Origin: a virus
Strand: one strand, 5' to 3'
Virus record (IMG/VR): IMGVR_UViG_3300042914_003100
Span: 1 to 48,093 of that record
Length of the DNA: 48,093 bases
This document shows, in pieces, positions 1 through 48,093 of the stretch; the first letter of the stretch is position 1; every line of letters starts with the position of its first letter. A model generated the notes under the pieces. That model made no database searches and was not told where the DNA came from. It worked only from the letters and a program-made list of their open reading frames with translations. Both the position numbers and the translations under genes were made by a program.

Positions 1-111
1 AGGGCAATTGCACAGTGGCCGACATGGAAGCGGCGGGCGTTATTCGAAGCGTTCGGATTAAATGTCGATGAATACCCGACTGCAAATGAGCAGCGGGCTT
101 TTTCGTTGTGA
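1..111 (+). CDS. 3' end of an upstream gene, unknown
   Basis: Frame 1 is open from the window edge to a TGA at 109-111, giving about 36 residues (ending ANEQRAFSL) with a plausible mixed composition. The next gene's ribosome site (GGAG at 117-120) follows directly, as expected for a tightly packed operon. The start lies outside the window. No family is recognised. Confidence 0.5.
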   Translation, partial: RAIAQWPTWKRRALFEAFGLNVDEYPTANEQRAFSL

Positions 112-130
112 GCAGCGGAGCACACTACCG

Positions 131-481
131 ATGGCACAGCAACACGAATGGATGACTGACGGGATCGCCCTCGATGCCTCGGAACGCATTCTGGCGGAAT
201 ACGAGGCGGAAGGATGGCAATTGGTCACGCTGTCATGGGATTCGCAGGCTGGCGTCTTCATGGGGGTATGGAAACGGCCAGTTAAGCCGAAACCACGGGA
301 ATCAGCATCTGAGGCAGGCATGGCGGATTCCGCCAGCGAATGGACGAAAGCGTGGCGAATTATCATCGACGCACTGAAGGACATTGGCGTTCCGAACGTC
401 GATCATAATGCCAGGGCGATCATCGCACGACTGGCGGGCCACGATCTGCTGATCGTCCGCTCGGAGAAGGTAAAAGACTAG
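131..481 (+). CDS. hypothetical protein, 116 aa
   Basis: The frame is open further upstream, but ATG 131 is chosen because GGAG at 117-120 lies ten bases before it and the previous frame ends at 111. The protein starts MAQQHEWMTDG. Its first 50 residues, with EYEAEGWQLVTLSW and FMGVWKRP, look like the small phage proteins of the 'EGWELV' type, although no named family can be assigned. The C-terminal half is helical. Function unknown. Confidence 0.6.
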   Translation: MAQQHEWMTDGIALDASERILAEYEAEGWQLVTLSWDSQAGVFMGVWKRPVKPKPRESASEAGMADSASEWTKAWRIIIDALKDIGVPNVDHNARAIIARLAGHDLLIVRSEKVKD

Positions 482-530
482 CGGTGTGACTGACCACGTT
501 TTCTGTGGGCATAAAGAAAGGCGGGGAGCT

Positions 531-812
531 ATGAAGCCAAGTGCGTTGGGAACAATCATCGTCGTGTATTGGTGCAACGACTGCGAAAAATGCAATAACC
601 CATTCCCAGAAGAAATCTGTAGGCCAATGGAGGATAACCGTAAGTGGAGAGTCGGTGTGGTGTTAAGATCCGGTGAGGTGCAAGATTGTGGACGGCATGA
701 AACAAGAAGACAGGCGATGTTGCATCGCAGGCGACTTATGAAAACTCACGAGTATATTGCACGGGAGAAGGAATCAAATCGGGCACGACGATTGGCAAAG
801 AAGTCTTTATAA
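531..812 (+). CDS. hypothetical protein with CxxC pair, 93 aa
   Basis: ATG 531 follows GGGGAG at 523-528; a longer reading from GTG 486 has no ribosome site. One CDCEKC-type cysteine cluster near residue 17 could bind a metal. The C-terminal 35 residues are strongly basic (RRQ, HRRRL, RARRLAKK), which suggests nucleic-acid contact. No family is recognised. Confidence 0.55.
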   Translation: MKPSALGTIIVVYWCNDCEKCNNPFPEEICRPMEDNRKWRVGVVLRSGEVQDCGRHETRRQAMLHRRRLMKTHEYIAREKESNRARRLAKKSL

Positions 813-920
813 CATCGGATAACCATACCGGTTTCACGGTTTTGTGAGTCGAATTCGTATTAGTGCTGTTCGCAGACTGTCTGCGTTCAGAAGTGTTTGG
901 GCAATAACAGGGGCTATGAA

Positions 921-2465
921 ATGGCTGAGTCTAAGAAGATTGTTGCATTAACTGCAGAGAACATTAAACGTCTGTCGGTTGTTCATATCGAACCGAATGG
1001 CAACACAATCCTGATCGGTGGTAAAAATGCCCAGGGCAAAAGCAGCGTCCTTGACTCGATCCTCTATGCCATGGGAGGGGCGAATTCGTTTCCGGATCAG
1101 CCTATTCGAAATGGGCAAGAGTCCGCAGAGATTGAAATCGATCTCGGTGATATCGTTGTTCGTCGGAAGATAACGAAGTCCAACACGACGGTTACAGTCA
1201 AGACAAAGGACGGCGCGTCGTACTCGTCACCGCAGAAGGTGCTGGACGGACTGTATTCGAAACTGAGCTTCGATCCGTTGGCGTTTGCTTCGATGAAGCC
1301 AGCAGATCAGACGAAGGCGTTGATGTCGCTGCTGGGAATCGACACGAGCGAATTGGATAAGCAGTACACGAAGATCTTCACTGAGCGAACAGGCGTTAAT
1401 TATCAGGTGAAGGATGCTCAGGGCGATCTGGACCGATGTGAAGAGATCTTGATTGACGTTCCAGCCGAGCGGCCGGACGTGACTGAGATCAGTAGCCGGC
1501 TCGAAAGTGCAATTGAATCCAATGGGGTTGCCGATCGTCAGGCTGAAAAGATCGAAAGCCTGAAGGCTGACATCGCCGAGCGGCAGGAAGAGATTGACAG
1601 CATCGTCGGAAAGATCGAGTGTGCGAAGCAGGATTGTGCCGAGGGACAGGATATTCTGATTCGTACGGTCAATAGCACAAGGGAACATGACCGCGTAAGA
1701 CATGAACGAGAATTGGAAGAACTGATTGCTCGCCATACCCGCGAAAACAACGACCGCGAGCAAAGACATGAATCAGATCTGAATCGCGTCCGCCAGACGT
1801 ACCAGGAACGCGAGATCAGTCTGCTGAATCAGAGTGCATCGCTGAAGGCCGCTAATGAACGTGATCAGGCATTGCTGGCTGAAGTTCAGTTAAATGATGA
1901 TCGAATCGACGTTAATGCTATCCGCGAAGAACTCGCCAAAGCGTCTGAGTTGCAGCATGCCTTCGACGTCGCGCAGGATCGGGCTGAGAAACAGGCGAAG
2001 TATGACAGTCGTCTGCAGGAGTCTGAGGAACTGACTGCCGAACTGGAGTCCATCAAGGATAAGAAACGCAAGATGCTTGCAGAGGCGAATTATCCGATCC
2101 CCGGGTTGGCAGTCAGTGAAGATGGGACGGTCCTGTTTGACGGCGTTCCTTTGTCTCAGGCTTCTCGAGCACAGCAGATCAGAACGTCTGTCGCTATTGG
2201 AATCGCGATGAATCCAAAGCTGAAGGTTCTGTTGATCCGCGACGGAAGTCTGCTGGATGAAGACAATCTGAAGTTGGTGGCGGATATGGCGACCGAGCAT
2301 GATGCTCAGATCTGGATTGAACGAGTCGGTGACAAGGATGAGTCTGCAATCATCATCGAAGACGGGCACATTCGGGATCTCGAACCAGTTGCTGCGGAAC
2401 CGCCGGCCGAACATAAGCCTCGTAAAACTCGGAAGAAACCAGTTAGCGCTGAACAACCGGCGTAA
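921..2465 (+). CDS. RecF/SbcC-like AAA ATPase with coiled coil
   Basis: A 514-residue ATPase of the SMC/RecF/SbcC type (AAA_23). A Walker A motif (GGKNAQGKSS) lies near residue 35. A charged coiled coil rich in Glu, Arg and Gln covers about residues 180-400. The C-terminal ATPase lobe holds a weak Walker B region (VLLIRDGSLLDED). Members act on DNA ends or help recombination, usually with a nuclease partner; no partner nuclease is adjacent here. ATG 921 is chosen over TTG 897 because AGGGG at 909-913 is well spaced to it. The family call is firm, the exact role is not. Confidence 0.85.
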   Translation: MAESKKIVALTAENIKRLSVVHIEPNGNTILIGGKNAQGKSSVLDSILYAMGGANSFPDQPIRNGQESAEIEIDLGDIVVRRKITKSNTTVTVKTKDGASYSSPQKVLDGLYSKLSFDPLAFASMKPADQTKALMSLLGIDTSELDKQYTKIFTERTGVNYQVKDAQGDLDRCEEILIDVPAERPDVTEISSRLESAIESNGVADRQAEKIESLKADIAERQEEIDSIVGKIECAKQDCAEGQDILIRTVNSTREHDRVRHERELEELIARHTRENNDREQRHESDLNRVRQTYQEREISLLNQSASLKAANERDQALLAEVQLNDDRIDVNAIREELAKASELQHAFDVAQDRAEKQAKYDSRLQESEELTAELESIKDKKRKMLAEANYPIPGLAVSEDGTVLFDGVPLSQASRAQQIRTSVAIGIAMNPKLKVLLIRDGSLLDEDNLKLVADMATEHDAQIWIERVGDKDESAIIIEDGHIRDLEPVAAEPPAEHKPRKTRKKPVSAEQPA

Positions 2466-2477
2466 CGTATAGGCTAC
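2466..2477 (+). promoter_or_regulatory. CGTATAGGCTAC promoter-like motif, site 1
   Basis: An exact copy of the 12-base motif one base after the stop of the RecF-like gene and ten bases before GTG 2488. If TATAGG is a -10 element, transcription would start near 2480, leaving almost no leader. No convincing -35 element is visible. Confidence 0.55.
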
Positions 2478-2487
2478 AACGAAGGCT

Positions 2488-2724
2488 GTGCAAATGATTT
2501 CTGATTCGTTGTTGCGATCGTTGGCGAGAGAAGTTCGTCAAGCGATCGGGATTGAACGAACCCCATCACAAGTTTGTGACTGGCTGATGGGGAACGTCAA
2601 AAAGCCATCCGATGGTTTTGTGGTGAAGTTGCTTGATGACAGAGAGGCGTTGCTGTCTGTCGCGAATTCCATGCGAATAAAGGTGATCGAGGATGCCCCG
2701 CCGTCAAGTGAATGGAACGACTGA
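2488..2724 (+). CDS. hypothetical protein, 76-78 aa
   Basis: A short helical protein read from GTG 2488 or ATG 2494; neither has a clear Shine-Dalgarno sequence. The start falls 8-14 bases after the expected transcription start, so it may be leaderless or nearly so. Its 3' end overlaps the next gene by 32 bases. No family recognised. Confidence 0.55.
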   Translation: MQMISDSLLRSLAREVRQAIGIERTPSQVCDWLMGNVKKPSDGFVVKLLDDREALLSVANSMRIKVIEDAPPSSEWND

Positions 2725-3181
2725 ACGTAAGAGTGACGATGTTCAGATTCGCTGGTTGATCCGGCGTGATATGGATGAGGTACTGGCGATCGAGCGGGGA
2801 AGCTTTCAGTACCCATGGACCGAGGAAGAGTTTCTTTGCTGTCTGCGACAGAGGAACTGCATTGGGACCGTGGCTGAGACTCAGTTCCATGTTCATGGAT
2901 TCATGCTTTATGAGTTGCAGAAGCAATCGCTGAGGCTTCTCAACTTTGCGGTCTCTCCCGATAGTCGGTGCAAAGGTGTCGGTTCTCAGATGGTCCAGCG
3001 GCTCGTTGACAAGCTGGAACAGCAGCGACGGCATCAGATATTTCTCGAAGTGCGAGAGACGAACGTTCCGGCACAGTTGTTCTTCTCAAAGCGTGGCTTC
3101 AGGGCGATCTCTGTGCTGAAGAACCATTACGACGATACCCGAGAAGATGCGTATTTGATGCGTTACAGAATTGGGGGCTGA
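2693..3181 (+). CDS. GNAT acetyltransferase, RimI-like
   Basis: A 162-residue single-domain GNAT protein. The N-terminal IERGSFQYPWTEEEF segment resembles RimI (ribosomal protein S18 N-alpha-acetyltransferase). The acetyl-CoA loop appears as SRCKGVGSQMV (about residues 91-101), where the usual second Gly/Arg pattern is somewhat degenerate. EVRETN and AQLFFSKRGF match motif B of the family. It probably acetylates a protein N-terminus or a small amine; the substrate is unknown. The first in-frame start is ATG 2693, which overlaps the previous gene. Confidence 0.8.
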   Translation: MPRRQVNGTTERKSDDVQIRWLIRRDMDEVLAIERGSFQYPWTEEEFLCCLRQRNCIGTVAETQFHVHGFMLYELQKQSLRLLNFAVSPDSRCKGVGSQMVQRLVDKLEQQRRHQIFLEVRETNVPAQLFFSKRGFRAISVLKNHYDDTREDAYLMRYRIGG

Positions 3182-3182
3182 C

Positions 3183-3491
3183 GTGGATAGTCTAATACTG
3201 TCAATTGTCAATTTAGCAACGCTGATCTTTGTCATCGTTTACTCATTGGTGCTGATTTGGCGAGCCGAAAAGGACGCGCCTTCAGTCGGCGATCTGCTTT
3301 ACGATTTGCTGACGAACCATACGGCGATCATTTCCATATCGAAGATCGATGAGACTTCCGTCTGCGTATCAATCGTCGCCGATTGGACTGAATACGCTGA
3401 GCAGTGTTTCTTCAATGAGACTCTGGAAGGTGCTCTTTCGATGGCGATTGAGCACAAGGCAAAGGCTGAGAACCGAAAGGCTGGAGAATGA
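3183..3491 (+). CDS. small membrane protein, 102 aa
   Basis: GTG 3183 is chosen because GGGGG at 3174-3178 precedes it; TTG 3171 would lie inside the previous gene without a ribosome site. Residues 3-25 form one strongly hydrophobic segment (LILSIVNLATLIFVIVYSLV), so the protein is probably anchored with its acidic C-terminal part in the cytoplasm. No family recognised. Confidence 0.6.
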   Translation: MDSLILSIVNLATLIFVIVYSLVLIWRAEKDAPSVGDLLYDLLTNHTAIISISKIDETSVCVSIVADWTEYAEQCFFNETLEGALSMAIEHKAKAENRKAGE

Positions 3492-3697
3492 ACAGGACCG
3501 TGTTTGGTTGGCGAGTCATTGTGTCATTTGTCGAAGATTGGGCCAGGAGTGATGGATGGCGGTCGTTTCGGTTCGAGATCTCAAAACCGATCTGTGATCC
3601 GCCGCAAGGGGCGTGGGGTGTTCATGGGATTCATTACCGCGGCGTTCGGTTCATGATGTCTGTGTGGGTTCCATTTCGTATTACTCAATGGAGGTGA
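3488..3697 (+). CDS. hypothetical protein, 69 aa
   Basis: The start overlaps the previous stop as ATGA, indicating translational coupling. The protein is rich in Trp, Arg and Phe, with no signal peptide or membrane segment of clear length. Function unknown. Confidence 0.45.
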   Translation: MNRTVFGWRVIVSFVEDWARSDGWRSFRFEISKPICDPPQGAWGVHGIHYRGVRFMMSVWVPFRITQWR

Positions 3698-3700
3698 TTG

Positions 3701-4168
3701 GTGCTGACAGTCGAACAACAGGCAACAAATGCAGAAACGCTGGTGCATATCCGGCGGGTGCAGCAGTTGCTAAATGGGTGTATCGGGAACCTCCTTCAGC
3801 GCGGCGAGCGGCACGATGCCAGCAAGCTTGCTTCTCCAGAGGTGGAGGTATTCACTGAGTTTACTCCGAAGCTGAAGAACTCGACATATGGCTCGGATGA
3901 GTATAAGTCGTTTCTCGCTCAGATGAAGCCAGCATTGGATCATCACTATGCGAACAATGATCATCATCCTGAGTGTTGGCCTGGTGGTGTCTGGGACATG
4001 AGTCTGCTGTCTGTGCTGGAGATGCTGTGCGACTGGAAAGCCGCAAGTGAAAGGCATGCTGACGGTTCCATCATGAGATCGATCGATATCAACATTGAGC
4101 GATTCCAGATTCCCAATGGAATTCGATCTCTGCTGAAGAACACTGTAGATGAACTCGGCTGGAAGTAG
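3701..4168 (+). CDS. DUF5662-like phage protein
   Basis: About 155 residues from GTG 3701, which follows GGAGG at 3690-3694 (within CAATGGAGG, the leader wording that recurs in the minus-strand array). The sequence shows HDASKLASPE near residue 39 and HHYANNDHHPE near residue 78, then EMLCDW. Histidine clusters in this order are the signature of the phage DUF5662 family, an uncharacterised group that looks like a metal-dependent HD-type fold. Enzymatic activity is not established. Confidence 0.65.
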   Translation: MLTVEQQATNAETLVHIRRVQQLLNGCIGNLLQRGERHDASKLASPEVEVFTEFTPKLKNSTYGSDEYKSFLAQMKPALDHHYANNDHHPECWPGGVWDMSLLSVLEMLCDWKAASERHADGSIMRSIDINIERFQIPNGIRSLLKNTVDELGWK

Positions 4169-4284
4169 CCGAGAAAGAAGAATGCTGCGAAGAGCCGGAA
4201 GCCCCTAGAACGAATGCCGGACCGCCTTTTCTCGTGGAATAGTGCATAGCAGCGCAGGAGACACTCAAACAACCAGGTATTGCC

Positions 4285-4317
4285 GGTAAGAAATCCCCAC
4301 GTTAGCGCGTGGTGGGG
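4285..4317 (+). terminator. possible hairpin between 4169 and 4399
   Basis: In the 231-base gap, CCCCACG at 4297-4303 can pair imperfectly with CGTGGTGGGG at 4309-4318, without a clear T-run. It may be a weak terminator or part of a structured leader. Nothing else is clear in the gap except the promoter motif at its right end. Confidence 0.25.
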
Positions 4318-4384
4318 CTAAGTGTTTCAGCGAGAATAGTGGCTAGCGCTCCGGATGGTTGTTGCCACACCTTTTAAGATTCAA

Positions 4385-4396
4385 CGTATAGGCTAC
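4385..4396 (+). promoter_or_regulatory. CGTATAGGCTAC promoter-like motif, site 2
   Basis: An exact copy ending three bases before ATG 4400. A start point about seven bases after TATAGG falls on the ATG, so this predicts a leaderless mRNA. TTGCCA at 4362-4367 could be a -35 with a 19-base spacer, as in site 3. Confidence 0.6.
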
Positions 4397-4399
4397 GAC

Positions 4400-4780
4400 A
4401 TGGTAAAGCGTTGCGAACCTGGCCAGACAGGTTGTCCTGATTGCGGTGGTGATCGAAGGCATCATGGTCATGGATATGGACCATGGCTGTTCTGGCCTTT
4501 CAAGCGAAGGCGACTGTGCAAGAAGTGCTGGGGACATGGTTTTATACAGTTTGCACCGCCACCAGCATTGCCGCCGAGCAGAAGCAGGACAGCGACAAGG
4601 CCAGAGGTTGTTATCCTATCGCGGCACAAAGTCGGGATCGGTGATTTTGCCGTCATCTATGTTGGTGGCAAAGAGATTGCTGAGATTCCGATTCTGAAGG
4701 CGCAGTCCTTCGAAGACGGGTTCTATGAGTCATTGCGATTGGCTATTCAAGAAGTTGTGGAGGGAACATGCCGTACCTGA
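4400..4780 (+). CDS. zinc-finger protein, 126 aa, probably leaderless
   Basis: ATG 4400 lies three bases after a promoter motif and has no ribosome site; an upstream reading would cross the motif. Two CxxC pairs, CPDCGG near residue 12 and CKKCWGHG near residue 40, resemble a DnaJ-type zinc-binding module with the second pair followed by GHG. The C-terminal half is an unrelated small domain. It overlaps tmk by 13 bases. Function unknown; protein or RNA binding is plausible. Confidence 0.6.
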   Translation: MVKRCEPGQTGCPDCGGDRRHHGHGYGPWLFWPFKRRRLCKKCWGHGFIQFAPPPALPPSRSRTATRPEVVILSRHKVGIGDFAVIYVGGKEIAEIPILKAQSFEDGFYESLRLAIQEVVEGTCRT

Positions 4781-5631
4781 TTGCGATCGAGGGAATTGAT
4801 GGTGCCGGCAAGGGCACACAAGCGAAAGCCTTGGTGAAGAACCTGCGAGGCTTGGCAATGACAGTCGAGAAGATGTCGTTTCCGGCCTATGAAGAGACAG
4901 AGGGGGCAAAGCTTGTCGCCAGATACCTGAACGGTGAGTTCGGTGATGTTGCTCCGGAACTGGCGGCATTGATGTTCGCCATGGATCGTTTCGAGAGCAG
5001 GGATCAGTTGAAACTGAACCTTGAGAGTAATGATGCCGTTGTTCTCGATCGTTACGTCTGGTCGAACATCGCGCATCAAACGGCTCGGTTGAAGTATCAG
5101 CCAGAGATCGAGGAACACTGGCAGCAGCGTCACTTCCATAATTGGGTGCAGACGATCGAGTTCGACGTATTCAAGATGCCACGCCCTTCGGTGACGGTAT
5201 TGATTGATATCCCGCTGGAATTGGCGGTTGAGCGAATCGCAAAGAAGACGGCTCGGAAGTACACCGACAAAGCGGCCGATATGCATGAAGCAGATCATTC
5301 TGCATTGCGGATTGCTGCTGATTCTTACAGGCAGATGGCGGTTGATCACGAATGGATCGTTGTGTCGTCAGTGAAGTCTGATGGAACTCCGAAGACGGTT
5401 GACGAGGTGTCGGCAGAGGTCCTTCATGCGGTCGTTCGGTCAATGGGTCAGGCATGGCGACTGGATCCGCAGTGGGAATTCAACCGGATTGATATCGCAA
5501 AGGCGATTCATCAGACATGGAGCCAGAATCCCTGGGACAAGTCTTCTGAGGCTTGTCGGCAGGATTCACTGAATAGTGCAGATGTGGCTATTACGGAAAT
5601 GATCAGGCAGTTATCACAGAAAGGCGTTTGA
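4768..5631 (+). CDS. tmk: thymidylate kinase with C-terminal extension
   Basis: Phosphorylates dTMP to dTDP for dTTP synthesis. The P-loop (EGIDGAGKGT, residues 8-17), the VLDRYVWSN (DRY) motif near residue 92 and the Arg/Lys-containing LID region (KKTARKYTDK, near residue 155) are all present. At 287 residues it is about 70 longer than usual; the extra part (about residues 225-287) is not a known Tmk segment. It sits three bases before thyX, so the two consecutive steps of dTMP and dTDP formation are co-transcribed. Confidence 0.92.
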   Translation: MPYLIAIEGIDGAGKGTQAKALVKNLRGLAMTVEKMSFPAYEETEGAKLVARYLNGEFGDVAPELAALMFAMDRFESRDQLKLNLESNDAVVLDRYVWSNIAHQTARLKYQPEIEEHWQQRHFHNWVQTIEFDVFKMPRPSVTVLIDIPLELAVERIAKKTARKYTDKAADMHEADHSALRIAADSYRQMAVDHEWIVVSSVKSDGTPKTVDEVSAEVLHAVVRSMGQAWRLDPQWEFNRIDIAKAIHQTWSQNPWDKSSEACRQDSLNSADVAITEMIRQLSQKGV

Positions 5632-5634
5632 ATT

Positions 5635-6519
5635 ATGGGGCTTTCAAAGGGCGCGAAGTGGGGAGTTCTTGACCATGGGCACGTTGTGTATATGGATCAT
5701 ATGGGATGTGATGCGGCTGTTGTTGAGGCGGCTCGAACGTCGTATCAGACGGGGACCAAGGCGGTAAGCGATGACAAGACGCTGGTTCGGTATTTGATGC
5801 GGCATCGTCATTCGAGTCCGTTCGAGAGTTGCGTAATCAAGATTCACGCCAAGCTGCCGATTCATGTTGAGCGACAATGGGCCAGGCATCGTACTGCCGG
5901 CTGGAACGAAGTCTCGGCGCGGTACTCCGAGTTGCCGGATGAATGTTACGTGCCCGACAATGATCACGTCTGCTTCCAGTCGTCGTCAAACAGGCAGGGC
6001 AGCGCGGAACCGATTCCGCACGAACAGTTCATCGAGTTCGAGTTTAATCAGCGGAAGATCCAGCAGGCCGCCCACGAACAGTATCGCGTTGATCTGGCCA
6101 ATGGCGTATCCCGCGAGATCGCTCGCAACAGTCTTCCGTTGTCAACGTACACGGAAAAGGTCTGGTACATCAATCTGCACAATCTGCTTCACTTCCTCGG
6201 TCTCCGGATGGACAGTCACGCACAACGTGAGATCCGGGAATTTGCAACGGTCATCGGAGAAAAGATCGTTGCTGAGTTGTTCCCGATCACATGGCAGGCA
6301 TTCTTGGACTATCGCCTGAATGCGATGACATTGACTGCATTGGATATCGCTGTCATTCAGAAGGTGATGTTGAACCACTTCGACGAAGGCTGTCCGTGGT
6401 TGGAACAGTGGATGGAGTGCATCCCAGAAGAATGGCGAAGCAATCGTTGTCGTGAACGCGATGAGTTCTTCGCGAAGATTACGAATCTTGGTCTGTATCG
6501 TGAGATTGAAGAACCATGA
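5635..6519 (+). CDS. thyX: FAD-dependent thymidylate synthase
   Basis: Methylates dUMP to dTMP using methylene-tetrahydrofolate, with NADPH and FAD. The diagnostic motif RHR-x7-S is exact at residues 84-94 (RHRTAGWNEVS). A second family region, ARNSLPLSTYTE then LLHFLGLR near residues 165-190, carries flavin- and nucleotide-binding residues. The 294-residue length is within the range of the family. Together with the adjacent tmk it raises thymidylate supply for phage replication. Confidence 0.93.
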   Translation: MGLSKGAKWGVLDHGHVVYMDHMGCDAAVVEAARTSYQTGTKAVSDDKTLVRYLMRHRHSSPFESCVIKIHAKLPIHVERQWARHRTAGWNEVSARYSELPDECYVPDNDHVCFQSSSNRQGSAEPIPHEQFIEFEFNQRKIQQAAHEQYRVDLANGVSREIARNSLPLSTYTEKVWYINLHNLLHFLGLRMDSHAQREIREFATVIGEKIVAELFPITWQAFLDYRLNAMTLTALDIAVIQKVMLNHFDEGCPWLEQWMECIPEEWRSNRCRERDEFFAKITNLGLYREIEEP

Positions 6520-6728
6520 CACGATCGAAATCAAAGCCGTCGGGAGATCGGTTTACTGTCACAGCGGAGGGGCTGCGCCGGATCCTTGAGCTTCTCGGGG
6601 ACGAGTTGCGAGGTGGGGCAGATGGGTTTGTGACGGGGACCGTGTTTCCCGACGGCAGTGTATTCATCAAGACGAAGGACGGTCGGTCATTGCTGCATGA
6701 CGACATTGATATCTTTCTGGAGGACTGA
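6516..6728 (+). CDS. hypothetical protein, 70 aa
   Basis: Coupled to thyX by an ATGA overlap. A small basic-then-acidic protein with a helix (LRRILELLGDEL) followed by a beta-rich part. No family recognised. Confidence 0.5.
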   Translation: MTRSKSKPSGDRFTVTAEGLRRILELLGDELRGGADGFVTGTVFPDGSVFIKTKDGRSLLHDDIDIFLED

Positions 6729-6730
6729 TC

Positions 6731-7342
6731 GTGGCTGAGGAAGGCAAGGGATACGGACCGTTGGTGAAACACCCTGTCGACTGGAATTCATTGAGAAGAG
6801 ACGTGGCAGAACGTCGTGATGTTGAATCTGAGTATCGTCAGGCAGTTGAGCGGGTGAATCTTGATTTGCTTCAGAGGTTGCAGGTTCCGCCAGTGCTCTT
6901 CGATGGCGAGTCGAACTATTCATCGGCTGCAGCAACCGCCGCAACATGCGGTCCTGCTGTGCTGAAGTCTGCCGCCGAGATCATGCAGATGTTCAAGGAC
7001 AGTGTTGGCGCGAGAGTCGTATCTGATTCGATGCTGAATCGCGGTGCGTTTCTCGTGGTGCCTCCCGAGACGTTGCATCAGATGAAAATGGACCTTGTGT
7101 ACTCCGAGGTTGAAGAAGGCCCGATCAGGTTCGGCGTATTCATGGACTACGGCGTTCGGATGCCGATCATGAGTTCGATGATGGTTTCAACCTGTGGCGA
7201 CTGCGGTGCATACGAACCGCCATACAAGCCGCGTCCTCTTCCGGAACCAGTTCAGAAGGTTCCAGCCTGGCAATACGTTGTTGCGGTGGCAGCCGGTGTG
7301 ATGATTCTTTCCATGATGTTCAGTGCTGTGGGTGCCCTATGA
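6731..7342 (+). CDS. tail-anchored membrane protein, 203 aa
   Basis: GTG 6731 follows GGAG at 6719-6722. The C-terminal 24 residues (VVAVAAGVMILSMMFSAVGA) form the only membrane segment, so the protein is probably anchored by its tail with a cytoplasmic body. The region before it, PPYKPRPLPEPVQ, is a proline-rich linker, and CGDCG near residue 156 may bind metal. The MSSMMVSTCGDCG stretch precedes the linker. Function unknown. Confidence 0.6.
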   Translation: MAEEGKGYGPLVKHPVDWNSLRRDVAERRDVESEYRQAVERVNLDLLQRLQVPPVLFDGESNYSSAAATAATCGPAVLKSAAEIMQMFKDSVGARVVSDSMLNRGAFLVVPPETLHQMKMDLVYSEVEEGPIRFGVFMDYGVRMPIMSSMMVSTCGDCGAYEPPYKPRPLPEPVQKVPAWQYVVAVAAGVMILSMMFSAVGAL

Positions 7343-7821
7343 GTTCTGATGGAGTCGAGTTGCCGCCGTTTACAGCGATCATTGATGAACCATGGATCTT
7401 CGGGCAACCGACAGAGGCTGGCGATTACGAATGGTGGTCTCCGGTTCATTCGGTGGACGTTCGTCATCCGACGATCTTCACTGGTTACGACGGCAATGTC
7501 TGCGGATGGGGGCGAGATGTCTGGTATCGGAAGATACCGGCATCATCAGTGTGGCGATATAGCGGATGGCATGTTGGGCGTCCGTTGCATGGATCAAGGT
7601 GCCATGTGTTTATCGCAGTTGTCGATGACGTCATTCATTCCAACACGGCGAACTGGTCACCGAGTTTCATGGTCGGACTTCACGGTACGTCGTTCGCTGC
7701 TTTGGTGAAGTGGATTCTGCTTCAGCCAAATGGCAATTATTCCAACTATCTAACCCGCGTGAATCCAGTACGTGCGGAAGTCCACAAAGGAGTCTTCAAT
7801 GAAGCTGCGAATGGAAGTTGA
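7339..7821 (+). CDS. hypothetical protein, 160 aa
   Basis: ATGA overlap with the preceding membrane protein. Rich in Trp and aromatic residues (EPWIFGQP, YEWWSPVHS, WYRKIPASSVW), suggesting a small beta-rich fold. Its end overlaps the next start by 23 bases. No family recognised. Confidence 0.5.
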   Translation: MSSDGVELPPFTAIIDEPWIFGQPTEAGDYEWWSPVHSVDVRHPTIFTGYDGNVCGWGRDVWYRKIPASSVWRYSGWHVGRPLHGSRCHVFIAVVDDVIHSNTANWSPSFMVGLHGTSFAALVKWILLQPNGNYSNYLTRVNPVRAEVHKGVFNEAANGS

Positions 7822-8122
7822 ATTCGGCGAGTCGATGTCTTTGTCGGTCACGAAGATGAACGACATTGCCAGGTTGCTCGGCGTTCCAGTGGTGACAGAA
7901 CTGAATGGATCAGACTTTACAGTTTATCCCGGGAATAGTGCCAAGTTCGTCGCCAATAGCCTGAAGGAGCACTTCCGGAAGACGGACGGAGTTTACAAGC
8001 GAGGCAGCGCTGCTGACGTAATTGCTCGGCAAAAGGTGGCTGATGGGATATTCATTATTATGGTGAGTATGAGGGATCACAATGGGAACGAACGGTCCAC
8101 CACCGGAAGTGCAGAAGTTTGA
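7799..8122 (+). CDS. hypothetical protein, 107 aa
   Basis: ATG 7799 is preceded by AAAGGAG at 7786-7792; the in-frame GTG at 7772 has none. A mixed alpha/beta small protein with no recognised motif. Its last 41 bases overlap the following zinc-ribbon gene. Confidence 0.5.
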   Translation: MKLRMEVEFGESMSLSVTKMNDIARLLGVPVVTELNGSDFTVYPGNSAKFVANSLKEHFRKTDGVYKRGSAADVIARQKVADGIFIIMVSMRDHNGNERSTTGSAEV

Positions 8123-8315
8123 GAACCTTTGTTCTCATTGCGGGCGAGACAATGCCGGCATAGAGGACAAGACGTGCCGTGGTTGCGGTGCTGTTGTGTT
8201 GCATCGGCCGACAAGTCCGAAGCCGCCAAGGCCGGATGTAAGAAAACATCATCCGAACACAATGTATGTTTCGGGCATTCCAAAGCCACCACCGCCAGGG
8301 ATCACTCACCGTTAG
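8082..8315 (+). CDS. zinc-ribbon protein, 77 aa
   Basis: Two pairs, CSHCG near residue 17 and CRGCG near residue 32, form a classic zinc ribbon, followed by a proline- and lysine-rich tail. It starts inside the previous gene in another frame. Such proteins in phages are often small nucleic-acid or polymerase-binding factors; the role here is unknown. Confidence 0.55.
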   Translation: MGTNGPPPEVQKFENLCSHCGRDNAGIEDKTCRGCGAVVLHRPTSPKPPRPDVRKHHPNTMYVSGIPKPPPPGITHR

Positions 8316-8329
8316 TCACACTTTGCAGG

Positions 8330-8341
8330 GGTATAGGTTAT
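8330..8341 (+). promoter_or_regulatory. promoter-like motif variant GGTATAGGTTAT
   Basis: Nine of 12 bases match the repeated motif. It overlaps the ATG of the next gene (8340), too close for a normal -10, so it may be a decayed or translational element. Confidence 0.25.
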
Positions 8342-8810
8342 GTCAAAGGCTTCAGAGATTCTCCAGCGTGCGTTCGAGTCTGATCCGAATGCGATGCATG
8401 CGTTGACGGTAAATCGGGTTCCGTGCAATCAGCGGCTCGCTGATGATCCGGATGTGATCGTGGACAATCCGCCGGTTCTTGGTCGTACTCATTTCAGTGT
8501 GGGGATGATCGGCGTATTGAACGGGATCTTGCATGCGGTCGATCTTCCGCGGGTAGCATACAAGCTGGACGATGAGGTTGATGCTGAGGGACGGCATCGA
8601 TTCCTTGGGTTTTGCGACGTTCCCGGGGACGTTGCAGGTTCCAAGGCGAAAGCCCTGTTCGAGCGGGTGATCCGGGAGATTGACCTGAACATGCAGGAAA
8701 TCAGCAGTGAGTCGGTTGAGTCTCTTGGAATGCATGGCGTTGCCAAGGCTTCGATTCAAGGATTGACGATCGCCAAACTTCTCGTTCAGACCGCGATGAA
8801 GGAACTCTGA
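8340..8810 (+). CDS. hypothetical protein, 156 aa
   Basis: Begins MSKASEILQRAFESD; CAGGGG at 8326-8331 is a possible ribosome site. An all-purpose alpha/beta composition, ending in an amphipathic helix. No family recognised. Followed two bases later by the next gene. Confidence 0.5.
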   Translation: MSKASEILQRAFESDPNAMHALTVNRVPCNQRLADDPDVIVDNPPVLGRTHFSVGMIGVLNGILHAVDLPRVAYKLDDEVDAEGRHRFLGFCDVPGDVAGSKAKALFERVIREIDLNMQEISSESVESLGMHGVAKASIQGLTIAKLLVQTAMKEL

Positions 8811-8812
8811 GC

Positions 8813-9112
8813 ATGCAGATCAATCTTCCGGCTGAAGTCGTTCGTTCAGTTCTCGCGTCGTTTGATAATGCCGACGAGGCGATGAAGAAACTTCAGGAAT
8901 ACTCCCGCGCGAGGGCAGTCGCCGAGAGTGTTGCTCTCCGAATCAAGGCAGAACGCGAAGCCTGCGAAAAACGGATTGAGGCGTTGAAGTCCGATCTGAT
9001 TTGCCAGCATGAGATCACAAAGCCGTATGGCGACACATACGGCAATGCTAGTGGTTCGCAGGTATGTTTGATCTGTGGTCAGACCATCAAGAGTAAGGAC
9101 AACAGTGAGTAA
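8813..9112 (+). CDS. hypothetical coiled-coil protein with CxxC, 99 aa
   Basis: Residues 18-65 are helical and heptad-like (FDNADEAMKKLQEYSRARA and on), then CQHEI and CLICGQ near the C-terminus could hold a metal. It closes the first + strand operon before the integrase. Function unknown. Confidence 0.5.
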   Translation: MQINLPAEVVRSVLASFDNADEAMKKLQEYSRARAVAESVALRIKAEREACEKRIEALKSDLICQHEITKPYGDTYGNASGSQVCLICGQTIKSKDNSE

Positions 9113-9160
9113 TCAGGTTTGCGTCACTCCCTGAATCTGCCACAATGAGACTCGCCGGAT

Positions 9161-9172
9161 AGGCTGATCCCC
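9161..9172 (+). promoter_or_regulatory. weak promoter-like motif before integrase
   Basis: CGGATAGGCTGA lies in the 130-base gap before the integrase, matching nine of 12 positions of the repeated motif. The palindrome GTGATATCAC at 9220-9229 and the repeat TCACTGATGGAGTGA nearer the start could be operator sites. Confidence 0.25.
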
Positions 9173-9242
9173 GACAAGCCGTCGTTCCATCCTCGGTTTC
9201 CGGCATTTCTCTGGATGGTGATATCACTGATGGAGTGATGCG

Positions 9243-10493
9243 ATGAGTGACGGCATTGTCGTTACCGTGGTCGATCGTGGGCGCACGTACCTTTATCTTC
9301 GGTACATTGACCCTGTCGACGGAAAGACTCGAGAGAAGTCCTCGGGTCTGAGTGACTGGAAGGCCGCTGAGAAGGCAGCCTGGAAGTGGCAGGAAGAACT
9401 GAACTCCGGCGGTGGCGTTCACGTTGGCGTCATGAAGTGGGAAGCCTTCCGGCTGGAGTTTACGACTCAGTACCTGTCGAACTGGAGCGATCGGTACGCT
9501 CAGAACGTGGAAGGTTCCCTGAACGTGATTCAGGAACTGATGTCGCCAGATACGCTGACTCGTATCAACGATGCTTGGGTATCGAGGTTCCACCTATTGG
9601 CTAAGAAGCGTGGCGTATCGTCTTCGACCGTCAAGAAGTATTTCCAGCACCTTCAGACCGCATTGAACTGGGCAAAGGACCGCGGGTACATCAAAACGGT
9701 CCCGATGGTGTCGAAGCGGGTGAAGGCGACTACGAAGGGGGCGAAACTCATGAAGGGGCGCCCGATCACCGGCGAAGAGTTCGACCGCATGCTGGAAGCC
9801 GTGAGACCGGCCCTATTGGCTGAGGTTGCTGAGAAGACGTCTCAGAAGCCGTCTGGAGCGGTCAAACGAGCGCCACGGGCCGTTAATGAGGTTGTGGTGG
9901 TTGAGGCTGAGGCTTCGTTGCGGTATCTGCTGAGGGGCCTGTGGTTGTCTGGGTTGCGGCTCGGGGAAGCCCTTTCCCTGACTTGGGACCAATGGGCGGA
10001 CGGGATCCGGGTTCGGGTGGACGGGAAACGGGACGTCTGCTTGATGATCGACGGGGAGAACCAGAAGAACCGGAAGACTCAGGTCTATCCGGTGGTGGAC
10101 GAATTCGGGGAATTCCTGCTGGAGACTCCCGAGGATGAACGGGCAGGGTTCGTCTTTAATCCAATGGGGATCAATGGCAGGGTTTCCCGTCGCGTGGATA
10201 CGGTCTCAAACTGGCTGGTCGAAATAGGGAAGCAGGCCGGCATCAAGGTTGATGAGAAGGGCGGTTCTGAGAAGTTTGCGTCAGCGCACGATCTGAGGCG
10301 AGCGTTCGGAACTAGGTGGGCAAAGATCGTCCCGCCGGGGTTGTTGCAGCAGTTGATGCGGCATTCCAGTATTGAGACGACGATGAGCTACTACGTTTCG
10401 ATCACTGCGCGGGACACGATGGACGAGATCAGGCGGCACGTCCGGAAGAATGCAGGTGATCCGAGTGAAACAAGTGACAGGCCGGTTCCGTGA
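9243..10493 (+). CDS. int: tyrosine recombinase (phage integrase)
   Basis: A 416-residue integrase. An N-terminal arm-binding region (about 1-60) and a core-binding SAM-like domain (about 65-155) precede the catalytic domain. Catalytic residues are visible: R239 in SGLRLGEAL, K278 near NQKNRKTQ, H349-x-x-R352 in HDLRR, H374 in MRHSS, and the nucleophile Y383 or Y384 in TTMSYYV. It would recombine the adjacent attP core with the host tRNA-Thr gene. Three CGTGACAC repeats overlap its 3' end, and a strong terminator follows at 10540. Confidence 0.95.
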   Translation: MSDGIVVTVVDRGRTYLYLRYIDPVDGKTREKSSGLSDWKAAEKAAWKWQEELNSGGGVHVGVMKWEAFRLEFTTQYLSNWSDRYAQNVEGSLNVIQELMSPDTLTRINDAWVSRFHLLAKKRGVSSSTVKKYFQHLQTALNWAKDRGYIKTVPMVSKRVKATTKGAKLMKGRPITGEEFDRMLEAVRPALLAEVAEKTSQKPSGAVKRAPRAVNEVVVVEAEASLRYLLRGLWLSGLRLGEALSLTWDQWADGIRVRVDGKRDVCLMIDGENQKNRKTQVYPVVDEFGEFLLETPEDERAGFVFNPMGINGRVSRRVDTVSNWLVEIGKQAGIKVDEKGGSEKFASAHDLRRAFGTRWAKIVPPGLLQQLMRHSSIETTMSYYVSITARDTMDEIRRHVRKNAGDPSETSDRPVP

Positions 10494-10519
10494 CACATTC
10501 GTGACACTTGGCGTGACAC
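10489..10519 (+). repeat. three phased CGTGACAC repeats, attP left arm
   Basis: Copies of CGTGACAC at 10489, 10500 and 10512 are 11-12 bases apart, about one helical turn, so a protein would contact one DNA face. Further copies lie on the other side of the core (10739, 10751, and GTGTCAC at 10777). This is the arrangement expected for integrase arm-type or excisionase sites. Confidence 0.65.
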
Positions 10520-10539
10520 CTTGGGTTTTTGATGATTGC

Positions 10540-10573
10540 GGGGGATTCAGTTTTGTGCTGAATCCCCCGTTTT
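10540..10573 (+). terminator. rho-independent terminator of int
   Basis: A perfect 11-base stem, GGGGGATTCAG at 10540-10550 pairing with 10558-10568 around a seven-base loop, followed by GTTTT. It ends the integrase transcript just before the attachment core. Confidence 0.85.
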
Positions 10574-10589
10574 CATTGGGCTTTTTGAA

Positions 10590-10632
10590 AGCCGCCGACT
10601 GGAGTCGAACCAGCGACCTACGCTTTACGAAA
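10590..10632 (-). other. attP: attP core: 3' half of a tRNA-Thr(CGT)
   Basis: Read on the minus strand this is the anticodon loop TTCGTAA, the 3' anticodon strand, a variable region, a T-arm (GCTGG, TTCGACT, CCAGT) and the acceptor strand GGCGGCT, with no 5' half nearby. A 3' tRNA fragment next to an integrase gene is the usual attP core: recombination replaces and so preserves the end of the host tRNA gene. The CGT anticodon implies tRNA-Thr. Confidence 0.8.
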
Positions 10633-10653
10633 ACATCAACGGTGTCGTGATGA

Positions 10654-10896
10654 TGTCCTGATCGTGTCGTAATCGTGCTGGTTGATTGGGATCTGAAAGT
10701 GTCGTTCGATGCATCGGCGATCGTATCAGACGTTTCCCCGTGACAGTTTGCGTGACACTAAAGCGTCGGTCTGGAAGTGTCACAGGAAATTGTCTGCCAG
10801 AAAACAATAACGAAAACACTTGTGAAATTGCATTCCGTTCGTATAGCCTACAAAATGTCTAAAAGAGTCCTCACAGTGTCCTGATCGTGTCGTAAT
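10654..10896 (+). repeat. 20-base direct repeats, attP right arm
   Basis: TGTCCTGATCGTGTCGTAAT occurs exactly at 10654-10673 and 10877-10896. Between them lie CGTGACAG (10739), CGTGACAC (10751) and the inverted GTGTCAC (10777). Together these make the long arm of an attachment site, probably binding integrase, excisionase or both. Confidence 0.6.
10840..10851 (+). promoter_or_regulatory. promoter-like motif CGTATAGCCTAC before tRNA cluster
   Basis: One mismatch to the repeated motif. TTGTGA at 10820-10825 is 16 bases upstream and could be a -35. There is no long reading frame after it, so it most likely drives the tRNA genes starting at 11020. Confidence 0.5.
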
Positions 10897-11019
10897 TGTG
10901 TCAGAACAGTGCTGATTGTTGGATGCTTGTTTATGACTCACAATTTTCGGGGGTGTACCATGAAGTAGATCATTGGAAATGACAACGCGAGCGGTGTAGC
11001 GTTCATTGACACCGCAACC

Positions 11020-11094
11020 GGCCCTATAGTTTAGCCAGGTTCAGAATACCGCCCTTTCAAGGCGGTGAGTCGGGTTCAAATCCCGATAGGGTCA
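11020..11094 (+). tRNA. tRNA-Glu (TTC)
   Basis: A full cloverleaf: acceptor GGCCCTA/TAGGGTC with one G-U pair, anticodon stem CCGCC/GGCGG with loop CTTTCAA (anticodon TTC), and T-arm TCGGG, TTCAAAT, CCCGA. Discriminator A; CCA is not encoded and must be added. Confidence 0.92.
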
Positions 11095-11102
11095 TTCATT
11101 GT

Positions 11103-11174
11103 CGCCGGAATGAATCAAGGTGGTTCTGAAGTCTCATAAGCTTCATGCGGCGGGTTCGATTCCCGCTCCGGCTA
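11103..11174 (+). tRNA. tRNA with CAT anticodon (Met or Ile2)
   Basis: Acceptor has six pairs, GCCGGA/TCCGGC, with bases 1 and 72 (C and T) unpaired. D stem GAAT/GTTC, anticodon stem GAAGT/GCTTC with loop CTCATAA, and T-arm GCGGG, TTCGATT, CCCGC. An open 1:72 pair is typical of initiator tRNA, but the GGG/CCC anticodon stem of initiators is missing, so elongator Met or lysidine-modified Ile are equally possible. No encoded CCA. Confidence 0.85.
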
Positions 11175-11185
11175 TTTGTTATTGA

Positions 11186-11288
11186 CGCGAGATACGCCAA
11201 GTGGTAGAGCGGCCCGCGACGTCCAAGGGATGTGAGTCATCCTTTGGACGAGGCGGGTGGTCTGTCGGTTCGAATTCGGCTCTCGCAA
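11186..11288 (+). tRNA. tRNA-like element with extended anticodon arm
   Basis: Ends look like a tRNA: acceptor CGCGAGA/TCTCGCA with a C1-A72 mismatch as in initiator tRNA, D-loop wording AAGTGGTAGA, and T-arm GTCGG, TTCGAAT, TCGGC. The anticodon stem CCCGC/GCGGG encloses 35 bases instead of seven, most of them a 12-base-pair hairpin (11221-11249). No loop with a proper U33 can be drawn, so it is an atypical, decayed or inserted tRNA rather than a normal one. Confidence 0.5.
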
Positions 11289-11289
11289 T

Positions 11290-11373
11290 TTGCCAAGATG
11301 ACCCGCAAGGGTAGGCTGAGTGCGACACCTCGCATCGCTGGAAACGGTCCGGTTCAATTCCGGTTGGCATTCA
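11290..11373 (+). tRNA. degenerate tRNA-like element
   Basis: Acceptor TGCCAA/TTGGCA and T-arm CCGG, TTCAATT, CCGG are clear. In place of a D-arm there is a GCAA tetraloop hairpin (ACCC/GGGT), and the anticodon-position hairpin TGCGA/TCGCA has only a four-base loop. It is probably not a decoding tRNA. Confidence 0.35.
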
Positions 11374-11374
11374 T

Positions 11375-11515
11375 AGAATACATCCCAGGGCGGGTAGCCC
11401 GATTTACGAGTGGTCCTGAGTGCTGCGACCGGAAAGGCAGAACGGACCGAATGTCACTGGAGGGGAATCCGGAAAGCCCCTATCGATTCAACACCACGAT
11501 ACGAATGGAGCAGTC
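11375..11515 (+). other. structured non-coding stretch
   Basis: Contains short hairpins (GGGC/GCCC at 11389, GGTCC/GGACC at 11413-11448, GGGG/CCCC at 11462) and the wording CCGGAAAG twice. No reading frame is convincing. It may hold another decayed tRNA-like unit or the leader of the next gene. Confidence 0.3.
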
Positions 11516-11743
11516 ATGATTCTCGAGCATATCGAAACCGGTCTTCGCGTTCGCGTCGTTGAAGAGAAGGACGAACTGACTGTGAATGATTGCTATGGTA
11601 AGACAACGAAGGTTGTGGTTTCATCGCAGTTGATGACCGAAGGCGGGCAACGGGTCAGAGCGCTACCCGGTGGACCGGAACCAGTGCTGTATCAGGTTGC
11701 AACCGGGCATGGCATCGTGCAAATGGTCCGCGTTTACGAGTAG
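11516..11743 (+). CDS. hypothetical protein, 75 aa
   Basis: ATG 11516 is preceded by AATGGAGC (GGAG at 11506-11509), the same leader wording seen in the minus-strand array. The protein is beta-rich (TGLRVRVVEEKDELTV). No family recognised. Confidence 0.55.
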   Translation: MILEHIETGLRVRVVEEKDELTVNDCYGKTTKVVVSSQLMTEGGQRVRALPGGPEPVLYQVATGHGIVQMVRVYE

Positions 11744-11759
11744 AAACTATGAGGGGATT

Positions 11760-11981
11760 ATGGCTAAGGCAATGGTGACGATTACGGCGTATAACGCTGA
11801 TGGTTACAGCAAGCGAATCTCCACATTGTCTGAGGTGCAGGTTCACTCGGCAGATGTCCGGCTGAGAGATGTGGGTATGGGCGAAAGTGCAAGCCTCGGG
11901 AAAGTCGGTATCGTTGTTGATCCGAAGCAGTTTCCCGAGATGGACCGATTCGTCGTTTCCGTTGAGTTGGTGAATCGGTGA
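11760..11981 (+). CDS. hypothetical protein, 73 aa
   Basis: ATG 11760 follows GAGGGG at 11751-11756; the longer frame from 11670 lies inside the previous gene. Small beta-rich protein, no recognised family. Confidence 0.5.
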   Translation: MAKAMVTITAYNADGYSKRISTLSEVQVHSADVRLRDVGMGESASLGKVGIVVDPKQFPEMDRFVVSVELVNR

Positions 11982-11986
11982 GAACA

Positions 11987-12220
11987 ATGAGCGACAGCAA
12001 TCCGGAACGTCCTGCTCGCCCTGCTTCCGTGTTCATGGAATGCGGTTGCGAACTGAAGGTCTGGTGGAACGTTCCGTCCAATGGCAAGCCAATAGGATGT
12101 GCGTTCACGGCGATTGTTCCGTGCAGCAGTCATGCAGAGGTCGAGACTCGCAAAACGAAATCATATGAGGAAGCATATCAGGACATTCACAGACTTCTGA
12201 CGTCAGAGTTTGTTGGGTGA
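11987..12220 (+). CDS. hypothetical protein, 77 aa
   Basis: ATG 11987 is preferred to GTG 11978, although the latter gives a GTGA overlap with the previous stop. A CGCELKVWW segment and a PCSSHAE segment place three Cys and one His that could bind metal. Function unknown. Confidence 0.5.
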   Translation: MSDSNPERPARPASVFMECGCELKVWWNVPSNGKPIGCAFTAIVPCSSHAEVETRKTKSYEEAYQDIHRLLTSEFVG

Positions 12221-12234
12221 TTCTGTGAGCGTGA

Positions 12235-12457
12235 AATGGCAGAGTGGTCAGGTTCTTTCAAGCCTTTGATGCTGTCGCTGGGCAGTCACCAGCGAAGGTT
12301 GGCAACCAAAGCCCTCAAATTGGGCGTCTGGGATGACACCTGGATAGCAGCAGAAAGCATCAAGTTGTGGGCGGACACCAGTCTATTAAACTGACCCGGG
12401 GACTGGGGCAGAAACGAGGCGCAGACTGAATTGCCGGTTCGAATCCGGCTGCCGTTT
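12235..12457 (+). ncRNA. tRNA-like RNA with about 150-base internal domain
   Basis: The ends form a seven-pair acceptor (AATGGCA/TGCCGTT) and a perfect T-arm (GCCGG, TTCGAAT, CCGGC at 12433-12449). Instead of ordinary D and anticodon arms, about 150 extra bases carry hairpins such as TCGCTGG/CCAGCGA (12275-12295) and GCCC/GGGC near 12311. The insert is too short for a usual group I intron, and no tmRNA tag frame or 5' signature is seen. TTTTTC and TTTTTC follow at the 3' end, possibly terminating it. Confidence 0.45.
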
Positions 12458-12486
12458 TTCTTTTTCAACCTATTGAGGGGCAAGTG

Positions 12487-13299
12487 ATGAAGTACCTGAA
12501 GAATGGCAAGGCTGTTGAGGTTGTGTCTGTCCTTCCTGATGGTCAGGGATTCGTGGTTCGCGATTACTTTGAGACATTCGGCGATGTGGACGGCGAGCCG
12601 GTTCTCGAACTGGATGATCGTGTTCACATTGTGAAGCGGGTTTACGACAAGGCCCCGACGGAAAAGGTTGACGCAGAGTTTGCGTCGGCCGAACAGCGGT
12701 TGGCCGATATCGTCGGCAAGATCTCAGAGGCTCGGAACGAACTTCGCGTTGTCGAGCAGGAACGCAAGTCTGTTTTACTGAAGCTTCAGCAGATGCCGGC
12801 ATTGCGACGGCTGGAAGATTGGGTTGATGGAAAAGTGACGCACTTCGTTACCGTCGATTACGGTCGTGTTCGCGTGTTGACAAAAGAGGAACTGAAGTGT
12901 GAAGGCGATGAAGCAGATCGTTATCGTCGTGCTCCATGTCGCCTGAAGTTGGTTACTCTATTCGGTGAGTCCGGCGGCAATCTGATGTGGAATGCGAGCG
13001 AATACAGGGACGGTTCAGGGAATTGCAATGTCGAGTGCTATATGTGCTGCTCGGAAGCTGAAGCGAAGGCAATGGCAGCACAACGCATCGATCGCGAGTT
13101 ATCTGCGGATAAGGTCACTTGGCTGGAGGAACTTATCAAGTCGGCCGACACGTTGGGGCATCCAATTGATTCGAAGCATCGCGAGATTCTTCGCCAAGAC
13201 AAACGTGAGCGTGCGCAGAACGCTTTGAATCAGAAAAACAAGGAAATCGAAGAACTCAGAAAACAATTATTGGCGATTGATCCACCCGCAGACGTATAG
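12487..13299 (+). CDS. hypothetical coiled-coil protein, 270 aa
   Basis: ATG 12487 has GAGGGG at 12475-12480. Two charged coiled-coil segments, about residues 57-100 (ASAEQRLADIVGKISEARNE) and 225-262 (LNQKNKEIEELRKQLL), flank a middle with a CYMCC cysteine cluster. The stop codon TAG lies inside the promoter motif at 13293. No family recognised. Confidence 0.6.
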   Translation: MKYLKNGKAVEVVSVLPDGQGFVVRDYFETFGDVDGEPVLELDDRVHIVKRVYDKAPTEKVDAEFASAEQRLADIVGKISEARNELRVVEQERKSVLLKLQQMPALRRLEDWVDGKVTHFVTVDYGRVRVLTKEELKCEGDEADRYRRAPCRLKLVTLFGESGGNLMWNASEYRDGSGNCNVECYMCCSEAEAKAMAAQRIDRELSADKVTWLEELIKSADTLGHPIDSKHREILRQDKRERAQNALNQKNKEIEELRKQLLAIDPPADV

Positions 13300-13304
13300 G
13301 CTAT
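13293..13304 (+). promoter_or_regulatory. CGTATAGGCTAT promoter-like motif, site 3
   Basis: Overlaps the TAG stop of the previous gene. TTGGCG at 13270-13275 gives a -35 candidate with a 19-base spacer, as at site 2. It would transcribe the DUF4942 methyltransferase gene. Confidence 0.55.
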
Positions 13305-13349
13305 AACGGTTCTTTCCTCGTACACCACACGAGCACAATGGAGATTCGA

Positions 13350-14984
13350 ATGAGTACGGCTGCAACTGTCCGCGCGCTGAGAGAAGACGATCAGGATTTC
13401 GAGTGGTATCCATCGTCGTCGGAGATGATCGCTCTTGTCGTTAAGGATCTCTATCGCCTGTACGGTGGTTGCGGGAAAGACAGCATTAGCGTTCTGGACA
13501 TCGGCGCCGGTGACGGTCGAGTTCTGACGGCGATCAGTAAGAACATGGCAAAAACCAATCTGAAGGTGAAATGCTATGCGATCGAGAAGGCGATTCACCA
13601 TCAGAACAATATGCCGAAAGAGATTGGCATCATCGGGACCGAATTCGATGAGCAGGCGCTCGCCGACAAACGGGTGAACGTGATTTTCTGCAATCCGCCT
13701 TACAGTCAGTTCGAACACTGGATGCATCGCATCTTGCGAGAAGGCAGCGCATCGTATGCTTACTTCATCGTTCCTCGGCGGTGGCGAGACAACGTCAGGC
13801 TGAAACATGCATTGGAGTCTCGCAAGTCCTCGGTGAAGTCGCTCGGTGAATTTGACTTCGAAGACGCTGATCGTGCGGCCCGAGCGAAGGTTGAGATCAT
13901 TCGCGTCGACTTCGGGAAGGAGAATGCGTTCAACTCAGTGATCGAGGATATGCTGCCAGAACTGAACATCTTTGACGTAAAGGTCGAAGATGACGAAGAG
14001 TTCGAGATGAACGACAAGATCACGTCTGGCAGCGGTGGCATCGTTGATGCCCTGGTCGACGCATACGACAAGCGGCTGATGGAATTGATCGAGAACTATC
14101 GAGGCGCCCTGAAGGTGGACGTTGAGATCCTTCTGGAACTCGGTGTCAGCAAACAGGGTGTTCTTGCTGCGATTAAGATGAAGATCGAGGGGCTGAAGAA
14201 TCATTATTGGAAGATGCTGTTTGATGAGATGAAGACGATCACCAATCGGCTCGCATCAAAGCAGCGGAAGTTGTTTCTGAGTTCACTGCAGGACAAAGTA
14301 TCGGTCGACTTCACTCGGAATAACATCTATGCGGTGTTGATCTGGGTGAGCAAGTGGGCGAACGATTACTGCGATGAGCAGTTGATTGATCTTTTCCGGA
14401 CTCTCAGCAACGACAGCAATGTCGAGAAGTACAAGAGCAACGATCGTGTCTGGACGAAGTGCGACTGGCGATACCAAGAGAAACGGTACGACTTCAGCGG
14501 AAACGACAATAACGTCAGCCATTACAAGCTTGAGTATCGGATGGTGATCTCACACGGCGGCATTAGCACCAGCGGTTACTCGTGGGAACGCCAAGAGAAT
14601 CGCGGGCTGGATGTGCGGGCCGCTGAACTACTGATGGATATCGTGACGGTCGCCAACAACCTTGGGTTCTCCTGCAATGACTCGCACAAAAACTATGAGT
14701 GGAAGTCGAATAAGCAGAACGTTCTGAAGCTTCACGACGGGAAACCGTTGGTTGCGGTCCGAGCGTTCAAGAACGGCAACATGCATTTGCATTTCAACCC
14801 AAAATTGATGCTGGCAATCAACGTCGAAGCCGGCCGACTGCTGAAGTGGATCCGGAATCCGGCAGAAGCGGTGAGCGAAATGGATCTGAAGGGCGAGGAA
14901 GCGAAACAGGCTGTTGAGGTATTCGGCTCGCAGTTCCGGATCAGTCCGGAGAATGGGTTTCTGAAGTTGATGTCCGTTGGTTAA
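13350..14984 (+). CDS. SAM-dependent methyltransferase with DUF4942 domain
   Basis: A 544-residue protein. The N-terminal Rossmann domain has motif I VLDIGAGDGR (about residue 48) and the catalytic NPPY motif in FCNPPYSQF (about residue 113), typical of adenine-N6 methyltransferases. The C-terminal half (about residues 200-500) matches the DUF4942 domain that accompanies such enzymes on phages and plasmids. It probably modifies phage DNA. ATG 13350 is chosen over 13338 because GGAGA, inside CACAATGGAGA, lies five bases upstream. Confidence 0.82.
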   Translation: MSTAATVRALREDDQDFEWYPSSSEMIALVVKDLYRLYGGCGKDSISVLDIGAGDGRVLTAISKNMAKTNLKVKCYAIEKAIHHQNNMPKEIGIIGTEFDEQALADKRVNVIFCNPPYSQFEHWMHRILREGSASYAYFIVPRRWRDNVRLKHALESRKSSVKSLGEFDFEDADRAARAKVEIIRVDFGKENAFNSVIEDMLPELNIFDVKVEDDEEFEMNDKITSGSGGIVDALVDAYDKRLMELIENYRGALKVDVEILLELGVSKQGVLAAIKMKIEGLKNHYWKMLFDEMKTITNRLASKQRKLFLSSLQDKVSVDFTRNNIYAVLIWVSKWANDYCDEQLIDLFRTLSNDSNVEKYKSNDRVWTKCDWRYQEKRYDFSGNDNNVSHYKLEYRMVISHGGISTSGYSWERQENRGLDVRAAELLMDIVTVANNLGFSCNDSHKNYEWKSNKQNVLKLHDGKPLVAVRAFKNGNMHLHFNPKLMLAINVEAGRLLKWIRNPAEAVSEMDLKGEEAKQAVEVFGSQFRISPENGFLKLMSVG

Positions 14985-14998
14985 TGGAGAGGTGACCG

Positions 14999-15355
14999 GT
15001 GGCTAAGCGACAGGCATATGAGGTGATCGCAGAGATTGAGTCAAAGTGGAAGCAACGATGCGGATGCATGATTTGGTCGTGGTCGTCTTACCACATTGCA
15101 TGGTTGATGGAGCGGTGGAGGTTTAAGAACCCTCGGGATGTGGATCGTCGGTCGTACTTCATTCGCAAGATCAATCAGCGGATCCAAGATCGGGTGGGCT
15201 ATATCTCAGTGAATTGGTTGTACTTCTATTCCGATGAGATTCGCGAAATGATGATCGGGGCTGGTCTCAATGTTTCTGAGCCGATCAGAAGGGCGGTTGA
15301 ACCGCATGACAGAGTGATCGTGATTCCTGAACGAGTGCGGAGAGAAGTTCAATGA
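14999..15355 (+). CDS. hypothetical protein, 118 aa
   Basis: GTG 14999 follows GGAGAGG at 14987-14993. The protein is rich in Trp, Arg and Tyr (IWSWSSYHIAWLMERW), with an ATGA overlap to the next gene. No family recognised. Confidence 0.5.
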   Translation: MAKRQAYEVIAEIESKWKQRCGCMIWSWSSYHIAWLMERWRFKNPRDVDRRSYFIRKINQRIQDRVGYISVNWLYFYSDEIREMMIGAGLNVSEPIRRAVEPHDRVIVIPERVRREVQ

Positions 15356-15858
15356 AGACGGAACCCCAAACGAAGCTGGAGATTCAGGCAAGACACCAGT
15401 TCTTCCATGAGTGGCATGTTGCAATCAATGCACATGTTCGCGAGGAAGGATTCGAGCAGACGAAATTCATGTACGAGGCGAAGTCTGGGCTGAGTGAATT
15501 GGCTCGGCTGCCGTATATGTTTGGCAAGGAACGTAAAGGCGAGCTTTCAAAGATTCATCAGCAGTACATTCGCTCGGCGCCGGTCGAGATGCCTGAGAAT
15601 TATCTGATGTGCTGTTTGGGAAAGAAGTGCCGTGAATGCCCGATTCTTCAGGCAATCGACGCAATGAAGGGCACGGACGAAGAGAAGGATATCGCCAAGG
15701 CAATGACGTGCGTCACTCATATCATTTCCAAGGGCGGCGACATGATGAACGAAGGCTACATCATGGATTGCAGTGACCGAATGTTCTGGGACCGAGTTTA
15801 CGAGAACTTGGCTGGTGGTCCATTTACGGAAGGGGAGATTGTCGAAGATGTTGACTAA
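15352..15858 (+). CDS. hypothetical protein, 168 aa
   Basis: Start overlaps the previous stop as ATGA. The segment CCLGKKCRECPILQ near residue 85 holds four closely spaced cysteines and later Cys residues follow, so a metal site, possibly an iron-sulfur cluster, can be imagined but not shown. Overlaps the following gene by 11 bases. Confidence 0.5.
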   Translation: MKTEPQTKLEIQARHQFFHEWHVAINAHVREEGFEQTKFMYEAKSGLSELARLPYMFGKERKGELSKIHQQYIRSAPVEMPENYLMCCLGKKCRECPILQAIDAMKGTDEEKDIAKAMTCVTHIISKGGDMMNEGYIMDCSDRMFWDRVYENLAGGPFTEGEIVEDVD

Positions 15859-16513
15859 CGAGTTCATCCAATTGGCTGACGACGAAGTCGTAAAGGCCGC
15901 GGAGGATTATTTCGACAAGTTGGTGTTTGAACCGTTGGGAATCAACGGCAACGCATGGATCGCCGGCGGATGCCTGCGGGAGTGGCTTCAGGAGAAGCGG
16001 ATTGTTAAAGGCTGCGATATCGACGTGTGGTGTCGTGACGCAAAAGAAGTCGAGCGGATCCGGAAGGCTGCAAAGGATTCCAAGTGGACGTTGACGGTCG
16101 AACTTCCGACGTCGCTGAATTACAAGACGCCCAAAGGTCATTGGGTGCAGATCATTAAGCAGCACTTCTTTGCTGATGCGGTGGAAACGATTAAGGCATT
16201 CGATTTCACGGTGTGTGCGTTCGCGCTGACGTCCGGTGGTGCTTTTTGGATGCATCAGTCGAGCCTATTGGACATGGCGATGATGCGGCTGAAGGTGATT
16301 GACCTGCAGTTCCCGCAATCGACTCTGCGGCGAACGTATAAGTATGCAGAGAAGGGTTATCGGATCTGCGGTGGTGAACTTGGCAAGGTCGTGGATGCGA
16401 TCGTTGCTGAGGCAAAGCAGAAGGAACTGGAAGAGGCTTCCTTGCTTCAGGGTGAAGATTCGGCAGTTGTGAATGGGTTCTCCGGCGGTGGTCGCTGGAG
16501 TGGGTTGGACTGA
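15848..16513 (+). CDS. nucleotidyltransferase-like protein
   Basis: 221 residues from ATG 15848, with GGGGAG at 15832-15837 before it. AGGCLREWLQ (about residue 38) then GCDIDVW (about residue 55) reproduce the GG-x-x-R ... DxD pattern of the polymerase-beta-type nucleotidyltransferase fold, as in the head of CCA-adding enzymes. The rest of a CCA enzyme (arm, body, tail) is missing, so it is a phage head-domain protein. Substrate unknown; tRNA or nucleotides are possible since the phage tRNAs lack CCA. Confidence 0.6.
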   Translation: MLTNEFIQLADDEVVKAAEDYFDKLVFEPLGINGNAWIAGGCLREWLQEKRIVKGCDIDVWCRDAKEVERIRKAAKDSKWTLTVELPTSLNYKTPKGHWVQIIKQHFFADAVETIKAFDFTVCAFALTSGGAFWMHQSSLLDMAMMRLKVIDLQFPQSTLRRTYKYAEKGYRICGGELGKVVDAIVAEAKQKELEEASLLQGEDSAVVNGFSGGGRWSGLD

Positions 16514-16536
16514 TATTGGAAAGGTTTGGTGTTGTG

Positions 16537-17646
16537 ATGGGTGAGTTGAGATTTCCGCAGCCCGGCGAATGGTGGGGAAACAAGCAGGGGCGGCGATTTT
16601 ATTGTGCTGGATTTCATCAAGACACAACCGAACACGTTGTACTGCGAGATCAGGATACTCAGTACAAGGTGGTGAAATTCAGTGGGTCTTTGATCGATGC
16701 TGGATGGGAACCTATTCCTTGGTGCAAATCGTTTGATTGCGTCGATCCTTATTCCGCCCAGTCAAAGACGTTGCCAGAAATCTTCGGCACATGGCCGACG
16801 TGTGAAAAGCACGAACCTAAGATTCAGATTAACTCTCCGCAAGATCAGGTCTCGGATCTCGTGGATGAACTCGAGCATAAGATGGTCGACAATGCTGAAT
16901 CTGTTCTGAAGAAGCTCGAAGCAGATGTTGCTGCAGGCGAGTCTTTCCCGCAGTATTGGACTGTCCTTCACAGCGGCGGGGCATTCGTAAAACGAATGTC
17001 GAAAGATTCGTATGTGCTTGTCAGAAAGGACGGAACCGAATCATCTGTCCGTCCATGGGACACTGATGCAAACTATCGTCGCCTGCTGACCGAGGCTGAA
17101 GCCATGGCGTTGCTGGATAAGCCGGTTGCTGCTGATCCTATTCCCGCAGCGCCAATCAAAGAGCCTGTCTCCTATGTCGTCCAGAACCGAGCGACTGTTA
17201 GTGAATGGAGAGATCAGGTCCGATGGAGCACATGGCCCGCCGGTCATTGGGAGAAGGCTACCGAGCGTTTCATGGACATGATGCACGGGTGCAAGCGAGG
17301 CAACGCTGTCCTGTCCGTGCGATGCAAAGAAGCAGAACTTCCTGATCTGACTCCGATGATGCTGCATCGCGAGGTGAAGCCATTCGAGGAACTTCCTTCT
17401 GTCTCAGATGCCACTGCCTGCGTGAATCTCCGCGTTCCATTGTCCGGCGATGAAGTGACAGACAACCTGATCAGGGATGCTGTTCGTCGTGACATTGCTA
17501 TTGCATTCGTCACTGGAAGTCTGTCGTTCTCCCCGGGAGTGATCGGGCGATCGGACTGGCAGGATTCTAATCAACTCGCTGATCTTCCAGCAGCAGCGGT
17601 CACATTCGCCGATGAACTGATGAAGAAACTCGGATTCGCAGAGTAG
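16537..17646 (+). CDS. hypothetical protein, 369 aa
   Basis: Read from ATG 16537; TTG 16516 is in frame but offers no better ribosome site. The N-terminal 60 residues (QPGEWWGNKQGRRFYCAGF) look like a small beta domain, and a related short piece recurs near residue 145 (QYWTVLHSGGAFVKRM), so it may be a multi-domain protein. A proline/alanine linker lies near residue 200. No family recognised. Confidence 0.5.
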   Translation: MGELRFPQPGEWWGNKQGRRFYCAGFHQDTTEHVVLRDQDTQYKVVKFSGSLIDAGWEPIPWCKSFDCVDPYSAQSKTLPEIFGTWPTCEKHEPKIQINSPQDQVSDLVDELEHKMVDNAESVLKKLEADVAAGESFPQYWTVLHSGGAFVKRMSKDSYVLVRKDGTESSVRPWDTDANYRRLLTEAEAMALLDKPVAADPIPAAPIKEPVSYVVQNRATVSEWRDQVRWSTWPAGHWEKATERFMDMMHGCKRGNAVLSVRCKEAELPDLTPMMLHREVKPFEELPSVSDATACVNLRVPLSGDEVTDNLIRDAVRRDIAIAFVTGSLSFSPGVIGRSDWQDSNQLADLPAAAVTFADELMKKLGFAE

Positions 17647-17690
17647 TTGCTAGAATAATTGTTTTCTGTAATCACAATCGCCGATTCTTT

Positions 17691-17702
17691 CGTATAGGCT
17701 AC
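17691..17702 (+). promoter_or_regulatory. CGTATAGGCTAC promoter-like motif, site 4
   Basis: Exact copy ending four bases before ATG 17707; it predicts a leaderless mRNA as at site 2. The preceding 45 bases are AT-rich. Confidence 0.6.
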
Positions 17703-17706
17703 AAGC

Positions 17707-17979
17707 ATGAGTGCGAAGACTCAAACGCGAGGCATCGTGGCTGGAGAGATTCTGCCGCTGGCTGAGTTCAAAGAGCGATCCGGATTGGCTCGCCATGGTT
17801 GGGAGTCTCTTCTGAGACGTGCAACGGCTGCCGGCATCGAGATTGCTTTCCGTGATGGTCGTCAGGTTTACGTTGATACGGCTGAGTGGGTGAAATTTCT
17901 AAGGATGAGTAAACGTGGCGGCTCCACCGGAACTGGCAAAGTATCTGGCAGCAGCAATCGACGCGCACAAGGAAGCTGA
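17707..17979 (+). CDS. excisionase-like winged-helix protein, 90 aa
   Basis: Residues 15-65 (LPLAEFKERSGLARHGWESL, then RDGRQVYVDTAEWVKFL) follow the small winged-helix plan of excisionase and MerR-type DNA-binding domains. A basic, Gly/Ser-rich tail follows. No ribosome site precedes the ATG, in line with leaderless translation. It could be the excisionase for the integrase eight kilobases away, or a repressor; neither is shown. Confidence 0.5.
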   Translation: MSAKTQTRGIVAGEILPLAEFKERSGLARHGWESLLRRATAAGIEIAFRDGRQVYVDTAEWVKFLRMSKRGGSTGTGKVSGSSNRRAQGS

Positions 17980-18205
17980 AACTGCAGCGACAGCCTGGGC
18001 GAAAGCGAATTGCCCGTTCAAAGACGGTGAAGGCGTTATCTACGGCGGCCGGAAATGCGTCGTGTGGGAAGTGAACGCAAGGCTGTTCACATATGACGAT
18101 CACGAACCGGTGTTGATCTGGTACGCGATATTGGCTGATGAGAGAGGCGTGTTGTTTAGAGTGAGTGAACTCTGCATGCCGCATTCGAGTGATCTTCAGA
18201 ACTGA
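17915..18205 (+). CDS. hypothetical protein, 96 aa
   Basis: GTG 17915 lies 65 bases inside the previous frame, with AAGGATGAG upstream. The first 30 residues are an alanine-rich helix; the remainder is beta-rich (GVIYGGRKCVVWEVNARLF). Both overlapping frames look real, so the tail of the upstream protein may be under little constraint. Confidence 0.5.
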   Translation: MAAPPELAKYLAAAIDAHKEAETAATAWAKANCPFKDGEGVIYGGRKCVVWEVNARLFTYDDHEPVLIWYAILADERGVLFRVSELCMPHSSDLQN

Positions 18206-18223
18206 ATCGAGAGGGTGAATACG

Positions 18224-18487
18224 ATGGAAGGTCAAGAACAGGGACCGATGACTCAGCGGGAAGCAGAACTGTCAATCAAGCTCGCCGTGTCCGGCGCTGG
18301 TGCTGAGATCTTCAAGCTTGCTGTCGATGATGCCAGCATTCTGTTGTCGATCGACATTGGGAATGAACCAAAAGTCCGGAAGGCGACGTATGCAGCGTTC
18401 TCGTCCGGATTGATTCACGCCGGTGTCAAGGATGTTGTTTCATGGGTTAAGCGAATGACTACTGGAGGTCTCAATGTCCATCGTTGA
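18224..18487 (+). CDS. hypothetical protein, 87 aa
   Basis: ATG 18224 has GAGAGG at 18209-18214. Contains a central helix-strand region (ASILLSIDIGNEPKVRKATY). Its end overlaps the next small membrane gene by 14 bases. Confidence 0.5.
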   Translation: MEGQEQGPMTQREAELSIKLAVSGAGAEIFKLAVDDASILLSIDIGNEPKVRKATYAAFSSGLIHAGVKDVVSWVKRMTTGGLNVHR

Positions 18488-18584
18488 ATTCTTTCGCCTG
18501 TTCGGCGTGGTGGCGTTTCTGCTTGTGTTTGTCGGCGGCATCATGTTGCAGTTGACTTATGGTTTCAGTGAGCAGGAGTTCTGA
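18474..18584 (+). CDS. 36-residue membrane microprotein
   Basis: ATG 18474 is preceded by GGAGG at 18464-18468, a good ribosome site. The product runs MSIVEFFRLFG and then a hydrophobic stretch of about 18 residues (VVAFLLVFVGGIMLQL), ending FSEQEF. It overlaps the previous gene and is followed four bases later by the next start, so it fits the operon. Holin-like or regulatory membrane peptides look like this, but there is no direct evidence. Confidence 0.55.
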   Translation: MSIVEFFRLFGVVAFLLVFVGGIMLQLTYGFSEQEF

Positions 18585-18587
18585 CCG

Positions 18588-18941
18588 ATGGCGGATCCGG
18601 AACTTGATCAGATCTGTATCCGGCTCGATGATCTTGGCTGGAACAAGTCGACCGTCAGTGTACATGATAAGTTCGAACACGTCTGGTATCAGCATTTCCA
18701 ATGGGAACCGAAGTGCCAGGATAATCCCGACAAACGATTCTTTGTTCAACTTCAGTTGTGGGACAACCGGCAGTATCCGGGTGGTTCGATCGGTTTTTGC
18801 CTTGCGATCTACGGTCGGCCGAGCGGTCCGGACATTGGGTCTATACGCTTTCAAAGCAGTGCCCGGGACATTGAGTCAATAGAACCAAACGTCGATCGGT
18901 TGCTGAAAGCGTGGCGAGCGATTCAGGAAAGTGCGACATGA
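18588..18941 (+). CDS. hypothetical protein, 117 aa
   Basis: Follows the microprotein by three bases with GGAG at 18575-18578. Trp- and Gln-rich, mostly beta (FFVQLQLWDNRQYPGGSIGF). ATGA overlap with the next gene. Confidence 0.5.
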   Translation: MADPELDQICIRLDDLGWNKSTVSVHDKFEHVWYQHFQWEPKCQDNPDKRFFVQLQLWDNRQYPGGSIGFCLAIYGRPSGPDIGSIRFQSSARDIESIEPNVDRLLKAWRAIQESAT

Positions 18942-19204
18942 TCTGCACTCGATGTGAAGGCACTGGGTTCATCAACCTTCATCAGATACCGTGCGAGCAG
19001 CGTACGGCGATGGAAGGAAACTTGGTTGCGGCTGTGCCGGTCTGGATTGCAGATCAGGCCGAACCGCACGATGTTCAGATCTGCGACTGCTGCGGAGACG
19101 GCTCCGGCTGGTACGGTGAGCCAGGTCATCACTATGGATCAGACGATCCGCGTGGTTCTCGCGGACCGTATCACAACAATGGTGGATTGTGTCAGTGTCA
19201 CTGA
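18938..19204 (+). CDS. cysteine-rich zinc-finger protein, 88 aa
   Basis: ATG 18938 overlaps the previous stop as ATGA. CTRCEGTGF at the start and CDCCGDGSG near residue 53 form a DnaJ-type CxxCxGxG pair of repeats, with CQC at the end. Likely metal binding; role unknown. Confidence 0.55.
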   Translation: MICTRCEGTGFINLHQIPCEQRTAMEGNLVAAVPVWIADQAEPHDVQICDCCGDGSGWYGEPGHHYGSDDPRGSRGPYHNNGGLCQCH

Positions 19205-19225
19205 ATTGATTGCTGGAAGACAATT

Positions 19226-19633
19226 ATGAGCACCCTCGGTTCTGAATCAGCGTTTCCGGTTCCAGACGTTCCGATCACTCCGAGCGATTCATGGCTCGGT
19301 CAATACCGTAAGACAAGCGACGGCATTTCAATTCGGATGCTTCTGGCTGCGCAGGCTATGCAGGGCATGCTGGCGAATGGTTCTCGCGTCACAGGGCTTG
19401 CAGCGTCGGCGTTTGCTGTCGCGGATGACATGTTGGTCGAGATTGCCCGTCCCGGGCGGCTGGAGAGGCTCATAGACGATTTGACGGACCTGAAGGCGGC
19501 TGTCGCATCGTTGTTGAAGCATCGGCCCGTATTGGATGATCTGAAGCAATACGTTGAAGAGTTTCCTGAACTCGATCTGGTTGAAGAAAAGGCGTTGATC
19601 CGGCTTCATGAACTGGTGAGCAAGACAATCTGA
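19226..19633 (+). CDS. small conserved-type phage protein, 135 aa
   Basis: The segment IRMLLAAQAMQGMLAN (about residues 36-51) followed by an AFAVADDML helix recalls a common short phage protein that contains 'AAxAMQGLLA'. The C-terminus is a long acidic helix. No function is known for that group. It is the last gene before a promoter motif and a probable small RNA. Confidence 0.5.
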   Translation: MSTLGSESAFPVPDVPITPSDSWLGQYRKTSDGISIRMLLAAQAMQGMLANGSRVTGLAASAFAVADDMLVEIARPGRLERLIDDLTDLKAAVASLLKHRPVLDDLKQYVEEFPELDLVEEKALIRLHELVSKTI

Positions 19634-19652
19634 CAAAAATCTTTTCAGATTT

Positions 19653-19664
19653 CGTATAGGCTAC
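19653..19664 (+). promoter_or_regulatory. CGTATAGGCTAC promoter-like motif, site 5
   Basis: Exact copy. CTGACA at 19630-19635 makes a good -35 with the same 19-base spacer as sites 2 and 3. No gene follows before a strong terminator. Confidence 0.55.
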
Positions 19665-19666
19665 AT

Positions 19667-19802
19667 TGACGTTCCGTTTGACGTCGCTAATCTTCACCGC
19701 ATAACCGATGGCGAATATCGGTGCTCAGAGAACACTTGGTGGTTTCGACTGCCAACAAAAAGGCCCATGCAGAGGATTCGCCCCTTTGCGTGGGCTTTTT
19801 TT
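19667..19802 (+). ncRNA. probable small RNA, about 135 bases
   Basis: Runs from the expected start of promoter site 5 to a rho-independent terminator, with no credible reading frame between. TTGACGT and TTTGACGT near its 5' end form a short repeat. It has the layout of an independent phage small RNA. Expression is not shown. Confidence 0.45.
19763..19802 (+). terminator. rho-independent terminator
   Basis: GCCCATGCAGAGG at 19763-19775 pairs with 19783-19795 (G-U and one mismatch allowed), followed by seven T at 19796-19802. Confidence 0.85.
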
Positions 19803-19805
19803 GTG

Positions 19806-20207
19806 CCTTGAAACAACCTGATGTGGTGTCTCGATCAGCCACTAACGCCGGAAACGGTGAAACGATCGGGCAGACTGGCTGCTGCCAGATTTCGGACGGT
19901 CCTCAACAGGACTGTCCACCAGTATCGACATACGCAGAACCTTTCCGGTTCCCATCTGCTATCAGGTGTCGAGGCGAGAGGAATTTGAACGGATATCGCC
20001 TTTGAAATTGCCGTCGTGGGTTTCGTCCGACTCGTCTGAAAGTCAGAGAGATCACCCGTGTTTCCGCCTAAGCGCGGGAACCGGGGCTTGAACCGATCTG
20101 AACTGAAGTCAGAGACGTTGGCCTGATGACTAAGCCTGTGTTTGCGATACTGAACAACGAAGTTGTGAAGTAAGCCTTTCTATTGCGCCCGACTGAGTGA
20201 TAAGACT
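19806..20207 (+). other. 400-base gap, no clear gene
   Basis: No convincing reading frame. Several pieces resemble minus-strand tRNA T-loops (TTGAAC at 19993 and 20089), and hairpins such as GGCGA/TCGCC (19974-20001) and GGTCC/GGACT near 19908 occur, but no complete cloverleaf can be folded. It may contain decayed tRNA-like units like those at 11.2 kb. Confidence 0.3.
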
Positions 20208-20843
20208 ATGACACGATCATTCGTTGTACCATCTGGTAAGCACAAAGGGCGCGCGCTCGACTCGTTGAGCGATACAGAGTTGCAGACTCTATGGGCCGGA
20301 TGGAACGGTTCACCAAAGTTGAGTAAGACAGAGTTTTTTCGTGTCATCGTGTCGGAGATTGAGACACGGACCGGGAAGGACTATTCGGCGCGCAGTCCGG
20401 TGGTACAGACTCGTCATCGGTCGATGTTCGCGGATGACGGACCTGTCATGGAAGAGACGGTCGTTTACCGCATGGAATTCGGGAAGCACAAGGGCGAGTT
20501 AATCACCTTGGTGCCGAAGAATTACTTGGAGTGGTGCGCTGAGAATCTTAGTGCCAATCTTCGGGCAATTTGCTTGGCGGAATTGCATCGGCGCGGGTGT
20601 TCGGTCCCGTCATCCAGTTCTGTGAAGTCAAAACCGTCTGCCAGCAAACAAAATCGCCGTCGTCGAAGCCTGGATGATTCGAAGACGCACTATGGTTGGA
20701 CGGATCAGAACGGGTTTACGCATTCGATTCCGAACGATGTGTCTATGGCGGGACGTGAGAGTGAAGAATGCCCGTTCGATGCTGTTGAGGTTCAATCCTC
20801 TATGAATGAATTGGACCGAGAGTTTCGGTCGATGTTTTGCTGA
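20208..20843 (+). CDS. protein with two GKHKG (DUF3820-like) repeats
   Basis: 211 residues. SGKHKGRALDSLSDTEL near residue 9 and FGKHKGELITLVPKNYLEW near residue 92 are two copies of the GKHKG...LEW signature of the small DUF3820 family, joined by an Arg-rich middle. A basic RRRRS segment and an acidic C-terminus follow. Single-copy relatives occur widely in phages; function unknown. Confidence 0.65.
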   Translation: MTRSFVVPSGKHKGRALDSLSDTELQTLWAGWNGSPKLSKTEFFRVIVSEIETRTGKDYSARSPVVQTRHRSMFADDGPVMEETVVYRMEFGKHKGELITLVPKNYLEWCAENLSANLRAICLAELHRRGCSVPSSSSVKSKPSASKQNRRRRSLDDSKTHYGWTDQNGFTHSIPNDVSMAGRESEECPFDAVEVQSSMNELDREFRSMFC

Positions 20844-20920
20844 TTGCGTTCCGTGATTCAAGCGATGTTGTTCGTATCTGTTGGCAGTGGTGTTTCGTTC
20901 GATTCAGGAGTGTTGTTGGC

Positions 20921-21232
20921 ATGATTAAACGATCCGAAGTGCAGACAGAATTCCGCGACACTGAGCGCGGCGGCTGCGTTGTTGATGCGTGGTTCACTGC
21001 GGCTGGAGAGGTTCCGCATACGAAAGGCACAGACGTATCCGAAACCAGAGAGAAGGCAAAAGATGCCTGCATGGATTACGTCTACGGGCCGATCCTGCAG
21101 AAGCTGAATGTTCTGTCCGGTCGTCTTGCGTGCGAGGTCGGCACGTTTAGCACTCCGCATCTCGGCGGGCGTGTGAATGACGAGATCAACAAGGTGATTC
21201 GCGAGATTAAGACAGAACTGGAGATGCGATGA
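20921..21232 (+). CDS. hypothetical protein, 103 aa
   Basis: ATG 20921 (MIKRSEVQTEF) is preferred to the upstream ATG 20837, whose extra N-terminus is atypical. Alpha/beta composition. ATGA overlap with the next gene. Confidence 0.5.
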   Translation: MIKRSEVQTEFRDTERGGCVVDAWFTAAGEVPHTKGTDVSETREKAKDACMDYVYGPILQKLNVLSGRLACEVGTFSTPHLGGRVNDEINKVIREIKTELEMR

Positions 21233-21681
21233 AGATTCCTTTGGTGAACAAAATTAAGTTCGATGGATACTGCTCTTCCGATATTGTTGGTTCCTTGGAT
21301 GTAACCGAAGACGTCGGCCAGGCGATTGCGGCAGCGTACAGATCTGGCCAGATCGTTTCGCTCGATGGCGTTGTGTGTTTCCGTGGTAGCACGGTGAGCA
21401 TGATGCACCTTGCGATCCGGATTGAAGGGACTCGGGCTGAATCGAAGCTTGGACCGCCGAAGATCGCGATGACGATTGAGCCTATTGGCTGCGAGCCTCG
21501 GCTGAAGGTCGGCGACGTTGTGAAGGTTGATGACACTATTGGCGTTGTGATTCATGCCTTCATGCATCCGAATTCGCCACCGAATTACGATATTGCTTTT
21601 GGTAAGCAAGTTGGCTTGAAGCGTACCGGCTGGAAGATTACCGAGATCGACGAAGTTGTGAGCCTCGGTCCGTTTCATTGA
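21229..21681 (+). CDS. hypothetical protein, 150 aa
   Basis: Begins MKIPLVNKIKFDGY, mostly beta with a KVGDVVKVDDTIGVV segment suggesting an SH3-like barrel. The start overlaps the preceding stop. No family recognised. Confidence 0.5.
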   Translation: MKIPLVNKIKFDGYCSSDIVGSLDVTEDVGQAIAAAYRSGQIVSLDGVVCFRGSTVSMMHLAIRIEGTRAESKLGPPKIAMTIEPIGCEPRLKVGDVVKVDDTIGVVIHAFMHPNSPPNYDIAFGKQVGLKRTGWKITEIDEVVSLGPFH

Positions 21682-21686
21682 AAGTG

Positions 21687-21956
21687 ATGCCGATGTGGAT
21701 TTCTACGTCAATGATCCAGCGAATGCCAGCGACTCCAGCCAGGCTTCGTGCTCAGTGGCGATCGACTGAGTCAGAGAACCGTGAGGCGATTGCTGTTCGT
21801 CGGCAGTGGATGAAGGTTATCGGCTGTTGCGAGAAAGAGATTAGCGAGCAATGTGATTATGCCGTTGATCTGAATCTCGAAGACGAACTGGAAGAGTTGT
21901 CGGCTGCGATCAGACTCAATCAGATGAAAAGGAATTGCGATGAAGAAAGCCTTTGA
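21687..21956 (+). CDS. hypothetical protein, 89 aa
   Basis: ATG 21687 is taken; TTG 21678 is also in frame. Basic N-terminal half and acidic helical C-terminal half (EDELEELSAAIRL). Overlaps the nuclease gene by 17 bases. Confidence 0.45.
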   Translation: MPMWISTSMIQRMPATPARLRAQWRSTESENREAIAVRRQWMKVIGCCEKEISEQCDYAVDLNLEDELEELSAAIRLNQMKRNCDEESL

Positions 21957-22356
21957 ACCGTTTGTTCATTCAGTGATTCGCGTCATCGACGGCGACACTC
22001 AGGTCCTGATGCTGGATCTTGGGTTTTTTACGTTCAAGGAAGTGACGACAAGGATCACTGGCATTGACTGTCCTGAGAAGTCAACGCAGGCCGGCAGAAT
22101 GGTCAAAACAGTTGTTGAACTGTGGTTGCAGATCTGCATGAAGGAAAAGTATCGGCTGTCCTGGATCAGTTCAGAGGTCGACATGTATGGTCGAACTTTG
22201 GGAGATTTCCGGGATTCCTTCAACGGTGATTCCGTCTCAAAGTATATGCTACGAACTGGACTGGCGAAGCCGTTTCACGAGAAGCGGGTTCCGTGGACTC
22301 CGGCTGAATTGGATGAAGTTGTGACGAACTGTCGGCTGATGGGGATTTCTGGTTGA
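21940..22356 (+). CDS. staphylococcal-nuclease-like nuclease
   Basis: 138 residues of the SNase (thermonuclease) fold. The catalytic set is complete and spaced as in the family: Asp in IDGDT (residues 17-19), R38, D43 and E46 in RITGIDCPE, and R85 in DMYGR, then GLAKPF. No signal peptide is seen, so it acts inside the cell, on host or phage DNA/RNA. It lies just upstream of a DNA methyltransferase gene, overlapping by four bases if that gene used its upstream TTG. Confidence 0.85.
   Translation: MKKAFEPFVHSVIRVIDGDTQVLMLDLGFFTFKEVTTRITGIDCPEKSTQAGRMVKTVVELWLQICMKEKYRLSWISSEVDMYGRTLGDFRDSFNGDSVSKYMLRTGLAKPFHEKRVPWTPAELDEVVTNCRLMGISG
22241..22252 (+). promoter_or_regulatory. AGTATATGCTAC motif inside the nuclease gene
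   Basis: Same sequence as the site before the sigma gene (36208). It lies about 120 bases before the methyltransferase start and could be an internal promoter, or chance in coding sequence. Confidence 0.25.
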
Positions 22357-22370
22357 AGGGATGTGGTGGG

Positions 22371-23579
22371 ATGGTGCCCTATTACGACAAGGATGGGATT
22401 ACGATCTTTTGCGGTGACTGCCGGAAGGTCATCCCGCACATTGGGATAGTTGATGCCGTCGTGACCGATCCGCCGTATGGCTTGGGATTCATGGGCAAAA
22501 CGTGGGACAGCACTGTTCCTCCCGTGGAACTATGGATGGCTGTTCTGAATGCATTAAAGCCAGGCGGTCATCTGCTTTCATTCGCCGGTACGAGAACGCA
22601 TCACCGAATGGCTGTGAACATCGAAGACGCTGGCTTCGAGATCAGGGATATGATTGCGTGGGTGTACGGTTCAGGCTTTCCGAAGTCGATGGATGTTTCA
22701 AAGGCGATCGACAAGGCGGCAGGAGCGGAACGGGAGGTTGTTGGGCAACATAAATTTGCTGCGAGACGACCGAACATTAAGCGAGGACGAGGTGAGAATG
22801 TGTGTACAGAAGGAGGTGATTTGGGAACTCCAACACTCACAGCGCCGTCAACTGATGCCGCAAAACAATGGGACGGTTGGGGCACGGCATTGAAGCCAGC
22901 ACTTGAGCCTATCACGTTGGCGCGTCGTCCTTTGATCGGAACCGTTGTGCAGAATGTATTGGAGCATCGGACAGGTGCGTTGAATATTGACGGTTGCAGG
23001 ATCGAAGCATTCGGGCGCCCATTGCGAGAAATAGATCCCAAACAGACAAACAGTGTTGTTTACGAAGGACGAGTCGGCGGTGGGACTGGGTTTGATGGTG
23101 GTTCTAAGGCTATTGGCACAACAGATCATGGTCGTTGGCCGGCAAACCTGATTCACGATGGTAGTGAAGAAGTTGTCGAGCAGTTTCCCGAGACAACGAG
23201 CGGAGCAAACCCGACTCGCCGGTCGTCAGCGAAGTTCAAAAACGCTTACAGTGAATTCGCTGGTCAGGAATCCTGCGAACAGCATCGTGGCGCAGATGCT
23301 GGCAACGCTTCCAGGTTCTTCTATTGTGCAAAAGCAAGTTCTGAAGATCGCGGTCCCGGGAATAATCACCCGACAGTAAAGCCGGTCGCCTTGATGCGGT
23401 GGCTTGTGCGACTGGTGACGTGCGAAACCAGTGTCGTGCTTGATCCGTTTGCTGGATCAGGAACAACGCTGGTTGCAGCGAAGCTGGAAGGTCGCAGAGC
23501 GATCGGAATAGAGATGGACGAGAACTACGCGAAGATCGCAGTTGATCGGCTAAAAGAGATCCCACGTACATTGTTTTGA
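22371..23579 (+). CDS. DNA methyltransferase (N4-cytosine/N6-adenine)
   Basis: 402 residues. Motif IV TDPPYG is near residue 34 and motif I DPFAGSGTT is near the C-terminus, with NHPTVKP before it. That order (IV first, I last) marks a beta-class amino-methyltransferase. It modifies specific DNA sites, likely shielding the phage from restriction; no cognate restriction enzyme is adjacent. ATG 22371 is chosen over TTG 22353. The long middle region (about 115-320) would carry target recognition. Confidence 0.9.
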   Translation: MVPYYDKDGITIFCGDCRKVIPHIGIVDAVVTDPPYGLGFMGKTWDSTVPPVELWMAVLNALKPGGHLLSFAGTRTHHRMAVNIEDAGFEIRDMIAWVYGSGFPKSMDVSKAIDKAAGAEREVVGQHKFAARRPNIKRGRGENVCTEGGDLGTPTLTAPSTDAAKQWDGWGTALKPALEPITLARRPLIGTVVQNVLEHRTGALNIDGCRIEAFGRPLREIDPKQTNSVVYEGRVGGGTGFDGGSKAIGTTDHGRWPANLIHDGSEEVVEQFPETTSGANPTRRSSAKFKNAYSEFAGQESCEQHRGADAGNASRFFYCAKASSEDRGPGNNHPTVKPVALMRWLVRLVTCETSVVLDPFAGSGTTLVAAKLEGRRAIGIEMDENYAKIAVDRLKEIPRTLF

Positions 23580-23589
23580 GATCGAACCA

Positions 23590-23835
23590 ATGAGCCATTT
23601 CAAATGCGCAAAGTGCGGTGTTACTCAGGTCGATTCGGCTGCAGGCTACATCGCTGGTTGCTGCCATTATCCTCCGGAAAATGATCGCCGAGTTGTGCTG
23701 ATGTTTGGTGGTGATGGTCGTCACGATCGTACTGGATTCTATGAGAAAGCGCACGGCGCGTTTTACTACAACGAAGCTGGGATGCATCAACGCAATGCCG
23801 TCCATCCTGTTGAGTGGTCTGATATCCCGTTTTGA
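23590..23835 (+). CDS. hypothetical cysteine-containing protein, 81 aa
   Basis: CAKCG at the N-terminus and CCH near residue 24 could bind zinc; the rest is Gly- and aromatic-rich. It follows the methyltransferase by ten bases. Function unknown. Confidence 0.5.
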   Translation: MSHFKCAKCGVTQVDSAAGYIAGCCHYPPENDRRVVLMFGGDGRHDRTGFYEKAHGAFYYNEAGMHQRNAVHPVEWSDIPF

Positions 23836-23843
23836 GGTGAGTG

Positions 23844-24038
23844 ATGGCGAAAATGCTGCATGATGATTTCGAAGCGTGGATTCGCGATCGATGCCGATGC
23901 TGTATGGAGCAAGATGAGATCGATCTGTATTGCCTTGCGGATCTTGACTTGGATTCCGGGGAATACACGTTCAGGAACGAAGCCGTTCAGGCTCAGTGGG
24001 AAGCGTGGCAGGCAGCGATTAAGTTCGCGTCGAAATAG
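23844..24038 (+). CDS. hypothetical protein, 64 aa
   Basis: ATG 23844 follows GAGG at 23834-23837. CRCCMEQ in the first third and the ending AQWEAWQAAIKFASK resemble a frequent tail of small phage proteins (QxxWxAWxAA). No known role. Confidence 0.5.
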   Translation: MAKMLHDDFEAWIRDRCRCCMEQDEIDLYCLADLDLDSGEYTFRNEAVQAQWEAWQAAIKFASK

Positions 24039-24058
24039 TTCGCAATTCATGCTGTTGG

Positions 24059-24070
24059 CGTATATGCTAT
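24059..24070 (+). promoter_or_regulatory. CGTATATGCTAT promoter-like motif, site 6
   Basis: Two changes from the consensus. It is followed by AGGAGG at 24078-24083 and ATG 24091, so it would drive the next gene with a leader of about 20 bases. Confidence 0.5.
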
Positions 24071-24090
24071 TCCGATCAGGAGGATGTCTA

Positions 24091-24291
24091 ATGTCACGCA
24101 AGAAAAACTACGCTCGCGCTGTCGGTCTGATTCGTCGAATAGTTCGTGCCGAGAACAAGCCGGCGTGGCAGGAAGGCGAGTCTATGGAGGAAGCCCTGGA
24201 CGCTGCGAAAGAGTTCCTCGGTGATCTTCGCACTCAACGTGCGATGGACAAGGCTCAGGAAGAGATTCGTCGTGAATGGGAGGGGCAATGA
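24091..24291 (+). CDS. hypothetical basic helical protein, 66 aa
   Basis: The strong ribosome site AGGAGG at 24078-24083 fixes ATG 24091; the longer frame from 23860 is a shadow of the upstream gene. Lys/Arg-rich N-terminus, then two charged helices. Unknown. Confidence 0.6.
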   Translation: MSRKKNYARAVGLIRRIVRAENKPAWQEGESMEEALDAAKEFLGDLRTQRAMDKAQEEIRREWEGQ

Positions 24292-24740
24292 AAGTCTTAA
24301 CCGTATGGCAGCCATATGCCAGTTTGCTGGTCATGGGTCTCAAGGAATTCGAGACTCGCGGATGGGAGACGAAGTATCGTGGTCCGCTTGTGATTCATGC
24401 TGCCAAGCTGAACGACAATGCTCGAAAGGATGACATCGATCGTGTTGTGACAATGCTTCGCGAACACGGAATGGATGAGCAGGCCGAAAGGCTGTTCGAG
24501 TCGTGCGGTAGTTCTTTCGGATGTGCTGTCGGGGTTGTTGATCTTACAGCGTGCATTCCGATGATGGACGGCGGCAGTGATCTTGAGAATGCGGTCGGCT
24601 ATTACGGTGAAGGCCGGTTCGGTTGGAAGTGCGATAGCCCAAGAATGTTTGAAACTCCGATACCTGTAGTTGGTAAGCAAGGCTTGTGGAACCCATCAAA
24701 AGAATTGATCGAAGCCGCAAAGAAATTAGATGAAGTCTAA
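24288..24740 (+). CDS. ASCH-domain protein
   Basis: 150 residues from ATG 24288, overlapping the previous stop as ATGA. The start MKVLTVWQPYASLLVMGLKE followed by ETRGWETKYRGPLVIHAAK is a standard ASCH domain opening, and PIPVVGKQGLWNP closes it. ASCH (PUA-like) domains bind RNA or modified nucleotides, and some hydrolyse acetylated cytidine. Which applies here is unknown. Confidence 0.8.
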   Translation: MKVLTVWQPYASLLVMGLKEFETRGWETKYRGPLVIHAAKLNDNARKDDIDRVVTMLREHGMDEQAERLFESCGSSFGCAVGVVDLTACIPMMDGGSDLENAVGYYGEGRFGWKCDSPRMFETPIPVVGKQGLWNPSKELIEAAKKLDEV

Positions 24741-24750
24741 GGGGTCAATT

Positions 24751-24936
24751 ATGAGTGTAGTAAACGATTCAACGCGAGATCTTGTAATCGCAAAGATAGC
24801 GATCGTCGCTTCATGCAGCCAAGACACTGTACGCAGACTGTTCACGGATAAGTCAGTGGATGAGTTGATCCGGTTTGAGCATGAACTGAAGGACGGCAAA
24901 AAAGCGATTCAGTACGGCAAGATTGTTGAACTCTAA
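24751..24936 (+). CDS. hypothetical protein, 61 aa
   Basis: ATG 24751 has AGGGG at 24740-24744. Residues 10-35 (LVIAKIAIVASCSQDTVRRL) could be a helix-turn-helix of the kind that reads 'TVRRLFTD'. Possible DNA-binding peptide, weak evidence. Confidence 0.45.
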   Translation: MSVVNDSTRDLVIAKIAIVASCSQDTVRRLFTDKSVDELIRFEHELKDGKKAIQYGKIVEL

Positions 24937-25090
24937 CGTGGGCGGGTGTTCGACATCCCCGACACGCTGCGGATTCGCAGTGTTATAGTGTGGACGTTTT
25001 GCAAATCATGTGGTCTTTTAGCGGTATTGAAGTCTGTCGATATTGTTGTCTGGCAGACAGTTTCGTGAGTCGTTCAGTGGGATTGTGATT

Positions 25091-25528
25091 ATGAAGCATC
25101 TTGGTTCTGCATCACATGGGACGGCAGTTTGGATTTCTCGTGGGTATGAGTCTCCGAGGTCACTGAGGTCGGAAATTCAGTTCCACGGTGTGATTCTCGG
25201 CGAAAGGATGTTGACCGGGTATGACATTGATGAACTGGTGACTGATCTTTGGGCTGGATCTGAACTGCCGGGTCAGATTGGTTATATCGAGACAAGCCTG
25301 ATGCTTTCGAGCGGCAAGGTTGTCGTGATTCAATCGACGCGAATTGATAGTGTCGCGTCATGCGTCGGTGTCGTGTTCGATGAGAAGTTTTACCCGTCCG
25401 GACTGACCGGTCGGTTTCTGGATGAGTTTGTGAAGAGAGAGGGGTGTCATGGCAAAGAGGAAAGCAAAGGCTGCCGAGGAAGAACCTGCAGCGGTGGAAG
25501 AGCCGTTGCCGGTCCAGTCGGAGGGTGA
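25091..25528 (+). CDS. hypothetical protein, 145 aa
   Basis: ATG 25091 (MKHLGSASHGTAVW) is taken over ATG 25043. The gap before it (24937-25090) has TGCG/CGCA near 24971 but no clear promoter. The last 25 residues are read across the start of the next gene in another frame and look unconstrained. Confidence 0.45.
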   Translation: MKHLGSASHGTAVWISRGYESPRSLRSEIQFHGVILGERMLTGYDIDELVTDLWAGSELPGQIGYIETSLMLSSGKVVVIQSTRIDSVASCVGVVFDEKFYPSGLTGRFLDEFVKREGCHGKEESKGCRGRTCSGGRAVAGPVGG

Positions 25529-25790
25529 GGAGATTCCCAAGGGGCAGTTGGGCGACTGGCGGGACAAGATCCCGCCAGCCGTCCAGAAGGCGACGGATGA
25601 GTATGTCGCTCAGTTGCGTGCGTACAACGCACAAAAGTCTGAGAAGGATGCCGCCAAGATGAACTGTCTCGCTGTAATGGATGAATACGGCATCGACAGT
25701 GTTCCAATCGACGAGGGCGGCAAGCGGCTCGTGAGGTTCTCCGAGATGAAGCTGAAGACTGCGAAGGCAGAAAATGAAGGCGAAGGTTGA
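25449..25790 (+). CDS. hypothetical protein, 113 aa
   Basis: ATG 25449 follows GAGAGGGG at 25437-25444. An alanine/glutamate/proline-rich N-terminal 45 residues precede a small folded part (AVQKATDEYVAQLRAYNAQK). Overlaps the next gene by 17 bases. Unknown. Confidence 0.5.
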   Translation: MAKRKAKAAEEEPAAVEEPLPVQSEGEEIPKGQLGDWRDKIPPAVQKATDEYVAQLRAYNAQKSEKDAAKMNCLAVMDEYGIDSVPIDEGGKRLVRFSEMKLKTAKAENEGEG

Positions 25791-26124
25791 CGACGTCATT
25801 GCTGCTTTGAAATCGTACGTGATACCGTCCGATAATGAGGCAGCCATGCAGTCCGTCATCGAGCGGATTCTGAATATCCGCAGTTACGACTTCAGACGCG
25901 AGGTGATTCTTTCAGATGCTGACCGGATTGATTTCATGGTCGGCACGATCGGACTGGAATGCAAGGTCGCTGGAACTCCGGCTGCCGTGATGATTCAGTG
26001 CGGTCGATACCTCGAGCATGATGCTGTGGAAAGTTTGATATTGGTCACGACAAAGGCGACTCACCGACGTATATGCTACGAAAGTGAGAAGCCTTTTTGC
26101 GTTTTGTTCGTTGGTGGTTTCTGA
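25774..26124 (+). CDS. PD-(D/E)XK nuclease-like protein, 116 aa
   Basis: The pattern D53 in RIDF, then E62-C-K64 in GLECKV, with an earlier Glu at about 30, is the core of the PD-(D/E)XK nuclease fold, and QCGRYLEHD follows like the Q..RY helix of that superfamily. The small size suits a phage resolvase, recombination nuclease or dimeric partner. It lies one tRNA upstream of an SNF2-type helicase. The fold is an inference from motif spacing. Confidence 0.6.
   Translation: MKAKVDDVIAALKSYVIPSDNEAAMQSVIERILNIRSYDFRREVILSDADRIDFMVGTIGLECKVAGTPAAVMIQCGRYLEHDAVESLILVTTKATHRRICYESEKPFCVLFVGGF
26068..26079 (+). promoter_or_regulatory. CGTATATGCTAC promoter-like motif, site 7
   Basis: One mismatch to the consensus, inside the 3' end of the nuclease-like gene and 46 bases before the tRNA-Thr. 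Like the site at 10840 it precedes a tRNA. Confidence 0.5.
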
Positions 26125-26125
26125 C

Positions 26126-26198
26126 GCCGGTTTAGCTCAATTGGTAGAGCGCCGAGCTTGTATCTTGGATGTTGCTGGTTCGAGTCCTGCAACCGGCT
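26126..26198 (+). tRNA. tRNA-Thr (TGT)
   Basis: Acceptor GCCGGTT/AACCGGC perfect, D-arm AGCTCAATTGGTAGAGC, anticodon stem CCGAG/CTTGG with loop CTTGTAT (anticodon TGT), and T-arm GCTGG/CCTGC with one T-T mismatch. Discriminator T, no encoded CCA. It reads ACA codons. Confidence 0.92.
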
Positions 26199-26224
26199 GT
26201 TTCAAGGAGTGTTGAGTCAACAAA

Positions 26225-27943
26225 ATGAGTTCATTCGTTGGCACAATGCAGTTGGCCTATTCAGGGAAGCGATGGCAGATCCAGTGTCAACCGCATGCCG
26301 CCATGATGTTGAAGCGGTTGTTTCCGAAGATCAATGTTAATGCAACTCCGATCGAGTTGCCGGCCGACGATGAAACGTGCCGGGACCTTGAATGGTTCTG
26401 TGCTCGGTATCCGCTGGATAGCAAAGACACGTTGACATTGTTTCGTCGCGCGAATGCGTTTGAGCAGAAACAGGGAGTCATCGACAAGATTATCAATGAG
26501 GGCAAGGTCTCACGGGAATTCAATCTTGCGGTTCCTCCCCGGGACTATCAGAAGATCGCCGCGTCCTGGATGGTCGAAGTCAAACGAGGATTGTTAGCCG
26601 ATGAAGTCGGCTTGGGGAAAACGTGCTCGGCAATCGCAACCATGGCGGAATGCGGTGAAGTTCCGATCGTGGTGGTTTGTGATACTCACCTTCCTCGCCA
26701 GTGGAAGCGGGAACTGAATCGGTTCTGTCCGCGGCTGAAAGTTCACATTATTAAGGCGACAACGCCATACGATCCGACACGGGAAATGATTCGTGGTCGG
26801 CTGATCAAACACCCGTATCCGGATGTGTTCATCGTCACCTATTCGAAGTTGTCCAGTTGGGCGCGGACGTTGGCTGATACGCACAAAGTGCAGACCGTCG
26901 TATTCGATGAGTGCCAAGGACTGCGGCGGTCAGAGTCTGAAAAGTACACCGGCGCTGTCTATCTCGCTGATCGGGCCGAACGGGTTTACGGATTGAGCGC
27001 AACCCCGATATACAACTACGGCGGCGAGATGTACAACATCGGCCGAGTGATCTATGGCGAGAACGTTCTGGGAACAAAAGAAGAGTTCTTCCGGGAATGG
27101 TGTACGAACTATGGCGAGGAACGGAAGGCTCAGTTGAAAGATCCCGCAGCGTTCGGCGCGTGGATGCGATCGAGCCACAAGATGCTGAGACGAACACGGA
27201 AAGAGGTTCGACGTGAGATCCCCGATCTATCTGTTATCACTCACACTGTGGATTCTGATCCGAAGTATTTGCAGGCGGTTGAATCGCAGGCGGGGGCGCT
27301 GGCTCGGATGATCCTGGCGGAAACGGAAGCCAAGAAAGGCGACCGGATGCATGCGGCTTCGGAGTTCTCCAATACGCTGAGACAGGCGACAGGGCTTGCA
27401 AAGGCTCCGTATGTCGCTGCGTTCGTTGAATTGTTGATCGAGAATGGTGAGAACGTTGTGCTGTCGGGGTGGCATCATAGTTGTTATGCAATATGGATGG
27501 ACCGCCTGAAGGATCACAATCCCGTCCTATACACCGGACACGAATCACTCACCCAAAAGGAGGAGTCGTTCCGGAAGTTCCGGGAAGGTGAATCCAAAGT
27601 CTTCATCATTTCGAATCGGTCCGGTGCTGGTCTCGATGGTCTCCAGTATTGCTGCCGGACAGTTGTCGTCGGAGAGTTGGATTGGTCACCGATGGTGTTG
27701 CATCAGTTGATCGGTCGAGTTCACAGAGACGGGCAACCTGATCCCGTGACGGCATACTTTCTGGTCGCAGAAGATGGTTTGGATCCGATCATGGAACAGG
27801 TCCTGAATATCAAGAAGTTTCAGTCCGAACGGATGCTGACCGAAGGGGAATTGCAGTTGGAGCAACGGATTGATGCATCTGCCGTCATCCGCAAACTGGC
27901 AGAGCAATATGCTCAGAAATCGTTTAGCAGAAACCGCGTTTGA
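26225..27943 (+). CDS. SNF2-type SF2 helicase/ATPase
   Basis: 572 residues. Helicase motif I LADEVGLGKT (about residue 125), motif II DECQ in VVFDECQGL, motif III LSATPIYN, and motif VI QLIGRVHRDGQ near residue 500 give a complete SNF2-like motor. About 95 N-terminal residues precede it, with LEWFCARYPLD. It would translocate on double-stranded DNA; phage members help replication, recombination or anti-restriction. The start at ATG 26225 has AAGGAG at 26204-26209, a rather long distance. Confidence 0.88.
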   Translation: MSSFVGTMQLAYSGKRWQIQCQPHAAMMLKRLFPKINVNATPIELPADDETCRDLEWFCARYPLDSKDTLTLFRRANAFEQKQGVIDKIINEGKVSREFNLAVPPRDYQKIAASWMVEVKRGLLADEVGLGKTCSAIATMAECGEVPIVVVCDTHLPRQWKRELNRFCPRLKVHIIKATTPYDPTREMIRGRLIKHPYPDVFIVTYSKLSSWARTLADTHKVQTVVFDECQGLRRSESEKYTGAVYLADRAERVYGLSATPIYNYGGEMYNIGRVIYGENVLGTKEEFFREWCTNYGEERKAQLKDPAAFGAWMRSSHKMLRRTRKEVRREIPDLSVITHTVDSDPKYLQAVESQAGALARMILAETEAKKGDRMHAASEFSNTLRQATGLAKAPYVAAFVELLIENGENVVLSGWHHSCYAIWMDRLKDHNPVLYTGHESLTQKEESFRKFREGESKVFIISNRSGAGLDGLQYCCRTVVVGELDWSPMVLHQLIGRVHRDGQPDPVTAYFLVAEDGLDPIMEQVLNIKKFQSERMLTEGELQLEQRIDASAVIRKLAEQYAQKSFSRNRV

Positions 27944-27945
27944 GT

Positions 27946-27957
27946 CGTATAGGCTAC
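27946..27957 (+). promoter_or_regulatory. CGTATAGGCTAC promoter-like motif, site 8
   Basis: Exact copy between the helicase and the sliding clamp gene; the predicted leader is about 25 bases. Confidence 0.6.
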
Positions 27958-27986
27958 AGTGAAAAACACTTTCCGGGAGTTGTGTT

Positions 27987-29084
27987 ATGTCGATCGTTGT
28001 TGGCGTTCGTGAATTGAGAGATGCGTTGTCGTCGTGCATGATGGCGACAGGAAAAGACAAGGACGGATTGATATCGAACGTCCATGCAGCAGTCTCGAAC
28101 GGTTCATTGTGTTTGACTGCGACTGATAAGGACGTATCGATCAGGATTCTGCTGAACGCTGATACTTCAATCATCGGTGAGGTGATGCTGCCGGTAAAAC
28201 GGTTGTCAGCTATTCTGGCTGAAGCCACGTACGAAAAGGCGACAATCGTCGTCGATGAGAAAAATATCACTGTGAAGACTGATTCCGGAAGGTTCCGGCT
28301 CGCGACCGAAGATGCGAGAGACTTCCCGTCAGTTCCGCGATGTGAATTCGAAAACTGTCTGAAGATTCCGTCTGCCGTACTACGGAAGCTGATCCATCGG
28401 ACGGCATTCGCGACAGATGTCCAGTCAACACGTTACGCCCTGGGCGGCGTTATGTTCGAAATGGGTGAAGGCAATTTGGTGTGCGCTGCGACAGACTCGA
28501 GGAGACTCGCGGTTGCAGATGCTGCCGCCGACTTCTTCGGCAGTGAGAAGTTTAGGCCGGCGGTGATTCCGATGAAGTTGCTGAGACTTGTCGAGAAACT
28601 TCCGGAAGGTGACGTAGAGGTATCCATCGGTGACAACTCTGCATTCTTCCGGTGTGGTGGTGTGTCGTGTTCTGGCCGATTGGTTGAGGGACGATTCCCC
28701 CGATACCGTGATGTGATTCCGAAGACTGGTTCCCTGATCATCAATGTCGTCGCATCTAAGATGCTGTCAGCGGTGCGTCAGGCGATGATTGTGACCGATG
28801 AAGAAAGCCGCGGCGTCGATTTCACTATTGACGACAACGAAATGAAGCTCGCGTCCGCCGGTGCTCAGATCGGGAGTTCGGAAGTTCGTTTGGATATTGA
28901 AACCAAGACGAACAATCCGAAGTCGATCACGGTGACCATGGATCCGAAGTATGTTTCAGACATGCTGAAGGCTATTCCGGCTGAAGAGGTCGTTTCCATT
29001 TCCTTCATCGATGCGGATACGGCAGTTGTATTCCGGAACGGGGACAATTACCTGTATGTGAACATGCCGTTGTCGAGAGAGTGA
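27987..29084 (+). CDS. dnaN: DnaN-type beta sliding clamp
   Basis: 365 residues, the usual clamp length, in three repeated domains: about 1-120, 125-240 and 250-365. Signature pieces include STRYALGGVMFE, ATDSRRLAVADA, VEGRFPRYRDVIP, and the C-terminal TMDPKYVSDMLKAI ... NYLYVNMPLSRE, where the -YVNMPL-R/E end is the partner-peptide-binding edge. It tethers polymerases to DNA. A polymerase gene is not in this window, so it works with the host enzyme or one encoded elsewhere. Confidence 0.94.
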   Translation: MSIVVGVRELRDALSSCMMATGKDKDGLISNVHAAVSNGSLCLTATDKDVSIRILLNADTSIIGEVMLPVKRLSAILAEATYEKATIVVDEKNITVKTDSGRFRLATEDARDFPSVPRCEFENCLKIPSAVLRKLIHRTAFATDVQSTRYALGGVMFEMGEGNLVCAATDSRRLAVADAAADFFGSEKFRPAVIPMKLLRLVEKLPEGDVEVSIGDNSAFFRCGGVSCSGRLVEGRFPRYRDVIPKTGSLIINVVASKMLSAVRQAMIVTDEESRGVDFTIDDNEMKLASAGAQIGSSEVRLDIETKTNNPKSITVTMDPKYVSDMLKAIPAEEVVSISFIDADTAVVFRNGDNYLYVNMPLSRE

Positions 29085-29086
29085 TT

Positions 29087-29539
29087 ATGAAAACGCTACT
29101 CCAAACAATCGGATGCGTCATTCGCGAATGCGAGATGGCAGACGTCGAAGCAATCTCGGTGATCGACTGCAGCCATGCAGAAGGCGGGTGGTATCCAGCG
29201 GACTTCTGTGCGTTTATGGCGCGCGAACGAGCGGTTTGCACGATCATTGAGCGAAATGGTGTGATTCTCGGTTTCTGCTGTTACTACGAGTTGCCGGGCC
29301 GCATCGTGATCGACCGTATTGCGGTTGCAAACGGAGGTCGTGGGCATGGGCGAATGCTGATGCATGATCTAAAGCGAAAGATGCTGAAGTCGGAAGCGGC
29401 GTTCATTGACTTCATCGTATCTGAGCAGAACACCAAAGCACATTTGTTCTTGCAGGCTGTCGGGTTCAAGGCTGTCGACGTCGATACGTACGATGGAAAA
29501 ACCACATATCACTTTCGACTGTTGCGGGGTGATCGATGA
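29087..29539 (+). CDS. GNAT acetyltransferase
   Basis: 150 residues from ATG 29087 (GTG 29081 overlaps the clamp stop). IDRIAVANGGRGHGRMLMHDL (shown in part: NGGRGHGRML) is the acetyl-CoA-binding motif A, followed by SEQNTKAHLFLQAVGF. Unlike the RimI-like protein at 2.7 kb, motif A is intact. Substrate unknown. ATGA overlap with the next helicase gene. Confidence 0.8.
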   Translation: MKTLLQTIGCVIRECEMADVEAISVIDCSHAEGGWYPADFCAFMARERAVCTIIERNGVILGFCCYYELPGRIVIDRIAVANGGRGHGRMLMHDLKRKMLKSEAAFIDFIVSEQNTKAHLFLQAVGFKAVDVDTYDGKTTYHFRLLRGDR

Positions 29540-31224
29540 ATGGAATCGTCTATCGTCCGTATCAGGGACTCGCGATTGACTCGATCTGGAATGAATGGAA
29601 TTCCGGGGTGAGAAGCACTCTTTGTATTTCCTGTACGGGCAGTGGGAAGAGCGTGATAACCGCCGGAACCGTCGATCGCATTCCGGAGGACAGCAGGTTT
29701 TTGTACGTTGTTCATCGTGCAAAGCTCGCAGAACAGGCTGTGAAGCAGTTTCGGAAGTGGACGAATAAGACCGTCGAATTGGAAATGAAGGTACACGGCA
29801 AGGGCAGGACGCATCGCGGGGAAGCTCAGATCGTCGTCGCCAGCATTCAATCGTTGCAGAATCGGCTAAAACGGTATTCGCCTGATGAATTTGATTTCCT
29901 TGGGACCGACGAAAGTCATAGGTTCGCCGGGAATTCGTGGGCTGAGATCTTGAAGTATTTCCGGCCGAACCATCGTATAGGCTACACGGCAACGCCGAAT
30001 CGTCATGATGGGGTTGAACTGATTGGACCGGGCTGCGAGTTCGATTCCATTGCGTTCAATATGCCGGTTGTGGATGGAATCTCCGAAGGGTGGGTCGTGC
30101 CGTTTCGATGGCGAGTTGATCGGTGTCGTGATGTCGATGTTGATGCGATCGAGAAGAATGGGCACGATCTATCTCCCGGCTCAGTAGAACGGCATATGAG
30201 TCGAGATCCGGTTGTCTGTTACATCGTGAACAAAATGATCAATGTTGCTGCTGGGCGCCAAGGCATCGTCTTCTGTGCTGGCGTCAAGCAAGTCTATGCT
30301 ATGGATGCGGAGTTCAAGCGGCGCGGTGCAAAGTCTGTGGCGATCACCGGTGATACGCCGGAAGTTGTCGAATACTGGCGGGACCGAGACTTCAAAGAGA
30401 ATCGTGCTCAGTTCATCATCGGATGCGAAAAGTTCATTGAGGGTTACGATCACCCTGGCATTGAAGTGATCGGGATGTGTGCGCTGACGATGTCGCAGAC
30501 TCGATACCTGCAAATGGCAGGGCGAGGATCGCGAACGATTGGTGAACCAATAGGGGAAACGGCGGAGCAGCGTCGGCAGTGGGTCAGAGACTCCGAGAAA
30601 AGTCATTGCACAATCATAGACTTCGTCGGCAATTCAAAGCGTCATAGTCTGCAGTTCGGTGTGAACGTCCTCGGTGGTTCATTCAGTCCGGAGGAAATGG
30701 AAGAGGCAATCCGGCTGGTTGCGGATCAGAACAAAGAGTTCGAGATTCCGACGATTGCTGCAACGGCAAAGAAGAATGTCGCAGAGCGGCCGAAGGCAAC
30801 TTCTGGTGGAGTGTTCAATTTCAAGGATACGGCAGCCGAAAAGGCGTTTTGCTACAACCATTACGCTGATCCGTTCACAATCTTGGAGTTGGATCCGAAA
30901 GCCCCGCAGCGAGAAGTTCCGGAAGAAGAAACGTATGGCAGACCGTTTCAGGCGGCTCGGGAATATCTGGTTGACAGCAAGTTGACCGAACGTGAGATCA
31001 TGGAGTTGTGCCAGTATTCGGTCGTGTATCTTCGTGACGTTCTGAAGAAGCGATCCGATGAAGGGTTCTGCACATATCCGCAGGCACGGAAGCTTTACAA
31101 CTTCGGGTACGATCCAGCAAACATGAAGTACCATGAGGCTCGCCGGAAGCTGATCGAATGCAAGGAAGCAGATTGGTTGCGACCGGTTCAGGACGGACCT
31201 AACGAAAGGTTTCTGAACCGATGA
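29536..31224 (+). CDS. SF2 DEAD/DEAH-like helicase
   Basis: 562 residues of the ResIII/UvsW-like SF2 type. Motif I CTGSGKS (near residue 33), motif II DESHRF (near 118), motif III GYTATPNR, motif V region EGYDHPGIEVIG and motif VI QMAGRGSRT are all present. A C-terminal domain of about 180 residues follows. Likely branch migration or unwinding of recombination intermediates. The codons for RIGYTA happen to spell an exact copy of the promoter motif at 29974. Confidence 0.88.
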   Translation: MNGIVYRPYQGLAIDSIWNEWNSGVRSTLCISCTGSGKSVITAGTVDRIPEDSRFLYVVHRAKLAEQAVKQFRKWTNKTVELEMKVHGKGRTHRGEAQIVVASIQSLQNRLKRYSPDEFDFLGTDESHRFAGNSWAEILKYFRPNHRIGYTATPNRHDGVELIGPGCEFDSIAFNMPVVDGISEGWVVPFRWRVDRCRDVDVDAIEKNGHDLSPGSVERHMSRDPVVCYIVNKMINVAAGRQGIVFCAGVKQVYAMDAEFKRRGAKSVAITGDTPEVVEYWRDRDFKENRAQFIIGCEKFIEGYDHPGIEVIGMCALTMSQTRYLQMAGRGSRTIGEPIGETAEQRRQWVRDSEKSHCTIIDFVGNSKRHSLQFGVNVLGGSFSPEEMEEAIRLVADQNKEFEIPTIAATAKKNVAERPKATSGGVFNFKDTAAEKAFCYNHYADPFTILELDPKAPQREVPEEETYGRPFQAAREYLVDSKLTEREIMELCQYSVVYLRDVLKKRSDEGFCTYPQARKLYNFGYDPANMKYHEARRKLIECKEADWLRPVQDGPNERFLNR

Positions 31225-31251
31225 CATTGTGTTGTAAAAACGGTCGGTGAT

Positions 31252-31263
31252 CGTATAGGCTAT
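31252..31263 (+). promoter_or_regulatory. CGTATAGGCTAT promoter-like motif, site 9
   Basis: One mismatch. Followed by GGAGGGG and ATG 31279, so a leader of about 12 bases. TTGTAA at 31232-31237 could be a -35 with a 16-base spacer. Confidence 0.55.
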
Positions 31264-31278
31264 GGAATTGGAGGGGAC

Positions 31279-31569
31279 ATGGTAGTTAATCAAACGGACG
31301 GATATCCTGACATTAAAAAGCCAGGCATGCAGATTCGTTCGATCACAATCGAATCCATTGAGTCTGCTGATCCTGCCAAGGCAGCAGCAATCGCCGAAAT
31401 TGCAAAAGGCGATCGTCTTACATGGGACAAGAATCTTTCCGGCAAACGAGGGTTGCAACGGCTGGAAAAGATTTTCGCGTTGCTGTTTGGGGTCACCAAC
31501 ATGGTGGAACATCGGCGGGTTGAATCGCACGGTGCTTCGTTCAGTTTCATTAGTGTTCGCGTTCCTTAG
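31279..31569 (+). CDS. hypothetical protein, 96 aa
   Basis: ATG 31279 follows a strong GGAGGGG at 31269-31275 and a promoter motif. Contains an alanine-rich helix and an ending rich in beta residues. Transcribed alone between two promoter motifs. Unknown. Confidence 0.55.
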   Translation: MVVNQTDGYPDIKKPGMQIRSITIESIESADPAKAAAIAEIAKGDRLTWDKNLSGKRGLQRLEKIFALLFGVTNMVEHRRVESHGASFSFISVRVP

Positions 31570-31571
31570 AA

Positions 31572-31583
31572 CGTATAGGCTAC
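31572..31583 (+). promoter_or_regulatory. CGTATAGGCTAC promoter-like motif, site 10
   Basis: Exact copy two bases after the previous stop; 15 bases before ATG 31599. It heads the main replication operon. Confidence 0.6.
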
Positions 31584-31598
31584 GAAAGGGCAAGTGTT

Positions 31599-32651
31599 AT
31601 GATTCAGGCTGCTGATCAAGAGAAGTTATTCGGGTACGACGTGCATCCACTGGCATCAAGGTTTCCTCTGTTGGAGGGACCGGAGTTCGATGAACTCGTG
31701 GCATCGGTGAAGACCGATGGGCTGCGTAAACCGATCAAGACGGATGCTGAAGGCAAAATCGTCGATGGTCGCAATCGTCTTCGGGCATGCATGAAAGCGG
31801 GTGTCGATCCTGCGTTCTCCCAATTGAATGAGAACGATGATATTCTCACGATCATTCTGCAGGAAAACGTGCTTCGTCGGCATTTGACGGCAAGCCAGCG
31901 GGCAATGATTGCTGCTGACTTGAGTGAAGCGACTGTCGGTCGACCAGCCAAGGATTCGACGTCGGTGTCATCGGCGACGGCAGCCAAGAAGCTGGGTGTG
32001 TCTCGTTCATCCGTTGCGGATGCCAAGGCTGTTCAGAAGGACGGCGATCCGACTTTGGTTAAGGCGGTCGAAGAGGGCAAGATCGACGTCAAACCGGCGG
32101 CCAGAATCGCGAAGCTTCCTGCAGAAGAGCAGCGAGCGGCGGTTGCTGAAGTGGAACAGTCCGGCAAGAAGAGTCGGAACAAGCCGACTGCGGCTCAGTT
32201 CTCCCGTGACAAGTGGCGTGCGAAAGCAGAAGTGGGGTACAGCAGGTTGCTGTCGGAAGCCCCGCCCGATCTGCAGGACTGGGCGCGCGGAACGTTCCGT
32301 GATATCAGCGGTGGATCATTACGCCGAGAAGCAAAGATCGATATTCCCGACGGTGACGACGTTGGCCTATACGATGCTGATGACGTGATCAGTCGCATTG
32401 AAGCGATGCTGAAGGAAATCCCTGTCGGTGAGCGCAAGGGCATTAAGCAGGCGATCGGGGAACACTTCATCGGTGATAAGCCAGAACAGTACATGGCTGA
32501 TCTGCCGGAAGACACGTCAGACGCAATGAAGCTTCTGTCTGCAGAACTGAAGTACAGAGCAACGCTGTTGGATGAATCTGTTGAGGCTCAGACGATTCTC
32601 AAGAAGGCGTCTTCCGCTATTCGGAAGTTGGCAAAGAGCGACGAAGAGTAA
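31599..32651 (+). CDS. ParB-like nuclease-domain protein
   Basis: 350 residues. A ParB N-terminal domain (about 15-110) carries VDGRNRLRAC and ENVLRRHLTASQRAM, then an HTH-like segment (ATAAKKLGVSRSSVADAKAV, about 125-145). The rest is helical. Chromosome ParB uses this domain to bind CTP and parS; phage relatives act in segregation, gene regulation or DNA modification. No ParA is adjacent and no parS is recognised, so the role is open. It heads the operon of replication genes. Confidence 0.8.
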   Translation: MIQAADQEKLFGYDVHPLASRFPLLEGPEFDELVASVKTDGLRKPIKTDAEGKIVDGRNRLRACMKAGVDPAFSQLNENDDILTIILQENVLRRHLTASQRAMIAADLSEATVGRPAKDSTSVSSATAAKKLGVSRSSVADAKAVQKDGDPTLVKAVEEGKIDVKPAARIAKLPAEEQRAAVAEVEQSGKKSRNKPTAAQFSRDKWRAKAEVGYSRLLSEAPPDLQDWARGTFRDISGGSLRREAKIDIPDGDDVGLYDADDVISRIEAMLKEIPVGERKGIKQAIGEHFIGDKPEQYMADLPEDTSDAMKLLSAELKYRATLLDESVEAQTILKKASSAIRKLAKSDEE

Positions 32652-32671
32652 GTGCTGGCGGGGGCAGGACC

Positions 32672-33334
32672 ATGTGTGAGTTTACCCGATTGCGGGACCT
32701 TGCCGTCGTCGTCCGACGGCAAGGCACTCCAGAGATTGTGTCGGCAGTGATTGCAGGCAAGATTGATCTGGATCAGGCGATGTCGCTGATCAACGGTCAA
32801 TCGGCAGAAGTGGCAGCGCAGCTCAGTCTATTGGACCGGTTCCGCGTCATGTGGGAATCGGCGGCAGCGGAAGAGAGAGAAGCGGCTGGACTCGCGATCG
32901 GTGAAATGGTCGGCCTGAAGGTGGTTGCTCAGAAATCCGCTGGCGTCTTGTTCCCGGATGCAATCGAACCGCCAAAGCAGAAAGAGCGAATCGTTCCGAC
33001 TGATGAAGAGTTCGAATCGTTCTATTCAGCGTTCCCGCGTCGGGTGAATAAAGCAAAAGCAAAGCTTGCATTCAAGTCGGCGTTTGGCCGGCTGCGAAAA
33101 AAGCACGATTGCGAAGGTGCAATCCGCACAATCATGGACGGTGTTCGGGTCTATTCAGCGAAGGCTAATCCTGATGCGTTGTGTCATCCCACAACTTGGT
33201 TGAACGGTGACCGATGGGAAGACGATCCGTCTGGAATCGGAACTCAGGACAAGGCATCGCGGAGGTCAGACAATGCAATGCTTGGTGCTTACGAAGAACG
33301 TGAGAGAACCCCGCTCAGTGAGGCAGTGTTTTGA
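32672..33334 (+). CDS. replisome organiser-like protein
   Basis: 220 residues. The C-terminal third (FYSAFPRRVNKAKAKLAF ... CHPTTWLNGDRWEDD) has the phage replication-protein signature 'F...YPR...A...P..WLN..RWedd', typical of initiators or organisers paired with a DnaC-like loader. The N-terminal half is helical and acidic. It lies two genes upstream of the loader and the DnaB helicase, which fits. Confidence 0.7.
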   Translation: MCEFTRLRDLAVVVRRQGTPEIVSAVIAGKIDLDQAMSLINGQSAEVAAQLSLLDRFRVMWESAAAEEREAAGLAIGEMVGLKVVAQKSAGVLFPDAIEPPKQKERIVPTDEEFESFYSAFPRRVNKAKAKLAFKSAFGRLRKKHDCEGAIRTIMDGVRVYSAKANPDALCHPTTWLNGDRWEDDPSGIGTQDKASRRSDNAMLGAYEERERTPLSEAVF

Positions 33335-33537
33335 CTCCCCGCGAAGAGCAAGCCGAGGCGTTCAAAGAAATGTGCCTCGTGTATATCGCTCAATCTGAGT
33401 CGGCAGAACAACTTGATTCTGTCGGGCAAGAGATCGCTGTCGTAATGCAGGAATTGGGGATGAACTCGAAAGAGTTGGACAGAGTTAAGTTGAAGTATGT
33501 GTCGAAGCGGAGATCGTTCAATGGAACCGATAAGTGA
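33331..33537 (+). CDS. hypothetical protein, 68 aa
   Basis: TTG 33331 overlaps the preceding stop; ATG 33370 is the alternative. A short helical protein placed between replisome organiser and loader, overlapping the loader's start by 17 bases. Unknown. Confidence 0.4.
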   Translation: MTPREEQAEAFKEMCLVYIAQSESAEQLDSVGQEIAVVMQELGMNSKELDRVKLKYVSKRRSFNGTDK

Positions 33538-34123
33538 CAGGATGGCCAGACTTGTCGGTGAGCGTTATGCCAATTGCGGTTTCACAAACTTTGAGATCGG
33601 TAACGACAAAGACACGGCGGCTCGCAAGGCAGCGTTAGACACGGTCCGGAAGTACGCTGTTGACATTCAAGAGCATAGACGCAACGGGACCAATCTGATT
33701 CTGATCGGCGGTTGCGGGACGGGAAAAGATCACCTGACAACGGCAGTTTTGCGGCATGCGATCCAGTTGGGATTCGATGTCGCATTCACTCGTGGTTCAT
33801 CGTTGGCAGATAAGATCATTCAAGCGGGCACCGGTGGTGATCGTTTGGACGAACGCTTTGTACGCAGTGATCTACTGGCAATATCCGACTTTGAACCAAA
33901 GGGTAAGGAGACAGCATCAGCAGTGGTTCTGGCTGGATACCTCGAGCTAATCGACGAACGGTATCGCCGGATGCGGCCGACAGTCATTTCGTCAAACATT
34001 CTCGATCGCATGAGCATGGCGAAAGCCATTGGGATGAGAGTTGTCGACCGTTTGCTTGACGGTGGCATTGTTGTCCGGATGGAATGGGAATCAGCACGGA
34101 AGCAGCGGAGGGCACAATCGTGA
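33521..34123 (+). CDS. dnaC: DnaC/IstB-like helicase loader
   Basis: About 200 residues from ATG 33521 (CGGAG at 33509-33513). Walker A GGCGTGKDH near residue 62 and a Walker B-like DLLAISDF near residue 115 form an AAA+ core; the RTPTVISSN-like SSN sensor segment and VVDRLLDGG follow as in DnaC. It should load the adjacent DnaB helicase onto DNA. Confidence 0.85.
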   Translation: MEPISDRMARLVGERYANCGFTNFEIGNDKDTAARKAALDTVRKYAVDIQEHRRNGTNLILIGGCGTGKDHLTTAVLRHAIQLGFDVAFTRGSSLADKIIQAGTGGDRLDERFVRSDLLAISDFEPKGKETASAVVLAGYLELIDERYRRMRPTVISSNILDRMSMAKAIGMRVVDRLLDGGIVVRMEWESARKQRRAQS

Positions 34124-35394
34124 ACGAATCTGTACGGATGCCACCGCAGGACCTAAACGCTGAACGTGCGGTATTGGGCTGCATGACGTTGATGGAAGAG
34201 GCGATCGAATACGGTATCGCAAACCTGTCAGAAGGAGACTTCTATTCGACGGCGCACGGGATCATATTCAATTGCTTCAAGCGGCTCTTCAGTAAGAAGA
34301 TGCCCTGCGATCCGGTAACAATCGCCAGTGAGTTGCAGGCTAAGGGGCAATTGGAGGAGATCGGCGGTCCGGCCTATATCGCGGAGATCATGGAGTCAGT
34401 GCCCCATGCAACGCACATGAGGCATTACACGACGATTGTGAAGCGTGAGTCTATACGACGAAGGTTGATCTATCTGGCGGTTCAGGCGCAAGACAATGGG
34501 TATGATCCGTCAATCGAACTGGAACCATTGATCTCGAAGTTCAGCGAAAGCCTGGACAACCTGATCGCCGAACGGTCCGATGAGTTGCAGACGGTTGCTG
34601 CAGTCGTTCAGAAGGCTCGGGATGAGGAGCGGAACCCTCGCTATCCATTCTCAACAGGGATTGAGGATCTGGACAAGATGCTGAACGGCGGGATCCGTTC
34701 AATGGAAGTGACGTTGATCGGCGCCCGTCCGTCGATTGGTAAAACATCGTTGGGATGGCAGCTTGCAGAAACGATCGCAAAGTCGGGAAATGCAACGCTG
34801 TTCATATCCGTCGAAATGTCGGACGTGGAAGTGGTGCTGCGTGCGATGAAGCAAAGCGCTAGGGCAGGGGATGAGTTGTCGAAACTCCCGATGTATCTGG
34901 AAGAACGATACAGAGATCTCGATGACATTCTGTCGTGCATCATGCTCGGCAAACGCCGCAACATGTTGAAGGTCGTTGTTATCGATTACGTTCAGTTGGT
35001 TCGCACAAACGATCGCCTACAGAAGAGTGAGAAGATCGAACGATGCATGAACGAGTTCAAATGGATCGCAAAGGAGTTGCGGATCGCCGTCGTCGTCTTG
35101 GCACAGATTGGCCGAAAGGCTGAAGAGCGAGACAACGGGAAACCAAAGCTCGCAGACCTGAAGGGATCCGGCGGGCTGGAAGAAAGTGCGGACGTCGCCA
35201 TGTTGCTCCATCGGCCAGAGTTTAACAATCCGGATGATCGGCCAGGCATCGCAGAGATCATTGTCGCAAAGAACCGCAACGGGATGACAGGGACGGTTGA
35301 GGTTGGCTACATCAAGGAAAAGACTCGGTTCGTCCCATACGCCAATCGTCCGATCGATATCAGTGCCTATGACGGGAAGGACGCGCCGTTCTGA
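34120..35394 (+). CDS. dnaB: replicative DNA helicase DnaB
   Basis: 424 residues from GTG 34120, which has GGAGGG at 34106-34111 and overlaps the loader's stop as GTGA; ATG 34084 is possible but lies inside the loader. The N-terminal helical DnaB domain (PPQDLNAERAVLGCM) is followed by the RecA-like motor: Walker A GARPSIGKTS, Walker B VVVIDYVQL, and the DLKGSGGLEESADV and AKNRNGMTGTV segments. It is the fork helicase of the phage. Confidence 0.95.
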   Translation: MNESVRMPPQDLNAERAVLGCMTLMEEAIEYGIANLSEGDFYSTAHGIIFNCFKRLFSKKMPCDPVTIASELQAKGQLEEIGGPAYIAEIMESVPHATHMRHYTTIVKRESIRRRLIYLAVQAQDNGYDPSIELEPLISKFSESLDNLIAERSDELQTVAAVVQKARDEERNPRYPFSTGIEDLDKMLNGGIRSMEVTLIGARPSIGKTSLGWQLAETIAKSGNATLFISVEMSDVEVVLRAMKQSARAGDELSKLPMYLEERYRDLDDILSCIMLGKRRNMLKVVVIDYVQLVRTNDRLQKSEKIERCMNEFKWIAKELRIAVVVLAQIGRKAEERDNGKPKLADLKGSGGLEESADVAMLLHRPEFNNPDDRPGIAEIIVAKNRNGMTGTVEVGYIKEKTRFVPYANRPIDISAYDGKDAPF

Positions 35395-35651
35395 TGTCGA
35401 AGCCAAAGCTGAAGGATTGCATCAAGCACAAGTTCCCGGAAGGTTGGAAGCCGTCGCCTGGACAGATGGTGATCGTGCCGGCCGAAACGGTGAAGCGTAG
35501 TTGGTCGGCGGTGGTGGAGGGCGTATTCGATGACATTGTCAGGGTGCGGATTCCCCGTCTGAAGTATTCGAAGAAAGAGTTTTTGCTGTCGGATGTGCGG
35601 CCGCATCCGTATTTGACGCTGGAAGACTTGGAGAAACGACACGATGATTGA
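35394..35651 (+). CDS. hypothetical protein, 85 aa
   Basis: The ATG overlaps the dnaB stop by one base. Lys/Pro-rich start and a beta-rich core (VVEGVFDDIVRVRIPRLKYS) suggest a small SH3-like protein. Overlaps rusA by eight bases. Unknown, but translated with replication genes. Confidence 0.5.
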   Translation: MSKPKLKDCIKHKFPEGWKPSPGQMVIVPAETVKRSWSAVVEGVFDDIVRVRIPRLKYSKKEFLLSDVRPHPYLTLEDLEKRHDD

Positions 35652-36132
35652 ATTACGAATTCCGGCAGTCCCGGTTGCACAACCCCGAGTGAGAGCAAGT
35701 TTTCGCAAGGGGAAGGGTAAGGCAAAAGGCTTTGTCAGCATGTACACGCCAACCAAGGTCGAGAAGGCGGACGGCACGAAAAAGGATCACCCTATCGTGG
35801 CGTTCAAGTCGACGGTCCGGATGGCATTCGAACGGAAGTATTCTGGTGCACCGTATGGTCTGCCGTTGCGAGTTGATTGCTGTTTCGTGATGCCTCGCCC
35901 GCAGAAGTTAATGCGAAAGAATGATCCCGCAGGCAGAATACCACACGCACAAAAGCCGGATAGAGACAACCTTGATAAAGCCATTCTGGATGCGCTGAAG
36001 GGTTTGTCGTGGGTTGATGATAGTCAGATCAGTTCTGGCCTGATTGAAAAGTGGTGGGCAGCAAAAGATGAAGGCCCGCATGTGATCGTGGTGATTCGCG
36101 TTTGGAACCAGGAAGCCGGTACGTTTGAATAA
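35644..36132 (+). CDS. rusA: RusA-type Holliday junction resolvase
   Basis: 162 residues. The RusA signature KPDRDNLDKAILDAL followed by VDDSQI supplies the catalytic aspartates; MRPQ-like FVMPRPQKLM precedes it. It cuts four-way junctions made during recombination or replication. A lysine-rich loop (KGKGKAKG, about residues 23-30) is longer than usual. Confidence 0.92.
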   Translation: MIELRIPAVPVAQPRVRASFRKGKGKAKGFVSMYTPTKVEKADGTKKDHPIVAFKSTVRMAFERKYSGAPYGLPLRVDCCFVMPRPQKLMRKNDPAGRIPHAQKPDRDNLDKAILDALKGLSWVDDSQISSGLIEKWWAAKDEGPHVIVVIRVWNQEAGTFE

Positions 36133-36207
36133 CCGTCTTCCGGCAGACGATTTCGGATTTTCACAAAAAACACCGAACAGAAGTATTGCCAGAAAACGAT
36201 AATTAAG

Positions 36208-36219
36208 TATATGCTACAT
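36208..36219 (+). promoter_or_regulatory. AGTATATGCTAC promoter-like motif, site 11
   Basis: Two changes from consensus; TTGCCA at 36188-36193 lies 16 bases upstream. It sits 38 bases before the sigma factor gene, suggesting that the gene may be in its own regulon. Confidence 0.5.
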
Positions 36220-36257
36220 CGGAGGTCACACCACTACCTAAACCGAGGGGCTTTACA

Positions 36258-36791
36258 ATGGAAGATTCGCAGTTGATGGCACGTATTGCGGCTGGTGAGC
36301 ATGCTGCAATGGATGAGTTCAATACTCAATACCGAGACGTTCTCCTGAAGTTTCTGTTCAAGCGAGTGTCGCAGGAAGTTGCCGAGGACCTAAGTCAGAT
36401 TGTGCTTCTGAAGGTCTGGACAAAGGCTTCAACATTTCGCGCCGGTGCTCAGATCACCAGTTGGTTGTTCTCGATCGCAGGCCGCACGTTGATTGATCAC
36501 TTCCGAAAGGAAAGGCGATCGCTGCCGACTTGCGAACTTGAATTCGATTTTGAGGCCCGTGAGTCCTCCTATCTCAGTGAAGACGATCGGGAGTCCGTTC
36601 GCACGATTGTCGCGAAGCTTGTCGGCACGTTTTCATTTGGTGCATCCGTTGTGGATGACTTCCTGAATGAGCGATCGCATGCTGAAGCCAGTGCGCTTCG
36701 TGGCGTTACAGAAAGCACCTCCCGTTGGCGTCGGACGCAGATGATGCAGTGCCTGGCGAATTCTCCTGAACTGGCAAACGTGTTTCTCTGA
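36258..36791 (+). CDS. ECF-type RNA polymerase sigma factor
   Basis: 177 residues. Sigma region 2 is clear at about residues 20-85 (VAEDLSQIVLLKVWTKA, TSWLFSIAGRTLIDHFRK). Region 4 is more divergent but recognisable (about 130-170: SHAEASALRGVTESTSRWRR, an HTH). No anti-sigma gene is adjacent. It would direct RNA polymerase to a specific promoter, and the repeated CGTATAGGCTAC motif is the obvious candidate, although this is inference. Confidence 0.87.
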   Translation: MEDSQLMARIAAGEHAAMDEFNTQYRDVLLKFLFKRVSQEVAEDLSQIVLLKVWTKASTFRAGAQITSWLFSIAGRTLIDHFRKERRSLPTCELEFDFEARESSYLSEDDRESVRTIVAKLVGTFSFGASVVDDFLNERSHAEASALRGVTESTSRWRRTQMMQCLANSPELANVFL

Positions 36792-36796
36792 AATCA

Positions 36797-36808
36797 CGTA
36801 TAGGCTAC
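36797..36808 (+). promoter_or_regulatory. CGTATAGGCTAC promoter-like motif, site 12
   Basis: Exact copy five bases after the sigma gene's stop, followed by AGAAGGAGA and ATG 36823. It would drive the CsrA operon. Confidence 0.6.
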
Positions 36809-36822
36809 AGAAGGAGACTGTT

Positions 36823-37245
36823 ATGCGGTCAGGAGATAAAGTCAGGGTGACGTCGATGTCATCAAAGCTGGAATTCGGTTCTGAACACGTCATCAATGAG
36901 ACGTGCGCCGTTCTGGATTCAATGGTCGTATTCGCTGACGAACGAATTCACAAGATGTCTGAGGTCAAGGTCGTGAGCGACTTGGTGCCTCGTCCCGGTG
37001 AGTTCTGGGTGATGCGTTGTGGTCGCATTGTTCTGGTGGCAACTGTCGATGCTGATCAGAATCGAATGATGGTTGTCGACAAGCCGTTTGTGAACGGTGA
37101 ACCGTACCTTGAGATTTACTATGCCGATGGCAGATTTGCTGAGGCAATGGAAACCGATCGCGATTTGATTTGTCCTATTCGCGGTAAGAGCGTTGCAGTT
37201 GGTTTGGTCTATGGAGTTCTGTTTCAGGAGGAAGTGCCGTGTTAA
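36823..37245 (+). CDS. hypothetical protein, 140 aa
   Basis: ATG 36823 follows AAGGAG at 36810-36815. Beta-rich throughout, starting RSGDKVRVTSMSSKLEFG and later RPGEFWVMRCGRIVLVA, possibly two SH3-like barrels. Its end overlaps csrA by seven bases. Unknown. Confidence 0.55.
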   Translation: MRSGDKVRVTSMSSKLEFGSEHVINETCAVLDSMVVFADERIHKMSEVKVVSDLVPRPGEFWVMRCGRIVLVATVDADQNRMMVVDKPFVNGEPYLEIYYADGRFAEAMETDRDLICPIRGKSVAVGLVYGVLFQEEVPC

Positions 37246-37565
37246 TTCTTTCACGCAAGCGTGATGAATCTATTGTGATCGCCGATGTTATCCGAATCGT
37301 CGTGGTCGAGATCCGTGGCGATAAAGTCAGACTCGGCATTCAAGCACCGAAAGATATCGATGTTCACCGATTCGAAATCTGGGAAGCAATCAAAGCCGCA
37401 ACTGGATCAGGTGAAATTGACATTGCTCAAGGCAGTGTGGGTGTCACAGAAGGGCAACCGTCGCAATGCGGCATCGATTCTGGGGATCGGGTACACGAAT
37501 GCTGTGGAAACGCTGCGTGCGGCCGGAATCAAGAACAGGAAGCCGGACCAGCAACAGGCGGCTGA
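37239..37565 (+). CDS. csrA: CsrA-family RNA-binding regulator, extended
   Basis: Residues 1-55 are a textbook CsrA: MLILSRKRDESIVI, VRLGIQAPKD, and V42-H43-R44, with the critical L4 and R44 in place. CsrA dimers bind GGA motifs in mRNA leaders, usually over the ribosome site, and repress or activate translation. The frame runs on for about 50 more residues of low-quality sequence, exactly where another frame encodes an HTH protein, so the native end may differ. GTG start, coupled to the upstream gene. Confidence 0.88.
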   Translation: MLILSRKRDESIVIADVIRIVVVEIRGDKVRLGIQAPKDIDVHRFEIWEAIKAATGSGEIDIAQGSVGVTEGQPSQCGIDSGDRVHECCGNAACGRNQEQEAGPATGG

Positions 37566-37638
37566 GTGCGTTGCTGATCTAAAAAGACTGCATGGCGCGA
37601 TCAGTGAATTGATCGAATTTATCGAAAATACCCCATAG
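37411..37638 (+). CDS. Fis-type HTH protein overlapping csrA
   Basis: Read from GTG 37411, 75 residues: KLTLLKAVWVSQKGNRRNAA then SILGIGYTNAVETLRAAGI follows the Fis/NtrC C-terminal HTH pattern (GNRxxAAxxLGI). The frame is +1 relative to csrA and the HTH begins at the very codon where the CsrA domain ends. It may be a coupled separate gene, or the second half of a CsrA-HTH fusion made by +1 frameshifting. A sequencing indel is also possible. Confidence 0.6.
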   Translation: MKLTLLKAVWVSQKGNRRNAASILGIGYTNAVETLRAAGIKNRKPDQQQAAECVADLKRLHGAISELIEFIENTP

Positions 37639-37653
37639 TGACGCGAGGTTATA

Positions 37654-37830
37654 GTGCGAAGCGAGATTGTCATCTTTGTGATGGTGGGCATGGTCATCGT
37701 ACCAGTTCTGCCAATGTGCAACGATGAATCTGGCGAGCACCAGCGGCACAGAAACAAGCACGAGGAAAGCCCGGGGCTGAGAATGTCGGGTGCCTATGTC
37801 GTGCCTTTCTGGACGTCTGGGTTTACTTAG
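37654..37830 (+). CDS. 58-residue membrane microprotein
   Basis: GTG 37654 with GAGG at 37645-37648. MRSE is followed by a hydrophobic helix (IVIFVMVGMVIVPVLPMC, residues 5-22), with Cys22 at a weak lipobox-like position, then a short hydrophilic His/Glu-rich tail. Last gene of the regulator operon. Function unknown. Confidence 0.5.
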   Translation: MRSEIVIFVMVGMVIVPVLPMCNDESGEHQRHRNKHEESPGLRMSGAYVVPFWTSGFT

Positions 37831-38247
37831 CTACGCGACACTGGGGCGGTTGAGTTTGGCAGATATGCCCTTGAAAGAAACCAATCGCCCTCTCAGATAA
37901 GAACACAACGATCGGCCCGGAGTCGTAGAGGCTCTGCAGTATCCGGGAAAGTCACAGTCGAGGTGACTCGGGGGATTCGGTTCCTCCATCACACACACGC
38001 TGGCAATTCTCGGCATGCTTTCGTGTGAAATCTGCCAAGCTTTCGGCTGCCCTATAAACCGAACGGTCGAGTGTTCAATCACGATGCCAAGGCAGGTGGC
38101 GTTCTCACTTCAATGTGAGTCGACCGATTTACATTCTGACATTGTTCCGGCTCCGGTTGTGGTGACCGTCAGCGCTGCTTCGTTATCTCCATTTCGAACG
38201 TAGCTGAGCCGGACAATGTTTTTTCTCACAACATCGATGGTGTAAAC
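37831..38247 (+). other. 417-base gap, structured, no clear gene
   Basis: No convincing frame. TRNA-like pieces occur around 38010-38095: TTCGG/CCGAA enclosing a loop with CCCTATAAA, then GTG, TTCAATC, AC, and TGCCA, but a full cloverleaf cannot be completed. TTTTTT at 38220-38225 may end a transcript. It resembles the degenerate tRNA-like stretches at 11.2 and 19.9 kb. Confidence 0.3.
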
Positions 38248-39156
38248 ATGCTGGATAAGACGAAGCCGTTGGTTGTCATTTATCATGGTGGTTCCTGCCG
38301 CGATGGGTTTTGCTCTGCATTCCTGATGCATCGAGCATTCCCGAACGCTGAGTTGGTGCCAGCGAACTACGGGGACGCGCCGCCGGATGTGTCGGGCAAG
38401 CAGGTCGCAATCGTCGACTTCTCCTATCCGGTGGAGACGCTGAGAAACATGCAGAACGACTGCATCGGAAATCTTGTGATCTTAGACCATCATAAGACCG
38501 CTCAACCTATTCTCGCAGAGTTCGTTCACCGATGTTTGCAGGAGCGGCTCGGGGATCCGGTGGCGGTCTATGACGTTTCCAAGTCTGGGGCCATGCTGAC
38601 GTGGGAGTTTTTGATCGGGCATAATTTATTCGATCCGTTTGACGTAATCCCCGAGTGGAAAGAACCTCCAGCATTGGTTCGGTACGTTCAAGATCGGGAC
38701 CTGTGGAAATGGGAACTGCCTGACTCAAAATTAGTCAATGAAGGAATTCGATTGGCTAAACTTGAATTCGATGAATGGAATACGTTGCTGATGCAATGTG
38801 AGTACCTGCTGGCAAACGTCATCGGTATGGGCAGGATCGTCACAATTCGAAACCAGGCAATCATTGATAGTCATGTGAGACACGCAGTCACCGTCGAACT
38901 GGAAGGCTATGAGGTCCCAATGGTGAATTGCACCGTGGATCTCACGTCCGAGGTTTGCGGTGCGCTGGCGGTCGGCAAGCCGTTTGCGATCGCATACTTC
39001 GATTCAGGCGACGGCAAGCGGGTCTATTCGCTGAGATCTGATGCAAATGGCGTAGACGTTTCAGTAATCGCGAGGATGCACGGGGGTGGCGGACATCGTG
39101 GGGCTGCCGGATTTTTTATTGAGCTTCCAAAGCACCAGCCATGGTTGCAGGCATAA
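38248..39156 (+). CDS. DHH/DHHA1 phosphoesterase
   Basis: 302 residues. The metal-binding DHH domain shows YHGGSCRDGFCSA (H13, D19), IVDFSYP (D57), and LDHHKTA (D80-H81-H82); the DHHA1 part ends with the GGGGHRGAAGF substrate-binding motif near residue 285. Members hydrolyse short oligoribonucleotides, pAp, or cyclic-dinucleotide products. In a phage it could recycle nanoRNA or destroy defence second messengers; neither is shown. Last + strand gene before the strand switch. Confidence 0.85.
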   Translation: MLDKTKPLVVIYHGGSCRDGFCSAFLMHRAFPNAELVPANYGDAPPDVSGKQVAIVDFSYPVETLRNMQNDCIGNLVILDHHKTAQPILAEFVHRCLQERLGDPVAVYDVSKSGAMLTWEFLIGHNLFDPFDVIPEWKEPPALVRYVQDRDLWKWELPDSKLVNEGIRLAKLEFDEWNTLLMQCEYLLANVIGMGRIVTIRNQAIIDSHVRHAVTVELEGYEVPMVNCTVDLTSEVCGALAVGKPFAIAYFDSGDGKRVYSLRSDANGVDVSVIARMHGGGGHRGAAGFFIELPKHQPWLQA

Positions 39157-39616
39157 GGCTAAATTGTCGAGGGGGTTGGCCAATTTTCGGACCCTGAACC
39201 TAGCAGCAAAAAAAATCGTTGACGGGGTGGGGGTGTTTTCAAAAACGTGTTTGAACGAAACAGCGTTTTGAAAATGAACCCCCGAATAGGCTGGAAATTT
39301 TTTGCGCGAATTTCCCCCTGCTGGCATCTTGGCAGTTTGGCTCAACCCGCCATTTTGACCGTTTGAAAATTTCCCGAGGGTAGCCTAGGCAATCTGCCGG
39401 TTCCGGCATCGTTCCGCGTTCCCGCGGTTGCTGGCATCGCTCGCAACGTTTGGCGATAGGGTTCCCGGTTGTGCGATGTTTCAACCGTCCTGAATTCCGA
39501 GCCGTCAAACGTTGCCGTATGCGTTCCCGCGGGGTTGTGTCCGTTTTGACGGTTCCGGCATTGTTCCCGGTTGCATTCACCACCCCGAGCCGTTTCCCCG
39601 GCTCGATTCAGGCGCA

Positions 39617-39667
39617 ACAAAAAACGCGGGAACCGCAACCGGGGAAACGTTCCCGGGGGTTCCCGCG
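39617..39667 (-). terminator. minus-strand terminator with repeated sequence
   Basis: On the minus strand, CGCGGGAACC and GGTTCCCGCG (10-base arms, 39658-39667 and 39625-39634) form a stem followed by TTTTTT. Nearly the same element occurs at 39953. Confidence 0.7.
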
Positions 39668-40016
39668 TAGTGCGCGGGGTTCTGATTGTCGTCAGCTGTA
39701 GCGTTGTGGTGGTGATCAGTATTGAAGAGCAACCCCGCGCCGCGGTTTCGGTTGCCCCGGACAATGGAGAAAGCCGGGACAACGTTTGACGGTCACCACA
39801 ACCGGAAACAATACGGCGCGGGGGTTTCGATTCTATAAACGATTGCAACGCATGGAAAGCGCAGCGCAAAACGTGGGGACTGAATCAGAATTCAGAAACG
39901 ACGGGAACCGGCTCGGGGGAATCGGTTTCCGTTGTTGCTGGAATCAGGACACAAAAAAACGCGGGAACCTGTCAACCGTTTCCGGCCTAGGGTTCCCGCG
40001 TAGTGCGCGGGGGTTG
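39657..40016 (+). repeat. two-copy repeat GGGTTCCCGCGTAGTGCGCG
   Basis: GGGTTCCCGCGTAGTGCGCG occurs at 39657 and 39990, each after a CGCGGGAACC arm and followed by a similar ATTGTCG tail. Duplication of a terminator-containing unit explains it. Confidence 0.65.
39953..40000 (-). terminator. minus-strand terminator ending the array
   Basis: The same 10-base arms (39960-39969 and 39991-40000) followed on the minus strand by TTTTTTT. It lies 32 bases after the stop of the last array gene. Confidence 0.8.
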
Positions 40017-40031
40017 AATTGTCGGGATGCA

Positions 40032-40328
40032 TTATTGCCGGAATTCAATTCGCATTGTCAACAGGAAAGAACGCGAAACGACGGAAACGCAATCAGGGAC
40101 AGAATCCAGAAAGAGCCGGGACGGAATACCAGCGCGGGAAACCTCGCGCCCGAGTATTGCCGGGAATAGATCGGAATTCGTGTAATACGAAAACCGGCGA
40201 TCGGCATTGAATGAATTGAGGTTGACGCAATGCCGTTTGGCAAGCTTCGGAACGCGCACGAATTCGCGCCCCGTTGTCGGTTCGGTTTCGGTTTTCGCTT
40301 TGAATTCAACCGCGGGGGAAGTGTTCAT
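40032..40328 (-). CDS. hypothetical protein, 98 aa (array gene 10)
   Basis: Starts at ATG 40328, eleven bases after GGAGC within CAATGGAGC, the array leader. Thr/Glu-rich start (EFKAKTETEPTTGREF), basic middle. Followed directly by a strong terminator. No family recognised. Confidence 0.55.
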   Translation of the reverse strand: MNTSPAVEFKAKTETEPTTGREFVRVPKLAKRHCVNLNSFNADRRFSYYTNSDLFPAILGREVSRAGIPSRLFLDSVPDCVSVVSRSFLLTMRIEFRQ

Positions 40329-40520
40329 TGTTGTTGGTTGCTCCATTGCTCGGGGTGGTGGTGATCAGTACGACGGGAAACGCTGTAGAGGTTGCTTTAA
40401 TATATTTGCCAGTGTCGAGCCGGCGAAACCGGCTCGGGGACAATTTGACACAATCAACGGGGGCACGGGATTCAGGCAACCGGCAACGGAACCGCGCCCC
40501 GCGCTGGAGTTCTGAGAATA

Positions 40521-41012
40521 TCACGGGGAAACCTCCCGCCATACTGGAACCCCGATAGAACAATATACCCCGCGCCCCGCGCCCGCTTGTCGTAGTGAAA
40601 AAAACCAAACGCGCGCGGGTAAAATCTCGCCAGACAATTCAACGCGGCGCGATACTGAATAGTCAAGACTCCAGCAGGAGAACGACATTGATGCGGAATT
40701 GAGATAAAACCCGCCCCCGGTTCCGTTCTGTCCCGGTTGATACTCAATCAACCCGTTTTGCGTTTCTTGGTTCCAGACTTTGGCAACCCGTTCTAGTTTC
40801 CCGTCTGCGCATCGTATGAAATCCCCCGCGGAGATTTCCCCGCGTTTGGCTCGGTCCATGTTTCCCGTCTGCGCATCAAATGCAATCCCGCTATCGGTTG
40901 CGATATCCCGCGCCTGTATTGGGTGGATACTGCCGATATTGTGAAACCCGTAAACGTGCCCGTTGTTCGGCTCGGTTGTCAGGGAATGTTCTATTCTTTC
41001 TCGTGTCAACAT
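40521..41012 (-). CDS. hypothetical protein, 163 aa (array gene 9)
   Basis: ATG 41012 lies nine bases after GGAGA of the leader. Residues 20-100 look folded (GHVYGFHNIGSIHPIQARDI, then GEISAGDFIRCADGKLERVA). The last 45 residues have a different, Arg/Ser-rich character and may be translated former spacer. Unknown. Confidence 0.5.
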   Translation of the reverse strand: MLTRERIEHSLTTEPNNGHVYGFHNIGSIHPIQARDIATDSGIAFDAQTGNMDRAKRGEISAGDFIRCADGKLERVAKVWNQETQNGLIEYQPGQNGTGGGFYLNSASMSFSCWSLDYSVSRRVELSGEILPARVWFFSLRQAGAGRGVYCSIGVPVWREVSP

Positions 41013-41080
41013 TGGTTCAATTCTCCATCGCTCGGGGTGGTGGTGACCGAGCCGGGAACCGGCTCGGGGATTGTGCTGAA

Positions 41081-41623
41081 TCAGTGATCGGAAACGTTTT
41101 CGCCGTGTTGCGGTTCCCGGAAATCCGCGGGGGTGACATTGGGGATTGATACCAGCGCGTGTGAATCCTGAAATACACCGATTGCATACGCGCGAACGGT
41201 TCCGCGTTGTTCGTAGTCGTCAGTTGTGAAAAGCAACCAGGGAAACCCGTTGAAGTCAATCACGGTTTGCGTTATGCGTTCCATGCAATCGAAAGAGACA
41301 ACCGCGGAACCGTTTTCGGTTTCAACCGAGTATGCGGAATAGTGCCCGCGCTTTGGTTCCACCCGCAACACTGGGAATGTTTCCGCGTCGATATCCTGGA
41401 GAACGGCAGCGCCCCACATTGCGCGAGGTTTCCGCAACATTGACAGAACGTGAAACCCGCGGACATAGGCAATCGTTTTCGCTTTCTCGTGTTGCTCAAA
41501 CTGGATTTTCTCCAGTCGTTCGCGCTCTTTCAGTCGTTTCCGAAGTGTTGCCGGGATTGTGTCCGCGTTAGTGGCCTGGAACGTTCCCAGTGAATCAGTA
41601 ACGGTGATTGGTTCGATTTCCAT
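41081..41623 (-). CDS. hypothetical protein, 180 aa (array gene 8)
   Basis: ATG 41623, nine bases after GGAGA. A charged helix near residues 28-48 (LRKRLKERERLEKIQFEQHE) precedes a beta-rich part. The leader hairpin GGCTCGGG/CCCGAGCC with CACCA in the loop lies just upstream. No family recognised. Confidence 0.6.
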   Translation of the reverse strand: MEIEPITVTDSLGTFQATNADTIPATLRKRLKERERLEKIQFEQHEKAKTIAYVRGFHVLSMLRKPRAMWGAAVLQDIDAETFPVLRVEPKRGHYSAYSVETENGSAVVSFDCMERITQTVIDFNGFPWLLFTTDDYEQRGTVRAYAIGVFQDSHALVSIPNVTPADFREPQHGENVSDH

Positions 41624-41724
41624 GGTTCTGAATCTCCATTGCTTGCAATGGCTCGGGGTGGTGTCCCGAGCCGGGGAAAGAATCCCCGCGGAACGTTTCC
41701 GCGGGGGTGAATCGGGGTTGCTGT

Positions 41725-43752
41725 CTATCGGTTCTGCGCCAACGGCATAACAACATACTTCCCGTCGGTATCGTCGGTGAAGACAACCGCGGTTTCGGCA
41801 TCGATTAGATTCACGGTCACCGTCTCAGCTGTCGACCGTTTCAACCAGTCAACCAGATATTTCGGATCCATTGTCACCGGGGTGGATTGTTCCGCGTTTC
41901 GGTTGTCGTCAACCGAGACGACGGGGACACTAACGGTTGCTTTCCCGTACAATGAAGATTCCCCGAACAATTTGAGAGACTGCAGATAATCCGACGGGAA
42001 AACGTAGTCAACCCCGCGGGATTCTTCATCAGTCGAAAGCAATACCGTTTCGCAACCGTTTAGAAATTCGGCTCGGTCGATACTGATCACCGCGTTGAAG
42101 CTTCGGGGAATCACGTCAAGATAGCGCGGAAAACGTCCCTCAACAGGAACCCCGCGGAGAGAAAGAACGTGGGGAATCTCAAAAACGAATTCGCGCCGGA
42201 ACGTTTCACAATACCACGTTCCTGAATCATCTTGAACGTTCCGTTGTTTGTCCGTTTCTTTCGGCGCGGGGGGTGTCCAGGGTTCCGCGGGTTTCGCTTT
42301 GGTTCGCGTTCTGACAACCGGCTCGGGTGGTGGTGTCAATTTCTGACGATTGAAGACAACGTTAGAAACCGCAAACGATACTGGCAAGGAACCCAGGCGC
42401 TTCAATTCATCGGCTAACAATTGCAAGCTTCTCAGAGGAATTGTCGCCCCCGTTTTGTGGTACGTTTCCCCACGTTCCAACGTCGGGAGGTGTCCGCAGA
42501 CAACCCCGTTGATTGTTTGAACCGACAACCGTCGGGAATCAGTCCCGGCAATATCGAAAGCGCCTAGGGTTGCGTTTGGAGAAAAGAACAATCCCCCGAG
42601 CGCGTACCGGCTCGATTCTGTATCCGTTGCGAATTCAGTTAAACGGATTGCTTTGAGTAATTCGTCGGCCTGGAATTCGTGCGCGTAGGTTGCCGGGAAT
42701 TCGCTTTGGAATTGTTCCCGATCGGCAACAACGGAAGCCGGCAAAGTGAATTCATTTTTCCCGGCTCGGATTATCAAAGCGAATTCGTTTAACGGTTCGC
42801 AAGTGATCAATTCCACGTCAACGGTATCACTTTTGACCTTGGAGCAAATTTCGGAAAGCTTCACTTCGTTGATTGTTGCGGATGCATTCCCGGACGTTTG
42901 CCACGAACTGCCGACGGTTAAACACAAACGGGAATCAGAATCAGCGCAAACGATATCGACCGAGCCGGAACCAATTGAGAGAACAACGGTTTTCCCCACG
43001 TTGCGAGCGCCCCCGAATTTTTTCGCTGTCTTCAAAGTGTTCAGAAGACAAACGCGGGGAATAGATGCCTTGCCCCGTTGCCGGTTCCGTTCTCTGAATA
43101 CTGATTCAGCGCGCGCCGCGTTCTGAACAGTCTGAAAATCGGTTCCGGTTCTTTCTTCGTGTTGAACCGTCAACCCGCAAACGGTTTCCAGATAGTAGAG
43201 AACCGCCGCGGGTTTCCATTTTGCGGGGTTGCTTGTGAAGTCAAACCCGTCATATTCGTTGACGGGAACCGGCTCGGGAACAACGGGAACCGAAACCGGT
43301 TCCGGCTCGGTTGCGGTGGTGTCCCCCACGTGGGACACAATGACGGGGTTCCGCGGTTGCGGTTCCGGCATGGTGACCGGCTCGGGTTTCGGCTCGGGTG
43401 ACCAGAAAGCGCGGTTGCTTTCGAATTCGTTAGCGGGGATTGTGGCATGCATGCCGGAACCGTTTCGACCGTATTGCCAATTGGTATGAATATCAAAAAT
43501 CTGAATCAGTCTCCAGGTTTTCCCGTTTGAATTCTTTCCACAATCGGGGGTAATCGTTTTCGTCCCGAAACCGTCATAAGCTTCCGGCGCGGTGGTGTAA
43601 TAAAAAGAGCAACCAGGCGCGGGAACCGGCTCGGGAGGTTTCCCCGTTGTCAGGGTTTCAATTCGCCCCCCACCATAATTCAGGCGAAACGTTACGGTTT
43701 CGCGTTCTGTCTTTGGTGTCCGCATATCGTTAGCGCGTGCAATCGTCAACAT
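41725..43752 (-). CDS. giant beta-clamp homologue with N-terminal extension
   Basis: 675 residues, almost twice a normal clamp. Clamp domain 1 begins near residue 255 (ARNVGKTVVLSIGSGSVDIV); domain 2 near 365 (SSRYALGGLFFSPN, AGTDSRRLSVQ); domain 3 near 555 (STDEESRGVDYVF, TPVTMDPKYLVDWL, KYVVMPLAQNR). These match the 365-residue clamp at 28 kb. About 250 N-terminal residues with PEP-rich linkers (about 115-180) have no known family, and about 60 residues are inserted between domains 2 and 3 (PPPEPVVRTRTKAKPAEP). Start ATG 43752, nine bases after GGAGA. Confidence 0.85.
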   Translation of the reverse strand: MLTIARANDMRTPKTERETVTFRLNYGGGRIETLTTGKPPEPVPAPGCSFYYTTAPEAYDGFGTKTITPDCGKNSNGKTWRLIQIFDIHTNWQYGRNGSGMHATIPANEFESNRAFWSPEPKPEPVTMPEPQPRNPVIVSHVGDTTATEPEPVSVPVVPEPVPVNEYDGFDFTSNPAKWKPAAVLYYLETVCGLTVQHEERTGTDFQTVQNAARAESVFRERNRQRGKASIPRVCLLNTLKTAKKFGGARNVGKTVVLSIGSGSVDIVCADSDSRLCLTVGSSWQTSGNASATINEVKLSEICSKVKSDTVDVELITCEPLNEFALIIRAGKNEFTLPASVVADREQFQSEFPATYAHEFQADELLKAIRLTEFATDTESSRYALGGLFFSPNATLGAFDIAGTDSRRLSVQTINGVVCGHLPTLERGETYHKTGATIPLRSLQLLADELKRLGSLPVSFAVSNVVFNRQKLTPPPEPVVRTRTKAKPAEPWTPPAPKETDKQRNVQDDSGTWYCETFRREFVFEIPHVLSLRGVPVEGRFPRYLDVIPRSFNAVISIDRAEFLNGCETVLLSTDEESRGVDYVFPSDYLQSLKLFGESSLYGKATVSVPVVSVDDNRNAEQSTPVTMDPKYLVDWLKRSTAETVTVNLIDAETAVVFTDDTDGKYVVMPLAQNR

Positions 43753-43842
43753 GGTCGAAAATCTCCATTGTGAAAAACAGCGTTTTGGCTCGGGTGGTGA
43801 CCGAGCCGGAAAGAATTCTGGGAAACGTTCCCGGGGTGGTGT

Positions 43843-44193
43843 CTACTCTTTTGCGTCGGGGAACATTAAATAGAAATGCACTTCAAACAATTCGTCCGGC
43901 CATGGCTGGATGAATTCGCCCCTATAATCAATTTGAATCATGCGTTCCGTCGGAACGTGGAAAACGTTTGTGCAATCAATCTCCCTGCGCTTGTGAAGTA
44001 GGAAAAACGCCAAACAAACGGAACCGGAATTGGTTGAAAACGTCTGCGCGTCCGGGTTAGTCTGAAGAGCAACCCGGACGAATTCGACAACCGATTCAGC
44101 TGTCGGAAGATAGCCAAACGGTTTCACGTCAACACAATCGCGCGGGGTTTCTGAATCACCTACGCGCAAAACAATTGAACGGGGGAATACCAT
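43843..44193 (-). CDS. hypothetical protein, 116 aa (array gene 6)
   Basis: ATG 44193 lies ten bases after GGAAA in CAATGGAAA, a variant leader; the longer frame from 44235 lacks one. Alpha/beta composition ending FEVHFYLMFPDAKE. Unknown. Confidence 0.55.
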   Translation of the reverse strand: MVFPRSIVLRVGDSETPRDCVDVKPFGYLPTAESVVEFVRVALQTNPDAQTFSTNSGSVCLAFFLLHKRREIDCTNVFHVPTERMIQIDYRGEFIQPWPDELFEVHFYLMFPDAKE

Positions 44194-44231
44194 TGTTGAA
44201 AGCTTTCCATTGTTGGGGGTGGTGGTGGTAA

Positions 44232-44651
44232 TCAAAGCGCGTTCAAAACGTCTCGCCAGTATTCAACATTGAAACCGTTTCCGATTTCGCGTTCCGCCAT
44301 GGCTCGCAATTCGTGCGCGTCAAGATGCAATTCGTTGACGGCGTTGACGTCAACCGGCTCGGGTGGAATCAGGAAGTGAATACCGGGGACACCATAACAG
44401 GAAGATTCACCCCCGTTTGGATTCACCCCGTTATAGGCAATACAACAATTCCCCAGGCCGAAACCGTCGTCCTGATTCCACCATTGGCGCCCCTTATACC
44501 ATTCCCCGCAACAACAACATTCGAGCCATTGTATAGGCTTTTCGCGTTCTGCTTTGTAATCATCGGCGCGGGTTGCAATCGCAACACGTTCCAGACGGTT
44601 CAACATTTCCTGCGCTTGCTCGGTTGTGGTGATAATCGTTAGCCTGGACAT
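44232..44651 (-). CDS. hypothetical cysteine-rich protein, 139 aa (array gene 5)
   Basis: ATG 44651 follows GAGAAAG; the frame extends upstream but without a site. LECCCCGEWYKGRQWW with GNCCIAY some 20 residues on gives six cysteines, a likely metal site. An in-frame IPPEPVDVN linker near residue 95 carries the array's CCCGAGCCGG DNA. Unknown. Confidence 0.55.
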   Translation of the reverse strand: MSRLTIITTTEQAQEMLNRLERVAIATRADDYKAEREKPIQWLECCCCGEWYKGRQWWNQDDGFGLGNCCIAYNGVNPNGGESSCYGVPGIHFLIPPEPVDVNAVNELHLDAHELRAMAEREIGNGFNVEYWRDVLNAL

Positions 44652-44688
44652 TGTGAAAAGCTTTCTCAATTCGTGGTGGTGGTGAGTC

Positions 44689-44994
44689 TCAAAGGGCGCG
44701 GAATTCTCGCAACGTCGCAAGCCTGGTCCCGTATTCCTTGCCGATCTGAAAGAACGCACGATAGACCGGCCTATCCGCGGCGTCGTGGTAGGCAATTTCA
44801 CCTACTAAAAACCGATCTGAGGACAACGCAACGGGAGGAACACAACCCAACATTTCCTCGAACATGTTCGCAGTTGTTCTAATCAACCGCGGTTCCCGTT
44901 TCTCTTTCAATGCTGCGCGGTTCTCAGTCTCTACAGCGTTCCACAATTCAGACCATTCGAGCGGGGTTATGTGATCGGGGTGAAAATCCAACAT
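44689..44994 (-). CDS. hypothetical protein, 101 aa (array gene 4)
   Basis: ATG 44994 is nine bases after GGAGA of the leader at 45004. Helical, charged first half, FEEMLGCVPPVALSSDRF in the middle. No family recognised. Confidence 0.55.
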   Translation of the reverse strand: MLDFHPDHITPLEWSELWNAVETENRAALKEKREPRLIRTTANMFEEMLGCVPPVALSSDRFLVGEIAYHDAADRPVYRAFFQIGKEYGTRLATLREFRAL

Positions 44995-45031
44995 TGTCAA
45001 CGTTCTCCATTATCGGGGGTTGTGGTGATTC

Positions 45032-45078
45032 CCCGAGCCGATCGGCTCGGGTTGCTGAATAGTCTGCAGACTGTTCAG
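45032..45078 (+). promoter_or_regulatory. two adjacent palindromes
   Basis: CCCGAGCCGATCGGCTCGGG at 45032-45051 is a perfect 20-base palindrome. A second, 24-base palindrome (45055-45078) centres on AGTCTGCAGACT with arms CTGAA and TTCAG. They lie in a 222-base gap and may be a terminator plus an operator. Confidence 0.5.
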
Positions 45079-45216
45079 GATTCTGGCTTGTTTGCGTTTA
45101 ACCCGCCCAAACAACTCCAGGAAAGAAAACGGGCAACGGGGTTGATTCTGTCACAATCGAAACCGCGCGAGTCTATGCCGGGATTTTGCCGGCATAGTGT
45201 CCCGAGGTTTCAATTG

Positions 45217-45462
45217 TCAGGATTCAAGACCGCCCCGAATTCCGAGCGGACCGAAACCGTTTTCGGCTCGGATAAAATTTGCAATGAAAAGGGAAGCTTC
45301 TTCGTGTGTATCGCATAGCCTGGTATCTGTGCGCGTTCCGACGAACACCACCGCATTAAATTTGCCGTTGAGTTCTGTAATGCTGTGCGTTGTCAAGTGT
45401 TCGCCGACGGGGTTGACGTGATCACGTTTCGCCCGAATATGCGAGAATGAATTTTTCGGCAT
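45217..45462 (-). CDS. hypothetical protein, 81 aa (array gene 3b)
   Basis: ATG 45462 (MPKNSFSHIRAKRDHVN) has only a weak GAGG upstream and lacks the CAATGGAGA leader; its distance from neighbours is larger than in the rest of the array. HLTTHSITELNGKFNAVVF is its core. Unknown. Confidence 0.45.
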   Translation of the reverse strand: MPKNSFSHIRAKRDHVNPVGEHLTTHSITELNGKFNAVVFVGTRTDTRLCDTHEEASLFIANFIRAENGFGPLGIRGGLES

Positions 45463-45539
45463 TGTGTGAAACCTCAAAAGAGTGATCAGGACGGGAAAGA
45501 ATCCCCGAGCCAAAACCGGCTCGGGGTGGTGATCGCAGC

Positions 45540-46967
45540 CTATACTGCTGACGCGAAAACGCTTTTCAGTTCTGCCTCGGTGATCGTACGCGCTGCGCTG
45601 AAAACGTTGTCCCAACGTGCCGCACTCCAGAGCATAGCGGAACCGGCCGCGCGTTCCGTCAATTCTTGCAACCCAGGGGAAAACGTCTGCGCCGCATGCG
45701 TCAACCCTTGCAAGATATCGAAAGCAGAAACCGCCCCCGGTTCGGTTCGCTGGTTGTCGAAGCTTCTCACGAATTCGTCTCCAGCGTTTCGAGTGATGCC
45801 AGGGATATTGAGAGAACGCAACACGGAACCGATAGCGGGAATCGGGGAAACGTCTGAAGTGATTCCCCGCGTTTTCAACATGTTGTCTATGCCGTTGTCC
45901 AGTAAAGGAATTTGACGGTTCAAATTGTCCCGGATGACGAACATTAGCGCGCTCAAGTCAATCGTGCCGCGGTGTATCTTCTCAATGATGCCGGTTCCCT
46001 TCACTTCGTCCCATATGCAACCGTTTCGGCATATGGCGCGAAAAATACTAGGACAGGTTGAAAGCTTGCGGGAACCGGTTTCCCCGTTTCCAAACGCCAA
46101 CATTCCACCGTAATCGGAATCGGTTTCGGCCCGCATGCTATCCGGAATCAGGATATTGCCGAAAATAGAATCGCAACCGTCGGGGGAACGAAAATGTGAG
46201 ACTAACCCGTCTGGAATGAGACGGCGCAACACTTCAAGGAACCAACGATTGTCAAGAATCGCATATTGTTCACTGAGAACAGCGCGCAGGGTTCCGTCAT
46301 TGCGCAACCGAATGAGGTTTTTCTTTTCTGCAATCTTGCGCAACCCGTTGCGGAAAACGTTTACCAGCGTTTCTCGGTCCGCATGGTCACCGTTGAGAAG
46401 CTTGCGCGGCAGAACTAGGCCGGAATCAGTCCACTTTGCAAACTGATCGAGCGAGGTTTCGTTGAACACCAAACGGCGCCCAGTTTCGTCAATCAACCCG
46501 ATTCCGTCGGCATCGTTGACAATTTGAAGCTTTCCGAATTCGGAACGCATATCGACCGTGTTGCCGCGTTCACGTTCAAGATGTTCGAAAGCCTGGTCCC
46601 AAGTCATCACGGAAGTATCGTCGGGATCGTTCGCGCGTTTGGTCCACCCCTCGGAAACGTTCCGGAAATTCTTATCCATCGTTTGCGTATTGTGGACGAA
46701 GTCACCCGAGCGAGTAACACCCCGCAACGGTTGCAACGTTTCGATTCCCGGGTATTCATTGAAAACCGGTTCCACAACAACGGGAGGAACCACAACAACG
46801 GACCGAGCCGGGGGAACGACAACAACGGGGGGAACCGTTGCGGGTAATTGTTTGGAAACGATATCGACAACCGCAACCGGCTCGGGAGTGATTACAACCG
46901 GTTGCGCGGTGGTGACCGGCTCGGTTGTGGTTGCTGGTTTCGCTGTCTTCAGATGCGCTAGAAACAT
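45540..46967 (-). CDS. DUF932-like protein
   Basis: 475 residues. ATG 46967 is chosen because GGAGA lies nine bases upstream, as in its neighbours; ATG 46976 touches the site. An N-terminal linker (about 10-75) is rich in Pro, Val and Thr (VVVVPPARSVVVVPP). The folded part, with RNDGTLRAVLSEQYAILDN near residue 265 and MLAFGNGETGSRKLS near 330, resembles the DUF932 family common on plasmids and phages, whose function is unknown. The stop TAG lies in GTATAGGCT. Confidence 0.6.
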   Translation of the reverse strand: MFLAHLKTAKPATTTEPVTTAQPVVITPEPVAVVDIVSKQLPATVPPVVVVPPARSVVVVPPVVVEPVFNEYPGIETLQPLRGVTRSGDFVHNTQTMDKNFRNVSEGWTKRANDPDDTSVMTWDQAFEHLERERGNTVDMRSEFGKLQIVNDADGIGLIDETGRRLVFNETSLDQFAKWTDSGLVLPRKLLNGDHADRETLVNVFRNGLRKIAEKKNLIRLRNDGTLRAVLSEQYAILDNRWFLEVLRRLIPDGLVSHFRSPDGCDSIFGNILIPDSMRAETDSDYGGMLAFGNGETGSRKLSTCPSIFRAICRNGCIWDEVKGTGIIEKIHRGTIDLSALMFVIRDNLNRQIPLLDNGIDNMLKTRGITSDVSPIPAIGSVLRSLNIPGITRNAGDEFVRSFDNQRTEPGAVSAFDILQGLTHAAQTFSPGLQELTERAAGSAMLWSAARWDNVFSAARTITEAELKSVFASAV

Positions 46968-47091
46968 AATGAACATTCTCCATTGTAGAAATTGTGACCG
47001 GCTCGGGTGGTGACCGAAACCGGAAAGAATCCCGCGGGAAACAATCCCGCGGGGTTGTCGGCTCGGAAACGTTCCGAGCCAGTGAAATAGC

Positions 47092-47283
47092 CTATACTTC
47101 GACCGATTGCCAGGGGTTGCGGTTGACGCATACTGTCGACAACCGATAACGCAACTCGTCAACAATAACGCGAACCGGTTCGGCTCGGTCCATGGTTTCT
47201 GGTGGCATGCCGGAAACGCGAAGAAACGCCAATCGTTCCGCGGTTGCGCGTTCCCGTTCAATTGTGGTGATCGTTTTGAACAT
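47092..47283 (-). CDS. hypothetical protein, 63 aa (array gene 2)
   Basis: ATG 47283 lies eleven bases after GGAGC of the leader; ATG 47301 lies inside the leader itself. Arg/Glu-rich helix then VIVDELRYRLSTVCV. The stop codon is embedded in GTATAGGCTATT. Unknown. Confidence 0.55.
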   Translation of the reverse strand: MFKTITTIERERATAERLAFLRVSGMPPETMDRAEPVRVIVDELRYRLSTVCVNRNPWQSVEV

Positions 47284-47344
47284 GGTTCCGTGTTGCTCCA
47301 TTGTTGAGGGTTGTGGCTCGGGTGGTGACTGAGCCGGAAATGAT

Positions 47345-47551
47345 TCAGGATTCCTGCGATTCTTTTGCTACGTTGATTGCATCGTTGACACGAGAAACCA
47401 GCGTTTTCGCTGATGACAGCATTTCGCGCAGGTTTGCGAAATAATCGGAAACCGTTTCGCACGATTCAGCTGAACTCAGGTGATCACGTAGGGTTTCCAA
47501 TTCGTCCCGGATTTCATCCAGGTTTTCAGATTGCATATCTTCCATGTTCAT
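47345..47551 (-). CDS. small helical protein, 68 aa (array gene 1)
   Basis: ATG 47551 is nine bases after GGAGA. Entirely helical and acidic (LDEIRDELETLRDHLSSAES, later REMLSSAKTLVSRVND), probably a coiled coil. First gene of the minus-strand array. Unknown. Confidence 0.6.
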   Translation of the reverse strand: MNMEDMQSENLDEIRDELETLRDHLSSAESCETVSDYFANLREMLSSAKTLVSRVNDAINVAKESQES

Positions 47552-47621
47552 TGGTTGCGTTCTCCATTGTCTAGGGTTGCGGGAACCGGCTCGGGTGGTG
47601 TCCGGCTCGGGATACGGGCAG

Positions 47622-47633
47622 GGTATAGGCTAC
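47622..47633 (+). promoter_or_regulatory. GGTATAGGCTAC promoter-like motif pointing right
   Basis: One mismatch to the consensus. It points away from the array and into the repeat region at the window end. Confidence 0.4.
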
Positions 47634-47688
47634 ATCGGCGCGCGTCAATAGGTTGAAACAATAAAAAAACTATTTCCGAAACAATCCA

Positions 47689-48039
47689 CCCAATAGACCG
47701 AGCAACCGCCCCGCAAGACAACCCCGCGCCACCGGTCACCCCGTCCCCGGCTCGCATCATCCCACAATAGACCAGCGCCCCCACCTATGCCCCGCGCCTG
47801 CAATGGTCACCGTGTCACCGTATGCCCCGAGCCAATCAACCCGCGTCCCCGTTGTTGGGTGGTGGTGGTGATAGAAGAGAGAGAGAAGACAACCAATAGA
47901 CCGAGACGCGCAGCGTCCGGGGGAATAGACAATAGGAACCAGGTCAACCAATAGACCAGAGGAACCGCCTCGCATGCAATCGAGCAACCCAATAGACCCA
48001 CCCCGAGCCAATAGCCCCGACGGTCACCCAATAGGCCCA
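47689..48039. repeat. iteron-like CCAATAGACC repeats
   Basis: Eight copies of a CCAATAGACC-type core (variants CACAATAGACC, GGAATAGAC, CCAATAGCCC, CCAATAGGCC) near 47690, 47764, 47892, 47923, 47947, 47988, 48007 and 48028. Spacing is irregular at first and about 20-40 bases at the end. No credible gene covers the region. It may be an origin (iterons) or a partition site. Confidence 0.5.
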
Positions 48040-48093
48040 AAACCGACTACGGGTCCTTCCGTTCAGTAGGGTGGGACCTGCGCGGGCGGCGTC

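Follow-up and report, generated by a model that had tools for sequence, protein, structure and literature searches.

A second, tailed beta sliding clamp encoded near a DUF932-like gene in three phages

The DNA analysed here, called the window, is the whole of the viral record IMGVR_UViG_3300042914_003100 (48,093 bases) and encodes two beta sliding clamps. The larger one, a protein of 675 residues, is a genuine second clamp. It has a predicted clamp fold, an intact cleft and a conserved position downstream of a DUF932-like gene, and it co-exists with a clamp of ordinary size. Because the same clamp adjoins the same DUF932-like gene in two other phages, we regard it as real and conserved, and as a ring protein with a probably specialised role, and not as a peculiarity of a single genome. 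That it recruits proteins via the usual cleft and works together with the neighbouring DUF932-like protein is a reading to which we give an even chance.

Sliding clamps serve as shared platforms, and phages that encode a clamp usually encode just one. One-clamp phages are known already. To judge from open-access papers, no conserved second clamp that has a tail and a neighbour of its own has been described; in this literature, with most subscription journals outside its scope, we found no report of a phage with two sliding clamps. With its intact cleft, tail and constant neighbour, such a protein offers a way to learn how clamp tasks are divided within a phage. It also links the DUF932-like proteins, which are uncharacterised, with a ring that may sit on DNA, a connection that is testable with two purified proteins.

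Architecture, relatives and neighbourhood of the second clamp

The open reading frame of the large clamp starts with ATG on the minus strand and spans exactly positions 41725-43752, as the initial annotation had given it. The domain anatomy was obtained from an alignment with host clamps, phage clamps and E. coli DnaN, in agreement with Pfam and with an AlphaFold2 model built from 81 sequences. In this model residues ~225-675 mostly have a pLDDT above 90 and form a complete three-domain clamp. Domain 1 comprises residues ~227-345 (42718..43074, minus strand as for all parts of the gene), domain 2 residues ~346-540 (42133..42717) and domain 3 residues ~541-675 (41728..42132). Pfam placed DNA_pol3_beta domains 1-3 at residues 230-343, 361-415 and 547-671, of which the third alone exceeded the gathering score. 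A Foldseek search against the PDB returned hundreds of matches, and the best ones listed were all beta clamps with E-values down to 4e-28. The good alignments, including those to the E. coli and Pseudomonas clamps, had TMt values of 0.81-0.86. According to the predicted model the protein is thus structurally a beta clamp. Since it scores 93.3 bits against the curated dnaN equivalog TIGR00663, under the cut-off of 137.65, we do not name it DnaN; its homologue in the phage L164 also stays below with 104.4 bits.

The initial annotation had placed an insert of about 60 residues between domains 2 and 3. An insert is indeed present, but it measures about 50 residues (~467-518; 42199..42354) and is part of domain 2, where it sits in the hairpin that precedes the RG...EGRFPRY strand. 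It starts with a copy of the repeat ACCACCACCCGAGCCGGTT. According to the alignments the insert is shorter in one of the two related clamps (L164) and little or not present in the other (L219).

Large-type clamps are known from three phages, the window, L164 and L219. Searches of viral contigs that used one clamp at a time, or an alignment of both window clamps, were empty because the chosen peptides were not conserved, while alignments that included host clamps gave matches. Alignments of the large clamp and of the DUF932-like protein as queries recovered the L164 pair and added L219 and a further contig, L220. L164 (IMGVR_UViG_3300020219_000016, 71.9 kb) encodes a large clamp of 624 residues whose alignment with the window protein begins at the same start and covers the full length (36% identity, E=2e-118). 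It also encodes an ordinary clamp, and the gene order of its replication block is broadly like that of the window. L219 (IMGVR_UViG_3300035703_000404) is a 24 kb contig with terminase, portal and capsid genes and a large clamp of 493 residues. In the window, which is probably a fragment, none of these three genes was seen among the proteins scanned (part of its open reading frames). A frame artefact or a pseudogene, the latter being one of the outcomes that would have overturned the initial annotation, disagrees with the full-length alignment of the 624-residue homologue and with the differences by codon position: in most of the clamp part, codon positions 1 and 2 are conserved over position 3 between the window and L164.

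Large and ordinary clamps occur together in both contigs that are long enough to judge (window and L164). Ordinary-size clamps that have no comparable tail occur at about 80 phage loci. In 41 other planctophage records with a clamp, of which many are fragments, a second clamp was never seen. This upholds the earlier remark that two clamps in one phage are unusual.

The upstream neighbour of the large clamp is a DUF932-like protein of 475 residues (45540..46967, minus strand) that starts with MFLAHLK and was assigned from PHROG 1362/1221 and from its relatives. In both L164 and L219 its gene directly precedes that of the large clamp; a few small genes separate the two in the window, and the L220 contig stops within the DUF932-like gene. 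Identity to the window protein is 63% for L164 and 56% for L219 (best segment). The name is a loose label, since the Pfam family DUF932 (PF06067) scores 13 bits, below its gathering threshold of 23, while the match to PHROG 1362 is significant (E=1.2e-6). We noticed nothing on the function of DUF932 in the open-access literature, and the patterns searched gave no clamp-binding motif in the protein. Its N-terminus MFLAHL[KQ] is invariant in the window, L164, L219 and L220 and is followed by a P/V-rich linker and then by the conserved domain. This N-terminus is possibly a docking peptide.

The ordinary clamp of the window (365 residues; 27987..29084, plus strand) belongs to the replication block. 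It was identified from its reading frame, by Pfam and by TIGR00663, which it passes with 188.6 bits, and it is 43% identical to its L164 counterpart. PHROG 947 matches both window clamps, which share 30% identity in BLASTP (E=1e-30). The motifs SxRYALGG, TDSRRL, GRFPRY, DEESRGVD and VTMDPKY, from which the initial annotation had concluded that the two are paralogues, were each found in both proteins. The conclusion itself was not supported as stated: host clamps of Planctomycetota generally carry these motifs too, so that sharing them is no evidence for a duplication inside the phage, and a tree places the two proteins apart. With 100/100 support, the three large clamps share a clade of their own on a long stem, and the two ordinary clamps (window and L164) form a separate clade among Planctomycetota host clamps. 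Trees constrained to unite the large with the ordinary clamps are worse by 7.7 and 12.4 log units (p-AU 0.152 and 0.121), such that a joint grouping is not rejected. A recent duplication within the phage finds no support in these sequence comparisons but may still have occurred. When the two window clamps were aligned and used as query, the matched host clamps were almost all from Planctomycetota, which suggests hosts in this phylum.

Functional residues, N-terminal tail and repeats

To evaluate the functional surfaces we used the known roles of the E. coli clamp residues (cleft, interface, DNA-facing). At the cleft, all 19 positions are identical or conservatively changed with respect to ordinary and host clamps (E. 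coli was also compared) in all three large clamps. The intact cleft therefore argues, at the level of sequence, that the large clamps still bind clients through it. At the dimer interface F106, L108 and E276 are kept and I78 is kept or replaced by V, whereas L273 is changed to S, A or V and E298 to L, N or S; host clamps vary at many such positions. The DNA-facing helices have net charges of 0, +1 and +6 in the large clamps, with L219 holding the +6, compared to +8 and +7 in the ordinary pair, +2 to +6 in hosts and -1 to +7 in other phages. Inner charge is not consistently lost among the large clamps, and with +6 in L219 we rejected loss of DNA binding as a feature of the whole group.

The initial annotation had described an unknown N-terminal module of about 250 residues and called the protein a fusion. 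The extra N-terminus is real and comprises about 226 residues, but we could not recognise a folded domain in it. Its first 36 residues (43645..43752) form a conserved block, MLxIARxN..K.ERETVxxRLNYGGGRxxxLT, as seen from the alignment of the window with L164 and from the codon positions. Differences at codon positions 1, 2 and 3 are 0.24, 0.12 and 0.62, which makes it the most constrained stretch between the two genes. The block was undetectable in L219. Residues 37-165 (43258..43644) are variable, end in a P/E/V-rich linker and are predicted to be disordered, and the linker is conserved at no codon position. Residues 166-226 (43075..43257) contain a short helical segment, SNPAxWKxxxVxYYLETVC, that is kept in L164; the predicted helices 181-190 and 206-223 run into domain 1.

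In the full-length model residues 1-164 have a pLDDT below 50, and the tail is predicted to be mostly disordered. Folding the N-terminal part alone, as had been proposed, gave a pLDDT of 37.6 from two sequences only, a low score that is uninformative on folding and does not prove disorder. The tail has no match in Pfam, PHROG or PDB sequences. A search of 392 Planctomycetota genomes, carried out without a positive control, found relatives of neither the tail nor the DUF932-like protein. A folded N-terminal domain is thus unsupported by the tail folding, by these databases and by the comparison with L219, and the term fusion was dropped; with two sequences only, a small novel domain is possible.

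Part of the tail appears to originate from a local DNA repeat. The 10-mer CCCGAGCCGG has 14 copies in the window, all within the last 8.9 kb (39200-48093) and 13 of them on the minus strand. Its GAGCCGG core lies in frame in the large clamp and in the DUF932-like gene, such that the repeat appears as PEPV in two proteins, and it is also found in intergenic hairpins. Because core copies lie in frame and the domain-2 insert starts with one, we interpret the proline-rich parts most readily as spacers brought in by the repeat, and the lack of conservation of the linker at all codon positions is consistent with this. The intergenic hairpin repeat of L164 is a different one, with a length of 55 nt and 4 copies.

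A hairpin GGCTCGG-TCACCAC-CCGAGCC lies just upstream of the ribosome site of the large clamp (43787..43807, minus strand). CACCAC was found within 75 nt of the start in 11 of the 11 leaders examined in the minus-strand block 40327-47551, compared to a background of 0.064 for an interval of this kind and to 3 of 31 plus-strand leaders. It often forms the loop of a GC hairpin, as in CCGGTT-TCACCAC-AACCGG (DUF932-like gene of L220) and GTGTTGC-CACCACTC-GCAACAC (clamp of L164). Across the window, L220 and L164 the stems differ while the loop is the same, and the element looks like an RNA regulatory element. Repeated CTATTGG units (family D7) occupy 47670-48020, where the contig ends, and lie upstream of the block of minus-strand genes; this region could be an origin or promoter. 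Among the other genes, a small sigma-70/ECF-like factor is conserved in both phages (window 36258-36791, L164 12222-12920). A protein of 220 residues (32672-33334) contains a canonical-looking clamp-binding motif, QLSLL, that is not kept in the L164 homologue.

Possible roles of the second clamp

In our preferred reading the large clamp would encircle DNA as a dimer, after loading at breaks or by the loader of the host, and would add to the ordinary clamp without replacing it. It would act as a specialised mobile platform with clients docking at the cleft. The flexible N-terminal leash, of which the first ~36 residues are best conserved, may tether a further partner near the ring, and the likeliest dedicated partner would be the neighbouring DUF932-like protein. 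The local DNA repeat would have spread the proline-rich linkers and a large part of the insert in domain 2 as dispensable spacers. Against this reading we counted the changes at L273 and E298 and the low inner charge in two of the three large clamps, a charge that is equally low in several other phage clamps. We also counted the negative motif search in the DUF932-like protein, the N-terminal block undetected in L219, and the small set of three members, with many contigs being partial. A wider picture, which we consider doubtful, is a lineage of phages with two clamps, of which one would serve replication. The other, a dedicated ring to which a docking peptide is tethered, would transport the DUF932-like protein along DNA, or else a factor of transcription or recombination. 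No phage precedent for such a division of labour between clamps was found in the open-access literature.

The changed interface residues could alternatively reflect a mixed ring, in which the large clamp pairs with the ordinary clamp of the phage or with the host clamp to give a heterodimer whose two faces would differ, one being ordinary and the other adapted. The ordinary clamp is present in both long contigs, and L273 and E298 are changed while F106, I78 (or V) and L108 are kept. However, the two clamp genes lie in separate blocks on opposite strands, and host clamps vary at many of these positions as well. We consider the mixed ring unlikely. The same interface changes, together with the intact cleft and the DNA-facing helices low in positive charge in two of three members, would also fit a decoy or inhibitor that is inactive on DNA and captures either the host clamp or host proteins that bind clamps. 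We hold this to be rather improbable, as L219 retains its charge of +6, several ordinary-size phage clamps are equally low and there is no sign of anti-host timing. The initial annotation had offered a decoy, a loader-independent ring and an anchor for another activity as conceivable roles. Of these, a decoy whose cleft no longer works is disfavoured, since the cleft is conserved in three phages.

A clamp that couples to transcription, similar to gp45 in T4 late transcription (PMC7892883, PMC2988020), would work with the phage's own sigma factor. The small sigma-70/ECF-like factor at 36258-36791, also found in L164, and the CACCAC leader element common to all genes examined in the block of the large clamp speak for it, but the sigma factor contains no clamp-binding motif of the searched form, and we give this explanation little weight. 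For a degenerate relic of a duplicated clamp gene one could cite the low family scores (93 bits vs 138 for NCBIfam dnaN) and the repeat-derived linkers. A frame open over 2 kb, a conserved start, constraint relative to two other phages and a conserved cleft make this a very remote prospect.

Comparison with known clamps

With bacterial DnaN the large clamp shares the three-domain fold, the cleft residues and the motifs of Planctomycetota clamps. It differs by its long tail, the domain-2 insert, the dnaN score below the cut-off, the changed interface residues and, in two of three members, a low inner charge. The ordinary clamps of planctophages fall in the same PHROG (947), whereas they have ordinary size and no comparable tail. 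A long regulatory tail is known from RAD9. The eukaryotic 9-1-1 checkpoint clamp is a specialised clamp that exists alongside PCNA (PMC10937111). The likeness is an analogy only, as 9-1-1 is a trimer of three proteins with a C-terminal tail and a checkpoint role. Among phages, T4 gp45 provides an example of a clamp that serves late transcription beyond replication (PMC7892883). In T4, however, the single replicative clamp does both jobs, whereas here two clamps are present.
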